NCBI RefSeq assembly: GCF_000336675.1
Contig: NZ_AOMB01000033.1
Coordinates: forward strand, 86,507-150,506
Length of the DNA stretch: 64,000 bases
Direction of reading: 5' to 3'
From: Halococcus hamelinensis 100A6
Lineage (GTDB): Archaea; Halobacteriota; Halobacteria; Halobacteriales; Halococcaceae
Shown here one piece after another: positions 1 to 64,000 of this stretch (the stretch's first letter is position 1; each line of letters begins with the position of its first letter). A model generated the notes under the pieces. That model did not search any database. It was not told the DNA's origin and saw only the letters and a list, made by a program, of their open reading frames with translations. Both the position numbers and the translations under genes were made by a program.

Positions 1-720
1 ATCAGTGACACTGCGGAGGTTCCCCGTACCCGCGTCTACGAGGCCGTTCGAGTCCTCGAATCCAAGGGATTGGTCGAGATCCAGCAGGGAAATCCACAGC
101 GCTTCCGCGCCATCGGAGTCAACGAGGCGGTTGTCATTCTCGCAGACCACTATTCGTCGCGCATCGACGAGTTGGACCAAGCACTGCACGATATCGAGAA
201 CCAACAAGAGAGCACTGAGCAGCGTTCCCACGAAGTCTGGTCGCTTACAGGTACTACTTCGATCGCGGTGCGTGCCCAGGAGATGGTCAACGCCGCGGAC
301 GAGGAGGTGTTTCTCGTCGTTGGGTCCGAAGCCGTGCTCACCGACGACCTCTACGAGAGCCTCGAAGAGGCCGCCACGACTGGAACGGACGTACTCGTTG
401 GCGCGCTCCAGTCGGAAACCCGCGACGCGATTCGTGACCACGTCCCGCATGCGGAGGTGTTCGAAACCGGTCTGGAGTGGCTTGAGGGGCCTGAGACGGA
501 GTCAGAGGAAGCCTCGATCGGGGTACTACTGATGGTCGACCGGACCGAACTCCTCGTGAGTTCACGGACCCCGACTGAGAGTGATAAGCCGACTGAACGA
601 GCGATATATGGGAGTGGGTTCTCGAATGGGCTGGTCGTGATCGCTCGGCGATTGCTATCCTATGGGTTGCAAGATATTCAGGACCCAGCCAAAAAACAGG
701 AAGCACACGACGACAGATGA
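1..720 (+). CDS. TrmB-family transcriptional regulator (5' end outside window)
   Basis: The frame is open from base 1 to a TGA at 718-720, so the gene runs off the left edge. The visible part opens inside a winged helix (VPRTRVYEAVRVLESKGLVE, about residues 7-26), the usual TrmB pattern in which Tyr-Glu-Ala lies in the recognition helix. A coiled linker (about residues 45-70) follows, then an alpha/beta effector domain with FLVVGSEAVLTDDLYESL. TrmB proteins regulate sugar or central metabolic genes. The effector and target genes cannot be read here because the upstream neighbour is missing. Family assignment is secure; role is inferred. Confidence 0.85.
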   Translation: MSDTAEVPRTRVYEAVRVLESKGLVEIQQGNPQRFRAIGVNEAVVILADHYSSRIDELDQALHDIENQQESTEQRSHEVWSLTGTTSIAVRAQEMVNAADEEVFLVVGSEAVLTDDLYESLEEAATTGTDVLVGALQSETRDAIRDHVPHAEVFETGLEWLEGPETESEEASIGVLLMVDRTELLVSSRTPTESDKPTERAIYGSGFSNGLVVIARRLLSYGLQDIQDPAKKQEAHDDR

Positions 721-780
721 TGCACTCTCGTGAATGGATGCAACAGACTAGGGTACTACACCTCCATAGCCGATCGACCA

Positions 781-936
781 CTAACCCACTTTCGAAGTAG
801 AGCGTGGGGTAGAAACGACGTCTTTCCCACACTCTCGGCAGACATCCGGTCGCCATGGAACGTCCTTGATGACTCGACGAACCGCTTCACACCGTGGACA
901 GTACCTCTCCACGTTCCTTCCCCAAACAGTTGGCAT
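781..936 (-). CDS. Small CPxC zinc-finger protein
   Basis: This 51-residue protein has a CPRC and a CREC pair about 18 residues apart, a likely four-Cys zinc knuckle. I chose the ATG at 936 because a GAGG lies about 4 nt upstream and because the longer reading back to 1011 adds unremarkable sequence. Haloarchaea encode many such small zinc proteins, some tied to biofilm and stress phenotypes. It is convergent with the TrmB gene. No specific function can be assigned. Confidence 0.5.
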   Translation of the reverse strand: MPTVWGRNVERYCPRCEAVRRVIKDVPWRPDVCRECGKDVVSTPRSTSKVG

Positions 937-1139
937 AGTCCTCGCTATTAACACACCGAAATGATTGAAACCAACACCTGACTGTTCAACGGGTATATAT
1001 CGAACTAGCAATGTGGCCTAGTTCCGAAACCCGTTGAGTTGGCAGTAAAACTCCCGTGTTCGGGAATTAGAGGTCATGTGTGGCCTACCTGCTGCAACAG
1101 TAGTGACCAGGACGACCGATCTCACCAAACTTCCAGCGA

Positions 1140-1380
1140 CAGTCTTCGATTCAATATTAGGGAAGACGATCGCGAGCAGCGCGGCCAGGCACAAGATATC
1201 ATGGACGCACTCGGATGTGAGGCCGAGTGCGAGAGCGTGACGCCCTTCGACGGCAACGAGGGGCCGATCCAGTCAGTATTGACCGACCGTCAACGGACCG
1301 CACTCCTCACGGCATTCGAGATGGGGTATTACGATATTCCTCGATGCGCCACTGCAGAAGACATCGCAGACGAGTTTTAC
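1140..1380 (+). pseudogene. Remnant of an HTH_10 (bacterio-opsin activator-like) regulator
   Basis: The frame encodes LTDRQRTALLTAFEMGYYDI followed by PRCATAEDIADEF, the start of the HTH_10 domain (family pattern LTxRQxExLxxAxxxGYYxxPR). An intact paralog lies at 48719-49399. Just after the first helix the frame runs into unrelated sequence, and the second half of the HTH is absent. Upstream only about 40 residues of a degenerate effector part remain, with no convincing start. Both ends are truncated, so it is unlikely to bind DNA. Confidence 0.6.
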
Positions 1381-1732
1381 AATAGTTCCGATGGTATGCC
1401 ATCGATCACCGATAATACTTCTCGCTTCACGGTAAAGTTTCACGTGGTCGCGGAAACGAGGCGGATCCTTTCTAGACGAGAGTTCGGTACAGAGGTCGGT
1501 CGGTATCAGTACGGGCATTGCTAGAGCCGTGAGATAGGTCAAACCCTCATCTACGGAGCACATCAACGCAATCTTCGGTACGATCGACGGCGAAGCCCAG
1601 CACAACTGGATACGGAAACGCGATATCAGATGTCGTTCGTAACGGCGGTCGGTGAGTCCGATGCCGTTCCAGCGCGGACTGATGTCCTTGCTGACAACCT
1701 CATCGTACACACAACGAATCGGGAGCGGACAT

Positions 1733-2014
1733 CTATTCGTCAGTATTCGTCTCGTTGAGTTGCTTTAGCGCTTCCCGAAGATGATGGCGACTATCAGCGT
1801 CGCGTGCCAGTACTTGCTGGGTCCACGTTCCATCCCTGAAAGCGAGGTCGATGACTGTCCGGTCGGTCAACGCCACGGCTTTTCGGAGGCCACCGTTCCG
1901 GTAGACGACTTTCGGTTCGAGTTCGATCAATCCATCGACACTCGCATCAGATCTGAGTCGCTCCACCTCGGAACGCCTCAGCGGGTGGGAGGGCAGCGAG
2001 CCAAATCCTTCCAT
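1733..2014 (-). CDS. Hypothetical haloarchaeal protein
   Basis: About 93 residues starting at the ATG at 2014. The central part (IELEPKVVYRNGGLRKAVAL, then DRTVIDLAFRDGTWTQQVLA) alternates strand-like segments with polar turns and ends in an acidic helix, DADSRHHLREALKQLNE. Composition is acidic and haloarchaeal, and there is no signal or membrane segment. I do not recognise the family. It stands alone between decayed DNA and a small membrane protein. Confidence 0.45.
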   Translation of the reverse strand: MEGFGSLPSHPLRRSEVERLRSDASVDGLIELEPKVVYRNGGLRKAVALTDRTVIDLAFRDGTWTQQVLARDADSRHHLREALKQLNETNTDE

Positions 2015-2195
2015 ACACGGTATTTCGGACGTCTGTCCCAAACACCCTTGACCGGGACAACCAAGCTGTTTTTAATACCTCTTTTCTGCTAGCCGGTGCT
2101 GGTGCGAACCACTGGGTACCGACCGAGTGACACAGCGCGACAGCAACGACGAGGAGTGAGCGACCACACCAGGACGAGGCCACCAGCACGCGAAA

Positions 2196-2402
2196 TCAGG
2201 TCGTGAGACTTGCAGCGTAGGCTCCGATGCCAAGTCCCACAGCAATAGTAGCTGCCAAAAACAGCGAAAAGTCTGAGAACATGAATCCGAGGGCAGAAAT
2301 CACGACGAATCCACCCACCGCCATCATCAGCGCGGTGCCTGCAGGCGAGAGGCTGTCTCCCCACTGATTGAACCGCGAGACCAACTGCAGTGGACTGTCC
2401 AT
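2196..2402 (-). CDS. Small two-helix membrane protein
   Basis: This 68-residue protein has two hydrophobic stretches, about residues 22-43 (GTALMMAVGGFVVISALGF) and 47-66 (FLAATIAVGLGIGAYAASL), separated by FSDFS. The short polar N-terminus includes SRFNQWGDSL. It resembles many unassigned haloarchaeal small membrane proteins. No operon partner is close, and the function is unknown. Confidence 0.5.
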   Translation of the reverse strand: MDSPLQLVSRFNQWGDSLSPAGTALMMAVGGFVVISALGFMFSDFSLFLAATIAVGLGIGAYAASLTT

Positions 2403-3048
2403 ACCCGAGAGATAGTTGGATAGCGTGATAAATTTTCAGCAACGCCGCGAGAGAGCCATCCAGCGCGAAACACCGAAAATCGCGCTCTACAGCAGTGTAA
2501 ATCCCACTTCTGCACCGTCTACACAGGATATGAAGTGGCAGGATAGAGCCGCAGAACACGATCCCCCGACTGTCCACTGGTCGAGAGACTATAGCCGACG
2601 AAAACCGCTGTACGGAATCCTCGACTGTCCACCGGGTAGGGCAGCTACGAGACGCCCGATTGTCCAATTAGAGCACCGCGCGTTTCCGGCGAAGTAACCG
2701 TGGAGAGACGGTCACGGATCGACTCTCTGTCCTGGCAGCACCGGCTGAGAGTACGTCGCTCCACTCTCAGAACCCCCAGCTGGTAATGCTATGGGCATCT
2801 GGTGGCGACCGGGAGTAACTGGTATAGCACATTGGCTGGCCGGGATGGACGTCTCCCTGTTGTTCTACTGGCTTACACTGATGCCTGAATCTGGATGGTC
2901 AGTGTGGAAGCCCCCAGCGGGGTGAGAAAACCCATCGGACCGTTCTGAGGTTTCGCTGTCGCGACGCCTGCTTTTTAAAGCCCAAGGCTGAAACAGGAGA
3001 TACCGCTATTCTTCGACCAAGGCACGCCGTAGTGCCAGTGACTAAATT
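2403..3048. other. Gene-poor stretch
   Basis: About 645 bp in which I see no convincing coding sequence on either strand. A TTTTTAAA element near 2970-2977 could be a TATA box, but it lies about 75 bp before the DUF2267 start, so any transcript from it would have a leader. No tRNA-like arm or strong repeat was found. Confidence 0.4.
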
Positions 3049-3459
3049 ATGCAAGAGAATGAGTTCCTCAACGCCGTCCAGCAGCGAACAGGTCTCGAAT
3101 CACGTGATCAAGCGTATACGATGACGAGCGCAGTACTCGGCGTGTTCGGCCAGCGTATCACCCAAGGAGAGGCCGAAAACATTGCCTCCCAGCTTCCTGC
3201 ACAGATCGACAACGTGCTGATAAGCGAAACTCCAGAAGCGGAGGAATTCTCGGTTGACGAGTTCATTTCGCGAGTCAATGATCGGGTAGCGACGCTCAGT
3301 GATGCCACTGCATCCAACACCGAACACTACATTCGAGGAGTGATGACGGTACTTGGTGATGCTGTGAGCGGCAGTGAACTCGAAGACGCACGCAATCAAT
3401 TCCCAAGTGAGTTCGACTCGTTGTACGAACCCATTGATATGAGCGAACAGCAACTGTGA
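3049..3459 (+). CDS. DUF2267 domain protein
   Basis: A 136-residue all-helical soluble protein. It has two similar halves: FLNAVQQRTGLESRDQAYTM followed by TSAVLGVFGQRITQGEAENI, and later VDEFISRVNDRV followed by VMTVLGDAVSGSELEDARNQ. The repeated helix-turn pattern (two-lobed, with a GExxxIxxQLPxxI-like middle) is typical of DUF2267. Members occur widely in haloarchaea, often beside stress genes; no biochemical role is established. It appears monocistronic. Confidence 0.8.
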   Translation: MQENEFLNAVQQRTGLESRDQAYTMTSAVLGVFGQRITQGEAENIASQLPAQIDNVLISETPEAEEFSVDEFISRVNDRVATLSDATASNTEHYIRGVMTVLGDAVSGSELEDARNQFPSEFDSLYEPIDMSEQQL

Positions 3460-3555
3460 CTCGTCGCAAACCAGTTTCTGGGTGACCCAACCAAGTTAGC
3501 ATCAAAAGCAGCGTTACTGTGGATGCAGTACCACCCGCCATACTGCGCCGGTCAG

Positions 3556-3636
3556 CTACGACGTCACTCGATTGTTTGCTGGAGTCGCGACCAGCATCCG
3601 ATACCCGGTATTGTATTTCGAATCAGAATGTATCAT
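3556..3636 (-). CDS. Putative micro-ORF, copy 1 of a three-member family
   Basis: A 26-codon frame ending NTGYRMLVATPANNRVTS. Its core (NT-x-YR-x-LV-x-TP-x-N) matches the ORF at 39151-39261 and, more distantly, the one at 45462-45608. The DNA core is 22/26 identical between copies 1 and 2 by eye. The N-terminal motif of the other two copies is not preserved here, so this copy may be a relic. Confidence 0.25.
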   Translation of the reverse strand: MIHSDSKYNTGYRMLVATPANNRVTS

Positions 3637-3845
3637 TTGTCGATGTATTATCGGTTGGGTGGTATGTTTTTAGCAGAATAGAGTCGAATGATCGGAACCC
3701 CTCGGAGTTGACGGCGCGGATACGGAGAGACCGAGCGCGTTGATGCTCCCGACCGCATACAGCAACAACTGAATTCGACGAACGCCGTCCTCGACAACGA
3801 CCCGTATGAAGAAACCCGTATAGTGGACGTTCGAATCAGCAGTTA

Positions 3846-4301
3846 TTACCCAGCGGATTCCGAGGGAGTAACCTCGTCGAACAACGTCTCGACCCGGTGT
3901 TTCACCTCATCACGGATCTCGCGAACTCTTTCGCGGTCCTGCCCGGCAGGATCGGGGAGGTCCCAGTCGCGGATGTCCACTGTCCGAGCGTTCTCGCCTA
4001 CATCGAGCGTTGAACAGCCCATCGTCGCCACGTAATCGCACGACTGCAGTTGTTCGGTCGTGATTTCGCGGGGCGTCCGCTCCGAGAGATCGAACCCTTC
4101 CTCGTGCATGACCTCGATGACTTCCTCGTGAACGTGGTCTGCTGGGTGGGTTCCGCCAGTGAGTATCGCGATGGAACCTTCGAGATCGCGGCGCTCGCGT
4201 TCGCGTTCGGCGAATTCGGTCGCCATCTGCGAGCGGCCGGCGTTCTGGACGCACACGAACGCGAGTCGAATCGGGTCAGTCGTATCAGTAGTGGTGGTCA
4301 T
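3846..4301 (-). CDS. arsC: Arsenate reductase / low-molecular-weight phosphatase family (ArsC)
   Basis: This 151-residue cytoplasmic enzyme carries the P-loop CVQNAGRSQMA (C-x5-R, about residues 18-28) and a WDLPDPAGQD loop near residue 118 that supplies the Asp-Pro acid. The family reduces arsenate to arsenite using thiols. The ATG at 4301 fits the conserved N-terminus; upstream sequence in this frame is non-coding. It lies 22 bp after acr3 on the same strand, as the last gene of arsR-acr3-arsC, and the context supports arsenate reduction over general phosphotyrosine phosphatase activity. Confidence 0.88.
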   Translation of the reverse strand: MTTTTDTTDPIRLAFVCVQNAGRSQMATEFAERERERRDLEGSIAILTGGTHPADHVHEEVIEVMHEEGFDLSERTPREITTEQLQSCDYVATMGCSTLDVGENARTVDIRDWDLPDPAGQDRERVREIRDEVKHRVETLFDEVTPSESAG

Positions 4302-4323
4302 TAGTTTTGGTTGGTGCAGGTGG

Positions 4324-5484
4324 TTAGTCGTCAGTCGTCGCCTCGGGAGGAGATGCGTCAACACTGCCAGTCCCAGTTCCACTCCAGTCGAGTTTGCGCT
4401 GGAAGTATAGCGCAACGTTGACCAGCGCGAGCAGGACTGGTACCTCGATGAGCGGGCCGACGACGGTTGTGAAGGCGACGCCGGAGCCGACACCGAACAC
4501 CGCGACCGCGACCGCGATGGCGAGCTCGAAGTTGTTCGAGGCCGCTGTGAATCCGATAGCCGTCGTCGTCGAGTAGTCCGCTCCGATGCCTCTGCCCATG
4601 CCGAAGCTCACGAAGAACATCACCACGAAGTAAATCGTCAGCGGCACGGCGATCAGCAGGACGTCGGCGGGTGCCGAGACAATGTTCTCGCCCTGCGTGG
4701 CGAACATCACGATGACGGTGAACAGCAACGCGACCAGCGTCAGTGGGTCGATCTTCGGCACGAACTCCTCCTCGTACCACTCCTTGTCTTTGGTGCGTGT
4801 GCCGACGTAGCGAGTCAGAAAGCCGCCGACGAAGGGAATCCCGAGGAAGACCACGATGGCTTGGAACACCTGCATCGGCGTGATGTCAAAGGTCGTGATG
4901 CCCGCGACGAGCGATTCCATTCCCAGCAGCGGCGGCAGGAACAACCCGAAGAACCAGACGTAGACGCCGTAGGTAACGATCTGGAAGAGGCTGTTGAACG
5001 CGACCAACCCGGTAACGTATTCGGGCGAGCCTTCGGCGAGTTCGTTCCAGACGAGTACCATCGCGATACACCGGGCCATCCCAATGAAGATGAGTCCGAG
5101 GAAGAACTCGGGGCGGGCTGGCAGACCGGGGACGAGTCCACTGAAGAAAACGACCGCCAGTCCGAACATCAGCGTCGGGCCGATGAGCCAGTTCTGGATG
5201 AGGCTCAGCCCGAGGACGCGCCAGTTGCCGAACACCGTCCGGAGCTGCGAGTAGTCCGCTTTCGCCAGCGGCGGGTACATCATGACTATGAGGCCGATCT
5301 CCACGAGGTGGAAGTTCTGAATCGGTTGGGTCACCGATGGGGCAACGTAGCCCAATCCCACGCCGACGGCCATCGCGCCGAAGATCCAGACGGTGAGATA
5401 CTTATCGAGGAAGTCCATCGAGCGTGGGTCGCCACACTGCGGACACGAGCAGTTCGGGCCGTGGTCGTGCTCGACGCTACTCAC
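4324..5484 (-). CDS. acr3: ACR3-family arsenite efflux permease
   Basis: This 386-residue polytopic membrane protein has about ten hydrophobic segments and the ACR3 signatures MARCIAMVLVWN (conserved Cys) and TAASNNFELAIA (conserved Glu). It exports arsenite using membrane potential. An N-terminal cytoplasmic extension carries CSCPQCGD, a possible metalloid- or zinc-binding cluster not essential to the family. The start overlaps the arsR stop by 8 nt, implying translational coupling. Length matches ACR3 proteins. Confidence 0.95.
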   Translation of the reverse strand: MSSVEHDHGPNCSCPQCGDPRSMDFLDKYLTVWIFGAMAVGVGLGYVAPSVTQPIQNFHLVEIGLIVMMYPPLAKADYSQLRTVFGNWRVLGLSLIQNWLIGPTLMFGLAVVFFSGLVPGLPARPEFFLGLIFIGMARCIAMVLVWNELAEGSPEYVTGLVAFNSLFQIVTYGVYVWFFGLFLPPLLGMESLVAGITTFDITPMQVFQAIVVFLGIPFVGGFLTRYVGTRTKDKEWYEEEFVPKIDPLTLVALLFTVIVMFATQGENIVSAPADVLLIAVPLTIYFVVMFFVSFGMGRGIGADYSTTTAIGFTAASNNFELAIAVAVAVFGVGSGVAFTTVVGPLIEVPVLLALVNVALYFQRKLDWSGTGTGSVDASPPEATTDD

Positions 5485-5875
5485 CGTTCACGCTCCCGTC
5501 GAGAACAGTCACGAGGGTAATGGCACGATTGGTAGCCTGGTACTTCTTCCAGCGACCGTCCTTGCGCCCGGTCACGAGCCCTGCATCGACAAGTGCCGAG
5601 AGCGCGTGACTGAGGCCGCTTTCACTCACGTCGACGACGGCCTGAAGCTCACAAACACAGAGTTCCTCCCCAGCCGCTACGAGCACGCGAACGAGCGTGT
5701 AGCGTGTCTCGTTGGCGAGCGCGGCGAGCACGTCGAGTTCGCCACTCACCTGTGCCGGTCCGAGTGCTCTTTCGAGCGTCCCGAGTTCGTCGAGTCGTCG
5801 CTCGACGTCCTCGTCTCGACACTCCCCGAGTTCGTCTTCTAGGTACCGCTGAAGTCGTTCAGTCGCTTGTGCCAC
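5477..5875 (-). CDS. arsR: ArsR-type arsenic-responsive repressor
   Basis: A winged-helix repressor with the sensing motif ELCVCEL, whose cysteines bind trivalent arsenic or antimony, followed by VVDVSESGLSHALSALVDAG as the recognition helix and GRWKKYQ as the wing. There is no ATG. The frame could begin at TTG 5899, but that codon lies inside a perfect palindrome. GTG 5875 sits 24-32 bp downstream of TAGTTAAT, which is ideal for a leaderless transcript, so I chose GTG (132 residues). It is first in the ars operon. Confidence 0.85.
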   Translation of the reverse strand: MAQATERLQRYLEDELGECRDEDVERRLDELGTLERALGPAQVSGELDVLAALANETRYTLVRVLVAAGEELCVCELQAVVDVSESGLSHALSALVDAGLVTGRKDGRWKKYQATNRAITLVTVLDGSVNGE

Positions 5876-5881
5876 GAATCC

Positions 5882-5907
5882 AATTGAGCGCTGGCTCAAT
5901 TAACTAT
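5882..5907 (-). promoter_or_regulatory. ars promoter and palindromic operator
   Basis: A palindrome of two 8-bp arms, AATTGAGC and GCTCAATT, with a 4-bp spacer covers about 5882-5901. On the minus strand the TATA-like ATAGTTAAT (5899-5907) overlaps its outer arm and lies about 24-32 bp before GTG 5875. A dimeric ArsR bound here would block TBP/TFB access. Autoregulation is inferred from this geometry. Confidence 0.7.
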
Positions 5908-6568
5908 TTCGATGCTGGTGTGGTTCTTCCATCTAAATGTGACTGATTTGCTTCTCTCCGTTCATACGAGAGTCGGCGGAAAGACTCCACTTGAACGAGT
6001 GGTGAAGTAAAGTGTGCAATCAGACCAGGCCAACAGAACGACTCCGGAGCTGATACCGATGATGGCTCTGGGAGAGGAAGCTGCGAATAGCGTCGGTCCC
6101 CACACGTACTGATTTGTGAGAAGCGGATGGTAATGTAGCTCCCCGTCGCCCGTTGTTCGATCACAGTCCGACCCTCATCGTGAATTCCCATCGAGGATAG
6201 AGGTGTGCGACGATCGCGTCCCTGTCGACGAACGAGGGCACATGACCGGTGTCCCCAACGTCTACTGACTGGAAGCGTGAGTGCCCGTCGCTCACTTATT
6301 GGCCCACTCGCTAGCGAGAGCGTCCCCCAGGATCCCGTCAGTATCCTCAGCGTCGAGCGGTTCACCAGCTTCTACTTCTAGCGGAGCCCCACCGAAGAGT
6401 AGCCCATCAGAGTCGACTCCCCGGTCCTGAAATGTATCTCACTCATCAGTTGATGGTAGCAGCCGCGCTTGCTGTGATATCTTCGCGCTCGACTTTCTAC
6501 CAGCCTACCGACCGCACTCTCGTCTTTTTGCGATCGATGGGTCCACGGTCGAACATCTGCTAAATGGG
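5908..6568. other. Intergenic region between ars operon and M20 operon
   Basis: About 660 bp. The only coding-like signal is the C-terminal fragment at 6292-6438; the rest has no convincing gene, repeat or RNA structure that I can see. Confidence 0.4.
6292..6438 (-). pseudogene. C-terminal fragment of an unidentified acidic protein
   Basis: Forty-eight codons read GLLFGGAPLEVEAGEPLDAE and then DTDGILGDALASEWANK before a TGA. Composition is acidic with G/C third positions, unlike the flanks. A stop lies immediately upstream in frame and no start is available, so this looks like the tail of a lost gene. I cannot name the parent family. Confidence 0.35.
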
Positions 6569-7915
6569 TTATTTCAAGGGGTGGTCGAGATACTCCCCAG
6601 AGAGTGTCTCACGCAATTCTCGCGCCTCTGTGAGGTACGTTTCACGGGAACGTTTTTCGGATTTCGCGCTACGGATCGCCGCACGTGCTTCGGAATCAGC
6701 GAACACATCGATGAGCGTACAGGCAGTCGCCTTTGCTGGCAGGAGATAAGCCATTTCGGCGTCGGCGACAGCAAAATCGCGGGCATGGACGTTACCTTCG
6801 AATCCACCGATCCAGGGGTGAATGCCGGGGACGATCTGTGTTAGGTCACCCATGTCCGTCGATCCAGTGAGGTGCGAACGCTCGGCAACGAGCGCGTCTT
6901 CTCCGAGAACACGTCGGACATTGTCATTGTAGTGGTCAACGAGCGTTTGGTTAGTTCGCAACGGCATATAGCCGGGATAATCTTCGATGGTCACGTCTGC
7001 ACCGACGGCCATCGCACCCGATTTTAGCGCACGATTGACTTTTTCATTCGCGTCAGTGATAGCATCGAGATCCTTTGCACGGACGTAGGACTCCACGCGT
7101 ACGTCTGCGGGTACGACATTGACGCCGTCGCCACCTTTCGTGATAACTGGATGGACACGTACGTGGTCCTCGTCAGCGAACGTCTCCCGCTGAGTATGGA
7201 TAGCATTCAGACCGAGTGTTGCCGCGTTGAGAGCATTGACACCCGCTTCAGGCGCGCTGCCAGCATGAGATTCTTTGCCCTCGTAAGTGATGAATTTCCC
7301 GACGAACCCGTTGGTTGAAAAGTCAGTCGTTATCTCGCGATCGGGCGTCTCATTAGCGGCGTGGACCATTGCCGCACAGTCTACATCCTCGAAATATCCG
7401 CGCTTTATCAGTTCCTGCTTGCCACCAAAGAACTCTATCTGACCCTCATCAACGAGATTGCGCCGGTATTCGAGGTCAAGATATTCTTCTGCAGGGACCG
7501 CCATTAGTTCGAGAGCAACATCGAAGTCTTCGATAATATCGGTATCAGTAAACCCGTAGCCGACGGCAACGAGATGGGCGAGCTGTGCATGGTGGCCGCA
7601 GGCGTGCACTGCGCCTGTTTCTGGATCGGCCAGTGGATGCTCGCTATTGATAAGTGCATCAAGCTCCCCGAGAACCGCGGCAACAAAGTCGCCTCCACCA
7701 GCACGGGCACGCACTCCAGTTACGGCCGCTTCCGTCTCGACCTCGAGGTCCATCTCCGAAAACCGGTCCGCTATCTTTTTCGCGGTCTTGGTTTCCTTAT
7801 ACCCAAGCTCCGGCTCAGCCTGTACTGACTCGGCGAGCGAGATGATATCGTCCGATCGCTCGTCGATGGTCGCACAAACCCGTTCTTTGACTGCCTCGGT
7901 ATCTGTCCCATCCAT
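6569..7915 (-). CDS. M20-family amidohydrolase (aminobenzoyl-glutamate hydrolase-like)
   Basis: A 448-residue cytoplasmic metallohydrolase with GAVHACGHHAQLAHLVAVGY (HxCGHH metal site) and a dimerisation-domain segment, GKFITYEGKESHAGSAPEAG. Later come STDMGDLTQIVPGIHPWIGG and a C-terminal H-A-R, as in the AbgB/M20D group that cleaves N-acyl or p-aminobenzoyl amides. The start is 2 nt after the stop of the upstream membrane gene, so the three genes to 9272 form an operon. The transporter-like partners suggest import and hydrolysis of an amide; the substrate is unknown. Confidence 0.88.
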   Translation of the reverse strand: MDGTDTEAVKERVCATIDERSDDIISLAESVQAEPELGYKETKTAKKIADRFSEMDLEVETEAAVTGVRARAGGGDFVAAVLGELDALINSEHPLADPETGAVHACGHHAQLAHLVAVGYGFTDTDIIEDFDVALELMAVPAEEYLDLEYRRNLVDEGQIEFFGGKQELIKRGYFEDVDCAAMVHAANETPDREITTDFSTNGFVGKFITYEGKESHAGSAPEAGVNALNAATLGLNAIHTQRETFADEDHVRVHPVITKGGDGVNVVPADVRVESYVRAKDLDAITDANEKVNRALKSGAMAVGADVTIEDYPGYMPLRTNQTLVDHYNDNVRRVLGEDALVAERSHLTGSTDMGDLTQIVPGIHPWIGGFEGNVHARDFAVADAEMAYLLPAKATACTLIDVFADSEARAAIRSAKSEKRSRETYLTEARELRETLSGEYLDHPLK

Positions 7916-7917
7916 CG

Positions 7918-8385
7918 CTAGAGCGACCCCTGTATCGACATAACAGCCTGTGCTACGAGTGCGGAGCCGAAGAACGTCCCGAAGAAGACGAATACGGCAA
8001 CAACGACGAGCTTCCAGCTCACTTTGCGCATCTGTGTGACCTGTGAGCCGACAGAGAGACCAGCATAGGCGAGAATCGGGGTCGTGGTCGCAAGGAAGTT
8101 TACGGGCTCCGTGAGCGATAGTATGGTCGCCTGTACGGGGGAATACGGTAAGGAGAGTAAGAACGCGATGACCATCGCATACGCGAATGACGGGAGCTCA
8201 AGCGGGACGAACCGACCAAGGAGCAATGACACTACTCCGATAACGACGATGAGTGCCATTCCGGGCGCAGCCTCGACGGGTGAAATACCATATCCTACCC
8301 AGTTACCGATGAGCGTGATAGTTCCGATAACGAGCAGCATAATCAACGTGTTTTGGCTGAACTGGCGAGTAGTGAGTTCCATCAC
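7918..8385 (-). CDS. Small polytopic membrane protein paired with DUF3100
   Basis: This 155-residue protein has about five hydrophobic segments and little soluble part (e.g. TLIMLLVIGTITLIGNWVGY and MALIVVIGVVSLLLGRFVPL). It overlaps the DUF3100 stop by 4 nt (ATGA) and precedes the amidohydrolase by 2 nt. It may be the second half of a split transporter. The pairing is seen; the transport role is inferred. Confidence 0.7.
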   Translation of the reverse strand: MMELTTRQFSQNTLIMLLVIGTITLIGNWVGYGISPVEAAPGMALIVVIGVVSLLLGRFVPLELPSFAYAMVIAFLLSLPYSPVQATILSLTEPVNFLATTTPILAYAGLSVGSQVTQMRKVSWKLVVVAVFVFFGTFFGSALVAQAVMSIQGSL

Positions 8386-9272
8386 TCATCCCCTCCTTCA
8401 GCGAGGTCAGCTTCACTCCCACTACCCTGAATACGCGGTGCAAGCACACGATACAGATAGTTGATGAGTGGTAGCCCGACGAAGAGTACTATGTAGAGAC
8501 CAGTAATGCCTGTCAAGAGGTTACTCGTGGCTGCAAATGACAAAATTTGGTCACGTGGAATGCTCTCGACCGCTGTCGACAATGACGCAGCACAAGCGGT
8601 CATCATGCTTGCGCTCCCCATTCCACATGCCATCGCGAGCGCCCGCGGATCGAGACCTGTCGCCGTAGCGAAACCACCAAGCAGACCGAAGAAGATCGTC
8701 CCGAGAACCGTTCCTGTGAGATAGGTTCCAAGAACGCCTCTACCTTCGGGGGATTCGATTCCGTATTTGTCAGTGATAACTCCCAGGGTCGGTTCACGTG
8801 CAATGCTTACTGCACTCCCGATTGCCTCGCGCTTCAACCCAAGAAAGAGCGCAAGGGGGAGGGCGAGGAAGATCGTCCCCAGATTACCTAGCTCCTGGAG
8901 AACGAATGCACCCCCGGACTCTATGAGTCTCTCAAATGAGGGTCCAACTTGAGTGCCATATTTCACTCCAAGAGGCATGAGAGCGATGACGAGCAAGGGC
9001 GAACTGAGGACGCTCACATCTTTGCTGACGACTCGTCGTAGTGGCTCAATATAGGTACCCAAAACACTGTAGCTGATAGCAATGCCAATGACTACTGCAA
9101 ACAACAGCGGCAATAGCACCACCGTTCCAGGACCAATCGGGAATTCAATAGTCCCGATCGACTCCGCAACGATCACAATAATCAACACTGTCAGGTGTGT
9201 TCGTGCGTGAACCGTCCACCGTCCTACTATCCGAATCGGCTCCCAACGATCTGTCGATTCCCCTTCACTCAT
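8382..9272 (-). CDS. DUF3100 family membrane protein
   Basis: About 296 residues with eight or more hydrophobic segments. The run GRGVLGTYLTGTVLGTIFFG, then ALAMACGMGSASMMTACAAS, resembles DUF3100, a putative transporter family often beside M20 amidohydrolases. I chose ATG 9272 over GTG 9302 because the shorter form starts with the acidic tail typical of these proteins. It is first in a three-gene operon. Substrate unknown; an amide or peptide-like compound is inferred from the hydrolase. Confidence 0.7.
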   Translation of the reverse strand: MSEGESTDRWEPIRIVGRWTVHARTHLTVLIIVIVAESIGTIEFPIGPGTVVLLPLLFAVVIGIAISYSVLGTYIEPLRRVVSKDVSVLSSPLLVIALMPLGVKYGTQVGPSFERLIESGGAFVLQELGNLGTIFLALPLALFLGLKREAIGSAVSIAREPTLGVITDKYGIESPEGRGVLGTYLTGTVLGTIFFGLLGGFATATGLDPRALAMACGMGSASMMTACAASLSTAVESIPRDQILSFAATSNLLTGITGLYIVLFVGLPLINYLYRVLAPRIQGSGSEADLAEGGDE

Positions 9273-9687
9273 GATACCAGTCAACACGCATACCCGAGCC
9301 ACAAGATAGTCTGGGTTAAACTAATCGACTTCGAGCTCACCACCACGGTGAAACACGATACGATCAGGAGAACGCTCCTCGGGCTTTGTCCTCTTACAGA
9401 GTGATCGAAAGATAGGTTCTGGGGAACACGGGCGACGAACTGAGTGACTCACACAAGACTTGGATACCAGTACGACGAGGAAGACCGACCATGAATGTAC
9501 AGAGCGTGAGGGTCGCTGTGAATCCCGAGCAGGGTCCGGACTGTGGCTCGGAGCAGGTTACGCCGAGAAGGACAAAGAGAATATTATCTGATCCCCATCT
9601 CCCTCTCCCCAGTCGATCGAGGATACCGTAGCTCTCGGACATCTTTGCGATCACAACGCTTAACGACCAACCAACGGGCATAGGGGT
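9273..9687. other. Intergenic region
   Basis: About 415 bp between divergent genes. A minus-strand reading around 9400-9640 contains SESYGILDRLGRGRW, reminiscent of the start of small haloarchaeal membrane proteins, but the rest lacks clear coding character. No strong repeat seen. Confidence 0.3.
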
Positions 9688-10428
9688 ATGACAACGGTCA
9701 CAGTCTGGAACGAGTATCGCCACGAGAGAGAGAACGACACCGTTGGCGAAATATATCCCGAGGGAATTCACACCGTCATTGCTACGGCGCTCGAATCCGA
9801 GGGGTTCGAGACGAAAACGGCAACCCTCGATGAGCCCGAGCATGGGCTTCCTGAGGACGTACTCGACGAGACTGACGTTCTGATGTGGTGGGGGCATGCA
9901 GCGCACGAAGAGGTCGAAGACGAGGTCGTCGACCGTGTTCATCAGCGAGTTCTCGATGGGATGGGTCTCATCGTTCTACACTCGGGGCACTACTCGAAGA
10001 TCTTCCGACGGTTGATGGGTACGACGTGTTCGCTGAAGTGGCGTGAAGCAGCGGAGAAAGAGCGTCTTTGGGTTGTCGAACCGAGTCACCCGATCGCTGA
10101 TGAGATAGACGAGTACATTGAGGTACCCGAGGCGGAAATGTACGGCGAACGCTTCGATATCCCAGCACCCGATACGTTAGTCTTCACTTCGTGGTTCGAG
10201 GGAGGCGAGGTATTCCGATCCGGGTGCTGTTACCGTCGGGGAAATGGCCGTGTGTTCTATTTCCGTCCGGGCCACGAGACCTACCCCGTCTACCACGATG
10301 AAACCATCCAACGAGTGTTGGCAAATGTCGCTTCGTGGGCGGCTCCCAACGACGGACCAACGCCGGATTTCGGTAACGCTGAGCCACTAGAGGACATCGA
10401 GATGACCGACGACCGCTCTGTTCACTAA
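9688..10428 (+). CDS. ThuA-like domain protein
   Basis: A 246-residue soluble protein with the class I glutamine-amidotransferase-like fold of ThuA. Visible elements are [10 protein letters not shown] at the N-terminus, [14 protein letters not shown] (residues about 68-81), [20 protein letters not shown], and [11 protein letters not shown] near the C-terminus. ThuA proteins are linked to trehalose or related sugar use in bacteria (3-keto sugar metabolism). Here no sugar genes adjoin it and it appears monocistronic, so only the family is assigned. Confidence 0.85.
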
Positions 10429-10582
10429 AGTCCGTACTACCGAGATTCGTGAGCGTCCAGTCGTTGCGACCGAGGCCAAGTCGAACGCTATCTAATAATC
10501 CAATCAGTGGGAGCGGCGCGCTTGAGGACGAATAGGGTCACGACAGTTCTGGGGAGGGGTTCTGCTACTCGGTCGCTAGGGT

Positions 10583-10670
10583 GTCAACTAGGTACTCGTC
10601 AGTTCGTTCAGTGTCCACCCGATCGCTCGACGAGCCGGTTCGGCCGTCCAGAAATCATCCTCAGCAGCGA
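10583..10670. repeat. 88-bp dispersed repeat, copy 1
   Basis: This segment recurs at 47915-48003 at roughly 80 percent identity by eye, including a shared run GTCCAGAAATCATCCTCAGC. On the minus strand copy 1 reads AAEDDFWTAEPARRAIG and ends at a stop, so it is probably a duplicated C-terminal gene fragment. Copy 2 has a one-base indel that breaks the frame. Confidence 0.6.
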
Positions 10671-10784
10671 CATCTGCCTCTATGTGATTAGAAGAGCGGC
10701 GACCGCCACGTTCAGTCACGGAACAGGCTCGCTCTCGATAGGGATGAGCTCGCCCTGATACATCGGGATATCGGTGTTGGTTGC

Positions 10785-10925
10785 TTATTCGTCAGTGATG
10801 AGGCGCTCAAGACGCTCTCGGTCCGCCTGGGCGAGTCGTCGCCGGGCCTCCCGATATGCTTTCGTCGACTTCACAGAGCGGGTGATTTCTCGAAGCTCTC
10901 GACGTTTTATCCCCTTTGAGCATCA
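10785..10925 (-). pseudogene. C-terminal fragment of a basic helical protein
   Basis: The frame reads IKRRELREITRSVKSTKAYR, then EARRRLAQADRERLERLI, and stops at 10785. The pattern is a charged amphipathic helix such as the tail of a small DNA-binding or antitoxin-like protein. There is no start codon in frame before an upstream stop, so I treat it as a relic. Confidence 0.35.
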
Positions 10926-12089
10926 GGGTCTATGGCTATCAACCCCGTCTGTATCCACTCAGGTGCGGGAGAGGGAGATTCTCATCAGACTGGTCACCGC
11001 CCCTTCCGCTCATAAGACAAGACGAAGCACTGATGAGTCACCTACACTCTCAGTGCTTTTCTCTCCACGATGACTCAGGCATTGCAACTACGAGAGAGCT
11101 GGATTTCCACCTATATGGCGGGAGGGGTTTCGAGTAGCTCATATTGGCCGCTAAAACCCCCTCCCGTTCGTGATACCTCGCCTGTAGCGACGAGCCACCA
11201 ACATTCTTCGAGTTCCTCGTCCATGAGTGTTCATGGGTCGGGATTATCATCATTCCTATTGTTTCGACGAAGTGCGGAGGAGAGAGATCCCGAGGTTCAC
11301 GACTCACGAACCATATCCATTAGTTTCCCTCTCCTCCCGTGCGCTCTCAGTTCTCATCAGCGTGAGCTATCCGCTCGACGGCGTTGTGGCCATCCCTCAT
11401 CCACTACTATAATTTACAGCGACCGAATCGATCACTCGGCGACCGTGTCCCGATCGAGGAGGTGCTAGAACGAGGACAAACAGTGCCATAATCAGCAAGA
11501 CGTCGGCCAATGGCTGTATTTGCACCCTTGTTTCGGTACAAGAGGACCGTCAATATGCGTCGACGTCAAGACCCGACCCTCTGGGCCGAGCTCTTTGGGA
11601 GCGCTGTCGCGATCGCTCAACGACGTTCGAAAAACACGCGTGCTAGTGCAGGAAGTCCTGCTACGGTTGATACTATGAGGACTCATTCGCGCGCCCTCAC
11701 AAAGAGCGTCTCAGCCACGAGATGGAGTGCGGCAATGAACGTTGAGTCAGTCCCGGCTGCGGGGTAGACCCTATCGATTGGAACGTCGGTATCGGCGGTG
11801 CTGCGCTGCTTCGAGTATCAATTTGGACTGTAATAGGTGGGATTCGAAACCATACTTCGTGTCACACTATTCTTGCACGGAGACAAAACTATTCGTGACC
11901 GAATGCTGATAGAGCCGGATCGATAACCGCCGTCAGTGTGCTTATCTGATATCTCGGCTCAAGAAATCTACATTAACACATACTACTGTCAATCCCAGGG
12001 TATAATCGAACGGAGAAGTTATAGTCTGAACGTGAATCATCGCTCGTAAGATTCGAGCCCTTGAGTAGCGAGTTTGAGAAGAGAAGATG
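10926..12089. other. Decayed gene-poor DNA
   Basis: No intact gene can be supported on either strand. Long readings here are serine/arginine-rich and lack haloarchaeal amino-acid bias, as expected for non-coding G+C-rich DNA. The stretch near 11870-12060 is relatively A+T-rich. It probably represents eroded mobile or accessory DNA. Confidence 0.4.
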
Positions 12090-12233
12090 CTACTTTCGAG
12101 GACGGATCCCGGTTCTAGCGAATTGGGATGGGGTATTCACCATTGGCTCTTGATACCGTTCACGAAGGTGCTGAACGAGTCGCTTCCTAATCGAATTTGT
12201 AGACGTGGATGGTTGCTCTTGGGACCCACTCAT
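12090..12233 (-). CDS. Putative 47-residue protein
   Basis: Begins at an ATG overlapping the stop of the upstream fragment (ATGA arrangement) and reads NSIRKRLVQHLRERYQEPMV, then NTPSQFARTGIRPRK. The basic amphipathic helix resembles the start of a winged-helix or antitoxin protein, possibly cut short. Overlapping order with the fragment at 12230-12330 suggests a former two-gene unit. Family not recognised. Confidence 0.3.
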   Translation of the reverse strand: MSGSQEQPSTSTNSIRKRLVQHLRERYQEPMVNTPSQFARTGIRPRK

Positions 12234-12330
12234 TGATCGATCACTGTTCTGTCTACCGTGACGAATGAATCGTGTTGGAATCCAGTCTTGTCTCGGAGTT
12301 CGTCTTCACAACGCGGGCGGAGCGGAGCGT
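12230..12330 (-). pseudogene. Tail of a possible MazF/PemK-like toxin
   Basis: The last codons read ELRDKTGFQHDSFVTVDRTV then IDQ and stop. The TGxxxDSxVxVDxxxxID pattern recalls the middle of MazF/PemK toxins, but only this stretch is visible and nothing upstream is convincing. The toxin identity is a guess from one motif. Confidence 0.2.
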
Positions 12331-12816
12331 TGTATATGTTGTTCGGTGCGAATATCCGTACAGCGAAGCTACGAACGAGCCCTCCGCAATTTTGAGAGTG
12401 TGACATGCAGTTCTTCCTCCTTGGAATGAATGACTCTCGTAGACCGCCTAATTCTCGAACATGGGTGCCCAAGGGAAATACCAGTCAAAGTTGGGGGCAC
12501 CGTTGTGCAGGTATCCGGCGAACGCAACCGCCTGCCGGTAGTGGTCCGGCGGATGGAGGGCCCCTGATCTCGGTTACAGCGGAAGCACGGTATCCGTCAG
12601 AGTTAGCCCACTACTGCAACTCAGTCTGCTATCGAGGGGTTGATCTCTCAAAACACCCCGCCGTTGATCTGTAACTTCGGCCAAAACCTTGATGCACACG
12701 ATCACGTTACTAACTAACAGAGAGGGACGACCCGCCATAAGGCACGGTAGGCATGTGTTCCTCTCTATCCCATAGCTTTGAGAGGAAAGTACAGTTCTCA
12801 AGTAAACATGCTAGAA
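12234..12816. other. Gene-poor decayed stretch
   Basis: Apart from the MazF-like tail at its start, I see no supportable gene or repeat. The minus-strand sequence just downstream of the truncated hydrolase does not encode the missing C-terminal third in any frame. Confidence 0.35.
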
Positions 12817-13407
12817 TCAGGGGGAAATCCGCTGTTGAGCGTCGAGTGTCGACTCCGACGATAGCAAACTATCTACCACTTGCTCAGGTTGATATCGGAG
12901 ACCAAGCTGATTCACTACATCCCTCATACTGAGCATCGGGCTGGTGAACAGAAGTCGATCTAGCAGTCGATGTCCGGTTCCCATGAAGTGGTCCTCAATC
13001 GCCTTACTGACCGCAGAGACCATAATCAGTCCGGCAGCTCGCTCCGGATGTCGAAGAGCAACTTGGAGTGCTGGCGGGCCACCACCCGAGATACCCACAA
13101 TGATGGCTTTTTCGAGATCAAGCTCATCTAAGAGTGCAACTACCAGATCGGCTTGCGATTCAAACGTTCGACCGGAGTCGAGCGGTGTCCTAAGATAGCC
13201 TGGCCGGGACGGAGCGATCAGTTGCACTCCGTTCTCGGTTGAAGGTCGGCCGACGAGTGCCCCTTGATCGTGACCGCCGGGAGTCCCATGAAGAGCGATA
13301 ACAGGAAAGCCGGTGCCAGTTGTACTGACCTCGATCGGCCCGTGTGAAGTCTGTCGTATGTCGCTCCGAGCATTGAGTCCATCACGATATGTGTGTATCG
13401 ATACCAT
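12817..13407 (-). pseudogene. Alpha/beta hydrolase, C-terminally truncated
   Basis: The first 190 residues are clearly alpha/beta hydrolase: oxyanion motif ALHGTPGGHDQG (residues about 38-49), SRPGYLRTPLDSG, and nucleophile elbow VGISGGGPPALQVALRHPER near residue 105. The protein ends at 196 residues after a partial cap domain, where the family needs about 270-290. The catalytic Asp and the C-terminal His are missing and not found downstream, so catalysis is unlikely. Confidence 0.75.
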
Positions 13408-13574
13408 GATTTGCGCAGTTCGTTATAAGTGATAAGTGTGTCAGCTAATAACCAATATCTATCTTATATGTCGGTGCTTTCCCTTAATGAATCTAAACCA
13501 CAGGCAAGAGAGATAATGTAGGATACTTTATGCTAATGCCGATCTAACAGATGTTAGCCAAGAGATGGTTGAAC

Positions 13575-14105
13575 ATGTCAATTCAAGGTCAATCAATCGA
13601 GACTGCCGAATCCCCAGAAACGAATCAAACACTCGTCGATCGAATCGTGAGTGCCTATCCAGTAGTGTTCGTCGTCGCCGCGCTCGCTGCCGCACTCGTT
13701 CAGGTACTACTGCTTGGGCAACCGATAGTTGAATCGCTCTTAGTAGGGTTCCTCGTGTTTACGGTTGGTATGCAAGGACTCTGGGCGTTCCTCGGCCACT
13801 ACTTTCAATCGGACGAGGTCGCTACTTCCATCGGCTGGCCAACGGGAAATCCATTCCAAAAGGAGATTGCCTTCACCAATCTCGCATTTGGTACCCTCGG
13901 TGTGCTGTGCATCTGGCTCCATGGAGGGTTCTGGATCGCCGCGGGACTCGGACATGCAATTTTCGTTCTCGGTGCAGGGACGGTTCACTTCGCCGAGATC
14001 CATGAGCACGGGAATACACATCCCGGTAATCGTGCCAGTTTCGCTGCGTTTAATGCGGCAGTTCAAGTCGTGATTCTGGTCCTCCTCACTGTTCAGTTCG
14101 CCTAA
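13575..14105 (+). CDS. DUF6790-like membrane protein
   Basis: About 176 residues with four or five hydrophobic segments. The family-like motifs are GMQGLWAFLGHYFQSDEVA, SIGWPTGNPFQKEIAFTNLA and VHFAEIHEHGNTHPGN. The ATG at 13575 is preferred over 13551 because the intervening residues are atypical. It is 24 bp upstream of the next gene, a second membrane protein, so they probably form a small operon. Function unknown. Confidence 0.65.
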   Translation: MSIQGQSIETAESPETNQTLVDRIVSAYPVVFVVAALAAALVQVLLLGQPIVESLLVGFLVFTVGMQGLWAFLGHYFQSDEVATSIGWPTGNPFQKEIAFTNLAFGTLGVLCIWLHGGFWIAAGLGHAIFVLGAGTVHFAEIHEHGNTHPGNRASFAAFNAAVQVVILVLLTVQFA

Positions 14106-14129
14106 AGACAGAATATCAAATACAGCACA

Positions 14130-14798
14130 ATGTCGATTCAACACACCCAATCCGAAACCGAGCAAGAAACGAAACCAAGCCGAGCCGGCGGAATGACCGA
14201 GAGTATTCTCTTCAATTTCGTGCTGCCGTTCGTCGCCTTTCAGTATTTCTCGACCCAATCTATCCCGACGAGCTGGGCGCTCGCTATCTCCGGTGTCTTT
14301 CCAGTGATTCAACTGGGGCTCAGCTGGCGGCGTACTGGAAGCGTCGACGGACTCAGCATCATCGTTTTGGTGGGTGTCGTCGTGGGGGTCGTCACGGCAC
14401 TGTTTTCAAGCAACGTTAACCTCCAGTTCGACGAATCAGCACTCGGCACCATTCTGCTGGGGATAGCATGTTTCGTTTCGATCTTCGTAGGGCGTCCGGT
14501 ACTGTTCTACCTCTCGCGTGATTTCGATGCGAAGGGCGATCCGGACCGTATCGAGTTCTGGAACGCACAGCGCCAGCATGCCCGGTTCAATCGTATCGAG
14601 AGCCTCATTACGGCGGTCTGGGGGATCACGTTCGTCGTCGTGGGAATCGCACAGTTCGCGCTAGTGACGAGTTTCGGCGCGGACGGGAATTTCTTGAGTT
14701 CGAACGTCTCGAGTATCGTGGTCGCTGCGGCGCTAATCATCTGGACGCAATGGTACTCGGAACACAAACGACTCTTTAGCGAGTCGCTAGCCGCGTAG
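14130..14798 (+). CDS. VC0807-like membrane protein
   Basis: A 222-residue protein with six predicted transmembrane segments. It starts with a polar tail, then ILFNFVLPFVAFQYFS and a PxxxxLGLSWRRTGSVDGLS loop characteristic of the VC0807 family, and later FWNAQRQHARFNRIESLITA. The family resembles half of a permease; its substrate is unknown. It follows the DUF6790-like gene closely. Its last 12 nt overlap an antisense small ORF. Confidence 0.7.
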   Translation: MSIQHTQSETEQETKPSRAGGMTESILFNFVLPFVAFQYFSTQSIPTSWALAISGVFPVIQLGLSWRRTGSVDGLSIIVLVGVVVGVVTALFSSNVNLQFDESALGTILLGIACFVSIFVGRPVLFYLSRDFDAKGDPDRIEFWNAQRQHARFNRIESLITAVWGITFVVVGIAQFALVTSFGADGNFLSSNVSSIVVAAALIIWTQWYSEHKRLFSESLAA

Positions 14799-14906
14799 GT
14801 GAACTGCAGTTTTGAGTCGTTCGTATTCCTCCGGCTCAAACCCATCCTTTCCAGAGTGGTGTTCGGTCTCTTCGACAACCTCGTGGACGATCTCCTCCTC
14901 ACCCAT
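14787..14906 (-). CDS. Acidic 39-residue small protein
   Basis: A frame from ATG 14906 encodes MGEEEIVHEVVEETEHHSGK and then DGFEPEEYERLKTAV. Strong acidity and helical periodicity are typical of real haloarchaeal small proteins and differ from antisense shadows, which are usually Ser/Arg-rich. It overlaps the end of the convergent membrane gene by 12 nt. No family recognised. Confidence 0.45.
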   Translation of the reverse strand: MGEEEIVHEVVEETEHHSGKDGFEPEEYERLKTAVHLRG

Positions 14907-15008
14907 TTGAGCCACTCACCAATCGAAGCCGACGACGAATGTCCATACAACCATGTCGGTGACCACCGACATAATTTACCGCTTCCAAACGAAGATGGGA
15001 ATAAGAAG

Positions 15009-15428
15009 ATGTCACGAGCCGATTTCAGAGGGGCACGACCGAGTGAGGGATTCGATGAGTGGACGGCTTTGGAAGCTGTCACTCAGGACTCACGGGCGAA
15101 TCTCATCAGCGACATGGTGGGCCACCCAGATGGAATGCCAAGCATGGCCGAGCTCGAATACATGAATCCTAGTCTCACCCGGAGTACAATTATAGGACAT
15201 CTCGATGTGCTCAAAGAGGCAGGAGTGGTCGCCATCGCCGAGTTCCCCACTGGGCAGCGTCCAGGTCGAGACCTCCCCTACAAATTCTACTACATCACCG
15301 ACCAGGCACGCGACCTCTTCGATCGAAGCAGTATCTTCGATAAGGGAGTCTGGCGAGATACATACGCTCAAGTGAAGAAAACAGAGGATATCGAACGATA
15401 CGAGGCAGTCACCCGTCCACAGCGTTGA
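15009..15428 (+). CDS. Winged-helix transcriptional regulator
   Basis: A 139-residue regulator. The HTH region reads EAVTQDSRANLISDMVGHPD, then MPSMAELEYMNPSLTRSTII and GHLDVLKEAGVV, the last part being the recognition helix; a beta wing with YKFYYITDQARDLF follows. It belongs to a haloarchaeal ArsR/PadR-like group. ATG 15009 is preferred because upstream in-frame sequence is antisense to the small acidic ORF. Its target is unknown; the two membrane genes upstream are candidates. Confidence 0.75.
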   Translation: MSRADFRGARPSEGFDEWTALEAVTQDSRANLISDMVGHPDGMPSMAELEYMNPSLTRSTIIGHLDVLKEAGVVAIAEFPTGQRPGRDLPYKFYYITDQARDLFDRSSIFDKGVWRDTYAQVKKTEDIERYEAVTRPQR

Positions 15429-15605
15429 TGACAGACCGTTGAGTGAGACCTGAAATCCCCTCGCGATCTCGCGCGTTCAGAACTCACCCATCGGATAACC
15501 TCTCATTGTAGCACTCCTGAGTACAGACATGAGTGCTACAACCGAGACGGATACCCTCGCAATTAAGAGCAGCAGCCACGCCAAATGTGTCTGGGGGAGA
15601 GTCTG

Positions 15606-16325
15606 ATGACACCGCCAGATGTCGATGCACTCGTCTTCGACGTTTTTGGAACGGTCGTGGACTGGCGAAGTGGGGTTATCCGTGACGGCGAGAAACTCGG
15701 CGCAGAACGAGACATCGATGTCGACTGGGCGGCCTTTGTGGATGCATGGCGCGAGGAATACCAACCGTCGATGGACCGGGTTCGCGACGGTGAGATCCCC
15801 TGGCGAAACCTCGACGCCCTCCATCGAGACTCGCTAGAGACACTCCTCGACCGATTTGGGGTCGAAGCACTCACTGAGACCGATAAGGAGTGGCTCACAG
15901 GCGCATGGCATCGTCTCGATCCATGGCCGGATTCGCTTCCAGGACTTCGCCGACTCCGTTCTGAATACTTCGTCGCGACGCTCTCGAACGGTCACGTCCG
16001 GTTGCTCGCGGATATGGCCAAGCGAGCGGGGATTCCCTGGGATCTGATCCTCTCAGCTGAACTCTCGGGGCACTACAAACCAGCCGAGGAAGCCTACCTG
16101 AGAGCGGTGGAGCTGCTAGATGTGGCACCTGACCGAGTCATGATGGTGGCTGCCCACGAGATGGATCTTGAAGCCGCCAGTGAAGCAGGACTCCGAACAG
16201 CGTACGTCCACCGACCACTGGAGTGGGGCCCAGACGAGTATCGGTCGACGAACGAACCTCCTGATTCAACGGCCGAGATCATCGCCGATAACTTCGTTGA
16301 CCTCGCCAAGATTCTCGATGTATAA
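15606..16325 (+). CDS. HAD-superfamily hydrolase (haloacid dehalogenase type II-like)
   Basis: About 239 residues. Motif I is VFDVFGTVVDWRSG, motif II TLSNGHV, motif III GHYKPAEEAY, and motif IV VMMVAAHEMDLEAASEAG. The Asp-x-Phe-Gly-Thr form and overall layout match L-2-haloacid dehalogenases. The usual Ser-x-Asn before the last Asp is Ala-x-His, so true dehalogenase activity is uncertain. ATG 15606 aligns with the family start. It is monocistronic. Confidence 0.8.
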   Translation: MTPPDVDALVFDVFGTVVDWRSGVIRDGEKLGAERDIDVDWAAFVDAWREEYQPSMDRVRDGEIPWRNLDALHRDSLETLLDRFGVEALTETDKEWLTGAWHRLDPWPDSLPGLRRLRSEYFVATLSNGHVRLLADMAKRAGIPWDLILSAELSGHYKPAEEAYLRAVELLDVAPDRVMMVAAHEMDLEAASEAGLRTAYVHRPLEWGPDEYRSTNEPPDSTAEIIADNFVDLAKILDV

Positions 16326-16521
16326 AACGGCGAATTCGAACGGTATCTGTGCTCATCGCGTGATACACTGAGGCCTGCTAGGTTTCCTCATCCTTTGCTC
16401 TCCAATCAGGAGTACACCTCTTGGTTTTTGCCGATCCCTCCTTTCTAATGAACTATACGGGGCCATTGACAGGATGTTAGCAACCATGTGGCTACTGACA
16501 AGGGGGTGGTTGAGGACCCCC

Positions 16522-16689
16522 TCACTGACTCCTCCCGTCTCGGGCTCGGAGCATCGTTCTCGCGAACATCCCTTCGACACGAGCGGCCCCTTTGAGGACG
16601 TGTAACGCGCACAGAATGGCTACGAAACTGCCGACCGAAACCAGTAGCGCCTCGCTCAGTGTATCGGTTCTGCTCTCAAAATCGACCAC
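16522..16689 (-). pseudogene. C-terminal fragment of a membrane sensor-domain protein
   Basis: The frame reads SRTDTLSEALLVSVGSFVAI, then LCALHVLKGAARVEGMFART, and stops at 16522. The TDTLxEALLxxxxG pattern followed by a membrane helix resembles the end of the haloarchaeal Sensor (PF13796-like) domain. Only about 55 codons remain and a stop precedes them, so this is a relic. The remaining 16326-16855 sequence shows no other gene. Confidence 0.4.
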
Positions 16690-16713
16690 TCATCAGTGGT
16701 GGCTTCCGGGTCC

Positions 16714-16760
16714 ATCTTACCAAACATTGAATCAGTGTCCTCATCTTTGTGTTAGGTAAG
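16714..16760. repeat. Stem-loop repeat, copy A
   Basis: A 47-bp segment beginning ATCTTACCAAACATTG and ending GTGTTAGGTAAG, with near-complementary ends (CTTACCAAAC and GTTAGGTAAG). Related copies lie at 49862-49908 and 51211-51258. It is about 100 bp upstream of the SLC13 gene. It could be a MITE-like insertion or a conserved hairpin. Confidence 0.55.
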
Positions 16761-16855
16761 CGTCCGCGAGTCAGTGGAGAGCTGGTTCGATTCCTCATGA
16801 GATCTCGAGGAGTGGACGGCTATGGTTGGGCAGAGGACCCAAATACTAGTTAGGT

Positions 16856-18754
16856 GTGTGTTCAAATATTCCGCTCAATACCATACTCCCCGCTCAACTT
16901 CCGCCAATCACCGCTGGAATGGTTGTCGTGTTCGCGATTACTCTTCTCGCATTTGGATTGTTCGCAACCGAGCGGGTTCCAGTCGATGTTACCGCACTAC
17001 TTGTGTTGGTCGCGCTGATGGTGCTTGAACCCTGGACACAGATTTCCGCTGAAGAAGGCGTGGCGGGCTTTTCGAATAGTGCTACGATCACCGTACTCGC
17101 GATGTTCATTCTAAGCGCAGGGGTGAGCCGTACGGGCGCAGTCCAGCGTCTTGGCGCACGAATGGCAGCGTTCGCCGGCGATAGTGAACGACGACAGCTT
17201 CTCTCGGTGATATCGGTTGCTGGGCTGCCCTCAGGAGTTCTGAACAACACGCCGATCGTCGCCATGTTGATCCCCGTGGTTTCGGACCTCGCACGCGAAG
17301 GCCACACCTCGCCGTCAAAGCTCCTGATCCCGCTCTCATATGCATCGATGGTTGGTGGTATGCTCACGCTGATCGGGACCTCGACGAACCTCATTGCAAG
17401 CGATGTTTCGGCACGACTGCTTGGTCGACCATTTTCGATGTTCGAGTTTACAGGACTCGGAGTGATAGTCTTCCTCACCGGTGCTGGGTATCTCCTGTTT
17501 GTGGGTCATCGACTGATCCCCGAGCGAATCAGTGCTAGCGAAGGGCTGCTTGCAGAATATCGAATGAGTGAATACCTCACTGAGGTCGTAGTTACCGATA
17601 ACTCCCCCCTTGTAGGACGCACGATCGAAGCCATCAACGAGACACTCCCCTCTGATGTCGCTGTAATTCAGATACTTCGCAACGATCGGGAAGTTGAGAG
17701 GCCCGATACCGAGACCCAGATAAGAAACGGCGATGCACTTATCATCCGTGCTCGTCCTGAACGTCTCAAGCGCCTTGTCTCTACACAGGGACTTTCGATT
17801 GCCCCGATAGATGTCCCCGAAACGGTCCTTGATGGAGCGACAAACGGGGCGGTTGCAGATGCGAACGATCAGGGAGGAGCCACCGGTACAACTCACCGTT
17901 CACGAACCCTGGTTGAACTCGTAATCCCGACTGGTTCGTCGTTCGTAGGCGAGCGGGCAGCTGGGACACCATTGAAACGCGAATACGATACCGACCTTCT
18001 ATCGATTCGACGTGGAAGTGACCTCCTGCACCGCCGAATTGAGGGCCTCCTTCTCGATCGTGGGGATACTTTGCTTGTCCACGCGCCTACGGACACGCTC
18101 GAACAAATGGCAGCTGACCCGAATCTGATCGTCGCACACGAAATTCCCAATAAGGAGTATCGAACGGCAAAGCTTCCCCTTGCAGTCGGGATCGTGCTTA
18201 GTGTCGTAGGTCTTGCAGCGCTTGGCGTGCTCGACATCTTGGTTGCTGCGCTCGGTGGCGTGGTTGCGATGGTATTTGGAGGGGTACTCAAACCCGACGA
18301 ACTCTACGATGCGGTTGAGTGGGACGTCATCTTCCTGCTCGCGGGGTTGATTCCGTTGGGAACTGCATTTGCCGAAACCGGGGCTGCAAATCTGATTGGC
18401 GGGTTGGTCGCCGAAACTGCCGCCTACCTTCCGGTACTCGGTGTACTCTGGGTATTCTACGTTATCACAGCGCTCACGACTGCGGTAGTGAGCAATGCCG
18501 GGAGCGTTGTGCTCCTCGTCCCGATAGGAGTGGCGACTGCCGCCGAAATCGGTGCGAATCCGTTTGCGTTCGTGCTCGCAGTAACGTTTGCGGCGAGTGC
18601 CGATTTCATGACGCCAATTGGCTATCAGACTAACTTGCTAGTGTACGGTCCTGGGGGCTACCGGTTTACTGATTATACTCGGGTTGGTGCACCGCTGCAG
18701 GTAGTGCTCTCGATCGTCACAGTCCTTGGGATCGCTACACTATGGGGAGTATAG
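16856..18754 (+). CDS. SLC13-family permease with two RCK_C domains
   Basis: A 632-residue inner-membrane transporter of the DASS/ArsB fold. Two membrane halves flank a cytoplasmic insert with two RCK_C (TrkA-C) domains at about residues 230-310 and 345-425. The repeat hairpins carry SGVLNNTPIVAMLIPVV and VVSNAGSVVLLVPIGV, the family's Asn-containing ion and substrate sites. Members move sulfate, dicarboxylates or related anions. GTG 16856 keeps the leader ILPAQLPPITAGM, also present in the broken paralog at 44250-45367; ATG 16919 is an alternative. The substrate is not predictable from sequence. Confidence 0.88.
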   Translation: MCSNIPLNTILPAQLPPITAGMVVVFAITLLAFGLFATERVPVDVTALLVLVALMVLEPWTQISAEEGVAGFSNSATITVLAMFILSAGVSRTGAVQRLGARMAAFAGDSERRQLLSVISVAGLPSGVLNNTPIVAMLIPVVSDLAREGHTSPSKLLIPLSYASMVGGMLTLIGTSTNLIASDVSARLLGRPFSMFEFTGLGVIVFLTGAGYLLFVGHRLIPERISASEGLLAEYRMSEYLTEVVVTDNSPLVGRTIEAINETLPSDVAVIQILRNDREVERPDTETQIRNGDALIIRARPERLKRLVSTQGLSIAPIDVPETVLDGATNGAVADANDQGGATGTTHRSRTLVELVIPTGSSFVGERAAGTPLKREYDTDLLSIRRGSDLLHRRIEGLLLDRGDTLLVHAPTDTLEQMAADPNLIVAHEIPNKEYRTAKLPLAVGIVLSVVGLAALGVLDILVAALGGVVAMVFGGVLKPDELYDAVEWDVIFLLAGLIPLGTAFAETGAANLIGGLVAETAAYLPVLGVLWVFYVITALTTAVVSNAGSVVLLVPIGVATAAEIGANPFAFVLAVTFAASADFMTPIGYQTNLLVYGPGGYRFTDYTRVGAPLQVVLSIVTVLGIATLWGV

Positions 18755-19198
18755 AACGACCGCAGGTATGGCATATCACTCGCGTGTATATCCAGAATCG
18801 CACTGCTCTCAACGCGCACCTTGCGGCCACACTAAAGGGGTACTCGCACACTACCTAAGAGCATCTTAGCTACGAAGACGAATCACCGCAATCTGGTCAT
18901 GAAGTGCTGAAATATATCCTTTTGGGAGGTGATCGGTTCACAATACTGTTCTTTACAAGGGAATCCGTATCTATATCATGCAGAGGGATGTAACATGCAG
19001 TTGCCACTGGAATCGGATAGAGAGAACATTGGCGCGAAGCGAGATTAAATCTCTTCTGCGACGTAATAGTTGTCTCTCCCGAGGTCTGCGCCGGTTACCG
19101 AGCCCACTGTTTAAGAACACAAATCGAGTACCACCCTTATGGACGGAACACGTCGCGTCCGATCAGATGGGACCCACAGATCCCGAGAGGCTTAATCT
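18755..19198. other. Intergenic region
   Basis: About 440 bp with no convincing coding sequence; an A+T-rich patch at about 18910-18980 may carry promoter elements. The sequence becomes sharply more G+C-rich at the start of the MFS gene. Confidence 0.35.
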
Positions 19199-20668
19199 GT
19201 GGAGGAGCGAGAACGGCGATTTGCAACCATCGGCGTGCTGGTCGGTATCTTCCTCGCCGCGGTCGACGGCACCGTCGTGACGACCGCGATGCCGACGGTC
19301 GTCGCCGCGCTCGGCGGGCTCGAGCTCTACCCGTGGGTGTTCACCTCGTATATGCTGTTTACCGCGGTGACGATGCCGTTGTTCGGTCGGCTGGCCGACA
19401 CCTACGGCCGGAAGAAGCTCTTCTACGTCGGGATCACCACCTTCGTCGCCGGCAGCGTGCTCTCGGGGGCGGCCGGCAGCATGGCCGAACTCGTCGCCTT
19501 CCGTGCGGTCCAGGGTATCGGCGGCGGGGCGATGCTCGCGCTTCCCTACACCATCCTCGGCGTGATCTACCCGCCCGACCGTCGTGGCTGGGCCATCGGG
19601 CTCGGCGGTTCAGTCTGGGGCGTTGCGAGCGTGCTCGGCCCGCCGCTTGGCTACGCGATCGTCTCGACGCTCGGCTGGCGCTGGGTCTTCTACGTGAACG
19701 TTCCCGTCGGGATCGTTGCAGTCGCGTTCATTGCGACCACGCTCGAGGAAACGACGGGTGCGGCCACAGGCGATATCGACTATGCAGGGGCACTCACCAT
19801 CACGGTGGGGGTCGGCGCGATCTTGGTCGGTCTCGAACTACTCACGACGCGACCGCTTGCTGCCGGCGTCGCAGTCGCGATCGGCCTCGCCGCGCTCGGT
19901 GGCTTCTATCTCGCCGAACGACGGGCCAGGGAGCCGATCATCCCGCTGGTACTGTTCGGGGATCGAACCTTCCTCGCTACTATCACCGCCGGCTTCCTCA
20001 CGAGCTTCGTGGTCTTCGCCGGGCTGACGTATATCCCGCTGTTCGTCCAGAGCGTTCACGGCGGCGCGAACAGCTCGGCGATCGCGGTCGTGGCGATCTC
20101 GGTCGGTTGGTCGGGTATGAGCGTACTTGCAGGCCGTGCAACCGAACGCATCGGCGAACGCCGGCTCTCGATCGTCGGCACAGCCTGTATCGTGGTGAGT
20201 TTCGCCGCAGGAGCGTTCTGGACACCCGCAACGTCGCTCATCGTGATCGTCGCTGTATCATTCGTCATGGGTGTCGGCATGGGGACGGTGACGCCACCAT
20301 TGCTCACTGTCATCCAGAACCACCTTGGAACCGAGCAGATGGGGCTCGCGACCTCCTCCCAGCAGTTCTTCCGCCAGCTCGGCGGCGCGATGGGCGTATC
20401 CATACTCGGTTTCGTAATTACGACGCTCGCGCGCGAGCAACTCGCTGCCGTCCCCGGTGTGTCGACGCTGGGCGACCTCCAACGCGTCCTGTTCGAGACG
20501 AACACGCCCCCGGCGGGGGCGGCCGCTGCATTAGCGAGCGGGCTCTCGTCGGCATTCGTCATTTCGGCGGTCATCGGGGTCGGTGCGCTCGTGGCCGTCT
20601 TCGGGCTCCCGCGAGGGGAGAGCGGGAGTAACGCAAACTCCGAGCAAGCCGATCCCGCCACGGACTGA
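19199..20668 (+). CDS. MFS exporter, DHA2 (EmrB/QacA-like) family
   Basis: A 489-residue transporter with 14 predicted membrane helices. Conserved motifs are LAAVDGTVVTTAMPTVVAAL in TM1, GRLADTYGRKKLFYVG (motif A, loop 2-3), RAVQGIGGGAMLALPYTILG (motif B) and LGPPLGYAIVSTLGWRWVFY (motif C and following). Such proteins expel drugs or toxic compounds by proton antiport. An in-frame stop lies two codons before GTG 19199, so GTG is the earliest start. The gene is more G+C-rich than its neighbours, suggesting a different history or better preservation. Confidence 0.92.
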   Translation: MEERERRFATIGVLVGIFLAAVDGTVVTTAMPTVVAALGGLELYPWVFTSYMLFTAVTMPLFGRLADTYGRKKLFYVGITTFVAGSVLSGAAGSMAELVAFRAVQGIGGGAMLALPYTILGVIYPPDRRGWAIGLGGSVWGVASVLGPPLGYAIVSTLGWRWVFYVNVPVGIVAVAFIATTLEETTGAATGDIDYAGALTITVGVGAILVGLELLTTRPLAAGVAVAIGLAALGGFYLAERRAREPIIPLVLFGDRTFLATITAGFLTSFVVFAGLTYIPLFVQSVHGGANSSAIAVVAISVGWSGMSVLAGRATERIGERRLSIVGTACIVVSFAAGAFWTPATSLIVIVAVSFVMGVGMGTVTPPLLTVIQNHLGTEQMGLATSSQQFFRQLGGAMGVSILGFVITTLAREQLAAVPGVSTLGDLQRVLFETNTPPAGAAAALASGLSSAFVISAVIGVGALVAVFGLPRGESGSNANSEQADPATD

Positions 20669-20814
20669 CGAGTTCAGAGTAGCAAGACCCATTTGTTCAG
20701 TCGGGGATTGAACGACAGCCAACTCCTCACACTCAGAGAGTCGAGCTGGAACGGAGTCGGACAAGGAGACAGAAACACTATACGTCGCTGACCAGTAGGT
20801 CAGCAATAGCTCAG

Positions 20815-21340
20815 TCGGATGGACAGCACGGTTTTCGTTCGCTGCCGATCGGGATCACGAGTCGAGAGAACCCACTCGAACCGTTTGAATGGTATGCCCA
20901 GATGCGCCAAGAGGCACCGGTTCACTACGATGCGGACCGTGAGATGTGGGACGTATTCCGGTACGCCGATGTACAGCGAGTGATCACCGAAGACGAGACC
21001 GTCAGCTCGGATCGGATAGTTCCTGTTTCGGAGCCATCGGAGACGGACGTCCCCGAGCAGCTGGCGAGGAACATGCTCGACATCGATCCGCCCGAACACG
21101 ACCGGCTGCGAGGCTTTGTCGACGAACGGTTTCGACCCCGTACGATTCAAGAGAAGCGGCCACTCGTCGAACAGGCGGCTGCTGACGTTCTCGACACTAT
21201 CGAAATCGATACGAGCGGAGCGGAAGCGACATTCGACCTCGTCTCGGAGTTTGCGTATCCGGTTCCAGTCACGGTAATCGCTGCTCTACTCGACATACCG
21301 ACCACTGACCGCGAACAATTCAGGCAGTGGATGGGCTCCT
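20815..21340 (+). pseudogene. Cytochrome P450, N-terminal fragment
   Basis: The frame encodes PIGITSRENPLEPFEWYAQM, VWDVFRYADVQRV-like sequence (here WDVFRYADVQRVI), the P450 motif IDPPEHDRLRGFVDERFRPR and VPVTVIAALLDIPTTDREQF. After about 175 residues it passes into unrelated sequence near 21345. The I-helix, ExxR and heme-Cys regions are absent downstream. There is no clear ATG at the N-terminus either. It cannot bind heme and is a relic. Confidence 0.8.
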
Positions 21341-21524
21341 CATCCCCTTTCCGCACTGCTCACAGTTCTCTATACCTTGCTGCAGGTTGGTTTCGGTGTC
21401 TTCTGGCACGACACCCATCCATGCCTAACGACCACACATATATAAGAATATCCGATTATCGCGGTCCCTGACTGATCAGATATTGGGATATCTACTTCTA
21501 AATATTAGCTATTGTTCTACAGCG

Positions 21525-22853
21525 TTACTCATTCGGTAGTTCTGTCTCTGAAGCTTCATAGCTAGGTAGTGTGTTTGACTGAGAGCGAACAAACGACGAT
21601 TTCGCGTGTCCATCAAGTCGCTCAATAGTAGACTGTCTTGTCGCCCATGGTTCAAGGTCGGACACTCCCTCATCTGAGACCTCCTGATACGTTTGCTTTT
21701 TTACCACCGCATGAACCGACAGCCCATTTGTGTGTCTTGCACTACGTTGGGTTGGCAAAGTGTGGTTTGTCCCAATGAGTTTGTCCGAAAACACGTTCGC
21801 TGTATTTTCCCCAAGAAATAGGGTTCCAAAGTTCCGAAGGTCATCTAGCAGTTCTCGAGGTGCTTCAGTATGGACTTCGACGTGTTCTACTGCCAATTCA
21901 TTCGCGATTGTAACTGCTTCATCCATGTTCTCTGCAAGAGCCACAATACCCATCTGCTCCCATGCATCACGGGCAATCTCCGCAGTTTCAAGATTTCCGA
22001 GTTGATCCTCTACTTCGCCGATAACTGCTTCTCCGATTGCAGTGGATGTCGTGACTAAAAGCGGACGAGCAGACGTATCATGTTCAGCCTGCGCTAGCAA
22101 ATCCGCCGCAATGAGTTCAGCATCCGCTGTATCATCGGCAAGTACGAGAATTTCGCTTGGACCAGCGAGAAGATCGATACCGACCGTTCCAAACAACTGA
22201 CGCTTTGCTTCGGTAACAAATGCATTACCCGGGCCGAGAAGCTTGTCTACAGCGGTCACTTCATCCGTGCCATGAGCCATTGCGGCAACCGCCTGTGCGC
22301 CACCCATAACAAAGATTTCGTCCGCTCCAGCTTCCATGGCTCCGTAGACGACTGCTGGATGAGGAAGACCATCCTCTTGTGGTGGTGTCGATACCACAAT
22401 ACGTTCAACACCAGCGACTGCTGGTGGGACGACCGTCATAAGTGCTGATGAGAGAAGTGGATACTCACCACCAGGAACATACGAACCGACTCGTTCAATA
22501 GGTACAAGTTTCTGTCCTAAGACGACACCGTCTCCGAGAGACATCTCGAATTCGTTGATACTCTCGAGCTGTGCTTCGGCGAACGTTTGAATCCGATCCA
22601 AACTGTGGTCGATGATTCGCTTCTCTTCTTCACTAACCCGACCGATTGCGTCTGAACGCTCTTCTTTAGTCAGCTGGTTTTGGTCACGGGAGATATCGTC
22701 GAACCTCCTTGTGTAATCCAGAACAGCGTTGTCACCGTCTGAACGCACTGCTTCGATGATATCCTCCACCGTTTCTCTGACATCAGCCGAAACGGTCGGC
22801 GTCTCCAAGGGGTCTTCTCGAGCCCGTTTCAAGTACTCCATAGGTAGGTTCAT
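21525..22853 (-). CDS. HisD-family (histidinol dehydrogenase-like) dehydrogenase
   Basis: A 442-residue cytoplasmic NAD- and zinc-dependent dehydrogenase. Visible features are GSYVPGGEYPLLSSALM, LLGPGNAFVTEAKRQLFG, DLLAGPSEI, LLAQAEHD (metal Gln/His), NELAVEHVEVHTE (catalytic Glu-His) and GTNHTLPT, with a final His in LDGHAKSS. All active-site positions are present. Because it lies at the edge of a 5-oxoproline-type cassette and opposite an amino-acid permease, it may act on another amino alcohol, as HpsN does, and not in histidine synthesis. That substrate shift is inferred. Confidence 0.85.
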   Translation of the reverse strand: MNLPMEYLKRAREDPLETPTVSADVRETVEDIIEAVRSDGDNAVLDYTRRFDDISRDQNQLTKEERSDAIGRVSEEEKRIIDHSLDRIQTFAEAQLESINEFEMSLGDGVVLGQKLVPIERVGSYVPGGEYPLLSSALMTVVPPAVAGVERIVVSTPPQEDGLPHPAVVYGAMEAGADEIFVMGGAQAVAAMAHGTDEVTAVDKLLGPGNAFVTEAKRQLFGTVGIDLLAGPSEILVLADDTADAELIAADLLAQAEHDTSARPLLVTTSTAIGEAVIGEVEDQLGNLETAEIARDAWEQMGIVALAENMDEAVTIANELAVEHVEVHTEAPRELLDDLRNFGTLFLGENTANVFSDKLIGTNHTLPTQRSARHTNGLSVHAVVKKQTYQEVSDEGVSDLEPWATRQSTIERLDGHAKSSFVRSQSNTLPSYEASETELPNE

Positions 22854-23009
22854 CGTCCACTCACAGTTTATGTCTTATCAATAATCCGAGTCGGGCACTC
22901 CTGATAGAATTTGGTCCTATTTTCACACAAATTGTGGGACATATCTCAGAGAATGAAGATAGTGTTGTAGGAAGTTTTATTGCTGTGGTGTCAGCTGGTA
23001 TGAGACAGA

Positions 23010-24398
23010 ATGTCTAAGACAAGCAAGAGTGGTCTAAGCAAGGCGTTATCCACACCAGAGATGCTAATACTGGGGCTTGGAGCGATGATCGGATGGGGAT
23101 GGATTATTTTGACTGGGACGTGGGTCAACGATGCTGGGGCAATGGGTGCAATCGCTGCATTCGTGCTTGGGACAGTGCTTGTCAGTGTAATCGCTGTCGT
23201 ATATGGAGAACTAGCCTCAGCAATGCCATTCGTTGGTGGAGAACATGCGTACAGTCTTCGGGCCCTCGGTCCAGTAGGTTCGTTCGTATGTACGTGGGCG
23301 ATCATATTCGGTTACGTAACTGTAGTAGCTTTTGAGGCAGTTGCCCTCCCCTCGGCATTCTCCTATCTCATTCCTGGTTTCAACACGCTACCACTTTGGA
23401 CCGTTGCAGGTGAGACTGTCTACGGTAGTTGGGTTCTTGTCGGCCTACTGGGAATGCTGCTAGTTACATATCTGAACTATCGCGGCATCCGCTTTGCAGC
23501 GCAGTTCCAGATAGTGTTGACAGTCGTGATTGCGCTCGCTGGCATTGTTCTTCTCATTGGCGGGGTCACTAACGGGGAACCGTCACCGGACCCAGCTTTC
23601 ATTGGAGGAGCAGCGGGCGTGTTCTCGGTCGTGCTTGCGATACCCTTCATGTTTGTTGGATTCGATGTGATTCCACAGCTCGCCGAGGAAGCAGATATGT
23701 CGCCGCGCATGGTCGGCCGAATTATTACGGTTGCTGTGCTACTAGCTGCGGTATTTTACATCGCGGTCATTTGGGGGGCCGGCAGAGCACTGCCAGGAGC
23801 AGCACTTGCAGAGAGCCCACTTCCAGCAGCAGCAGCGCTCTCGGCACTTTACGATAGTGTTCTCGTTGGGCGGATTATGGCCTTAGCCGGCATCGCTGGC
23901 ATCTTGACCAGTTGGAATGCGATGGTTATTGGTGCAAGCCGAGCGATGTTTGCCCTCGCTGATTCCGGAATGCTACCCGAATCCCTCTCTTCGCTTCATC
24001 CTGAGTATAACACACCGACAAAGGCGATTCTACTCGTCGGAGGGATTTCAGGACTAGCACCGTTCTTCGGCGAGGGAATGCTCAATTGGGCGGTGAATGC
24101 AGGTGGACTCGGTATTGTCGTCGCATGGTTCTTAGTTACTGTCTCCTTCCTCCTTCTTCGGTATCGAGAGCCAGCGATGGAGCGCCCGTACAAAGTGCCT
24201 GCTGGGAAAGCTGTTGGAGTCTTCGCGCTTGTCCTCAGTGCATTCTTCGTTTATCTATATCTACCAACCGGCGCTTCAGCATTGGTATGGCCGTACGAGT
24301 GGGCAATCGTGTTTATGTGGGGACTGTTAGGAGTCGTTCTGTATGCCGTCTCTACTGGCGAGTCACGTGACACCGCTGAAGATGTAAGCGATTTGTAG
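23010..24398 (+). CDS. APC-superfamily amino acid permease
   Basis: A 462-residue protein with 12 predicted membrane helices. The start of TM1 carries LILGLGAMIGWGWIILTGTW, the unwound Gly-rich substrate site of APC transporters. VGGEHAYSLRALGP and FVGFDVIPQLAEEA are also conserved. A TATA-like TTTTATTG at about 22976 lies roughly 35 bp upstream of the ATG. The gene is divergent from the HisD-like gene and points into the pxp genes, so uptake of 5-oxoproline, an amino acid or a relative is plausible. Confidence 0.88.
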   Translation: MSKTSKSGLSKALSTPEMLILGLGAMIGWGWIILTGTWVNDAGAMGAIAAFVLGTVLVSVIAVVYGELASAMPFVGGEHAYSLRALGPVGSFVCTWAIIFGYVTVVAFEAVALPSAFSYLIPGFNTLPLWTVAGETVYGSWVLVGLLGMLLVTYLNYRGIRFAAQFQIVLTVVIALAGIVLLIGGVTNGEPSPDPAFIGGAAGVFSVVLAIPFMFVGFDVIPQLAEEADMSPRMVGRIITVAVLLAAVFYIAVIWGAGRALPGAALAESPLPAAAALSALYDSVLVGRIMALAGIAGILTSWNAMVIGASRAMFALADSGMLPESLSSLHPEYNTPTKAILLVGGISGLAPFFGEGMLNWAVNAGGLGIVVAWFLVTVSFLLLRYREPAMERPYKVPAGKAVGVFALVLSAFFVYLYLPTGASALVWPYEWAIVFMWGLLGVVLYAVSTGESRDTAEDVSDL

Positions 24399-24509
24399 CA
24401 TATATCCGGCCTATGTAGTGACTTGATCTATGGCCGTTCTCAAATCCAATAGCAATCAACCAGACGACCAGTACCTATACATACGGAACTCTCGTTGTGG
24501 AACGGTAGC

Positions 24510-25412
24510 ATGTCGGTTGATCAGATAACGCCTGTCGAGTTACCAGAGCCGCGATACGAGTACGGTGGCGACGACCACGTATTCGTGGAACTTGCTGAGG
24601 AGATGAGCTTCACAGCGAATTTCAAGGCGATGGCGATCACACAGCAGGTTGCCGAACGCGACATCGATGGCATCGTCGAGAACTGCCCATCGAACGCTTC
24701 GTACATGCTCCGAATCGATCCGGATGTTATCCACCCAGACGACGTCATCGCGGAGCTCAAATCCATCGAAACGGATGTCAGCGTCGAGGACTATAGCTGG
24801 GAGTCACGCATCATCGATGTCCCCGTCCTCTTCGAGGACCCTTGGACGCATGAGACGGTTATGAATTTCCGCGAGCGCCATCAAGACCCGGACGCAACCG
24901 ACCTTGAGTACTCCGCGGAACTCAATGGCTACAACGACGTCGACTCGTTCATTGACGCATTCGTCGGGGCACCACACATGGTAACGATGGTTGGGTTCGT
25001 TCCAGGTCTCCCGTGGTGTTTCCAGATGGTTCCACGAGAACAGCAACTGGAGGTTCCAAAGTATGTCGAACCACGAACACAGACACCAAGTCGTGCCGTC
25101 GGCTTTGGCGGCGCATTCTCCGTTATCTACCCGGTTGAGGGTGCGGGTGGGTACCAGCTATACGGTCGGACACCAGTCGAAGTCCTTGATGTTGACCAAG
25201 CACTCCCGAACTTCGAGGAGTCGATGGTGCTTCCGAACCCCGGTGACATCATTCGGTACCGACGGATCAACCGTGACGAGTACGACGAGATCCGAGCCGC
25301 CATCGAAGACGGGACGTATGAGTTCGAGATGGCCGACGTGACGTTCTCACCGGAGGAGTTCTTCGAAGCGCCAGCTGATTACAACACGCGGTTAGTGGAG
25401 GGGTTAGAGTGA
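24510..25412 (+). CDS. pxpB: 5-oxoprolinase subunit B / KipI family
   Basis: A 300-residue protein of the KipI/AHS1 family with the signature MVGFVPGLPWCFQM and the downstream SRAVGFGGAFSVIYPVEGAG, both facing the active site with PxpC. PxpB and PxpC together activate the lactam and PxpA hydrolyses it, with ATP. AHS1 also forms part of urea carboxylase. An N-terminal extension of about 50 residues is longer than in short KipI proteins. It overlaps pxpC by 4 nt. Confidence 0.88.
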   Translation: MSVDQITPVELPEPRYEYGGDDHVFVELAEEMSFTANFKAMAITQQVAERDIDGIVENCPSNASYMLRIDPDVIHPDDVIAELKSIETDVSVEDYSWESRIIDVPVLFEDPWTHETVMNFRERHQDPDATDLEYSAELNGYNDVDSFIDAFVGAPHMVTMVGFVPGLPWCFQMVPREQQLEVPKYVEPRTQTPSRAVGFGGAFSVIYPVEGAGGYQLYGRTPVEVLDVDQALPNFEESMVLPNPGDIIRYRRINRDEYDEIRAAIEDGTYEFEMADVTFSPEEFFEAPADYNTRLVEGLE

Positions 25413-26380
25413 TCGAGATCCGAAACGGCGGCGTAGCGAGCACGATACAGGACACAGGCCGCAGCGGCCATTACCACATTGGAATGCCGCCATCAGGCGC
25501 AATGGACCCTTATGCGCATACGGTCGCGAACGCCCTCGTTGGCAATAAGAAGGAAGCGGCAACTGTCGAGATGACCTATCAAGGCATCACAGCCGTATTC
25601 AACGAGGATACGGTCGTGGCTGTGACAGGGGCAGACGTCTCCCCTACGGTCGACGGTGACCCGGTCGGTATGTGGGAGGCGGTCGCCGTTGAGGCCGGCG
25701 ACGAACTCGACATGGGGTTCGCTACGAGCGGTGCGCGGGCCTACCTCGCAGTTGCGGGCGGTATCGACGTTCCAGAGATCATGGGCAGCCAGTCGACCTA
25801 CACGCTCGTCGGCATTGGGGGCCACGAGGGGCGTACACTAGAGTCGGGTGACGAACTTCCTGTCGGGACGCCATCCGATGGTCTGGCGGACCTCAAGGAC
25901 CGTGCACTCCCTCATGAGATGGTACCTGAGTACGCCGATGAGGAGACGGTCCGGATCATCCTCGGGTTGACGGACTACCGACTGACAGACGAGAGCCGTG
26001 AGGCGCTTTGTACGGAGGAGTGGACGGTCACCCCGGAGGCCGACCGCGTCGGCTATCGACTTGATGGCCCGGACATCGAGTTCGTGGAGCGCGAGCAACC
26101 ATTTGGGGCGGGCCCGGATCCATCAAACGTCGTCGACCTTGGCTACCCAGTCGGATCGATACAGGTCCCCCAGAAACCGATCGTGCTTATGCAGGACGCG
26201 GTCACGGGCGGTGGGTATGCAACGGTCGGGACCGTGATTAGCCCAGATCGTGGCGTGCTCGCACAACGACAGACACACGATTCAGTCTATTTCGAATCCG
26301 TTGACGTTGAGGAGGCACTCGACGCACGGGACACCGCAGCCACGTATCTCGAGGAAGCGACAGATGCGATCCGAGACTAG
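25409..26380 (+). CDS. pxpC: 5-oxoprolinase subunit C / KipA-type biotin-dependent carboxyltransferase
   Basis: This 323-residue AHS2-domain protein starts at GTG 25409 inside the pxpB stop. Signature sequences are ASTIQDTGRSGHYHIGMPPS followed by GAMDPYAHTVANALVG near the N-terminus, and PQKPIVLMQDAVTGGGYATV toward the end. In urea carboxylase AHS2 lies between AHS1 and the biotin carrier; here it is a separate polypeptide in the same order. It probably works with the small biotin carrier immediately downstream. Confidence 0.9.
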   Translation: MIEIRNGGVASTIQDTGRSGHYHIGMPPSGAMDPYAHTVANALVGNKKEAATVEMTYQGITAVFNEDTVVAVTGADVSPTVDGDPVGMWEAVAVEAGDELDMGFATSGARAYLAVAGGIDVPEIMGSQSTYTLVGIGGHEGRTLESGDELPVGTPSDGLADLKDRALPHEMVPEYADEETVRIILGLTDYRLTDESREALCTEEWTVTPEADRVGYRLDGPDIEFVEREQPFGAGPDPSNVVDLGYPVGSIQVPQKPIVLMQDAVTGGGYATVGTVISPDRGVLAQRQTHDSVYFESVDVEEALDARDTAATYLEEATDAIRD

Positions 26381-26450
26381 CGGGTAGTCTCGGACAAAAC
26401 CACCACAAATACTATGCGTCCAGAACGTCGTCCAGAGTATAGCGATTACA

Positions 26451-26693
26451 ATGTCAAACGAAACCACAATAAACGCGCCGATGCCGGGGATATTCTACCG
26501 ACAATCGGACCCGGATGATCCGCCATTCGCCGAGGAGGGCGACACCGTTGAGGAGGGCGATGTGATCGGTCTCGTCGAAGTCATGAAGAACTACCACGAG
26601 ATCCAGGCGGACAGTGCGGGAACCGTCACAGCGTTCCTTGTGGAGAACGAAGGGGAAATCACGGCCGACCAACCTATTGCTGAGCTAGAGTAG
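26451..26693 (+). CDS. Stand-alone biotin carboxyl carrier protein
   Basis: An 80-residue biotinyl domain: INAPMPGIFYRQSDPDDPPF, then EEGDVIGLVEVMKNYHEI, where the Lys in EVMKN is the biotin site. The usual Ala-Met-Lys-Met is Val-Met-Lys-Asn, a variant I associate with carriers linked to pxp genes. There is no long Pro/Ala linker as in acetyl-CoA carboxylase. It sits between pxpC and pxpA. No biotin ligase is in the window. Confidence 0.88.
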   Translation: MSNETTINAPMPGIFYRQSDPDDPPFAEEGDTVEEGDVIGLVEVMKNYHEIQADSAGTVTAFLVENEGEITADQPIAELE

Positions 26694-26797
26694 GGGTTTG
26701 GGATGGCCAACCTGTAGGTTGGACTCGATCCGATTACTGAGCCTGTCACTGTACATTCGCCGCAAGTACTATGTTAGTTTGAGACACAAGCGAAGCC

Positions 26798-27559
26798 ATG
26801 GTAGAGATCGATATAAACTGTGATATGGGTGAGAGCTTCGGAAACTGGGAGATGGGACACGATGTGGATGTCATGCCCTACATCACGTCAGCGAACATCG
26901 CGGCCGGCTACCACGCGGCCGACCCACACGTAATGCGTGAGACGGTTGCCCTCGCAGCCGAACACGATGTCGGAATCGGTGTCCACCCAGGTCTCCCGGA
27001 TAAAATGGGATTTGGTCGTCGTGCCATGGATGCAACTCCCGACGAGGTCCGCGATTATGTCACCTACCAGCTCGGTGCTCTCACCGCGTTCGCCGAACAA
27101 CAGGGGACGAGCGTCCAACACGTCAAGCCCCACGGAGCGATGTACTCAATGCTTTCCGCGGACTCGGAACTCGCTCGGGCCGTCATGGAGGGTGTTCTCG
27201 CCGTCGATGAAGACCTCGTCTACCTCGCGACGGATATGAACATCTACGAGGTCGCCCAGGATATGGAGGGGCTTCGGACCGTTTTCGAGGGATACGTCGA
27301 CCTCGACTACCGCCCGGATCGCTCGCTCATCGTCGAACAGTCCGTCGAGAACAAAGACCCCGAGACCGTCGCCGATCGTTTTGTCTCCATCGCAACCGAA
27401 GGCGTCGTTGAGGCGGCAAATGGCGAGGAAATCGAAGTACCTGCAGACAGCATCTGCATCCACGGTGATAACCCACACGCCGTCGACCTCCTTGACGCAA
27501 TCCATGACCGCATCGAAGAATACGATCTCGACCTCGTTTCCCTCGACCGAATCGCCTGA
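26798..27559 (+). CDS. pxpA: 5-oxoprolinase subunit A (LamB/YcsF family)
   Basis: A 253-residue TIM-barrel-like hydrolase. Diagnostic motifs are IDINCDMGESFGNW (N-terminus), NIAAGYHAADPHVM, GIGVHPGLPDKMGFGRRAMD, QHVKPHGAMYSML and SICIHGDNPHAVDL, all with metal- and substrate-binding His/Asp. The family performs the hydrolytic step of ATP-dependent 5-oxoproline ring opening. It is the last plus-strand gene and its stop touches the convergent biotin carboxylase stop with no gap. Confidence 0.92.
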   Translation: MVEIDINCDMGESFGNWEMGHDVDVMPYITSANIAAGYHAADPHVMRETVALAAEHDVGIGVHPGLPDKMGFGRRAMDATPDEVRDYVTYQLGALTAFAEQQGTSVQHVKPHGAMYSMLSADSELARAVMEGVLAVDEDLVYLATDMNIYEVAQDMEGLRTVFEGYVDLDYRPDRSLIVEQSVENKDPETVADRFVSIATEGVVEAANGEEIEVPADSICIHGDNPHAVDLLDAIHDRIEEYDLDLVSLDRIA

Positions 27560-28909
27560 TTAGGTTTCGTCGTTGTCGCGCATTCTATCGACGTACTTCG
27601 TCGTATGGCGGTTCTCGAGGAATACATCGTCTTCGAGAAGATCGCGATGAAACGGAATTGTGGTTGGGATGCCCTCGATTGTCGCTTCGTCGAGTACCCG
27701 GCGCGCCCGCGCTAACACCTCCTCTCGGTCCTCACCGTAGACGACGAATTTCGCGAACATCGAGTCATAGAACGGGGCGATTGTGTCGTCCTCATCAACG
27801 CCGTCGTCGACTCGAATGCCGATGCCACGTGGGGGGTCGTATGTTGATAGCGTCCCCGGGAGCGGCGTAAAGTCGTTTTCGGGGTCCTCTGCGTTGATTC
27901 GGAACTCCATTGCGGCCGCGTGAGTGTCGACGTCCTCCTGAGCGAAGTCGAGTTCCTCGCCTGCCGCGATGCGTAACTGCCATTTCACGAGGTCGACGCC
28001 CGTCCGAAGTTCTGTCACTGGGTGTTCGACCTGAATACGAGCGTTCGTCTCGATGAAGTAGAACTCGTCATCTTCATAGAGGAACTCAACGGTTCCCGCG
28101 TTCACGTAGTCCGCGGCCGCCGCACCCCGGCAAGCAGCGTCACAGATCTCCTCTCGCGTCTCTTCGTCGAGTACTGGCGATGGGGACTCCTCGACGAGTT
28201 TCTGTTGTCGGCGCTGGATACTACAATCGCGCTCGCCGAAGTGGCGGACGTTCCCATGTTCGTCCGCGAGGATCTGGACCTCGATGTGCTTCGGGTCCTC
28301 GAGGAACCGCTCAAGGTAGACGTCGGGATCGTCAAAGTACGCGTCTGCCTCTCGACTCGCGTCCCGAAGCTGCGACTCGGCTTCCTCGGGTTCCTCTACA
28401 ATGCGGAACCCACGACCGCCGCCACCGCCAGCCGCCTTGATCGCGACTGGGTAGCCACGCTCGTTGCCGAACGCGTGCACCTCTTCAGCGTCTGTGACTG
28501 CCTTGGTGGTCCCTGGAACGACGGGTACATCCGCGTTCGTCATGATATCACGTGCTCGCGTCTTCTCGCCGAATGCCCCCATCACCTCGCTTGGCGGACC
28601 GACCCATGTGCAAGCGCTCTTTTCCACGTAGGCAGCGAACTCCTCACTCTCTACGAGGAATCCGTATCCAGGGTGAATGGCATCCGCGTCAGCGTCTAGT
28701 CCGGCGTTGAGGAGTGCCTCTTGGTCGAGGTAGCTCTCTTTGGCCTTCGATGCCCCGATATGTTTGGCTTCGTCTGCGAACCGGACGTGCTTCGCATTCT
28801 CGTCGGCATCGCTGTACACGGCGACCGTCTCAATATCGAGTTCCTGACAGGCCTTCATGATGCGGATGGCTATCTCGCCGCGGTTTGCGACTAGCACTCT
28901 GTCAAACAT
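27560..28909 (-). CDS. Biotin carboxylase (AccC-like)
   Basis: A 449-residue ATP-grasp enzyme. It starts [20 protein letters not shown], has the ATP loop [40 protein letters not shown], and the catalytic [20 protein letters not shown]. It carboxylates biotin with bicarbonate and ATP. As a single-domain BC without fused carrier, it needs a partner carrier; the one at 26451 is the obvious candidate. It reads convergently with pxpA. A role in haloarchaeal acyl-CoA carboxylation cannot be excluded. Confidence 0.92.
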
Positions 28910-29008
28910 GGTACCGACAAATCTATCCTGTTAGAATATAAAGCCACCTGGCACGATTTTATCGAACGTCGTCCACTAACTGCTGATACGGATTGATCCG
29001 GTTGGTGG

Positions 29009-30319
29009 TTACGCGACGGCGTCGAGCGCGTCGCGGAGGCCAGACAGCACGCGACGCAGTTGGTCGCGTTCGATCGTCAGAGGCGGCTGAAGACGGAGGA
29101 CGTTCTTGTGGAAGCCACCGACACCGACAATCACGCCGGATTCCTCTCGAAGGTGGTCACTCACAGCCGTCGCGAGCGCGGTGTCTGGCGCAGGTGCGAC
29201 GTTCTGCGGGCCCATCTCAGACTGGTCGACGAATTCGACCCCCCACATCAGCCCGCGGCCACGGATTTCCCCGATAGGGTCGTAGTCTTCCTCGATCGAG
29301 TCGAATTCGGAGCGGAGCCACTCTCCTTCCGTCCGCGCGTTTTCGATGATCCCGTCCTCAAGTTGGTCAATCGTCGCGAGTGCTGCTGCACACGCAACTG
29401 GGTTCCCGCCGAACGTGGAGAGGTGATCACCTGCCTCGAAGGCGTCCGCGACCTCCGCTGAAGCAGTGAATGCACCGAGCGGGAGACCATTTGCGATACC
29501 CTTTGCCTGCGGAATGATATCCGGCACGACGTCGTAGTGTTCGCTCGCGAACATCGCACCTGTCCGTCCGTAACCCGCCTGCACCTCATCGGCGACGAGG
29601 AGGGCACCGTGGTCGTGTGCAATCTCTTGGACACGGGCGAGCCACTCTTTCGGTGGAACGACGATTCCAGCTTCACCCATCACCGGTTCGACGACGATAG
29701 CTGCGATGTCACCACTCGTGTGGGAGCTGATGACGCGCTCGATGTCAGCCGCGCATGAGGTGTCACACTCAGCACCCTCACACATCGAACACCGGTAGCC
29801 GTAGGGCGGTGCGGCATGCGAAACGTCGTTGAGCGTCGGTCCCATCTCCTTCTTGTAGGACTTATTCCCGGTCAGTGACAGTGAGCCGAGCGTGCGGCCG
29901 TGAAACCCCATCTCGAGGGCGACTACCTCTTTCGATCCGGTGTACTTGCGTGCGAGCTTGACGGCACCCTCGACGGCTTCCGTTCCAGAATTACAGAAGA
30001 ACGTTTTCTGCAGGTCACCGGGCGTTATCTCGGCGATCCGCTCAGCGAGGTCTGCGGCAGGTTTATTCGGGTGGACATAGCTGCATCCGTGAACGAACTC
30101 ATCAAGTTGCGCCTTGGCGGCATCGACAACTGCCTCGTTCCGGTGACCGACGTTTGTCACGGAGATCCCAGCGAACGCGTCAAGGTACTCATTACCCTCG
30201 AAGTCCACGAGGGTGCACCCGTCAGCGCGCTCGATAGGCACGTCAAGCTCCTTCCAAATCGGCATGAGGTACTCGTCATACGCCGCTGTGACAGCTTCGT
30301 TCGGATTTGATTCCGACAT
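29009..30319 (-). CDS. Class III PLP aminotransferase
   Basis: A 436-residue fold-type I aminotransferase. Key elements are FFCNSGTEAVEGAVKLARKY, EMGFHGRTLGSLSLTGN, LLVADEVQAGYGRTGAMFAS (Asp to PLP N1) and PQAKGIANGLPLGAF (Schiff-base Lys). A CSMCEGAECDTSC insert could bind metal. The family includes ornithine, acetylornithine and 4-aminobutyrate aminotransferases. ATG 30319 is preceded by TTTATTAG about 30 nt upstream, giving a short leader. With the oxoprolinase genes, a role in glutamate or omega-amino-acid breakdown is plausible. Confidence 0.88.
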   Translation of the reverse strand: MSESNPNEAVTAAYDEYLMPIWKELDVPIERADGCTLVDFEGNEYLDAFAGISVTNVGHRNEAVVDAAKAQLDEFVHGCSYVHPNKPAADLAERIAEITPGDLQKTFFCNSGTEAVEGAVKLARKYTGSKEVVALEMGFHGRTLGSLSLTGNKSYKKEMGPTLNDVSHAAPPYGYRCSMCEGAECDTSCAADIERVISSHTSGDIAAIVVEPVMGEAGIVVPPKEWLARVQEIAHDHGALLVADEVQAGYGRTGAMFASEHYDVVPDIIPQAKGIANGLPLGAFTASAEVADAFEAGDHLSTFGGNPVACAAALATIDQLEDGIIENARTEGEWLRSEFDSIEEDYDPIGEIRGRGLMWGVEFVDQSEMGPQNVAPAPDTALATAVSDHLREESGVIVGVGGFHKNVLRLQPPLTIERDQLRRVLSGLRDALDAVA

Positions 30320-30472
30320 TGGAGCTATATGCGTACCAAGTCCTAATAAAACACGAGGGATGGAACGAAGTGCCCGAGACGAGCACCTGAACCAATTGCA
30401 CGTTGCCGAACGAGGTCCAATGAGAGTCGCCACTTCCGAACATGGTTTCTGTGGGCTCGTCTATGAAGGGGC

Positions 30473-30958
30473 ATGGACGAACGTGACCTCGTAATCCTCC
30501 AAGCGGCGGTCGACCTCGGAACCGGGAGTCCGGATGAAATCGCGACGCAGACGGATATCCCCAAGTCGACCGTGCACTATCGACTCAACAAGCTCAAAGA
30601 ACGCGGTGTCGTGAGTAACGACCTCCTCAATCTGGACCTAGCCGAGCTCGGCCTCGACATCACCATCGTCACAGAGGTGATTGCCGACTATGGTCCGCAG
30701 TACCACGAGGAAGTCGGGCAGGCGCTCACCGAGATCGAAGGCGTGAATCAAGTCTACTTCACGATGGGTGATACCGACTTCGTCGTCATTGCGCACCTCT
30801 CTGAGCGCGAGATGGTCCAACGGCTCATCGCGGACTACGAAGCCATCGAGGAAGTCGAGCGAACGAGTTCTCAGTTCGTTGTCGAGACTCTCAAGGACGA
30901 ACCCAATCCGATCAACGACTTCGAACTGGACACGCTCGTCGACTCCCTGCTCAAATAG
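30473..30958 (+). CDS. Lrp/AsnC-family regulator
   Basis: A 161-residue regulator with an N-terminal HTH (GSPDEIATQTDIPKSTVHYR, then LNKLKERGVV) and a C-terminal ligand-binding ferredoxin-like domain with VYFTMGDTDFVVIAHLSERE. Family members sense amino acids and form octamers. It is divergent from the aminotransferase with about 150 bp between starts, so it probably controls that promoter and perhaps the pxp genes. The ligand is not predictable. Confidence 0.88.
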   Translation: MDERDLVILQAAVDLGTGSPDEIATQTDIPKSTVHYRLNKLKERGVVSNDLLNLDLAELGLDITIVTEVIADYGPQYHEEVGQALTEIEGVNQVYFTMGDTDFVVIAHLSEREMVQRLIADYEAIEEVERTSSQFVVETLKDEPNPINDFELDTLVDSLLK

Positions 30959-31130
30959 TAGTTGAGTGGAACACTGGTCGTCTCGGTCGCCAAGGGCGAT
31001 ACGAAGACGAGAATGTACTGGCATGTCGGTACCTACTCCAATGAAGCAACGCCGTGCTCGCCGGCGTTCTCGTCCTTCGCAACCCACCAATCGTCCTCTT
31101 CGGTAAGGGTGATCCGGCGTCGGTTGGTAG

Positions 31131-31253
31131 TCAAGGTCTCACCTCGCATTCGTCAGCGAGGTTCTCAATGACCTCATCGAAGAATTCCCTGAGCCGCTGG
31201 CGTCCTTCGTCGATCTCGTCGTCGGTCAAGGGTCGCTGTTCTGGTTCGCTCAT
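31131..31253 (-). CDS. Small acidic protein
   Basis: A 40-residue frame, MSEPEQRPLTDDEIDEGRQR then LREFFDEVIENLADEC, starting at ATG 31253. Its start overlaps the stop of the ORF at 31250-31375 by 4 nt (ATGA), and its acidic amphipathic helix is typical of haloarchaeal small proteins. It resembles an antitoxin-sized protein, but no family is recognised. Confidence 0.5.
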   Translation of the reverse strand: MSEPEQRPLTDDEIDEGRQRLREFFDEVIENLADECEVRP

Positions 31254-31375
31254 GGTTTCGGTTCCACGTATTGGGCGACACCATCCGCGACGACTTGGAT
31301 TACGTCCTCGGATGCTTGCGTGACTCGCTTGTCTATCTCGGAGTGCTCGAACTCATGGAGAGACCAGGGATTCAC
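31250..31375 (-). CDS. Small protein upstream of overlapping partner
   Basis: From GTG 31375 the frame reads NPWSLHEFEHSEIDKRVTQA, then SEDVIQVVADGVAQYVEPKP, and ends in the ATGA overlap with the next gene. The frame is open about 12 codons further upstream, so the protein may be longer or a truncated tail. The tight coupling suggests the two products act together. No family is recognised. Confidence 0.4.
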   Translation of the reverse strand: MNPWSLHEFEHSEIDKRVTQASEDVIQVVADGVAQYVEPKP

Positions 31376-31526
31376 AAAGCTCAGGGAGACATTAAGCGCT
31401 CCCTCGGTTAGTCATTACTCTCAAGGCAGACCGCTTCGTCTCGTTCTGTCGTCGTCACGATCGCTATCGTATATTGCTTGCCTTAGAATGGTCTCTCACT
31501 GTTTGAGAGAGGCGACAGCCTCGGTG

Positions 31527-32039
31527 TCAGGCTTCCTCAAGCAACGAGCGAGCTCGCTGCACGTAACTGTTCGTGCCCCAGCTACGAGCGTCGCTAATCT
31601 CATCGAGGAGCAGCCGCGAATCAGCAGCTGATAGGTGTTCAGTTCGAACAAGAACCGAGAATAGTGTCGGTGTCGTGACGAGCCGGGTATCAGCGAGTGA
31701 GGCGTGGATCAAACCAAGTTGGTTGAACTCGTCACAGAGGAAGAGCGCAGCATCGAGATCGTTCGCGAGTGTGACCGCCGCATTTTCACCGTCATCGAGC
31801 GGAAACTCGGCATCGAAGTCGACCGACTGTACCGTGAATGAATCCGCTCGGTCGAGTATGGCGGAGGCGGCGTGCCCATGAATGTCATCGTACGAAGCAA
31901 TCTCTTGAATTTCATCGATGACTGCTGTTGGGACGACAACCTCGTATTGGGATAGACAGAATGTGAGTGGACCAGGGTCGTCGTCAGTAACGATCCCGAG
32001 ACGTACGAGGGCGGAGGCGTCTGCGATGAACCGCGACAT
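31527..32039 (-). CDS. PIN-domain nuclease, probable toxin
   Basis: A 170-residue PIN-fold protein. Conserved acidic residues are visible in FIADASALVRLG (Asp near residue 7), VVPTAVIDEIQEIAS, LDDGENAAVTLANDLDAALF and LCDEFNQLG. VapC-type toxins cut RNA. It starts directly after the stop of the upstream RHH gene with no gap, the usual antitoxin-toxin order. It is close to the DUF3368-like PIN group. Confidence 0.8.
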   Translation of the reverse strand: MSRFIADASALVRLGIVTDDDPGPLTFCLSQYEVVVPTAVIDEIQEIASYDDIHGHAASAILDRADSFTVQSVDFDAEFPLDDGENAAVTLANDLDAALFLCDEFNQLGLIHASLADTRLVTTPTLFSVLVRTEHLSAADSRLLLDEISDARSWGTNSYVQRARSLLEEA

Positions 32040-32342
32040 CTATGCGTCGGCGACTTCGTCGATGAAGTCCTCATCCAACTGCTGTTTCAACACTCGGAGG
32101 TTTGCTGCCTCTTCAGCGCCGACGAGCGCTTTGAGCTGTTCAGAGGTGATCTCATCGTCGTAATAGGCCTCCGCGATCTCCTGGGTGAGTGCGTCGTCGT
32201 GAGCGGCGTCTTGGAGGTACTCCCGAAGCGCAGTCACGAGGACGTCTGTTCGGTCCTCTCCGAGGACTGCGGCCAGTGCGTCGGCCCGGTCGATGAGCCG
32301 ATTGGGAGCACGAAATTGCACGCGCTTCTTATCGATGCTCAT
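32040..32342 (-). CDS. Ribbon-helix-helix antitoxin
   Basis: A 100-residue protein whose first half is an RHH DNA-binding domain: KKRVQFRAPNRLIDRADALA followed by VLGEDRTDVLVTALREYLQD. The acidic C-terminal half would wrap the PIN toxin. ATG 32342 sits 2 nt from an operator-like repeat, so autorepression is likely. It is the first gene of the pair. Confidence 0.8.
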   Translation of the reverse strand: MSIDKKRVQFRAPNRLIDRADALAAVLGEDRTDVLVTALREYLQDAAHDDALTQEIAEAYYDDEITSEQLKALVGAEEAANLRVLKQQLDEDFIDEVADA

Positions 32343-32343
32343 G

Positions 32344-32397
32344 GTGTGTACATTGTGAGCAAACGCACTTAGCCGTTTTCGTGTGGACAATGTGAGC
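32344..32397 (-). promoter_or_regulatory. Operator-like double repeat upstream of RHH-PIN pair
   Basis: Two direct repeats, GTGTGTACATTGTGAGC (32344-32360) and GTGTGGACAATGTGAGC (32381-32397), agree at 15 of 17 positions with starts 37 bp apart. Their cores ACATTGT and ACAATGT are reverse complements, so each core is close to palindromic. RHH antitoxins typically bind such tandem sites. Confidence 0.65.
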
Positions 32398-32910
32398 CTC
32401 ACTCGGCCGAGCGTCACTCGTCTACGAGACGCTCCTCGAGGTCACCGGTGTGGTAGCGCGGAGGTCTCATCCTCAACGAGCGCCGAAGCCGCGAGTAGGG
32501 CGGCACCCTCCAAAGAGCGAGACGAACCACCTAAACGAACGACGGTCCAACACGACCCACTCATTCCAGGCCCACACTGCACCGCAAGCAACCCACCGCT
32601 ACTGTGTGGTGCGTCGAGTGCTGCGTCGGTGCTGCTAGTGGGGTGGGACAGGGAGGAAGAGTCGCCGTCCGACAACGAGTGTTAGTGACCCTCTCGAAAA
32701 TTAGGATTCAAAGCGCGTTTCCGATCGTGGTCGAATCTCGGGAACCCTATCAGCAAGCGCTTCGGAAACGTGTCCCGCCGAAACAGCGACATCAAGCTCA
32801 CCAATATCTATCAAGCGCTACTTCCTCTGTTTCCCGCCGCCTGACGCAGTGTACTGGCTCGGATTCATTCTTGCTGCGTGAACCAGAACCTGTATCGAGG
32901 CCAGCTATCG
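32398..32910. other. Intergenic region
   Basis: About 510 bp between the toxin-antitoxin promoter and the IclR gene. Readings in both strands are low-quality; a plus-strand reading near 32700-32800 (FPIVVESREPYQQALRKR) might be an eroded gene piece. No clear feature. Confidence 0.3.
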
Positions 32911-33678
32911 CTACGCATAGTATTGAATACGGACTTCTGACTCGTTTTTCGCGCGTTCCAGATGTCGAAGTAAGCTAGTAAGATGAGACGGGTCGAATCG
33001 ACTTCGAGGGCCCGTCAATCCAAGCGAGGCAATAACGTTCTCCTGAGAGTCGAAAATTGGAACGGCTATACCCCGCACTCCTGATAGATGTTCTTCATCA
33101 TCAACTGCATACCCCTGCTGACGGATCCGCTCGAGTTCTTCTCCGAGCGCGTCTCGCTCAGTGAAGGTGTTACCGGTCCCCCGAGGGAGACCATGCTGAG
33201 CCACGATTTCGGAACGTCTTTCGGGAGGGAGGTGAGCAAGAAGGGCTTTCCCGAGTGATGTCCAGTGGAGGTTGCTATGTGCACCGATTGGGAGCTTATC
33301 GCCAGCCGCCATCTCGCCGGCACTCCGGTAGAGAATGACTCTCTGTCCGCGCTCTTCGGTGGCAGCCCCAGCTATCTCACCCGTCTCCGAGGCGAGCTCG
33401 ATGACGTGTTCTCGGAGATGTTGTGTGGCCTCACAACGCTGTCTAACCGTTCCGGCAGCCTCCAAAAAACGGAGCGAGCGTACGTACTTAGTATCGTTTT
33501 TTATAACGTACCCCTCCTGCACAAGCGTACTGACGTGTGAAAACACAGTACTTGTAGACATCTGTATCTCTTCGGTGATTTCGGAAACGCCCGCTGGTTC
33601 GATTTTCGCAAGGATGTCCAGTATCTCAAACGAGGTTTCAACCGCGCTGACCGTCTTCTGCGTGTGAGCGTTTGTCAT
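32911..33678 (-). CDS. IclR-family transcriptional regulator
   Basis: A 255-residue regulator. The N-terminal winged helix reads SFEILDILAKIEPAGVSEIT and EEIQMSTSTVFSHVSTLVQEG; the effector domain has KLPIGAHSNLHWTSLGKALL and GVRGIAVPIFDSQENVIASL, the small-molecule pocket. IclR proteins govern aromatic and sugar-acid catabolism. ATG 33678 matches the family start. It lies divergent from the GntP-enolase-creatininase operon, which it likely controls. Confidence 0.9.
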   Translation of the reverse strand: MTNAHTQKTVSAVETSFEILDILAKIEPAGVSEITEEIQMSTSTVFSHVSTLVQEGYVIKNDTKYVRSLRFLEAAGTVRQRCEATQHLREHVIELASETGEIAGAATEERGQRVILYRSAGEMAAGDKLPIGAHSNLHWTSLGKALLAHLPPERRSEIVAQHGLPRGTGNTFTERDALGEELERIRQQGYAVDDEEHLSGVRGIAVPIFDSQENVIASLGLTGPRSRFDPSHLTSLLRHLERAKNESEVRIQYYA

Positions 33679-34111
33679 GACTGCTGGAGAATCTACCGTG
33701 ATAAAAGATTTACTCTCCTCTCTCAAATCACATTTCGGCTCTGGCGAAAGCAGGTGAACTACTTTCTAGCGGGCTTTGGAGTACCGTTTTTACTGTTCAT
33801 CACTCAGATGGCGCTTCGAGACCCATAGAGAGTGCGAGATGAAGATACAGAAAATGTTGAAACCGATCTAATATATAAAACTCTCAACTACTGATGGGTA
33901 TGAATACCTGCCCTTTGTCTTCCTGCCGAATGGGATAAGGTAACAACCCGTGGACAATCTGACTGCTGTTCGTGTTCCGTATAGCGATTCTCTTCGAACG
34001 TACGAAAAATTTGGTTTTTGCTAGTGGCGAAAGTGTCTGGGTGAAAAATTACCGAAATAAACCCAATATCGGTCCATAGATATATGTTTGTCCAGAATAT
34101 CCTCAATTAGT
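33679..34111. promoter_or_regulatory. Divergent promoter region between IclR and GntP genes
   Basis: About 430 bp, A+T-rich at 33850-33900 (TCTAATATATAAAACTC) and at 34070-34090 (AGATATATG about 30 bp before the GntP start). These are plausible TATA elements for divergent transcription. No conserved coding sequence is seen; operator positions for IclR are not obvious. Confidence 0.4.
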
Positions 34112-35476
34112 ATGGTGTTCGCCGATGCTCCATTGGTGGTGTTCGTCGTCGGACTAGCAGTAGCGATATTGCTGCTGGTCCGTCTCAAATTACCAGCGTT
34201 TCTCGGGCTGATCATCTCGACATTTGTTGTTGGGTTGATCTCGCCACAGATCCCGTACGGTGATGTCGCATCCGAGGCAGCGACGGCATTCGGGGACACC
34301 CTTGCATCCGTTGGCATACCGATTCTAATGGCCGCGATAATCGGGAAAACGATGCTCGAAAGCGGTGCTGCAGAACGGATCATTCGTGCATTCACTGCAC
34401 TCACTGGCGAAGAGCATGGCGAGTACGCCCTCTTCGGGAGTGGATTCGTGCTGGCTATTCCCGTGTTTTTCGCCAATGTGTTCTATCTGCTTGCCCCACT
34501 TGCACGCTCGATGCGAGCGCGGGTTGGACATAGCTACACGTTGTTCATCGTCGTCATCTGTGCGGCAGCTGCAACGACACACGTCTTCGTGCCGCCAACG
34601 CCGGGTCCACTCGCGGTCGCGGGTGAAATCAATGCGAATCTCGGGACGACGATTCTCGTCGGTTTGATGATCGGTGCTCCGACAGCCACCCTCTCAGGGC
34701 TCGTCTATGGGAAATTCATCTCCAGGCGTGTAGACATCCCACTGCGTGATGCAATGGGAACGACAACGGAGGAGGTAGAGGAGATCTCCCAGCAGTCTGC
34801 AGACCTACTACCTGGCGTATTCGAAGCTTCACTGCCGATTTTGCTCGCGATCGTTCTCGTTGGTGCACAAACGGTAACGAGTACGTTCTTCTCGTCCGGA
34901 CCAGTCGTGTCGCTTTTTTCGGTTCTTGGCGATCCGAATTTCGCGTTGACGGTCGCCGCGATGGTCTCTGCAACAACGTTCTACCGAATCAAATCCCTGG
35001 ATCGTGAAGCGTGGTCGGACGAGCTCACTGATGCATTGAAGGAAGGAGGAAACATCGCTGCCATCGTTGCTGCCGGTGGTGCGTTCGGCGGAATGCTCGC
35101 GGCCGCGGGTGTCGGCGAGTACATCGCCGGTGCGCTTCAAGAAGTCGGGTTGGGGCTCCTCATCACGGCTTGGATAATCGCCGCTGCCGTCCGTATCGCA
35201 CAGGGATCCGCGACCGTCGCCATGCTAACGACCGCTGGAATCGTGGCACCGCTCACAGGCCAGCTCACTGTGAATCCGGCCTACCTGGTGATGGTCATTG
35301 GAGCAGGCGGCAACATCCTCTCGTGGTACAACGACGGCGGGTTCTGGATCATCACGGAGATCGGCGGGCTCACGCAGGCCGAGACTCTCAAGACTTGGAC
35401 CGTCGTGACCACGCTCATATCCATATTTGGACTCGTGTTCACCTTGGCGTTCTCACAGGTGTTGCCTCTCACATGA
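34112..35476 (+). CDS. GntP-family permease
   Basis: A 454-residue membrane protein with 12-14 hydrophobic segments. Family features are KLPAFLGLIISTFVVGLISP, PIPV-like cores (here VLAIPVFFANVFYLLAPLAR), THVFVPPTPGPLAVAGEINA and GAGGNILSWYNDGGFWIITE. GntP transporters take up gluconate and related hydroxy acids by proton symport. It heads a tight operon with enolase, creatininase, RidA and SDR genes, so its substrate is probably the pathway's input acid. Confidence 0.9.
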   Translation: MVFADAPLVVFVVGLAVAILLLVRLKLPAFLGLIISTFVVGLISPQIPYGDVASEAATAFGDTLASVGIPILMAAIIGKTMLESGAAERIIRAFTALTGEEHGEYALFGSGFVLAIPVFFANVFYLLAPLARSMRARVGHSYTLFIVVICAAAATTHVFVPPTPGPLAVAGEINANLGTTILVGLMIGAPTATLSGLVYGKFISRRVDIPLRDAMGTTTEEVEEISQQSADLLPGVFEASLPILLAIVLVGAQTVTSTFFSSGPVVSLFSVLGDPNFALTVAAMVSATTFYRIKSLDREAWSDELTDALKEGGNIAAIVAAGGAFGGMLAAAGVGEYIAGALQEVGLGLLITAWIIAAAVRIAQGSATVAMLTTAGIVAPLTGQLTVNPAYLVMVIGAGGNILSWYNDGGFWIITEIGGLTQAETLKTWTVVTTLISIFGLVFTLAFSQVLPLT

Positions 35477-35533
35477 ATTCAAAGCTATCGAAGAAGGATG
35501 ACCAGCCAAACAAATATAACAAACACTGATACG

Positions 35534-36697
35534 ATGGAAATAACAGAAATCAACGCCTACGGCGTCAACGTCCCCTTAGTACCGTTCGAGGAGGGTGGGC
35601 TCGCTCCCTACGTAACGAACCACAACTCCCTGGATGACATGGACCGGATCCTGGTCGAAGTGAAAACCGACGACGGTCTCTCCGGTTGGGGTGAAGTGCG
35701 GTCGTTCCTCACCCCGGAAGCGACCATCTCGGTCATCGAAGACGGTGTTCAACCACTCGTTTTGGGTCAGTCTCCGTTCGAACTCGAAAAGCTCCGGCGA
35801 CAGGTGTTTATCGAGTATACGAATGCAGACATGTTCTTCGCCCCGGTCGAGGTCGCGTGTTGGGATATTGTCGGCAAAGCCCTCGATGAGCCGGTGTATA
35901 AGCTGCTCGGTGGATGGACGACACCGACACAGACTGAGACTAAACATCGAAGCAATCAAGGGGAGTATGATGACGAGAAAGCGGTTGAGATCGCGTACTG
36001 TCTCGGTATCCTCTCACCGGAGAAATCCCGAGAGCGAGCCGCTGAAGTGCTTGAGTCTGGCTACTCCGTTCTGAAAACGAAGGCCGGCCGGGATTGGAAA
36101 ACCGACGTTGCACGGATCAAGGCGATGCACGACGAAGTGGACGGTGAGTTGGAGTTCCGCCTGGACCCAAATCAGGGCTGGACTACCGACCAAGCGATCC
36201 GAGTCGGTTCATCACTCGCCGACGCAGGGATCTATCTCCAGTACATGGAGCAACCGATCAGAGTCAACGCTCACAAGTCGCTCGCGAGTTTGAAAAACCA
36301 GACTGGACAGCCGATCGGTCCCAACGAGGACACGTACATTCCCAATAACCTCCGGCGACTGATCGACGCAGGTGCCATCGATGTCGCAGTGCTCGATCTG
36401 ACGCCTGCTGGCGGCATTGCCGGATTACGACAACAGGCAGGCATCGTCGAGGACGCTGGTCTCCCGATGGTTCACCACTGCGCGTTCGACCTCGGTGTGA
36501 GAACAGCAGCCATCTTGCACGCCGTCTACGGCATCCCTGGCTTCTCCATGCCACCCGATTCGACGTACTACGCATGGGAGGACGACGTGATCGAATGCGA
36601 ATTCACTGTCGACAACGGAGCGATCGAGGTGCCAGAGGAGCCTGGTCTCGGTATTGATATCGACCGCAGCCGTATCGAGGAGTATCGCATCGCATGA
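35534..36697 (+). CDS. Enolase-superfamily (mandelate racemase/muconate lactonizing) enzyme
   Basis: About 388 residues. The capping domain begins MEITEINAYGVNVPLVPFEE. The barrel shows SVLKTKAGRDW (KxK-type base), FRLDPNQGW (metal Asp), YMEQPIR (metal Glu), GPNEDTYIP (third ligand) and MVHHCAFDLGVRTAA (His near the seventh strand). Members dehydrate, racemise or cycloisomerise carboxylic acids through an enolate. ATG 35498 is an alternative start. Its stop overlaps the creatininase start. The substrate is unknown. Confidence 0.88.
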   Translation: MEITEINAYGVNVPLVPFEEGGLAPYVTNHNSLDDMDRILVEVKTDDGLSGWGEVRSFLTPEATISVIEDGVQPLVLGQSPFELEKLRRQVFIEYTNADMFFAPVEVACWDIVGKALDEPVYKLLGGWTTPTQTETKHRSNQGEYDDEKAVEIAYCLGILSPEKSRERAAEVLESGYSVLKTKAGRDWKTDVARIKAMHDEVDGELEFRLDPNQGWTTDQAIRVGSSLADAGIYLQYMEQPIRVNAHKSLASLKNQTGQPIGPNEDTYIPNNLRRLIDAGAIDVAVLDLTPAGGIAGLRQQAGIVEDAGLPMVHHCAFDLGVRTAAILHAVYGIPGFSMPPDSTYYAWEDDVIECEFTVDNGAIEVPEEPGLGIDIDRSRIEEYRIA

Positions 36698-37500
36698 TGT
36701 TCGAATCAACGGTACTGAACGACACCGTCTCGCTTGGCGCACAGTCCGCCGACTCCATCGTCAATACTGGCAGCAAGAGTGGGTCCGTTCTCGTTCTCCC
36801 TGTTGGGAGTACAGAACAGCACGGTAAGCATCTCCCGGTCATGACAGATACGCTCTTAGCGAACAGTGTCGCCACGCAAAGCGCGGAGGCTGTCGCCAAC
36901 GATGTTCCAGTACTCGTTGCGCCACCATTCTGGTCGGGCTACTCCCCACACCATCTCTCGTTGGGTGGAACGCTCACCGGCGAGTTCGACGACCTCCTCG
37001 ACCTTCTCTGTGGGATAGCCAGTACTGGGCTTGAAAACGAATTCGATGCGCTGGTCTTCGTTAATGGGCATGGCGGTAACACCCCGCTCATTGACGCTGC
37101 TGTCTCGGAGGTTGGAAAAACCCATCCGGAGGTCGAAGTCCTCGGCTTGACGTATTTCGAACTCGTCACGGACCTAGTCGAAGCCGTCCGGGAGAGCGAT
37201 ATTGGCGGGATGGCTCATGGGGGTGAGTTCGAGACTTCCTTGATGCTCCACCTCTACCCCGAACTGGTCGATACGGAGACCATGCCGGCGACGTACCAAG
37301 ACGAACAGTACGAACTGGCTGGGGCCGACCTCGTCGTCGGCGGACCCGTATCCGTTTATAGGCCGTTCGAACAGTACTCGGAAAGCGGTGCTATCGGGGC
37401 TCCGGAGGTGGCGAACCCGGAGACAGGCGATCGGCTCTTGGATGGAGCCACTACGGCACTCGCAAATCTCCTTCAGGAGGTTCATCAGAACAATGGATGA
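36694..37500 (+). CDS. Creatininase-family amidohydrolase
   Basis: A 268-residue metalloenzyme. Metal and catalytic motifs are VLPVGSTEQHGKHLPVMTDT (Glu, His, Asp), FVNGHGGNTPLIDAA and GMAHGGEFETSLML. The family opens cyclic amides such as creatinine, or acts on formamides and mycofactocin precursors. It overlaps the enolase stop by 4 nt and RidA by 8 nt, so expression is coupled. Its placement beside an enolase and RidA suggests hydrolysis of a lactam or amide in a catabolic route. Confidence 0.9.
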   Translation: MMFESTVLNDTVSLGAQSADSIVNTGSKSGSVLVLPVGSTEQHGKHLPVMTDTLLANSVATQSAEAVANDVPVLVAPPFWSGYSPHHLSLGGTLTGEFDDLLDLLCGIASTGLENEFDALVFVNGHGGNTPLIDAAVSEVGKTHPEVEVLGLTYFELVTDLVEAVRESDIGGMAHGGEFETSLMLHLYPELVDTETMPATYQDEQYELAGADLVVGGPVSVYRPFEQYSESGAIGAPEVANPETGDRLLDGATTALANLLQEVHQNNG

Positions 37501-37870
37501 AGTGTCAACGAACGAAGCACCGGAGAGTATCGGTCCGTTTTCGCAAGGCATCGTCTCTAACTCGATGGTCTACGTTTCGGGACAGGGACCGGTCGATCCG
37601 CAATCGGGCAACATCGTAGAGGGCGATATCCAAATCCAGACAGAACGGACACTGGACAATCTCGCCGCGATTCTTCGAGCTGCAGGATGCTCACTCGACG
37701 ATGTTGTGAGAGCACAAGTGTACGTACGCGACATGAGCCAGTATGACGCAGTCAACGAAGTGTATAGCGGGTATATGAACCAACCCTACCCAGCACGAAC
37801 GGCGATAGAAGTCTCCGAACTGCCCGTCGACATCGATGTGGAAATCGATATGGTCGCAGAACAGAAATGA
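37493..37870 (+). CDS. RidA-family enamine/imine deaminase
   Basis: A 125-residue protein with PFSQGIVSNSMVYVSGQGPV near the N-terminus and PARTAIEVSELPVDIDVEID near the end; the Arg in PARTAIEV binds the substrate carboxylate. RidA trimers hydrolyse reactive enamines and imines. ATG 37493 overlaps the creatininase end. A RidA in this operon hints that an amine is eliminated or an imino acid is formed during breakdown. Confidence 0.9.
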   Translation: MDEVSTNEAPESIGPFSQGIVSNSMVYVSGQGPVDPQSGNIVEGDIQIQTERTLDNLAAILRAAGCSLDDVVRAQVYVRDMSQYDAVNEVYSGYMNQPYPARTAIEVSELPVDIDVEIDMVAEQK

Positions 37871-37986
37871 TACCTGATATGTCGAATCGTACAGATACGG
37901 TCGGGCCGTCGATGCCAACTCCACACGTAGTGCCGGTTAGCACGAGCGGTGCAAGGTCCTTCGGAAATTGCCACTCCAGATAGCCA

Positions 37987-38760
37987 ATGGAAGACGAGAA
38001 CAAGCACTCAGCAGTGACAGTCGAGGGAAAGAACGCAGTCGTGATCGGCGGGACCAGCGGAATTGGACGTGGGATCGCTCGTGCGTTCGTCGAGGACGGA
38101 GCAAATGTCATCGCCACCAGTCGTTCCCAGGAGGCAGTTCACGCGATAACCGAGGAGATACGAAGCGAAGGTGGAACGACAACAGCACAAACGTGCGATA
38201 CAACAAACCGCGAGTCATTGAGCGACCTCAGGAAAGCTGCTGTCGACACGTTTGGCCACGTAGATATTCTGGTCAATTCGGTCTCGACTACCGCTCACGC
38301 TTCGATACTGGAGATGAGTGACGAACAGTGGGATCGGAGTCTGGACGTATTTCTAACAGGGACTTTCTTAGCGTGCCAGATCTTCGCGAGAGAGATGGAT
38401 GAAGGGAGTATCGTGAATATTTCATCGATGTCGGCGGACCAGATCCGCGAAGAACGGCCTGCCTACTGTGCAGCTAAGAGTGGTGTGAATGGCCTCACTC
38501 GTGCTGCATCAGTGGATCTGGCACCTGAAATCCGTGTCAACGCTATTGCACCGGGGTTCGTCAAAACGAAGGCAACAGCGGACCGACTCTCCGAAGGGAC
38601 GTCCACACGCGATAGTATCGATGAACGGACGCCGATGAATCGAGTGGCGGATACGGCGGAAATCGCAGGCGCTGCGATTTATCTCGGGAGCGATGCTTCC
38701 TCATTCACCACTGGAGAGATACTCACAGTCGACGGTGGCTACGATCGTAGCGCTATGTGA
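37987..38760 (+). CDS. Short-chain dehydrogenase/reductase
   Basis: A 257-residue classical SDR. The NAD(P) loop is VVIGGTSGIGRGIARAF, the structural motif LVNSVSTTAHAS replaces the usual NNAG, and catalysis uses NISSMSAD (Ser) with AYCAAKSGVNGLTRAA (Tyr, Lys). A later DGGYDRSAM closes the fold. It is 117 bp after RidA and probably the last operon gene. It likely oxidises a hydroxy acid or sugar-acid intermediate; the cofactor preference is not clear. Confidence 0.88.
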   Translation: MEDENKHSAVTVEGKNAVVIGGTSGIGRGIARAFVEDGANVIATSRSQEAVHAITEEIRSEGGTTTAQTCDTTNRESLSDLRKAAVDTFGHVDILVNSVSTTAHASILEMSDEQWDRSLDVFLTGTFLACQIFAREMDEGSIVNISSMSADQIREERPAYCAAKSGVNGLTRAASVDLAPEIRVNAIAPGFVKTKATADRLSEGTSTRDSIDERTPMNRVADTAEIAGAAIYLGSDASSFTTGEILTVDGGYDRSAM

Positions 38761-38832
38761 CGTGTGATGACTGCAGCGTACGTCGAGTACTGTGTCGATG
38801 CTACTACCGAGAAGAGATCGGGAGAGAGAAGG

Positions 38833-39021
38833 GACAAGGAGCGTCCCGTCAGGTTCGAGGACAACTACGCGTTCGCCCGGGGGCAGGTAACTCGCTGCTC
38901 GACCGTCGTACTCGACTTCACACTTCCCAACAAGCGCCACCATAGCATCGTTCTCGAAACCTGATTGGAGGTATTCGAGAGCCTCCTCAAACGAAGGGTT
39001 GGAGAGCGATAAAACCGGCAT
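38833..39021 (-). pseudogene. nucS: Fragment of endonuclease NucS (EndoMS)
   Basis: The frame encodes VLSLSNPSFEEALEYLQSGF, GKCEVEYDGRAASYLPPGER and VVVLEPDGTLLV, matching the N-terminal DNA-binding domain of NucS mismatch endonuclease. After LLV the sequence becomes unrelated and the whole C-terminal RecB-like nuclease domain is missing. The first codons also do not fully match. It is a truncated relic facing the SDR gene. Confidence 0.75.
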
Positions 39022-39150
39022 AGCCTCCTTTCGAGAGGGCCGCATAAGTATGACGATATTCTGAAAGAAGGGACCCAATGCTGACTTCACTCTCTATCTG
39101 GGACGGGATTTCCGACAGTCATTAGAGAGCGTTCAAAGCAATATCTAAAC

Positions 39151-39261
39151 TCAATCGCTACTCGCTGTAGTGCCGTTCGGTTCGTTTACCGGAGTTGTGA
39201 CCAGCGTCCGATACCGAGTATTGGAGACCACTGAGCCTTTCGGGAGGGTCGCTATCTCCAT
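39151..39261 (-). CDS. Putative micro-ORF, copy 2 of a three-member family
   Basis: A 36-residue frame: MEIATLPKGSVVSNTRYRTL, then VTTPVNEPNGTTASSD. The N-terminal M-x-I-x-x-L and the core G-x-VV-x-x-T-x-YRT-x-V recur in copy 3 at 45462-45608; the C-terminal half of the core recurs in copy 1 at 3556-3636. All three are on the minus strand in gene-poor DNA. Either a micro-protein family or pieces of a repeated element. Confidence 0.35.
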   Translation of the reverse strand: MEIATLPKGSVVSNTRYRTLVTTPVNEPNGTTASSD

Positions 39262-39431
39262 GCGTGATTTGGATTGAGAATCGTTCTCAGTGGGAGGGTT
39301 CTCTCGCTTGATTCCAGAACTAGTGAGAAGATGCCATATAATTATGACAGCCTAGGGGGTTGAGATAGGCAGGCACATCGTAGTGTTGGTCAGCCTTTAT
39401 TATCCTTCCAAGTTACTCTCACTCACCACTC

Positions 39432-40577
39432 ATGAGTGCTGATACGGCAGCGACAGGGGCGGAACAAGAACAGTCCGTAACGCCCCTCGAACTGTTCTTT
39501 GACCTAGTGTTCGTCTTCGCGTTTACGCAGGTTTCGAGTTTCCTTGCGCATCATCTCACATGGACTGGTCTCGCACAAGGTGCAGTACTGCTCGGTGTGT
39601 TGTGGTGGGCATGGGTTTGTTACTCGTGGTCGACCGGTGTCGTGGATACTGAGGAAGAGATGCCCGCGCGACTCGTTGTTCTGGTGGCGATGGCAGGGAT
39701 GTTGCTCGTTGCGTTAGCCGTCCCCGATGCCTTCGGGGAGAGCGCGATCCTGTTTGGAGTCGCGTATTTCGTTGTCAGAGTCCTGCACGTCGTTCATTAT
39801 GTCATCATCGGTCCCACTGAAGCACAGGAGGCGATACTCCGCGTCGCACCGGGATTCCTTGGGGGCCCCGCCTTGCTCGTCGTTGCTGGGTTCTTCGACG
39901 GGACGATACAGGCCATGTTGTGGGTGCTGGCCATCATTGTCGACTACGGTATCGTCTACGTTCGTGGAGTCGAAGGGTTCACCGTTCATGTCGGGCACTT
40001 CGTCGAGCGCCATAGACTTATCATGATCATCGCTCTCGGTGAGTCTATCGTTGCCATCGGTATTGGGACTGAGGAATTGGCGCTAACGCCTCCTGTTATT
40101 GGAGCTACGCTCCTCGGTATCGTGCTCGTCGTCGCACTCTGGTGGCTCTATTTCGATTACGTCGTGCTCGCTGCCGAAGGACGACTGGGGAGAGAAAACG
40201 GAACCGAACAGGCCGTACTAGCACGTGATTCGTACAGCTACCTTCACCTGTTTATCGTCGGAAGTATCGTGTTCGTTGCTCTTGGTATCGAGCAGACCAT
40301 CGCTCATGTCGGCGAACCACTCGGAATCGTTCCTGCTGTGGCATTCTGTGGTGGCTGTGGACTCTATCTGTTCGGTCACAATGCCTTCCGCTATCGTGAC
40401 CATCGTACGGTGAGTTATCTTCGGCTCGCCGTTGGTCTGGTGGCGCTTGCACTCATCCCGGTGGCACTCGAGGTCCCCGCACTCGCTACGCTAGGCTTGC
40501 TCACAGCACTGCTAGTGGGTCTCGCGCTCTACGAGACCATTTGGTCCGAACACCGCAATCGATTGCGGAGCGGGTAA
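39432..40577 (+). CDS. ltrA: Low-temperature-requirement A (LtrA) family membrane protein
   Basis: A 381-residue protein with 10-12 hydrophobic segments. LtrA hallmarks are TPLELFFDLVFVFAFTQVSS near the N-terminus and HFVERHRLIMIIALGESIVA with the conserved Arg-His-x-x-x and Gly-Glu-Ser-Ile. A CTTTATTAT TATA element is centred about 33 bp before ATG 39432, leaving a short leader. The family was named from Listeria cold growth, and its biochemical role is not settled. It appears monocistronic. Confidence 0.9.
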   Translation: MSADTAATGAEQEQSVTPLELFFDLVFVFAFTQVSSFLAHHLTWTGLAQGAVLLGVLWWAWVCYSWSTGVVDTEEEMPARLVVLVAMAGMLLVALAVPDAFGESAILFGVAYFVVRVLHVVHYVIIGPTEAQEAILRVAPGFLGGPALLVVAGFFDGTIQAMLWVLAIIVDYGIVYVRGVEGFTVHVGHFVERHRLIMIIALGESIVAIGIGTEELALTPPVIGATLLGIVLVVALWWLYFDYVVLAAEGRLGRENGTEQAVLARDSYSYLHLFIVGSIVFVALGIEQTIAHVGEPLGIVPAVAFCGGCGLYLFGHNAFRYRDHRTVSYLRLAVGLVALALIPVALEVPALATLGLLTALLVGLALYETIWSEHRNRLRSG

Positions 40578-40648
40578 CGTTAGGTAAGAGTACGCGAACC
40601 AGTCGGTAGCCGGTGAAAGCGTCGAAAATCAACAGGCACCAGCAAGGC

Positions 40649-40774
40649 CTACTCCCTGTGTTCAGGGAGATGATCCTCGATCATTACCTGACGTGCATAA
40701 TCGAGCGAACCGAGTCGTCCATCAGTGTATATCTGGTACTCACACTGCTCACATTGGACATCTATCTCCCCCAT
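40649..40774 (-). CDS. Small CxxC protein
   Basis: A 41-residue frame, MGEIDVQCEQCEYQIYTDGR followed by LGSLDYARQVMIEDHLPEH, has one CxxC pair and the acidic bias of real haloarchaeal small proteins. It starts at ATG 40774 and ends at 40649. A competing plus-strand frame (40613-41017) ends with a CNRCG motif but is poor over this interval, so I favour the minus strand here. Confidence 0.45.
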   Translation of the reverse strand: MGEIDVQCEQCEYQIYTDGRLGSLDYARQVMIEDHLPEHRE

Positions 40775-40819
40775 ACCCTATGTTGGCGCTACACGCGGAT
40801 AACGGTTCTTCGGGGGCAG

Positions 40820-41017
40820 TTCGTTCAAAACCTTCGCGAGCGATGCAATCGGTGTGGTAGCTACTGGGTGCTCTCAAATCGGATACCTATACACTCAACA
40901 GAAGTCTATGAGTTAGCGCGAGAGGTATTCGTGACGCTCTCGGCGTTCGTCATCAGTGAGCGGTATCCCGACCGAAAGTCCCTCAATCCGTTCAAAGTCA
41001 TCATCGAGGCCAGATGA
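40820..41017 (+). CDS. Possible zinc-knuckle protein
   Basis: The frame reads LRERCNRCGSYWVLSNRIPI, then HSTEVYELAREVFVTLSAFV, and stops at 41017. CNRCG plus a helical tail could be a small zinc protein, but the only in-frame start is far upstream at GTG 40613, across the antisense small ORF. It may be the tail of a broken gene. Confidence 0.25.
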   Translation, partial: FVQNLRERCNRCGSYWVLSNRIPIHSTEVYELAREVFVTLSAFVISERYPDRKSLNPFKVIIEAR

Positions 41018-41635
41018 TTACCCGAGGAGGTTATTGAGAGTTAAGAGGATGAAGAGCAGGATAACGGCCTCATTGACGATCCACGAATTGGTGTTCATCC
41101 AATCTCGAACCTTTGGAAGGAATGCTTCTGCCCGCTTACCCAACGCAAGCACAGCAATTGACGGGAGTGCCAGGAGGAGTACAGTACACGAAACGAAACC
41201 GATAGAATCCCTCAACGGCAGACCATTGGCCGAAAGATACGAGCCGACGGCCGCCGAAGTGAGGATATCGGTCGGAAACACACCTAATAGTAGGAATCCG
41301 ATCTTGAACGAAGACCGCGAATTCGCAGACTGTAGTTTTCCCATCCACTTTGGCGGTTCTGCTTTCTCTCTACCGAGATATACCGAGACCATAGCAAAGA
41401 ATAAGAGAAGAAGCACGATTATCTGTAGGCCCATGTGAGAGCTCTCTCCACCCGTCACACTACTACCGAAGAAGTATGCGACCGTGACGATAAGCGTGAT
41501 CGAGAGAGTCGCACCGACGACGAACGACGCAGAGTTTCGACGCCAGTTCTCACTCGTAGCGAGAAAGATTGCGCTGAGAAGTTGCGGCCCAGCAATCATT
41601 ACGATTGCTAATGGAAGAATTGTGAGGAGACTCAT
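41018..41635 (-). CDS. GAP/Sap family membrane protein (LysE-like)
   Basis: About 205 residues with six hydrophobic segments. The first helix reads LLTILPLAIVMIAGPQLLSA, and the middle loop contains KAEPPKWMGKLQSANSRSSF, then KIGFLLLGVFPTDILTSAAV. This matches Sap/GAP proteins, LysE-related exporters of uncertain substrate. ATG 41635 gives a compact start; ATG 41653 adds six residues. It is followed, on the same strand, by an AI-2E permease upstream about 120 bp away. Confidence 0.65.
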   Translation of the reverse strand: MSLLTILPLAIVMIAGPQLLSAIFLATSENWRRNSASFVVGATLSITLIVTVAYFFGSSVTGGESSHMGLQIIVLLLLFFAMVSVYLGREKAEPPKWMGKLQSANSRSSFKIGFLLLGVFPTDILTSAAVGSYLSANGLPLRDSIGFVSCTVLLLALPSIAVLALGKRAEAFLPKVRDWMNTNSWIVNEAVILLFILLTLNNLLG

Positions 41636-41771
41636 CGCCTGCCCATCCTCCATTCCGTTTCGTTACTGTTGCCTTTGAATTTCGTCCAGATCATATTTCG
41701 CATTTTGGCTTTCTCGTTGGTCATCGCATGTTCAACTGTTTGCTTTCCGCTTCCTTGAGCGAGCGGTGTCT

Positions 41772-42944
41772 TTAGGCCGTCTCCCCTCCCTTCAGCGAAT
41801 CGTCGAGGTCCTCGTCCGTATCCTGGAACGTCGTTTGTCCGATATCGAGAGGGGTAGATGGTTCTTCGTCACGAAGGTGTGGGACTACGACCTGGAAGAA
41901 CTGGACGACGACAACCATCAGGAGTGGTCCGAGGAAGATCCCATACCACCCGAATAGTGCCGGTCCAAGTAGATAGGCGAACATCACAAGTGAGAGGTGG
42001 AACATTTTCCCCGAAAGGTACGGTCGGATATATGTTCGGACGACGTTGTCGAACGCCAGTGTCATGAAGACAAAAAACACGAGGGGATACCAGACGAGCG
42101 TTGGATTGGATCGGATAGCCCCCAGCGCGAGAAGTGCGGCGATGCCGAGATAAATGATCGACCGACCGACCAGAGGTACGAGGGTAAAAAGGCCTGTCGT
42201 GACCGCCAGCAAGATAGTTGCGGGGATGAGGAGGTTTCCTGGGGCGAAGAAGTTGAACACGTTGTAGATGATCGCTGTCAGAATCATGATGACGAAGATG
42301 GTCAGCGTGTACCCAAAGAACACGGAATTCAATCCTCTATCAACCGCTTCGAGGTAGTCGATAGAGATGGCGTCGTTGCCGAGAATTTGTTTTTTACCCC
42401 ACCGACTGAGGCGCCGATCCTCTACAAGGAGAAAGAATCCCAAGAGCAGTGAGAGAAACATCATGAAGATACCTGACGCGGCGGCACCGAGGACGACTTG
42501 TGCTTCGGTGAGCATTGATTGCACCGAGAGATCCGAAAGCGTTGTTGCTGCTGTGTCGATCAGCTGATAGGGGTCGTCGGGTATTGAACCGACGTTCACC
42601 GGTGATTGTGCGAGAAGTTGTCTTGAGTCTTCAGACGTCGCAAAGGCGGCGAATTGTCCTAACGCTGCCGAAAGGAAGACCCCGATTAGCAGTACGATAG
42701 GCACGATAATGAAAAGCAACGTGAGCGCTGCAGAGCGGTTTCCGCTCCCGATTCGACGCCCGATACGTCGGTTGATGGGACGAGCGACATAGTAGACGAA
42801 AAGCCCCAAGACCACCCACGGAAGGAAGGTATACCCTACGAAGGCGATGATCCCGACCACTCCTAACCCAACGATCCCCCATGTTATATGCGGTCGAGCA
42901 ATGCGAACCCGCGTTGTTTCCGGAGCTTCTCGTCTTGTAGCCAT
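41772..42944 (-). CDS. AI-2E transporter family (PerM-like) permease
   Basis: A 390-residue protein with about eight membrane segments. Features include HITWGIVGLGVVGIIAFVGY, the long extracytoplasmic loop with TSEDSRQLLAQSPVNVGSIP, and FGYTLTIFVIMILTAIIYNV with later PLVFFVFMTLAFDNVVRTYI, the usual PerM C-terminal region. Members export small molecules or, in halophiles, may act as sodium antiporters. The C-terminal tail DLGQ-like (here SLKGGETA) is acidic. Start ATG 42944 follows the family. Confidence 0.88.
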   Translation of the reverse strand: MATRREAPETTRVRIARPHITWGIVGLGVVGIIAFVGYTFLPWVVLGLFVYYVARPINRRIGRRIGSGNRSAALTLLFIIVPIVLLIGVFLSAALGQFAAFATSEDSRQLLAQSPVNVGSIPDDPYQLIDTAATTLSDLSVQSMLTEAQVVLGAAASGIFMMFLSLLLGFFLLVEDRRLSRWGKKQILGNDAISIDYLEAVDRGLNSVFFGYTLTIFVIMILTAIIYNVFNFFAPGNLLIPATILLAVTTGLFTLVPLVGRSIIYLGIAALLALGAIRSNPTLVWYPLVFFVFMTLAFDNVVRTYIRPYLSGKMFHLSLVMFAYLLGPALFGWYGIFLGPLLMVVVVQFFQVVVPHLRDEEPSTPLDIGQTTFQDTDEDLDDSLKGGETA

Positions 42945-43138
42945 ACTGTAGAGATGGTCTCCAGAATTATTATAAGTATCCCTGAATTACCGGCACTACT
43001 ACTGGAAGTCGACCGACCTACCCGAGTTGTCCAACGACCTGATCGACGTTCTCATCGAACACGCCTTCTCTCTGCCTTTCACTGACTTGAGCACGCATGC
43101 TAGAACTACTTTCCAATTACTGGTGCATGGTCTTCCAC

Positions 43139-44248
43139 ATGAAGCTGTACGACCGGGTGAAGGATCTCCCGGTTCGCATCGATGACTACCATCTCCAATT
43201 TCGTGAAGAGAACTGTACAGGGGATTTCGCGCGGGCGAGCGTCGTACTGTCAGTACAGGATGCAAAACCGGATGCATCCGAGTTCAGGCGGCCATGTACT
43301 CAACTCACTCTCCGCGGTGGTGGCATTGAGGGGAACGGTGAGGATGTCACCTATGACAGCGTCGACCACCACGCACTCCTCGATTCATCGGCCAGTCTCC
43401 CGCTCACTGGCGAGTACACTGTCGAATCATTCTCCGAAGCGCTGGAAAAAGTAGATCTCTTCCCTCATGGTCCGCCCGAGCGAGAGGCTTCTCGCCACTA
43501 TCGACGGTGGGCGTTCGAAAGTGCTGCTCTTGATCTCGCGCTCAAGCAGGCTGACACCGACCTCGCTACCGCTCTTGACCGGACGTACACGCCTGTCTGG
43601 TTTGTAGTGAGCAATCGACTGGGCGACCCGCCGACGTTCGACCGAGTAGAGACATGGCTCGAAATCAACCCAGAGCTAGAGTTCAAGCTCGATATCACTG
43701 CGGGCTGGACGGGTGACCTTATCGAAACACTTGCGGGCACCGGTGCAGTCCGAATCCTGGACTTCAAAGGCCAGTACAACGGTACGATGGTTGACCAGCC
43801 TTCGGACCCCGACCTCTACCAGCAGCTAATCACGGCGTTCCCGTCGGCACTCATCGAAGATCCGGTGCTGACTGACGAGACACGCTCGATCTTTCGGGGA
43901 GAGGAAAGCCGGATCACGTGGGACACACCGATCACGGACATCGAGAGTATCGAAGAGCTACCGTTCAAACCGACTCGACTCAACGTCAAGCCTTCACGGT
44001 TTGGTTCGATTGAAAACTGCTTCGAGACCATCGAGTACTGTCTCAACCACGATATCGGGATGTACGGCGGCGGCCAGACCGAGCTCGGTGTGGGCCGCCA
44101 GCACATTCACGCGCTCGCCTCGCTGTTCTATCCGTCCGCCCCGAACGATATCGCGCCGCGTGCTTACAATCACCCCGAACCCCTGTCTGGACTAGCGAAA
44201 AGTCCACTAGCTCCGCCATCGGACCCTCGCGGATTTGAATGGTCCTGA
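43139..44248 (+). CDS. Enolase-like superfamily protein, divergent
   Basis: A 369-residue protein with an enolase-like barrel. It begins KLYDRVKDLPVRIDDYHLQF and has RWAFESAALDLALKQADTDL, LEFKLDITAGW, RILDFKGQY and LIEDPVLTDETRSIF. Metal-binding Asp, Asp and Glu are suggested by KLDIT, LDFKG and IEDPV, but the usual KxK is not evident. ATG 43139 is preferred because upstream residues in the frame are not conserved-looking. It ends where the broken SLC13 gene begins, in opposite orientation. Activity is unknown. Confidence 0.65.
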   Translation: MKLYDRVKDLPVRIDDYHLQFREENCTGDFARASVVLSVQDAKPDASEFRRPCTQLTLRGGGIEGNGEDVTYDSVDHHALLDSSASLPLTGEYTVESFSEALEKVDLFPHGPPEREASRHYRRWAFESAALDLALKQADTDLATALDRTYTPVWFVVSNRLGDPPTFDRVETWLEINPELEFKLDITAGWTGDLIETLAGTGAVRILDFKGQYNGTMVDQPSDPDLYQQLITAFPSALIEDPVLTDETRSIFRGEESRITWDTPITDIESIEELPFKPTRLNVKPSRFGSIENCFETIEYCLNHDIGMYGGGQTELGVGRQHIHALASLFYPSAPNDIAPRAYNHPEPLSGLAKSPLAPPSDPRGFEWS

Positions 44249-44249
44249 T

Positions 44250-45367
44250 TCTGGTGACGACCGTGAAGATGCAGTCCAGGTATGTCCCAGCGCGAAACGT
44301 AGATGAGGCGAGCGTCTCACCGACAAGCCGCGAGCTGGACGGGATCACTACCTCAACGACTGTCTGTTTGTCTTGATTTCCTGGCTCTAATTCCTTATCG
44401 GCTTCAAGTAGTTTTTCGATCGAAAGCGACTCACCCTCAGCGAACCGTCGGAGTGCGTCGCCACCCGCGCGCACAAGAAGGACATCGCCATCACGAATTT
44501 CCTTCCAAGCGAGCGATTCGGTAAACTGTTCATCATCACGAATGAGCTGGAGAATATTCGTTCCGGATTCCGTTCTTTCCTCCGCCTCTTCGATAGTCAT
44601 TCCAATGAGCGGGGATCCAGCTCCTACAACAAGCTCTGAAAGATAGTTCTCTATCGCATATTCCTCAACGTAATCCTCATTAGGGGGGACTCGTTCCGGG
44701 AGAAGCCGATGACCAACGAAGAGAAGATAGAGACTTCCAACGATCAGGACCACGATTCCAAGTTTGGTGAACTCGAAGAAGCTGAAGGTATGGAGAGCAG
44801 GATATTCCGAACTGAGTCTACCGGCGGTATCACTCGCAAGAATGTTCGTCGACGTTCCGATAAGAGTGAGCATTCCGCCAAGCTGCGATGCGTAGGAAAG
44901 GGGGATGAGAAGCTTCGAAGGGCTTGTCTTCCCTTTGTGAGCGACATCCGAAATGACTGGACAAGAATCGCAACGACAGGAGTGTTGTTGATGAACCCCG
45001 AAACCGGGCCAGTGACCCCTATTGTAGCCAAAAGTTGCTTCTGCAGGCTCTCGCCTACGAAATTCGAGATGCGCTGACCGACCAGTTGCACAACGCCTGT
45101 TTGACTGATCCCAGCACTCAGGATCAGCATAGCTGACACGGTAATTGTAGCTGAGCTAGCAAACCCGGAGATACCCTCGTCAGCTGAGATCTGCGTCCAA
45201 GGCTCAAGAACAATCAGCGCGACCATAATTGCAATAGCAGTGATATCTATCGGGAGTCACTCTGTAACAAACAGAACAGTGGCGACGATGACCACCAGAA
45301 AGACAACCAACATGTTCGGCGTGATTGGCGGTACACCGTTAGCGGATTGTAGGATAGTCGCAGTCAT
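44250..45367 (-). pseudogene. Broken SLC13-family permease
   Basis: Paralog of the intact gene at 16856. The reading starts at ATG 45367 (TATILQSANGVPPITPNM), meets an in-frame TGA at 45257-45259 where the paralog has Arg (FVTE then stop), and continues with EPWTQISADEGISGFASSAT. At about 44957-44961 one base is lost in the codons for NTPVVAILV-Pro, shifting the frame before GGMLTLIGTSTN. It ends near 44300 after the first RCK_C domain, against the enolase-like gene; the whole second half is absent. Confidence 0.9.
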
Positions 45368-45461
45368 AGACACTACTCACGAGTTATAGGATGCCAAGGA
45401 TAAATACTTCCGCAGGTTATTTAGCCACAAGTCATCACGAAGCGTTCAACGCCCGATTCTA

Positions 45462-45608
45462 TTAGCTGAATACACGCAGGGGCGTGATTTTCGAACCTTC
45501 TCGGCAGCGAGTGAGATCGTTCTCCTTCCCTTTTGGAAGCGCGACGATCGTCCGGTACCAAGTACTGTAGACGACCGCTCCTTGTCCGAGAATCCCGATG
45601 ATTTTCAT
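45462..45608 (-). CDS. Putative micro-ORF, copy 3 of a three-member family
   Basis: A 48-residue frame: MKIIGILGQGAVVYSTWYRT, then IVALPKGKENDLTRCREGSK. The pattern M-x-I-x-x-L-x-x-G-x-VV-x-ST-x-YRT-x-V matches copy 2 at 39151-39261 over the first 21 residues. Flanks are otherwise non-coding. The 45368-45783 interval contains no other gene besides an operator-like repeat. Confidence 0.35.
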   Translation of the reverse strand: MKIIGILGQGAVVYSTWYRTIVALPKGKENDLTRCREGSKITPLRVFS

Positions 45609-45741
45609 TGGAGCCGACCGGATCATGGAGAACACCAATTGACCTCTCAGTCGACATACCACTCATTTGATGAAACTGACCCAGTGATTTCCTTTCTTCC
45701 CCTCTCGCATACCGTATCTACGTACTGTCTGTTCAACGAGG

Positions 45742-45770
45742 TTACAAGCTTAACCCCTTACAGCTTGTAA
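45742..45770. promoter_or_regulatory. Perfect inverted repeat at DUF5518 promoter
   Basis: Arms TTACAAGCT (45742-45750) and AGCTTGTAA (45762-45770) are exact reverse complements with an 11-bp spacer, GTTTAA-like TATA sequence (CTTAAC) lying between them about 30 bp before ATG 45784. This layout suggests a dimeric repressor that blocks the core promoter. The binding protein is unknown. Confidence 0.6.
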
Positions 45771-45783
45771 TTCCTAGTTGATC

Positions 45784-46188
45784 ATGGAGATCGAATGGAG
45801 AACGGTCGCATACGGATTCGGTACTGCACTCGTCCTCGGGCTCGCAGCAGCCTACTTCTTCCCCTACGCGGACATGACATCACCAATACTCATGTATGGG
45901 CTTATCGGAGGGGCTGCTGGACTCGTCGCCGGGTACTACACAACAACTGGAATGGGGAGCGCAGCACTGAACGGCGGATTGTCGACCACGATTGGAAGTG
46001 TTGTCGTCCTCGGCGCCCTAGTCCTTCTCGGATTACTCTTTGAAGGGCTGGTGACAACCTTTGGTGTCGCTGTTGCTGGCCTCGTCTTGGTCGTTGCCTA
46101 TGCGATCCCCGGGATCGTCGGTGGGATGGTCGGTGAATGGTACAAAGAACACCGGATGGAGCGGGCAGCCAAACCAGCGGCACGGTAG
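45784..46188 (+). CDS. DUF5518 membrane protein
   Basis: A 134-residue protein with four membrane helices rich in Gly and Ala: GLIGGAAGLVAGYYTTTGMG, then SAALNGGLSTTIGSVVVLGA, and IPGIVGGMVGEWYKEHRMER at the end. The two-fold GGxxxGxxAGY pattern is typical of DUF5518 in haloarchaea. ATG 45784 is the start nearest the promoter repeat. It is monocistronic; function unknown. Confidence 0.75.
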   Translation: MEIEWRTVAYGFGTALVLGLAAAYFFPYADMTSPILMYGLIGGAAGLVAGYYTTTGMGSAALNGGLSTTIGSVVVLGALVLLGLLFEGLVTTFGVAVAGLVLVVAYAIPGIVGGMVGEWYKEHRMERAAKPAAR

Positions 46189-46189
46189 C

Positions 46190-46506
46190 TATCAACGCTG
46201 AACCGCCATCCGGATTTTAGGCTCACGACGTCGCTGTCACCTTCAGTTAACAATGCTATCGAAACCAAGATCCCGATGCTTACTGCCAAGAACAGCCCGA
46301 TTACGAGACTAATGGCGAAGAAAAATGGGTCTCGTGTGCTCGCAAACCGAGAGACAGGCAAGAATATCCCTCAAGTGAGTGCCACGTATCCACAGATAAG
46401 ATATCCGAGAAAGCCACACAGAGCTAATCCAGCACCGTATGTAGCACTTTGATGGAATCGGAACAACGTCTCCTCGAGGATGGTCGCTTTTCGCTTTGGC
46501 TGGTAG
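46190..46506 (-). pseudogene. Membrane protein interrupted by an in-frame TGA
   Basis: One continuous frame reads KATILEETLFRFHQSATYGA, then GLALCGFLGYLICGYVALT, a TGA at 46371-46373, and immediately GIFLPVSRFASTRDPFFFAI with SLVIGLFLAVSIGILVSIAL. Membrane-helix coding on both sides of the stop shows a single gene broken by one change. No start is visible upstream near the gdh relic. Family not recognised. Confidence 0.5.
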
Positions 46507-46521
46507 AGCAGCGGTTGCAGA

Positions 46522-47262
46522 TTACGGCCAGAGGCCACGGGCTTCGTGGGCTTCTGCTAGGCGAGAAAGAGCGACGATGTATGCGGCATCACGCCACGAT
46601 ACATCCCGTTTCTCGACTTCCGCTCTGACTTCACTCCAGGCGGTTAGCATCTCCTTTTCCAACTCATTATTAACCTGCTGAAGCGACCATGGTCGACGAT
46701 TGATATCCTGTAGCCATTCGAAGTAGCTTACAGTCACACCCCCAGCATTCGCGAGAATATCTGGGACGACAGGGATATTGCGTCCTCTGAGAATTTCATC
46801 TCCTCTGGAGGTTGTCGGTCCGTTTGTCCCTTCTACGACGATGTCTGCCTGGAGCATATCCGCGTTCTCTTGAGTGATGACGTTCCCGATTGCAGCAGGA
46901 ATGAGAACGTCTACATCGAGTGTGGGCAGTTTCGCCGCAGGAAGAACCTCGTTCGCATATTTTGTGACCGCTTCCGGTTCTTCATCATGCGAAGGGATTC
47001 TTTGGACGTCGACACCATCAGCGTCGTACGCAACACCGTTCACGTCGCTCACCGCGGTGACGGTTGCTCCCCAACTATGGAGTAAGCGAGCAGCGTTTGC
47101 ACCGACACTTCCAAACCCTTGTATGGCAACTGTCGCCTCTTCTAACGGGCGATCGTAGTACTCACAGACTTCTCGCGTGATAATCGCAACACTCCGACCA
47201 GGTGCTTCCTCACGCCCATAGCTTCCGCCGATGACTGGTGGCTTGCCAGTGGCTAGTGCTAC
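46522..47262 (-). pseudogene. gdh: Glutamate dehydrogenase, 5'-truncated
   Basis: The C-terminal 245 residues of a Glu/Leu/Phe dehydrogenase are intact: [33 protein letters not shown], the Rossmann loop [17 protein letters not shown], and [20 protein letters not shown], ending [12 protein letters not shown]. About 180 N-terminal residues, including the catalytic Lys and substrate-binding part, are missing. The break at about 47260 abuts an unrelated membrane-protein ORF. No internal start would restore function. Confidence 0.88.
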
Positions 47263-47450
47263 GGTTGGGCGGCCAGATACCCCATCGCGGTGAGCACCGC
47301 GAGCGTAAGCAGGACAGCGATCGAGAGCGAACTCACGCTACCGAGGCCGGCAAGCGCGAACACAGGCAAGACCGCAACCAAACCGGCGGCCCCGATCCCG
47401 CCCTTCTCCGGGAGCGTGAGCCCGCGATGCTCGACGGGTTCGGGATTCAT
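47259..47450 (-). CDS. Small two-helix membrane protein, possibly cut loose
   Basis: Sixty-three residues, [20 protein letters not shown], then two hydrophobic segments ending [15 protein letters not shown]. It starts in an ATGA overlap with an acidic tail ([16 protein letters not shown]) of another lost gene upstream. It thus appears to be the end of a former operon placed between gdh and folP relics. Locally high G+C. Function unknown. Confidence 0.45.
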
Positions 47451-47499
47451 GTCTCGACCTCCATGTCGTCGGCGTCCTCGGCCTCGGGCTTCTCGCTCA

Positions 47500-47717
47500 C
47501 GGCGGGCCTGGAGGCCGCCCTTGATTCGCTTCGTGCGGGGGGCCTGACCGACAAAACCATCATCGACCCCGGCTTCGGCGGGTGGTTCGAGGGGAAGACG
47601 GTCGAAGACGATCAGGACCGCTTCCGTCGCCTCGCTGAGTTTCAACAGTTCGACTGTCCGATCGCGGTGGCGACGCCCGCGACTGGCTCGGCAGGCCGAT
47701 CTATCGGCGTGCGATAG
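47500..47717 (+). pseudogene. folP: Dihydropteroate synthase fragment
   Basis: The frame reads EAALDSLRAGGLTDKTIIDP, then GFGGWFEGKTVEDDQDRFRR and EFQQFDCPIAVAT, matching the DPGFG-containing C-terminal region of haloarchaeal FolP. The pterin-binding N-terminal barrel half and the final part are missing. It is bounded by the membrane ORF tail and by a small ORF. Confidence 0.55.
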
Positions 47718-47726
47718 GATTGTTCG

Positions 47727-47873
47727 ATGACTGTTGACGAGGAAGTTCGTCGGTTGTATGAGCGGTATCAATCAGCGAAGATCGACGAGGAGCGCCACGA
47801 AATCGCGCTTGCAATGGGGAAACTCGATGGGCGTCGTCACGCCGAGATCTACGCCGCACTAGAAGACGAATAG
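47727..47873 (+). CDS. Acidic 48-residue protein
   Basis: Starts at ATG 47727 and reads MTVDEEVRRLYERYQSAKID, then EERHEIALAMGKLDGRRHAE and IYAALEDE. It is a fully helical charged protein with haloarchaeal codon bias. It directly follows the folP relic. I do not recognise the family. Confidence 0.5.
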   Translation: MTVDEEVRRLYERYQSAKIDEERHEIALAMGKLDGRRHAEIYAALEDE

Positions 47874-47914
47874 GATATCGCCGATGCTGGGAGATGCTAC
47901 TCAGTTGTTAGTGA

Positions 47915-48003
47915 GTTAACTAAATACTCGTCAGTTCGTCCGGCGTCTGTCCGACCGCCCGACGAGCTTGGTTCAGCCGTCCAGAAATCATCCTCAGCAG
48001 CGA
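47915..48003. repeat. 88-bp dispersed repeat, copy 2
   Basis: Matches 10583-10670 at about 80 percent by eye with a single one-base indel. On the minus strand it starts AAEDDFWTAEP but then loses frame. It lies just before the DHFR-like gene end. Confidence 0.6.
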
Positions 48004-48052
48004 ATCGAACTATCGATCCAGAACTGGCTAAAATCAAATGCCGATTTTTCCG

Positions 48053-48607
48053 TCATTGGAGGCTATAGTCGACCAAGACGGAGCCATCGTCGAAACGAAG
48101 TGTCGTGTTGAGGGTAAGGTCAACCTGCGCTGCGTCGGGAAGGGCACGGGTTCCCCCACCAACGATGGTCGGGAGTATACGCAGTACATACCGATCAACC
48201 AGTCCTGCTCGGATAGCCTCGGTAGCGAGACCAGGACCACTAATAGACAAGTCGTGGTCTGCTTGGTCTTTCATCGCCTCTACCACTTTAGGGTCGAACG
48301 TCCGCTCTAAGCGAGTCCGTGATTCCGGTACGGCATCCAGGGTGGTTGAATAGACGACCTTGTCGGTTGCCCGCCACGCCTCGGCGAATCCGCGTTGCAC
48401 CTTGGGTAAGTCAGCATGGTCAAAGGTGTCCCATGCTCTCATCGTTTCGTACATTCGGCGGCCGAGAAGGGAGGTGCCGACCGATCCTTGGAGGTCATTG
48501 AAGAAGGTATGTGCATCCTCGGATGGCTCCGACCAATCGAAGTTGCCGTTCTCATCGGCGATGTAGCCATCGAGTGACGAGTTGATGGCGTAGGTGAGGT
48601 TGGCCAT
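48053..48607 (-). CDS. Dihydrofolate reductase-family (RibD C-terminal-like) reductase
   Basis: A 184-residue NADPH-dependent fold. Motifs are INSSLDGYIADENGNFDWSE, LLGRRMYETMRAWDTF, VVYSTTLDAV and SISGPGLATEAIRAGLVDRY followed by LPTIVGGGTRALPD. These are the YyaP/YwjB-type small reductases related to RibD. True folate reduction is unproven. ATG 48607 fits the family start; it is monocistronic. Confidence 0.88.
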   Translation of the reverse strand: MANLTYAINSSLDGYIADENGNFDWSEPSEDAHTFFNDLQGSVGTSLLGRRMYETMRAWDTFDHADLPKVQRGFAEAWRATDKVVYSTTLDAVPESRTRLERTFDPKVVEAMKDQADHDLSISGPGLATEAIRAGLVDRYVLRILPTIVGGGTRALPDAAQVDLTLNTTLRFDDGSVLVDYSLQ

Positions 48608-48718
48608 GGAGTCCTATCGGTCGTCGGACCTATTCAATACAGATGGCAAAAGGGCGGCAACGGATCAGACGGTATGTATCTATGTTTCGCACCATCTCGA
48701 AGGCAGCCATGATTTGCT

Positions 48719-49399
48719 TCAAACTATTACCGACCGGATAATCTTCACTTCTATTCGCCGAAGGTGATCCCCGATCGTTCCCCGTGAGAGTCCAAGCTCG
48801 GCGGCCAAATCGCGTTGCGTTGCACGACGAGGGATATCGTAGTATCCGCCGGCGAGTGCTGCCCGGAGGATCTCTTTCTGGCGGTCGGTAAGCTGCGCCG
48901 CTGGGTCACCTATCTCCGGTTGATGTTCTCCGGTACGTTTGAGAGTCACGTCCACTTCCTGGGGGAAGCCAGCGATCAGCCGTTGAAGGGCTCTATCCTC
49001 TCCGAAGAGCGTGATTTCCAGCCCAGCATCGGTCTCCCTAATCGGCCAGTCGATACTGATCGCTTCGGTATCGAAGCGTTCGAGAAGCGCTGTTTCGACC
49101 TCGTCAGGCTCGTAGTGCATATACGCTAACCACGTCTCCCCGCCAGTCACAGTACAAGAGACGATCCAGGGTATTTCGTCTTCTATCGTGGTGAATCGGG
49201 CAGCATCGCCGCTGAACCGGGCAACTCCGACCACGGTCCCATCGTCAAGCAGATTGAGATACTGTATCGCTTCCTGTGTCGCAACGTGTGATCCGTCGAT
49301 CCACACCTCCCTCGGGTCGCTGAGGCCCCTCCGTATCGGTTGGTCGTTCTGTGACCGAATGTAGCCCTCCAGGGCTATGATGAGGGTTATATATCTCAT
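48719..49399 (-). CDS. HTH_10 bacterio-opsin-activator-type regulator
   Basis: A 226-residue protein. A central effector region (EAISIDWPIRETDAGLEITL, then FGEDRALQRLIAGFP) precedes the C-terminal HTH_10: LTDRQKEILRAALAGGYYDI, PRRATQRDLAAELGLSRGTI and GDHLRRIEVK. All HTH helices are present, unlike the relic at 1140. ATG 49399 matches related regulators that start MRY. Regulators of this type respond to light, oxygen or metabolites; the target is unknown. Confidence 0.85.
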   Translation of the reverse strand: MRYITLIIALEGYIRSQNDQPIRRGLSDPREVWIDGSHVATQEAIQYLNLLDDGTVVGVARFSGDAARFTTIEDEIPWIVSCTVTGGETWLAYMHYEPDEVETALLERFDTEAISIDWPIRETDAGLEITLFGEDRALQRLIAGFPQEVDVTLKRTGEHQPEIGDPAAQLTDRQKEILRAALAGGYYDIPRRATQRDLAAELGLSRGTIGDHLRRIEVKIIRSVIV

Positions 49400-49567
49400 T
49401 CTCGTCTCTGTTTGTATTCTCGGTAGCGCTGTCGTACCCGACTCGAATCCTACCAACGAGGAAACGCTACTGCTGTCAGCATGTGAGTTTAATAGTGCAT
49501 CTAAATATAAAGACAGCGTGCATGCTCGGCGTTATTCCTGAGTATATACAGCCCCTCTTCCTCTTCG

Positions 49568-49822
49568 ATGGAGACTAGAAGTATCAATAGGAAAAACGCG
49601 AAAGTAGCTGGATTAACGACTATCGGTGTTGTTGTGGCACTTCTCGGGCTGCTGTGGTTGGTTCAGGGCCTCGGTATCGTCCAGATCGATCCCATCTTGT
49701 GTGCGGGAGACTGCGAGCCGGTCACTGGAGTATCAGTAGAGTGGATAGTTATCGGTGCAATCACTCTGGTTGTGGGAAGTACTGTGGTTTGGTCAGGCCT
49801 GAGACGCGTGATATGGGAATGA
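49568..49822 (+). CDS. Small two-helix membrane protein
   Basis: Eighty-four residues. A basic N-terminus (RSINRKNAKVAGL) leads to helix 1 (VVVALLGLLWLVQGLGIVQI), then a loop with a CAGDC pair, then helix 2 (WIVIGAITLVVGSTVVWSGL). The paired cysteines outside may form a disulfide. It is not in an operon and its role is unknown. Confidence 0.55.
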   Translation: METRSINRKNAKVAGLTTIGVVVALLGLLWLVQGLGIVQIDPILCAGDCEPVTGVSVEWIVIGAITLVVGSTVVWSGLRRVIWE

Positions 49823-49861
49823 TGATTCTCAGCGGAATCCTGAATGTCGTGAGGTCAGCCT

Positions 49862-49908
49862 CTCTTACCAAACATTCAGATATCATCTCGTTTGGCGTTA
49901 GGTAAGAT
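49862..49908. repeat. Stem-loop repeat, copy B
   Basis: Begins CTCTTACCAAACATTC and ends GGCGTTAGGTAAGAT. The ends form a near-perfect hairpin stem. It shares both ends with copies A (16714) and C (51211). It lies just after the small membrane gene. Confidence 0.55.
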
Positions 49909-50064
49909 TCAATAAATCGCTCAGCGAGGGTTCGAAAAGGAGGAAATCACCGAGCTAACGATTCACTTCCGCTGTCCTTGGCGCGTGTATATGCCGGTAG
50001 CTATCCAATCTCTACCGCGGAATAGGGAGGAAAAGGAAAGGAGTCCAACAACTGGAACCGAGAA

Positions 50065-50215
50065 GACAGCCGAATTCAAGCAGAAAACCACACCGAACCT
50101 CTGGTTCGACGACCAAGCCGAGGAGGCAGTAGAATTCTAGGTATCGGCGTTCGATAATTCGATAGTTGGGACAAGCAGCCGTTACAATGCAGCAAAATGG
50201 CTGGCTGTTAGAAGG
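50065..50215 (+). pseudogene. VOC-family (PhnB-like) protein fragment
   Basis: The frame reads TEKTAEFKQKTTPNLWFDDQ, then AEEAVEF, a TAG at 50138-50140 exactly where family members have Tyr, then VSAFDNSIVGTSSRYNAA before losing similarity. PNLWFDDQAEEAVEFY is a classic PhnB/VOC start. It has no ATG and is cut downstream. Confidence 0.75.
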
Positions 50216-50245
50216 GACGAATGTGGATAGAAGGCCGTCCAACTC

Positions 50246-50285
50246 CTCTCGTATCTCTACCTTATCGCCAGAAGCACTTAAAGAA
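50246..50285 (+). repeat. 40-bp direct repeat, left copy
   Basis: Agrees with 51130-51169 at 37 of 40 positions in the same orientation. The pair brackets the RNAP epsilon gene, 884 bp apart. The unit ends GAAGCACTTAAAGAA, which includes a TATA-like CTTAAA. Confidence 0.7.
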
Positions 50286-50310
50286 AGTAGCCGATTCGTA
50301 GACCTGTGGG

Positions 50311-51048
50311 TCATGCCGAGGAGCCAGCCACAAGATCTGGCAGACTCGGGTCCCGGTAGGGATTCCGGCCATAGACTGCGTCGTGCAGACCTTGTTCATC
50401 AAGCTGGTCGACGAGCGTTCGCCGTAGCCGGTTCAGGTTCGTGACACCGAGGTCGTGTCGTTCGCAGAGTTCCGTGAACTGCTTATCGTCTGTGATCGAC
50501 TGGAACTGCTCGTAAAGGTCGGCGAGTCGCTCGGGTGGCTGCTCTGCAACCCACTCATCATCGTGGAGACCGAGATGCTGCTCACGCTCACGGTCGACAA
50601 CGTGGCGGATCACGACGAGCGCGACCTTGGGGATGGCACGCTGACTCCCGAAGGCGGCGAGGTCGAGGTCGACCATCGTCCCGATGGCGCGATCACGTTG
50701 CCACGGGGTGAGATCCAGACTGCTACACAGGGCGTGAGTCAATCGGAGTTTTTCGAGCCGGTGCGCACGCCGGCTGTAGCCCTCCATCGCAGGATGGCGC
50801 TCGTCGTGGAGCCGCCGAACGTTCTCACTGAGGTCGTGCTCGGGTGCGTCCGCGCGCCCGATGCGCGTCGCACTCGGCGTCACGAGCCCCCATCGCCGGA
50901 CGGTTTCGTCGCGCTGGAGATCCGCCCGTGAGACAGTACTATCCCCAGGAAGCTGGCTGAGAGGCGAGATATCGCGTTCGCTGAGCAGTGCCGGGCGGCG
51001 GTCCTCGACTGTCGGGAGTAAATACCGACCAGCATCCTCGTCGGTCAT
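50311..51048 (-). CDS. Haloarchaeal RNA polymerase subunit epsilon-like protein
   Basis: A 245-residue soluble protein. Conserved stretches are WGLVTPSATRIGRADAPEHD, LCSSLDLTPWQRDRAIGTMV, DLAAFGSQRAIPKVALVVIR and LNRLRRTLVDQLDEQGLHDA, which I recognise as the family annotated as RNA polymerase subunit epsilon in haloarchaea. The helical TPWQRDRAxGxM region resembles TFB cyclin folds. Function beyond association is unclear. It is flanked by a 40-bp direct repeat on both sides and is monocistronic. Confidence 0.7.
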   Translation of the reverse strand: MTDEDAGRYLLPTVEDRRPALLSERDISPLSQLPGDSTVSRADLQRDETVRRWGLVTPSATRIGRADAPEHDLSENVRRLHDERHPAMEGYSRRAHRLEKLRLTHALCSSLDLTPWQRDRAIGTMVDLDLAAFGSQRAIPKVALVVIRHVVDREREQHLGLHDDEWVAEQPPERLADLYEQFQSITDDKQFTELCERHDLGVTNLNRLRRTLVDQLDEQGLHDAVYGRNPYRDPSLPDLVAGSSA

Positions 51049-51129
51049 TACGCAGCCAGTACTGCTTGCTCGTAGTTGAAAGGCATGGCTACGTACAGTA
51101 ACCCTCCAGCGAGAAACCAGCGCGTTCCT

Positions 51130-51169
51130 CTCTCGTATCTATACCATATCGCTAGAAGCACTTAAAGAA
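51130..51169 (+). repeat. 40-bp direct repeat, right copy
   Basis: Partner of 50246-50285. It lies about 80 bp upstream of the epsilon start codon. It could be a promoter unit duplicated together with the gene, or the end of a mobile cassette. Confidence 0.7.
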
Positions 51170-51210
51170 TCAGCGCTCACAACGTGCCCTCGGCTTTCCT
51201 TGTCCCTAGT

Positions 51211-51258
51211 ATCTTACCAAACGCTTAGCGCGTCATGAGAGCTAGAGTTTGGTAAGAT
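51211..51258. repeat. Stem-loop repeat, copy C
   Basis: Begins ATCTTACCAAAC and ends GTTTGGTAAGAT, an exact 12-bp inverted repeat, with a 24-bp loop. It is the most symmetric of the three copies (A, 16714; B, 49862). Confidence 0.65.
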
Positions 51259-51292
51259 GGGACCTCCTTCTCGTGGAGCGAGACGACCGATA

Positions 51293-51448
51293 TTAGTGCT
51301 CTCGCTGCGTGAAGTAGGTGTCCAAGTGGAGCTCGTGAGTGACTTCTCTCAATGATAGTCCACCACAATCGTCGCACTCAGATGGCTCATCCGGCGACGC
51401 ATAGATTATCCCACACTGCTCACAAACGAAATACCGCAGGTTGAGCAC
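51293..51448 (-). CDS. Zinc-ribbon small protein
   Basis: Starts at GTG 51448 and encodes LRYFVCEQCGIIYASPDEPS, then ECDDCGGLSLREVTHELHLD. Two CxxCG knuckles spaced 16 residues form a clear zinc ribbon, as in rubredoxin-like or transcript-factor-like small proteins. It ends beside stem-loop copy C. About 51 residues, possibly longer if another start is used. Confidence 0.6.
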   Translation of the reverse strand: MLNLRYFVCEQCGIIYASPDEPSECDDCGGLSLREVTHELHLDTYFTQREH

Positions 51449-51534
51449 ACTCGATCTACGCGAGCGAATCTCAAATCATTGCCGTGAAATGTCGCTCATT
51501 GGGTCCGGATGACTTTGCTGGTCGGATTCGTACT

Positions 51535-51822
51535 GTGGGTATACGAGCCGTTCGCTATCACGAGTATGGTGGTCCGGCCGTCTTCAACGCCGACAAGATC
51601 GATCGTCCAGTGCCCGATACGGGTGAGGTTCTTCTTGAAGTCCAGGCCACGACTGAGAACGCAGTGGATACGCGCTTTCGAGTGGGAACCTAATGGTTTA
51701 GTCCCATTCCCAGGAATTCCCGGTGGTGATGCCGCTGGAGTGGTCGCAGAAGTCGGCGAGAAGGTCTATCCGTTCAACGTCGGCAACCAAGTGTTCACCA
51801 AGGGGATGGGTGACGACGATGT
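51535..51822 (+). pseudogene. Medium-chain alcohol dehydrogenase fragment with frameshift
   Basis: From GTG 51535 the frame reads IRAVRYHEYGGPAVFNADKI and GEVLLEVQATTENAVDTRFR, then stops at about 51691. The next frame carries NGLVPFPGIPGGDAAGVVAE, VGEKVYPFNVGNQVF, so one base was lost or gained near 51690. The Rossmann domain is missing after about 51820. It is a relic of a quinone-oxidoreductase-type gene. Confidence 0.8.
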
Positions 51823-52051
51823 GAGTTGTTCTCAACTTGTGTACCTTTCCATAGGCTAGGTTTCCGACCCAGCGAGGGTAGAGTAGATATGTTAGATAGA
51901 TAATAGATGTTCTGTGCCAAAAACACCTGTTTTCAGCACCGACCAGAAAACCTCAGTCCCTCATATACTGATTCGCAGGATGAGTAGGAAGTCCGGACGT
52001 ACTCGGTCCAACACTCTGCGTTGATATTTTTGTTCTGCCTCGCTCTCCTGA

Positions 52052-52522
52052 TCATCCGGACGCAACTGCGGGATCAGTTTCATCGGTCCCACCTGCGAGC
52101 TCAATATCAAGGCGGACCCAACGGTAAGGGACGTAGGGACGTTTCGTCTGGCCCTCGTCGACAACGAAGATGAGGCCATACTGGTCGAGCACTCCCACAT
52201 CGTCGTGAACCGGGCGGTAATCGCGGTCGAGAGCGTCCGCGAGCGCGGTGATGCTCTCGGCTGCGCCGTCAATGGTGATCAGCAGGCGCAGGAGTTCGAT
52301 ACGCCGCTCAGTGAGGATTTTCCGCAGATCGTCGATACTCGCGAATGAGACGACTGCGGGCGTCGATTCACCATCTTCGACAGTGCGTGCCGCTGCAAAC
52401 GTTTCCTCACGTGCTTGCTCGAACGGTTCGACCGTGATCCGAAGTGTTTCGGGATGGGGCCGGTCACGCGGGTCGCGGTACTCAGCGGGCCAGCCGTCGT
52501 GGGTGGGTTCATTGTCAGTCAT
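52052..52522 (-). CDS. HVO_A0114-type winged-helix protein, probable antitoxin
   Basis: A 156-residue protein. A basic N-terminus is followed by a winged helix: ERRIELLRLLITIDGAAESI, then TALADALDRDYRPVHDDVGV, LDQYGLIFVVDEGQTKRPYV. This matches the HVO_A0114 family, often paired with TumE-like toxins. Its start overlaps the toxin stop by 8 nt, so here the toxin gene comes first. It probably represses the pair and neutralises the toxin. Confidence 0.75.
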   Translation of the reverse strand: MTDNEPTHDGWPAEYRDPRDRPHPETLRITVEPFEQAREETFAAARTVEDGESTPAVVSFASIDDLRKILTERRIELLRLLITIDGAAESITALADALDRDYRPVHDDVGVLDQYGLIFVVDEGQTKRPYVPYRWVRLDIELAGGTDETDPAVASG

Positions 52523-52808
52523 TGGGTGTCTCCTCGATGATGCGCGCTATTTCAGTGAAGAACAGGCTAACGTGCGCGACAAGACTCTGAAATGCGAGAG
52601 CAGTATCCTCGCCGTCAGTGACATGTCGGTGGTGGTTGCCGAGTGTTTCATCGTCATGAGCGTTGTCGTAGCGCAGGATTTCGCCCTCCTCAGGGTGGTA
52701 GTACTGGAAGCGATAGAACCACCCGCCAGGATAGCCTGCATCGAGAATCGCGAACATCTCGACGCGCCCACCCGGGACAGCCCGATTGAGCTCGAGTGGT
52801 CCTGACAT
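52515..52808 (-). CDS. TumE-family (DUF6516) toxin
   Basis: A 97-residue protein. GGWFYRFQYYHPEEGEILRY and AHDDETLGNHHRHVTDGED resemble DUF6516/TumE proteins. TumE is the toxin of the TumE-TumA pair described in bacteria; the enzymatic target is not fixed. Downstream overlap with the winged-helix gene supports the pair. TAA-poor promoter not obvious. Confidence 0.7.
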   Translation of the reverse strand: MSGPLELNRAVPGGRVEMFAILDAGYPGGWFYRFQYYHPEEGEILRYDNAHDDETLGNHHRHVTDGEDTALAFQSLVAHVSLFFTEIARIIEETPND

Positions 52809-52864
52809 CTCGTACGCTACTATGACCTATGACTTCATAGACAATAAAGATACTGGGCGATACA

Positions 52865-53017
52865 GGTTGAGAGTAGCGCTCTCACTGCATAGCCTACTAT
52901 CTGGAGCTAGCAGCCAACAATGCATCAGCAAATAAGTGGTTTGTAGCTGTCCAAACGCCGAATCTCTGGTGTCCAGAGCGCCGCGCAGAAGTTGAGACTG
53001 CTGCTCTCAATGCATAG
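52865..53017. repeat. Pair of TTGAGA inverted repeats
   Basis: Two copies, at 52865-52892 and 52990-53017, of a motif TTGAGA-N7-TCTCA followed by CTGCATAG or ATGCATAG. A third copy is at 61160-61187. The arms are complementary and the trailing TGCAT is constant. They lie in 400 bp of gene-free DNA between the toxin gene and the integrase relic. Hairpins near an IS200/IS605-type end are one explanation. Confidence 0.5.
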
Positions 53018-53216
53018 GACAACTTGTGAGGTCTCTCAAAACACTGGTTCTATAGATTTCCAAATTCGCACTACCCTGTCGGTAGACACTTGGTTACCGA
53101 CAGGGGATTGAGGGTTCACGCTTATCCTGCCATCCCCCGAACCCCCTACCGGAGTCCATGAAGATTACTGGCTGCGGGAGTAAGCACCCGTTTTACTGCG
53201 TTTGTGTTTCTGCTGT

Positions 53217-53615
53217 TTACTCCATATCGTCGCAAGGAACTCTCGTTCCCTCGCAAACAGCCGTGCCCTGAGAAGATACCTTCCGAAAGTCGTCGTTGCC
53301 CGTGCGATCAGCTGCTCTCGTCGCGGCGGTCTTCACGATTCGCTGCACCGTCCTCGGGGTCACATCGATCACGGGGTCTGACTGAGCAATGTTCTCGGCC
53401 TGCTGATACCGGTGCAAATCGCGCTCAACCTCATGCGGGAGGTAGGCGTCTCTCGGCTTCCCGCCGTTGCCTGTGGTGTCCTTCCCCTGCGGAACGCGGA
53501 GGAAATAGTAGTCCTCGCTCTCGACCACTTCGCGCCGAACGTGCTCGGGCGTGATCTGTGGGATCTCGAACGACCGTAGCCCGACCTCGCCACCAAATCG
53601 GATCCGCAAACTCAA
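53217..53615 (-). pseudogene. Tyrosine recombinase/integrase fragment
   Basis: Reads IRFGGEVGLRSFEIPQITPE, then KDTTGNGGKPRDAYLPHEVE and DVTPRTVQRIVKTAATRAAD, corresponding to the start of the catalytic domain of haloarchaeal XerC/D-like integrases (with the first catalytic Arg in GLRSFE). The C-terminal HxxR and Tyr box is replaced by unrelated sequence, and the N-terminal core-binding domain is absent. Non-functional, but evidence of past integration. Confidence 0.75.
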
Positions 53616-53621
53616 ATTTGA

Positions 53622-54362
53622 TTAAGTCGACGGTCGACCAGCGGCAGGTTCCTGCTGGGTCTCTTGGGCTTTGAGTGCGCTCGGGTTAGTACGTAGCAGG
53701 ACGATCCCGAGCCATGCGAACCACACGATGGCCCCGAGTCCGAACAGGTCCACAAGACCGCCGAGAGCCGGGACAACTGAGACGATGCCCGCCGCCCCGA
53801 TCACTGCGCCGAGGTAGTTTAGGACGCGTGGGAGCACGCCGGCCCGTAGGGCTGCCAGACTCGCCAGCAACACCCAGATACCACCGACGATCTCAGTGCC
53901 GCCGCCGAGACCATCCTGGACGACTTCGATCGCCATCCAGAGCGACGCCGCTTGGGCTGGGTCCTGGCCGTAGAGATCGACGACGGTGGTCAGACCGATG
54001 CTTGCGATCATGGCAGTAGCCATGAGCACGCCGGCCCAGATGAGCCCGAATACGGTCGCCGTCTGTGTAAGCACTGGCGAACTGGCCTTCAGCAGGTCAT
54101 AGAGCGCCAGCGCCAAGACAGCCACAAGGACGCTTGACGCCACATAGACCAGCACGTTCACGACGTACACCGCAGTTTGATTGTCTGCGAGGAAAGCGAC
54201 GTTCTGCATCGGATCGGTGCTTGCCCCGTAGCCAGCCGGGATGAGAATCCCGAGGAACAACACCATCGCTCCCACGTATACAGCGGCTTGGCTCAGTGCG
54301 GCAATGCCGCCCATTCTCTGCAAACCACCTATTTTCCGTTTCTGTTCTACATTCGTTTTCAT
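53622..54362 (-). CDS. DUF4386-like membrane protein
   Basis: A 246-residue protein with six or seven membrane helices. A basic N-terminus RKIGGLQRMGGIAALSQAAV precedes helix 1; QNVAFLADNQTAVYVVNVLV and GGGTEIVGGIWVLLASLAAL follow DUF4386 patterns. ATG 54362 is the best start. It is divergent from the cupin gene about 155 bp away. Function unknown. Confidence 0.65.
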   Translation of the reverse strand: MKTNVEQKRKIGGLQRMGGIAALSQAAVYVGAMVLFLGILIPAGYGASTDPMQNVAFLADNQTAVYVVNVLVYVASSVLVAVLALALYDLLKASSPVLTQTATVFGLIWAGVLMATAMIASIGLTTVVDLYGQDPAQAASLWMAIEVVQDGLGGGTEIVGGIWVLLASLAALRAGVLPRVLNYLGAVIGAAGIVSVVPALGGLVDLFGLGAIVWFAWLGIVLLRTNPSALKAQETQQEPAAGRPST

Positions 54363-54517
54363 GTATCTCTCAACCTTGCTAGTATCTAGCGGACTATCAT
54401 TATGGATACTCAGAGATAACGCTACCGCTCGTGTGGGAGGGAGAGACGCAGTGGAGGTACACGCCGAGAAATAGCAGACCGCGGAAGGATTATCTCCTGT
54501 TGACACTTGTATAGAAC

Positions 54518-55096
54518 ATGTCTCACACATCGAGTGTCAACAGGCAATCGGTACCAGAAGTACATTCAGAGGGTAAGGCAGGCGACTACCCAAACACTGT
54601 CGAAGACCCGACAACGGGTGCTCGCATCACGTTCCTCGAACGCGGTGTCGACGACCGGGGAGCGTACCTGCTGATGGATGGTGAACTCCCAATCGGGGTA
54701 GACAGCGGACCGGCCCGCTTGCATCCATGGGCCGAGGCACGCTCCAAAGTGCTCGACGGTCGCGCCGTCGTCGACGTAGACGGCGAGGAGAGCGTCCTGC
54801 TCCCTAGCGAGTCGGTCGTTGTTGCAGCGGGCGATTCTCACACTATCCGCAACGGCGGCAAGGGAGCGCTCGTCGTCCGGACGACGCTTCGCCCACCGGG
54901 CGAGTTCGAAGATGCGATTAAAGCACTGTACAGACTCGGCACCAGCGGAGGACCCAACCTGCTCGGGGTAGCTGCGGTGCTTTACCGGCACCGAGAGGAC
55001 GTACGACTTACCAGTGTATCCTGGGGCCTCCAGCGCCCGCTCCTGCGGGTTCTTGCCGGAACAGCCAACGCTCTGGGGCATGATCCAACCCGGTAG
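54518..55096 (+). CDS. Cupin-domain protein
   Basis: A 192-residue protein. The cupin barrel covers DPTTGARITFLERGVDDRGA to GDSHTIRNGGKGALVVRTTL, with the metal-like His in ARLHPWAEAR. A C-terminal helical part begins RPPGEFEDAIKALYRLGTSG, with LRVLAGTANALGHDPTR at the end. A frameshifted paralog sits at 60437-60981. No enzymatic role is clear; small-molecule binding is expected. Confidence 0.8.
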   Translation: MSHTSSVNRQSVPEVHSEGKAGDYPNTVEDPTTGARITFLERGVDDRGAYLLMDGELPIGVDSGPARLHPWAEARSKVLDGRAVVDVDGEESVLLPSESVVVAAGDSHTIRNGGKGALVVRTTLRPPGEFEDAIKALYRLGTSGGPNLLGVAAVLYRHREDVRLTSVSWGLQRPLLRVLAGTANALGHDPTR

Positions 55097-55278
55097 TCGC
55101 CTCTCTAGTCCATCCGAAGTTCGAACGTACTTGTGAGATTCCACGTGAACCTGCTTATCAGGCCTTTAGACGAGGCAATTCACGAATCGGTCGCGATTCT
55201 CCTACAGTAGCGTACGGTGAGTACCCAATTGTCTCAGGTGGCGAGTACTCCATAAGGGACTGAAACCCGACTCACAAG

Positions 55279-56094
55279 TCAGTAGAAGGAGACGTCCCGG
55301 AGTTCTGCCCGAAAGAACGGCTCGTATTCGTCGGTCCCGAACCCCCAGCCCACTTCCAATCGAGCGGGGATGGTGACCCCGTCGACGGTTCGCTCGCGTT
55401 CGATGGATGCACCGAACGGGCGCATCTCGCCGGTGTCGCCGTCCAGACGGCGCGTTGTGACGGATTTGACTGCGCCCTCTTCGTTGACGGTCACCGTCAG
55501 CGGCTTCTCGACGGTGGGCAGCGCCACGCGCGCCCGTCGGTCGTCGACCCCCTCCCACTCAGCTCCCATTGACGGGAGGAGGCTTGTGGGGAGCCAGACC
55601 GACTCGGCGAGAAACCGGCCGGCTGACGAGCGGTCGATGGCCGGCCCGTCGGCACGGACGATGGGAATGAGACCGGCGAGGGCGAACCGCTGTCCGCCGG
55701 TACCGTCGACATGGAAGTCGGCTCCCGAAAACCAGAGGCCGAAGCCGAATCGAACTGTCGGCCGCCAGACGAACCCGCACCGTGCGGCCAGCGTCTCCTC
55801 GGCAGTGAACGGCAGCCAGCGGTCCCCGAGGCGGACCTCGCCGTCCATCGTCAGTTCGACCTGACGGGCGAGTGGCGTGCCGGATGCGATGGCGTGACGG
55901 AGATAGCGCTCGGCCGCCGACGGGAGGTCGGCAATCGAGTCGGGGTCGAAGGTTTCGTCGGCGGCCCGTTCGCTCCGGAGCGTTTGGCGGCGTTTTCGGA
56001 GCGTCCGCCCGTCGTGGAACCGAACAGCGCTCAGGACCCCGCCGACGCCGGCCAGTGCGAGTGCGACGCGACGCGCGGTACTCGAGTCGGGCAT
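55279..56094 (-). CDS. DUF6544-like protein
   Basis: A 271-residue protein. N-terminal residues 8-25 may form a membrane anchor. The body contains LPSAAERYLRHAIASGTPLA followed by RQVELTMDGEVRLGDRWLPF, RFALAGLIPIVRADGPAIDR, SSAGRFLAESVWLPTSLLPS and GVTIPARLEVGWGFGTDEYE. These match DUF6544. It lies in a G+C-rich block, monocistronic. Function not known. Confidence 0.7.
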   Translation of the reverse strand: MPDSSTARRVALALAGVGGVLSAVRFHDGRTLRKRRQTLRSERAADETFDPDSIADLPSAAERYLRHAIASGTPLARQVELTMDGEVRLGDRWLPFTAEETLAARCGFVWRPTVRFGFGLWFSGADFHVDGTGGQRFALAGLIPIVRADGPAIDRSSAGRFLAESVWLPTSLLPSMGAEWEGVDDRRARVALPTVEKPLTVTVNEEGAVKSVTTRRLDGDTGEMRPFGASIERERTVDGVTIPARLEVGWGFGTDEYEPFFRAELRDVSFY

Positions 56095-56379
56095 ACGCCG
56101 GCGGTTCGATTTCTGCTGGGAAGTCTCTAGGGGGAAGCGAGAAGCGGCTTTCCAACGGAACTCACTGGTCCATGTACATTTCCTACGACGACCATGGCAA
56201 GCCTACCTGCCCAGCGATTCGCTGGCGGGAAGCGACAACGGGCCCAAGTGTAGCTTCAACCGTGAACTAGTCAACTCGTCATGAAATTCACCATAACTTG
56301 GCTCCGTCGGTGGTTCATACCTCCGGACGGGGTAGGCAACCATCGCGGTGACCGATAGCCCAGCCACCATACCCACCTG

Positions 56380-57240
56380 CTATTCGCCCGTCAGCCCGCT
56401 CGAAACGCTGGCCTGGACCGCCGCCGGATCCGACCCGACTGAGGTGAGGAATTGAGCCAGCAGCGCGAGACCGACGACGCTGATGAGACCGAAGATGACG
56501 ACCTGCGGGAGCACCACCGACTGGCCGTCGACGATCATGACGACTACCATCGAGAGCACCGCCAGCCCGAGAGTGGCGATCTTTACGAGTATCACGCCAG
56601 TGAAAACGTAGCCCCACGCCCGGCGCTTGCCGAGCCAATACGCCGAGATGACGTACGCGGGAACGAGGACTCCGAGGTCGATCGAGTAGATGACGTTCGT
56701 CGGAAGGTTCGCCGCCGTGATGCTCTCCGGCGTGGTCCCGGCGACGCTCGCCGGGAGAATATCGGCGAGCCAGAGAGCGACGACCAGAAGCGCTACCAGT
56801 AGTTGGAAAGCGACGTACGACCGGACCCCTCTCTCGCCAACCGCCCGTTTCAGAACTGTGGGGTCGAGGCGAACCATCCCGCCGACGAAGGTATAGAGGG
56901 TGAGTCCGAGGAGTGCGACGTAGACCAGATACAGTTCGTTGAACACCGTCATGAACGCATACGAGGCGTAGGTATACAGCAGGTAGCCGGTCACGCCGAG
57001 CCAGACGACGTACCCGCGGAGCGACCCGTTGACCGAGAAATGCAGCGACACAGCGAGTACGGGGACCGCCACCACCAGTGTTAGCAGGTCCTGCCCGTAG
57101 ACCTGCGGGAGAAGTACCGGCGCGTCGCGGTAGAACCCGGGAACGAACAGCCCGACGACCGTTGCGATCACGGCAAGAACGAGCGTCGCAAGCGACGCGA
57201 GGACGTACGGGCGCGACAGTGAGGTCCGTGGAACGGTCAT
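56380..57240 (-). CDS. Polytopic membrane protein in flavodoxin operon
   Basis: A 286-residue protein with eight predicted helices, e.g. YVLASLATLVLAVIATVVGL and YVAFQLLVALLVVALWLADI. The polar loops are short, with GKRRAWGYVFTGVILVKIAT near the middle. It overlaps the flavodoxin stop by 4 nt, so the two are co-expressed. I do not recognise the family. Confidence 0.7.
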   Translation of the reverse strand: MTVPRTSLSRPYVLASLATLVLAVIATVVGLFVPGFYRDAPVLLPQVYGQDLLTLVVAVPVLAVSLHFSVNGSLRGYVVWLGVTGYLLYTYASYAFMTVFNELYLVYVALLGLTLYTFVGGMVRLDPTVLKRAVGERGVRSYVAFQLLVALLVVALWLADILPASVAGTTPESITAANLPTNVIYSIDLGVLVPAYVISAYWLGKRRAWGYVFTGVILVKIATLGLAVLSMVVVMIVDGQSVVLPQVVIFGLISVVGLALLAQFLTSVGSDPAAVQASVSSGLTGE

Positions 57241-57818
57241 TCGGTCCCCGCTTGTCCGTCTCCACTGGGTGCTACACCGAGTCGACCCTCGACGAACGCG
57301 GCGACGTCGTTGGCGAACGCTTCGACCTCCTCCCAGTCGGTGTACTCGTAATCGCGGGACGTATCCGTATCGCTGGTGGCCGATTTGGCGATATGTTTCA
57401 TCAGCAGCCGCTTGAGGAAGCCGTACTTCGAGTAGCGGAGCGCGCCGCCGAACAGCCCGATGCGGTCGGGCTGCCAGCCGGTCGCTTCGAGGAACTCGTC
57501 GACGTATTCAGCTGCCTGTGCCGCTCCCTGTTCGGTTGCCGACGCCAACGACAGCTGGAAGAAGGCTGTCGGGCGCGCCGCCAGCGCGTCGCGGTTGTCG
57601 TCCACGAACTCCCGAACCGCCGGCTGCTGTTTGCCCACGTGGATCGACGCACCGACGAGCACGGCATTGAATTCCCCCATGGCGAACTCACTCGGTAGCT
57701 CGCTGGCGTCTTTCGCCGTGGCGTCGTGGCCACGCTCGGCGAGCACGTCGACGATTCGGTCGGCGACCTTCGCCGTCTGTCCCTCACCCGTTCCGTAGCA
57801 CACGAGCATCGAAACCAT
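57237..57818 (-). CDS. Flavodoxin-domain protein (HemG-like)
   Basis: A 193-residue flavoprotein. The FMN phosphate loop is CYGTGEGQTAKVADRIVDVL at the N-terminus; later come VLVGASIHVGKQQPAVREFV and FFQLSLASATEQGAAQAAEY, and GLFGGALRYSKYGFLKRLLM. The pattern is like HemG-type flavodoxins, which oxidise protoporphyrinogen in bacteria. Here the partner membrane protein suggests electron exchange with the membrane, but substrate is unknown. Confidence 0.85.
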   Translation of the reverse strand: MVSMLVCYGTGEGQTAKVADRIVDVLAERGHDATAKDASELPSEFAMGEFNAVLVGASIHVGKQQPAVREFVDDNRDALAARPTAFFQLSLASATEQGAAQAAEYVDEFLEATGWQPDRIGLFGGALRYSKYGFLKRLLMKHIAKSATSDTDTSRDYEYTDWEEVEAFANDVAAFVEGRLGVAPSGDGQAGTE

Positions 57819-57912
57819 GCTGGTTCACCTTCCGAGAGGCGAGAAACGCCCCGAGCCAATAAATGGAGTTGCCGAGAGGGTACATCGAACGGGATGTGAG
57901 AACAGTTGCATC

Positions 57913-58098
57913 CTACAAGGAGAGGATACGCAGGTAGTAGAGTTGCCACGCGAACACCAGCGCGATGACCGCTACCAACGAGTAATGGAGGCGGCGTGGT
58001 CTGTTCCAGTACCCCTCACGCCACGCGAACCCGGCCGCAACGACAGCGCCAATCGTCCCCGCGAGCGCGAGATAGGGTGGGACCTGCCCGACGCGGAG
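57913..58098 (-). pseudogene. C-terminal tail of a membrane-anchored serine hydrolase
   Basis: The frame reads PPYLALAGTIGAVVAAGFAW, then REGYWNRPRRLHYSLVAVIA and LVFAWQLYYLRIL, like the two-helix C-terminal anchor of some haloarchaeal beta-lactamase-family hydrolases. The catalytic domain is gone: upstream sequence is the DUF7544 relic. Identification rests on the tail only. Confidence 0.4.
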
Positions 58099-58104
58099 CA
58101 AAAG

Positions 58105-58425
58105 CGATGGCTCTGGTCGACGATCACCTCACAGTGGAAGCAGTACCTCGCTTACGCAGTCGTCGGATTCGTTCTCACGGACGTCGGGGCCATCCTCGTC
58201 GGCATCGTTATTGTGATACTGGCGGTGATACTCCTCGTCCCCTTCGGCATCTTCGCCGCGGTTGGTGTCGGGACGCTATTCGTGTTCGAACCGCTCGGTA
58301 TCGGTCTCCTCGCCGTGATTGGAATTCTGTACGGTCTTTCGGTTGTTGCCGTTGCCGCCGTCGTACAGGTTTCCGTTCAAACGTACCTCCGGTACTACGC
58401 ACTTCTCATACTTAGAAGTATGATT
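58105..58425 (+). pseudogene. DUF7544 membrane protein, C-terminal fragment
   Basis: The frame reads WSTITSQWKQYLAYAVVGFV, then LVGIVIVILAVILLVPFGIF and VVQVSVQTYLRYYALLILRS, matching the end of haloarchaeal DUF7544 proteins. The first two-thirds are missing at the junction with the hydrolase tail and the last residues run into the next gene. Confidence 0.6.
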
Positions 58426-58452
58426 ATAAATGCGCGAGGTCTTTCTTGGGCC

Positions 58453-59037
58453 ATGGACCCAACATTCTTCGAATCTCGCAACGAATTCCGCACCTAGCTA
58501 GAAGAGCACCACAACACGGCCGAGGAGCTGTGGATCGGCTACTATAAGGTCGACGCCGAGCGAGCCGGTATCGGCTACGGCGAGTCGGTCGAGGAAGCGC
58601 TCTGCTTCGGGTGGATCGACGGTTTGGTCAAGGGCATCGACGACGAGACGTACACCCGTCGATTCACGCCCAGGAGCCCCGACAGCAAGTGGTCGAAGGC
58701 GAACACGGAGCGGGTCGAAGCGATGATCGAGACGGGGAAGATGACCCCGACCGGAATGGAATTCGTCAAAGCGGCGAAGGAGTCAGGAGAGTGGGCGGCT
58801 GCCTATCGGCTCGGCGACGACCACGAAATCCCGGACGAACTCGAGGCTGCGCTGCGTGAGAACGACACCGCCTGGGAGCACTTCCAGAACTTCTCGAACA
58901 CGGACCAGCACGCATTCATCGCCGCCGTCGAGGAGGCTAAGACGAAGGAAACCAAACAAAAGCGCATCGAACGAGCGGTCAAACTCGTGGCGCAGGATCT
59001 CCGAGCATACGACGAGAACAACAAGCGGCAGCTGTAG
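58453..59037 (+). pseudogene. YdeI/OmdA-family protein broken by a TAG codon
   Basis: Starts MDPTFFESRNEFRT, then TAG at 58495-58497 where relatives have Trp, then LEEHHNTAEELWIGYYKVDA, EALCFGWIDGLVKGIDDETY, RRFTPRSPDSKWSKANTERV and NTAWEHFQNFSNTDQHAF to a normal end. Everything after the stop is full length and well conserved, so one nonsense change (Trp to stop) may have been recent. Re-initiation at the next Met (58624) would lose the GWIDG region. Confidence 0.85.
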
Positions 59038-59149
59038 TGAGGCCTTTTCAGAGGAAACCGTTCCTCGTATTGAGGATGAGGTCATACTGCTTCCACTGAG
59101 TGTCGAGTGACGAACAGACCGTTCCCGCACTGAAACGAGTACCGAATTC

Positions 59150-60202
59150 TCAGGCGATCACGACTTTCCCTTTCGCACGACCGTCTTCGAGATACCGGAT
59201 GGCTTCGGAAACCTCGGCGAGCGGGTACGTCCGGTCGATGACCGGTGTGACCTTCTCGGATTCAATAAGATCCTTGAGGACAATCAGGTCCTCATGGTTC
59301 TCCGAGGAGACGAATGTGTCGAGCTTCTGGCTCACGAACCGGGATAGCACGAGAGCCCGGAGCTGACGATCGACGCCTCCGAGCCACCGCCCGCCCGTTT
59401 CACCGCCGACGATGACGAGGGTTCCATCTGGAACGAGGGCGCCTCGGAGACGCGCCAACGATGAGTTCCCACCGATGTCGAGGATCAGGTCATAGTGCTG
59501 TTTCCTCTCGGCGAAGTCTTCGCGAGTGTAATCGATAACCTGGTCCGCGCCGATCGATTGGACCATGTCCATCTTCGCGGTGCTGCACACGCCGGTGACG
59601 TGCGCGTCGAATGCCTTGGCGATCTGCACGGCAAAGGTGCCCACGCCGCCCGACGCGCCGATGATTAACACCTGCTGGCCCGGTTCGACCCGTCCGTGGT
59701 CGCGCAGGCCTTGCAGGGAAGTCAAGCCGGAGATGGCGACCACCGCCGCTTGCTTGAAGGTAAGATTCGCTGGCTTGAGCGCGAGTTTGTCTTCATGTGC
59801 GCGTGCGTAGTCGGCGTACGAGCCCGTACCGATCCCGAACACTTCATCGCCAGACTGGAACCTGGTCACATTCTTGCCGACCGCCTCCACGACCCCTGCC
59901 ACATCCATGCCTAGGACAGGGTTCTTGGGCGCGCGGAGCCCGAAGCCTACGAGACGTATCGGGTACGGCTGGCCCATCATGAGATGCCAGACACCCCGAT
60001 CCACGCCAGCCGCGTGAACGCGTACCAGCACCTCATCATCCTCGATCACTGGCTTGTCGATCGTTTTGACTTCGAGAACGTCGGAACCTCCATATTTCGA
60101 ATACGTGACCGCGTTCATCCCATTCTCGTCCGAATTCGATGCAGCCGCCTTCCTTTTCGATGTCTGACTGACACCGACGTTATCAGTGGTTGTGGTTGCC
60201 AT
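59150..60202 (-). CDS. Zinc-type alcohol dehydrogenase/quinone oxidoreductase
   Basis: A 350-residue MDR enzyme. After a 28-residue polar extension, the family start NAVTYSKYGGSDVLEVKTID appears. Further motifs are VLGMDVAGVVEAVGKNVTRF, VLIIGASGGVGTFAVQIAKA (NADPH loop) and YDLILDIGGNSSLARLRGAL. Zinc ligands of true ADHs are absent, so it is NADPH:quinone oxidoreductase-like. ATG 60202 gives the extension; ATG 60118 would give a compact form. Confidence 0.85.
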   Translation of the reverse strand: MATTTTDNVGVSQTSKRKAAASNSDENGMNAVTYSKYGGSDVLEVKTIDKPVIEDDEVLVRVHAAGVDRGVWHLMMGQPYPIRLVGFGLRAPKNPVLGMDVAGVVEAVGKNVTRFQSGDEVFGIGTGSYADYARAHEDKLALKPANLTFKQAAVVAISGLTSLQGLRDHGRVEPGQQVLIIGASGGVGTFAVQIAKAFDAHVTGVCSTAKMDMVQSIGADQVIDYTREDFAERKQHYDLILDIGGNSSLARLRGALVPDGTLVIVGGETGGRWLGGVDRQLRALVLSRFVSQKLDTFVSSENHEDLIVLKDLIESEKVTPVIDRTYPLAEVSEAIRYLEDGRAKGKVVIA

Positions 60203-60436
60203 TTGGTGCACCCATAGAATCCTGACTAAACTGCACCGGCAACCGAAGAGAGAACTCAAGCGAGACAGCGCGTTAGTCGCCAGTGTCCGTTGGTGAGGAT
60301 TGTCGTGTAAATAGGCACACAAAGCATATGATTCTTTCTGATAGTAAATTGATTTCGACTCGCTAATACTGTTTGTAGTGTCGCTGAACCGCTTATCTTC
60401 AATATCTCAGCACACTTCTAGTATTCATGAACTGAT

Positions 60437-60981
60437 ATGGATGTCCAATTTGAGCAGAAAACAAGAGAGGAGAATGCAGGGGAAACTGTCGAAGACGCGA
60501 GAACCGGTGGCCGTATCACGTTCCTCGACCGCGGGGTCGATGAGGAGGGGGCCTATCTGTCAATAGAAGGTGTGCTACCAGTTGATGTCAGTAGCGGACC
60601 GGCCCGCTACCATCCGCGGGCGGCAGCACGCGCCGAAGTGATTGCTGGCCGTGCTATCGTCGAGCTGGACGGTGAGGAGCGGATTCTGTTGCCTGGTAAG
60701 TCGACCGCTGTTACGGCAACGACGCCACATGCTATCCGCAATGATGGAGCGGCTCCACTCATCGTTCACACGATCTTCGGCCACCAGGTGATTTTGAGGC
60801 TGCAATCAAGAGACTCAACAATTTTGAAGCTAGAGGATTCAATCCACTTGTATTAGCTGCGACCCTCTATCGTTATCGAGACGACGTACAGCTTGCGGGT
60901 GTTCCCTGGGTAGCTCAGCGCCCGATTCTACGCATCCTCACCGAGGTAGCCAACCTCTTCGGGCGCAATCCAACCCGATAG
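60437..60981 (+). pseudogene. Frameshifted cupin paralog
   Basis: Paralog of the cupin at 54518. From ATG 60437 it reads TREENAGETVEDARTGGRIT and VSSGPARYHPRAAARAEVIA. At about 60775-60780 one base is missing and the frame changes: the rest, GDFEAAIKRLNNFEARGFNP and LRILTEVANLFGRNPTR, lies in another frame to a TAG at 60979. Restoring one base gives a full-length protein. Confidence 0.85.
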
Positions 60982-61159
60982 ATCCATTGATCAGAAGTTG
61001 CCATTACAACATATACGAGAGGAGACATTCAAAGCTGGGCGATCATGTTGCTCGAAAATTCTTATTCGTTGGGTGAGAAATAGCTGGTTGAGAGACTCGA
61101 AAAAGCCCACCTTGGGCGCTCCATATCTGGTGTAGTCGCATCTTCCACCCCATAGCAGA

Positions 61160-61187
61160 AGTTGAGACTACCACTCTCAATGCATCG
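61160..61187. repeat. TTGAGA inverted repeat, third copy
   Basis: TTGAGA-N7-TCTCAA followed by TGCATCG; the sequence from GCAGAAG onward matches 52985-53017 closely. It lies in the 260-bp gap between two pseudogenes. Confidence 0.5.
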
Positions 61188-61244
61188 CCCACTTCCGGTA
61201 ATGAAAGTCAGAGATCTGCCATATGTTAGATGATTTGTTGTTGG

Positions 61245-62037
61245 TTAAGTGCCGAACCCCTGCTCTTTAAGGAACTCGTCGATCCCTTCGAAAAGCCGCT
61301 CGACAGTCGTCTCGCTGGTAAACGGATTAAGCAATACAATCCGGAGCCAGTTTTCACCTCGATACGTGGGAACAGACACGAACACACTGTGGTCATCGAG
61401 AAGGGTTTGCTGAAGTCGGCTGTTGAGTCTACCCAACTTTTTCGGCTGACATCTTCCCGGCACTGCACGAAAGCAGAGTATGTTCATGTCGGGTTCGCTG
61501 ACGAGCTCGAGTGACTCATGACCCGCAATCCGCTCATGAATCATTGTAGTGAGACGATACCCTTCGTCGATAAGTTGACTGAGACCGTCGCGGCCGAGGT
61601 ATTGAAAGGTAAGCCAGAGCTTGAGGACGTCAGCGTGACGTGTCCCCTGAACGCTCAGCTCACCGAGATTGGGGATCTCGTCCTCGTTTCGCATGTACGG
61701 GGCCCCAACACGGAATTCTGTCTCAAGGGTCTGCTCATCAGCAAAGAGTGCCATCGCGCAGGTTTTCGCCACATAGCACCACTTCTGTGGATTGAACGTA
61801 ATCGAATCGGCAGTTTCCACCTCGTCTAATCGTTCTCGGTGCTCTTCCGAGAAGATGAGCGCGCCGCCATATGCTGCGCCGACATGGAACCAGAGGTCAT
61901 GAGCTTGCGCGATCTCGTGAATCTTGGGGAGTGGATCAATGTTCCCTGTCGTGGTGGTACCTGCTGTAGCGACCACACAGAATGGAGCCTGCTCGTGCTC
62001 CGAAATTGTCTTGGATACGTCATCAGTAGTTCTACTA
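61245..62037 (-). pseudogene. Group II PLP-dependent decarboxylase, 5'-truncated
   Basis: About 260 C-terminal residues remain: QAPFCVVATAGTTTTGNIDP, WFHVGAAYGGALIFSEEH, SITFNPQKWCYVAKTCAMAL (PLP Lys) and MNILCFRAVPGR. The family (2,4-diaminobutyrate, tyrosine or aspartate decarboxylases) needs about 200 more N-terminal residues. The break lies at about 62025-62037, exactly where the divergent M29 gene starts. The catalytic Lys survives but substrate and PLP contacts from the N-terminal part are absent. Confidence 0.85.
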
Positions 62038-63128
62038 TGGATCCTCGTACCCAGGAACACGCTAAAATCCTTGTTGAACATTCAGCGGAAGTCAAATCCG
62101 GTGACAACGTTATGATTATGGCCCCACCTGTTGCCGAAGATCTCGTCGTTGCACTCTACGACCAGTTTGGAAAACATGGGGCGAATCCGGCGACTCAATT
62201 GAGCAGCACTCCTGCACGACGAGCATTCTTGCGCGCAAGTGACCCCAAGGATCTTGAAGTAGCCGAGCACAAGCTGGCTGGCTTTGAGAAGGCGGATATT
62301 GTCATCAATATCATGGGTTCGAAGAACACGCATGAAACAAATGACGTCGGCTCGGAGAAAAACGCCGCTTATAGAACGGCGATGCAGCCACTTCAAGAGG
62401 AGATAATGGGGAAGCGGTGGGTTTTTACCCAGTATCCTGCATCAGGGAATGCTCAAGAAGCCGAAATGAGTACAGAGGCATACGAGGATTTCGTCCATCA
62501 TGCTGTCAACAAAGACTGGAAAGCCCAGAAGGAATTCCAAAGTCAACTCGTGGAAATTCTTGATCCCGCGAGCGACCTGCGGGTTCGAAGTGGCGATACA
62601 TCCGATATACGAATGAGTATTGATGGGATGCAGCCAGTAAACTGTGCAGGCGACAACGAACTACCCGATGGGGAGGTATACACCGCACCAGTTCTGGGTT
62701 CGGTTGAGGGGGAGGTCCTATTCGACAAGCCACTCATTACCCGTGGACGGGAGATTCAAGATATCCATCTCCGATTCGAGAATGGTGAAGTCGTTGAACA
62801 CTGTGCGGAGAAAAACGAGAAACTGCTCACGTCTATTTTAGACACGGACGATGGTGCACGGCGACTCGGCGAGGTGGGAATCGGCATGAATCGTGATATC
62901 GACCAATTTACGTACAATATGTTGTTCGACGAGAAGATGGGAGATACGGTTCACATGGCACTTGGACGAGCTTACGAAGAATCGGTCGGACCGAAGCGAG
63001 AACAAAATGAGAGTGCGATCCACCTGGATATGATCGTCGATATGGCAGAGAATTCCGTTATCGAAGTTGATGGCGAAGTAATTCAACGAAACGGCCGATT
63101 TGTCTTTGAGGATGGGTTCACGAATTAG
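62037..63128 (+). CDS. M29-family aminopeptidase
   Basis: A 363-residue metallopeptidase. Starts MDPRTQEHAKILVEHSAEVK; signature residues are in YPASGNAQEAEMSTEAYEDF, GEVYTAPVLGSVEGEVLFDK (Glu), GEVGIGMNRDIDQFTYNMLF and DEKMGDTVHMALGRAYEE with His for zinc, plus HLDMIVDM. It is full length for thermophilic-type M29 enzymes that trim N-terminal residues. ATG 62037 lies at the edge of the decarboxylase relic, so its promoter is inside relic DNA. Confidence 0.9.
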   Translation: MDPRTQEHAKILVEHSAEVKSGDNVMIMAPPVAEDLVVALYDQFGKHGANPATQLSSTPARRAFLRASDPKDLEVAEHKLAGFEKADIVINIMGSKNTHETNDVGSEKNAAYRTAMQPLQEEIMGKRWVFTQYPASGNAQEAEMSTEAYEDFVHHAVNKDWKAQKEFQSQLVEILDPASDLRVRSGDTSDIRMSIDGMQPVNCAGDNELPDGEVYTAPVLGSVEGEVLFDKPLITRGREIQDIHLRFENGEVVEHCAEKNEKLLTSILDTDDGARRLGEVGIGMNRDIDQFTYNMLFDEKMGDTVHMALGRAYEESVGPKREQNESAIHLDMIVDMAENSVIEVDGEVIQRNGRFVFEDGFTN

Positions 63129-63299
63129 GTGAAAAGGAAGCTATTTTGAATGGTCATATCGTCATTAGACGCTCTACTGTCAATAGCAACCATTTTCTCC
63201 AGTTTTGTGTGACTGCCAGGTTCTGGTGGAATGGTGAAATTATGGTTAGCCTGCAACAAATATATATTCATAGGGATTATCTCCTGCCTAAAGAGAGCA

Positions 63300-63956
63300 A
63301 TGAGTACAAGCTACGACGCAGTGATATTCGATTCCGACGGCGTAATTGTCGAATCGCCAAGCAAACAAACGTTCCAGCGGGCTGTAGAGCAAACATTTGG
63401 CAACTTCAACCTCAGCCATCCAAGGCGAGCGGATTTACGCGCGTTCGTTACACAGAACGTTCAGGCCATCAAGGACCTCTCTGATCGCTACCAAGTTGAC
63501 CTTCATGAGCTGTGTCAGGAAGCAGCTTCTCAAGCACTTCGTGAACAAAAACGCGAGTTCAAAGAAGGCCTCCGAAGCCTCTATGATGATGTCGTCTCCC
63601 TTCGCTCTCTTGACTTGTCATTAGGAGTCGTGAGCGACAATCAACATTCGCTAGTTAAGTATGCTCTCGAATATTCTGGCCTGCGTGATTGGTTTGATAC
63701 TGTTTACGGGCTTGAATTCACCCCGAATGGACTCCACCGAGCGAAGCCTAGCCCTTACTACCTGAACAAGGCGCTCTCGGATTTAGACACGACTGATGCA
63801 TTATATGTTGGAGATCGTGCGCGCGATGTCGAAGCAGCAAACAACGCAGGAATTGACTCAGTACTACTGTGCCGAAGTGGGGATTCGATAAAGTGCGGAG
63901 TCGCCCCTACGTATGTGGTGAGTAGTCTCTGTGCGATACCAAGACTACTGGAGTAA
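63300..63956 (+). CDS. HAD-superfamily phosphatase (Gph-like)
   Basis: A 218-residue HAD phosphatase. Motif I is VIFDSDGVIVESPSKQTFQR, motif II VVSDNQHSLVKYAL, motif III HRAKPSPYYLNKAL and motif IV YVGDRARDVEAANNAGIDSV. All catalytic Asp residues are present, so phosphatase activity is likely; the substrate could be phosphoglycolate or a sugar phosphate. ATG 63300 fits motif spacing. A TATA-like AAATATATATTC lies about 40 bp upstream. Confidence 0.88.
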   Translation: MSTSYDAVIFDSDGVIVESPSKQTFQRAVEQTFGNFNLSHPRRADLRAFVTQNVQAIKDLSDRYQVDLHELCQEAASQALREQKREFKEGLRSLYDDVVSLRSLDLSLGVVSDNQHSLVKYALEYSGLRDWFDTVYGLEFTPNGLHRAKPSPYYLNKALSDLDTTDALYVGDRARDVEAANNAGIDSVLLCRSGDSIKCGVAPTYVVSSLCAIPRLLE

Positions 63957-64000
63957 TCCTCTACGCTAAAACAAGGATACGTTGTTCAGTGCTTGGACCA

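Follow-up and report, generated by a model that had tools for sequence, protein, structure and literature searches.

Halobacterium epsilon is an extra polymerase subunit, purified long ago, that is reported to co-purify with RNA polymerase (cited in PMC8305020). Purified halobacterial RNA polymerase with epsilon transcribes native templates, and its relevance is termed 'enigmatic' in the passages concerned of that 2021 article on open annotation issues (PMC8305020). The protein encoded at the locus described here falls into the same annotated family as rpoeps, OE_1279R of Halobacterium salinarum. For haloarchaeal promoters, the motifs TTWT (TATA), CGAAA (BRE) and WW (-10) are given in the part of PMC4983044 that deals with them. 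The motif of this study shares with the haloarchaeal basal promoter a TATA-like TTTAAGT about 26 nt before the putative start. However, it differs by the conservation of its start-site box and of a long spacer box, and no CGAAA is seen in it. Cassettes and transposons bounded by direct repeats are also comparable. A single gene likewise lies between direct repeats here, and one single-repeat locus without the gene is found in the genus. In contrast to such elements, the unit has no identified recombinase gene, its repeat is promoter-like, and copies are also inverted or arrayed. In open-licence PubMed Central, no description of the motif was found, and nothing on an epsilon promoter class, multi-copy epsilon gene (eps) lineages or a bracketing motif.

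The locus lies in the window, the whole stretch of 64,000 nucleotides of Halococcus hamelinensis 100A6 DNA that was analysed. Its repeat appears to belong to an ancient class of promoters that is linked to epsilon and flanks the gene on either side, with probable gene loss through the repeats as a secondary event.

The repeat pair and the epsilon gene

A repeat search in the window revealed two direct copies of 40 nt (R1 and R2, Table 1), which are identical at 37/40 positions (93%). BLAST of the window against itself returned the pair with E = 7e-9. The initial annotation had described this repeat, with the same identity and a single orientation, as bracketing an epsilon gene, and the description is confirmed. 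Its distance of 884 bp is correct from start to start, whereas the gap between the copies is 844 bp. A TATA-like CTTAAA had also been pointed out. The TATA box is indeed present, but it reads TTTAAG on the minus strand, which is that of eps, and CTTAAA is the reverse complement. The boundaries of the repeat are sharp, and the flanking 10 bases of the window copies agree at 1/10 positions on the left and 2/10 on the right (ungapped). For the final 16 bases, the window contains two occurrences at ≤3 mismatches, against 0.16 expected. As had been claimed, epsilon stands alone between the copies, in that no further gene was identified in the unit. It is overlapped by an antisense ORF (50455-50931, plus strand, 158 aa).

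Table 1. Features of the eps locus in the window (positions count from the first letter of the window)
Feature	Position	Strand	Basis or remark
eps, encoding an epsilon-type RNA polymerase subunit of 245 aa	50311..51048	-	longest ORF between the copies; homologues
R2, upstream repeat copy, putative distal eps promoter	51130..51169	-	sequence; upstream motif in 16/16 Halococcus eps loci
R2 TATA box TTTAAGT	51160-51166	-	within R2
R2 spacer box	51144-51157	-	within R2
Spacer-box element of the motif TTCTGGCGA			
R2 predicted start-site box AGATACGA	51133-51140	-	within R2
R1, downstream copy of the promoter motif, oriented as eps	50246..50285	-	25 bp beyond the eps stop codon
Possible proximal TATA box TTTCAACTA	51073..51081	-	sequence; 24 nt ahead of the eps ATG
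Palindrome CTTACCAAAC-N24-GTTTGGTAAG, 44 bp	51213..51256	.	upstream of R2; common to lineage I eps copies
Approximate recombination breakpoint inside eps, lineage I (R2 side) / lineage II (R1 side)	50530..50600	.	identity switch

The eps counterpart was annotated as DNA-directed RNA polymerase subunit epsilon in six of the eleven matching plasmid records and as a hypothetical protein in the rest. The identity of the window protein was 83.8% to the Halococcus dombrowskii plasmid copy annotated as epsilon, 77-92% to other Halococcus copies, and 64-72% to annotated Halocatena and Halorussus proteins. It matched no family in Pfam or NCBIfam. Judged by its sequence, the protein is a member of the annotated RNA polymerase subunit epsilon family.

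Degenerate copies of the palindrome listed in Table 1 (44-45 bp) are located at 49864-49906 and 16716-16760 of the window. Its half-sites number 11 in the window at ≤1 mismatch, against 1.8 expected. Exact palindromes were found in 4/10 genomes of the genus; several of them precede eps copies of lineage I, and some are elsewhere. The palindrome is perhaps a separate regulator site or a plasmid partition site. Adjoining the eps locus, a gene pair at 52052-52522 and 52515-52808 (minus strand) matches Pfam HVO_A0114 and TumE toxin and is likely a toxin-antitoxin pair. Decayed gene remnants lie on both sides of the locus, at about 51540-51830 and 50060-50160 (both plus strand), and we take them to derive from a quinone oxidoreductase and a VOC-type protein. 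The stretches 54596-55096 and 60485-60981 are 68% identical over about 500 bp and are probably a duplicated gene.

Predicted fold of epsilon

AlphaFold2 was run with 30 sequences. The model has a confident helical core at residues about 90-230, and the N-terminal 66 residues are unmodelled (pLDDT < 50). Foldseek ranked TFIIB and cyclins at the top, with a best E of 0.18 and none reaching 0.001. VIA-align also placed TFIIB highest, with 97 residues aligned at an rmsd of 2.2 Å and Z 10.9 in the region of its first cyclin repeat, followed by Brf2 and cyclins and with archaeal TFB at Z 9.0, where a Z of about 10 is also possible for helical proteins generally. No credible sequence relative was found in the PDB (best E 0.31 with the window protein and 0.12 with the profile). 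The core is predicted to be a single TFIIB-like cyclin fold, and in the model it resembles the first cyclin repeat of TFIIB. The general factors TFB and TFIIB have two cyclin repeats, whereas epsilon has one confident cyclin-like fold and no Pfam match. A second repeat was not found in the epsilon model, which contains one confident helical core only.

The repeat as a putative promoter motif

The aligned copies read TTTAAGT-NN-TTCTGGCGAYAAGG-NN-AGATACGA-G, and both ends are sharp. The spacer box TTCTGGCGAYAAGG is immediately downstream of the TATA box, and AGATACGA is at the expected start site. The TATA-like TTTAAGT is strongly conserved. In the motif matrix the highest information is at TTTAAGT, TTCT, GCGA-AA and AGATACGA. 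The matrix was built from 91 sites, and on both strands of 1.37 Mb of reversed sequence, which comprises overlapping loci, it gave no match at ≥6 bits and one at ≥4. A CGAAA-type BRE before the TATA box is absent in the Halococcus copies, and the matrix positions before TTTAAGT are low in information. The repeat looks like an extended archaeal core promoter, with a start site and an activity that are predicted from its layout. Nearer to the gene, TTTCAACTA is a possible proximal TATA box, and TTTAAACTA is similarly placed in other genera.

The first cyclin repeat contacts DNA immediately downstream of TATA in TFIIB complexes. Because this contact coincides with the position of the spacer box, it can be proposed that epsilon acts at this box.

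Two other candidates around the leader were rejected. For structured small RNAs between tandem promoters, Rfam gave no matches at E 1 on 8 loci, and in 136 leaders of five groups the group mean folding z was -0.45 to 0.28 (60 shuffles each). For a leader peptide before eps, the frame of 12 codons in the window copy is broken by a stop codon in C37.

Copies in the window genome and in Halococcus

The window genome (3.4 Mb, 46 contigs) encodes epsilon three times, in the window copy of eps, at C37:44086-44814 and at C3:45115-45777. The repeat occurs six times in this genome at ≤3 mismatches, and the control gave none. Two copies are in the window, two bracket the C3 eps, one is upstream of the C37 eps, and one is at C37:33944. 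The last precedes an eps start without a gene body, and the surrounding DNA resembles window 51035-51756 (78%). All six copies sit at eps or an eps remnant. It had been suggested to look for extra epsilon copies with the repeat upstream of each, and all three eps genes of the genome do have it.

The repeat is present in 10/10 genus genomes (own included), each of which has eps as well, and in 0/8 other genomes of the family. There were 20 eps matches in the genus, of which 16 were scanned, the copies of G002 (H. morrhuae) and G008 among them being cut by contig ends. Two fragments (G007:C4), one from G009:C22 (H. thailandensis) and a paralogue (G006:C18) were left out. The upstream motif was found at all 16 loci, and a direct downstream copy within 500 bp at 6/16. 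At a seventh locus, G007:C5, the downstream copy is farther off, behind a gene that we presume to be IS-like. The paralogue, with 40% identity, has a weaker upstream motif with 11 mismatches. Comparison of the flanks divided the eps genes of the genus into lineages. Lineage I has the upstream copy only, lineage II has both copies, and a third lineage has the upstream copy only, with conserved downstream sequence.

The motif in other genera and across the order

Thirty named loci were counted, taken from L074-L103 without L074, L094 and L095 (window genus) and L097 (the protein match of L096), and with L067-L070 added. At ≤6 mismatches 26 of them, one being Halococcus dombrowskii, had the motif next to eps on one side or more, and 13 had it on both sides. 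For the other genera this corresponds to 25/29 named loci with the motif on one or both sides, the downstream copies being direct or inverted. At the same threshold it flanked eps in 21/22 loci of family f17, where genomes overlap, and the named loci and L134-L155 also overlap in genomes and are not additive. Families f17 and f7 are taken to be Haladaptataceae and Natrialbaceae, and g26 to be Halobacterium. Among divergent eps, 14/18 loci had the motif on at least one side. Neither side had it, at ≤6 mismatches, in 4/30 named and 4/18 divergent loci, and it was not found at two distant epsilon-annotated relatives, L072 and L073. Reversed-sequence controls of each locus set gave no matches.

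In other genera the distance from the motif to the matched eps coding sequence is mostly 100-490 bp, with one case of 1042, and a further copy often follows eps. The downstream copy is inverted in 13/30 named loci. By genus, for loci whose eps is close to the query, Saliphagus, Halocatena marina and Actinarchaeum have this copy in direct orientation, and 7/9 Halorussus loci, 5/5 Haladaptatus loci and the sole Halomicrococcus locus have it inverted. Arrays of the motif are common, with spacings of mostly 115-150 bp.

For the order, 293 genomes were drawn evenly; one set of 20 genomes was picked for carrying the motif. The consensus motif was found in 96/293 genomes and its reversed form in none. 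An eps match at E 4.4e-46 or better was obtained in 141/293, and 11 more had distant relatives only. Both motif and eps were present in 95 genomes, the motif only in one, eps only in 46, and neither in 151 (Fisher 3e-40, not corrected for descent). Part of this association is inherent, since the motif is itself the putative eps promoter. From the 46 eps-only genomes, 18 eps loci were examined, and 13 had an upstream variant motif (≤6 mismatches). These variants have much the same TATA and spacer boxes and mostly another start-site box, such as TCGTAGTGA. The motif-only exception, G159, gave no eps match at E 1. Only 294 bases separate its last motif from the contig end, and an IS-like frame, presumably an IS transposase, is at the expected eps position. 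G159 decides nothing because the contig end and this frame occupy the place of eps.

The motif may also be read as a promoter combined with an operator for an unrelated transcription factor, which regulates eps and a few other genes and has epsilon as a mere target. The spacer box is placed where a repressor or an activator could overlap the start site, and tandem arrays with such spacings would suit a regulator too. Contact of epsilon with the motif is itself a proposal, drawn from the model and the position of the box. A general regulator and its sites, however, ought to outlive the loss of eps in some genomes, and the motif is absent in 151/152 genomes without clear eps, the remaining one being G159. 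This reading is rather unlikely.

Genes behind the motif

All motif sites were listed for 28 genomes of f17 (Halorussus and Haladaptatus, with G180 being Halorussus aquaticus and G193 Haladaptatus pallidirubidus). Among the 119 sites, 53 are within 1.5 kb of eps, 11 are at 1.5-20 kb, and 55 are at >20 kb or on other contigs. The initial annotation regarded eps as a possible cassette that can recombine out and named, as evidence to the contrary, a common promoter element at many unrelated genes. In the own genome the motif stands only at eps, whereas 55/119 sites in f17 are elsewhere. The cassette reading fails in part because many f17 sites stand away from eps.

The downstream genes were surveyed at 68 sites of 63 loci, nearly all away from eps. 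Thirteen of the 68 sites, in 13 genomes, precede one UbiA-family gene, and the motif is 88-133 nt before the gene start. We take this gene to be MenA-like, and its members are 82-86% identical to the one tested against Pfam. Four sites are before a BAAT-type hydrolase, about 2 kb from eps, and four are before a TrmB-type regulator. At 22/68 sites, no ORF of 60 aa begins within 420 nt downstream. In f7 the motif precedes an RlaP-family gene adjoining eps and, in three genomes, a gene that is presumably GNAT-like. In g26 both eps and a DsbA-family gene have it upstream. The DsbA-family gene in L206 and L242 matches Pfam DSBA.

In L242-L249 (f7), eps is near FolE2-type GTP cyclohydrolase and RlaP-family genes, with motif doublets or triplets ahead of the cluster genes, and L242 has its DsbA-family gene beyond eps. 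In Haladaptatus-type genomes (L106, L109, L112, L158-L160 and others), many copies of the motif lead into stretches where no ORF could be named. Some of these copies are followed by a TTAGTAT-ATACTAA-like palindrome or by a 177-aa TrmB-type regulator. They are possibly a mobile unit carrying the promoter.

Origin of the repeat pair

The window locus was compared with the eps lineages in 60-column bins. From R2 on, up to about 50590, it is closest to lineage I (0.80-0.98, against 0.33-0.88 for lineage II), and this resemblance begins upstream of R2. Past about 50590, through the end of eps and R1, it is closest to the lineage II copy G006:C10 (0.90-0.97, against 0.30-0.78 for lineage I). As the switch in identity indicates, R2 and R1 differ in ancestry and were brought together via recombination inside eps. 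Because eps is a mosaic of two lineages, R2 and R1 are not the ends of a local duplication. The tandem duplication that had been suggested as the origin is unsupported here, as the gene is mosaic and the flanks of the two copies are unlike. Tandem eps copies nevertheless seem to occur in the genus, in G005, where an eps-like leader and a decayed start lie behind the downstream repeat of G005:C26.

Loss of eps is represented by G007:C3, which has one repeat and no eps. On the upstream side, 725 bp of its flank match that of the G007 eps locus at 83%, and on the downstream side 173 bp match the sequence past R1 at 89%. Because this locus is without eps and keeps a single repeat and both flanks, repeat-mediated loss in the genus is probable, as a single case with a putative mechanism. 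The earlier idea of a unit recombining out is upheld by this one locus, but it does not explain the repeat.

A cassette, or the scar of a tandem duplication, that recombines out via the 40-bp repeats would agree with G007:C3 and with the eps-like leader in G005:C26. It is at odds with the different lineages of the window repeats, with eps being the sole gene of the unit, with the bracketing in other genera, where the downstream copy is often inverted, and with the motif ahead of other genes. The repeat is not specific to cassette ends, as the motif is also at unrelated genes and is inverted or tandem in other genera. Furthermore, R1 and R2 are identical at 35-39/40 positions inside seven loci, and the means between loci are 36.9 (R1-R1) and 35.7 (R2-R2). 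Concerted evolution of R1 with R2, which was considered, gave no clear sign against this average of about 36-37. There is little sign of homogenising exchange because the identity within loci is about that between loci. Such a cassette or scar is therefore judged very improbable as the explanation of the repeats.

R1 may instead be dead and functionless, left over from a tandem eps copy that was lost. Beyond R1 no product was identified, and the R1 of G005 with the decayed leader and start behind it is what such a remnant would look like. Yet R1 keeps its 35-39/40 identity to R2 in seven loci, whereas the 10 bases on either side are alike at 1-5/10 positions in 13/14 comparisons, the other being 9/10 in G005. 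The downstream copy also recurs in other genera, often inverted. We consider a dead remnant improbable.

Proposed role of epsilon

The reading that we favour, and hold to be somewhat probable, is that of an extended core promoter tied to eps, with epsilon helping the polymerase to start at spacer-box promoters, its own included, and with recombination as a side effect. Its basis in the sequence is the conservation and positions of the boxes, the tie to eps, the mosaic, and the other motif-bearing genes; the working of the promoter and the role of epsilon are inferred. R2 would drive an eps transcript with a leader. R1 would be another promoter of this class, placed behind eps and inherited with the 3' part of the other eps lineage. 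No product of R1 was nameable, and in the lineage II loci examined a convergent gene lies beyond R1. Epsilon, with its predicted TFIIB-like cyclin fold and its reported effect on the transcription of native DNA, would aid initiation by the polymerase at promoters bearing the spacer box. It would act on its own promoter, as feedback, and on a small regulon. Recombination between direct copies would be a side effect that sometimes removes eps.

More tentatively, and with a chance that we put a little short of even, epsilon may be a TFB-like promoter-selectivity factor of haloarchaea, a protein with a single cyclin fold that reads the box between TATA and start. Promoters with this box would then form a class apart, with a regulon of their own, and epsilon would control itself via the promoter arrays around eps. 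The proposed regulon would include eps, the UbiA-family MenA-like gene in Halorussus, and the RlaP-family RNA-repair-type and DsbA-family genes beside eps in other groups.

A motif that tracks eps across the haloarchaea, and that a small number of other genes also have upstream, makes the enigmatic role of epsilon testable. If epsilon does read this motif, archaea would have an accessory factor that chooses promoters by the sequence from TATA to the start.
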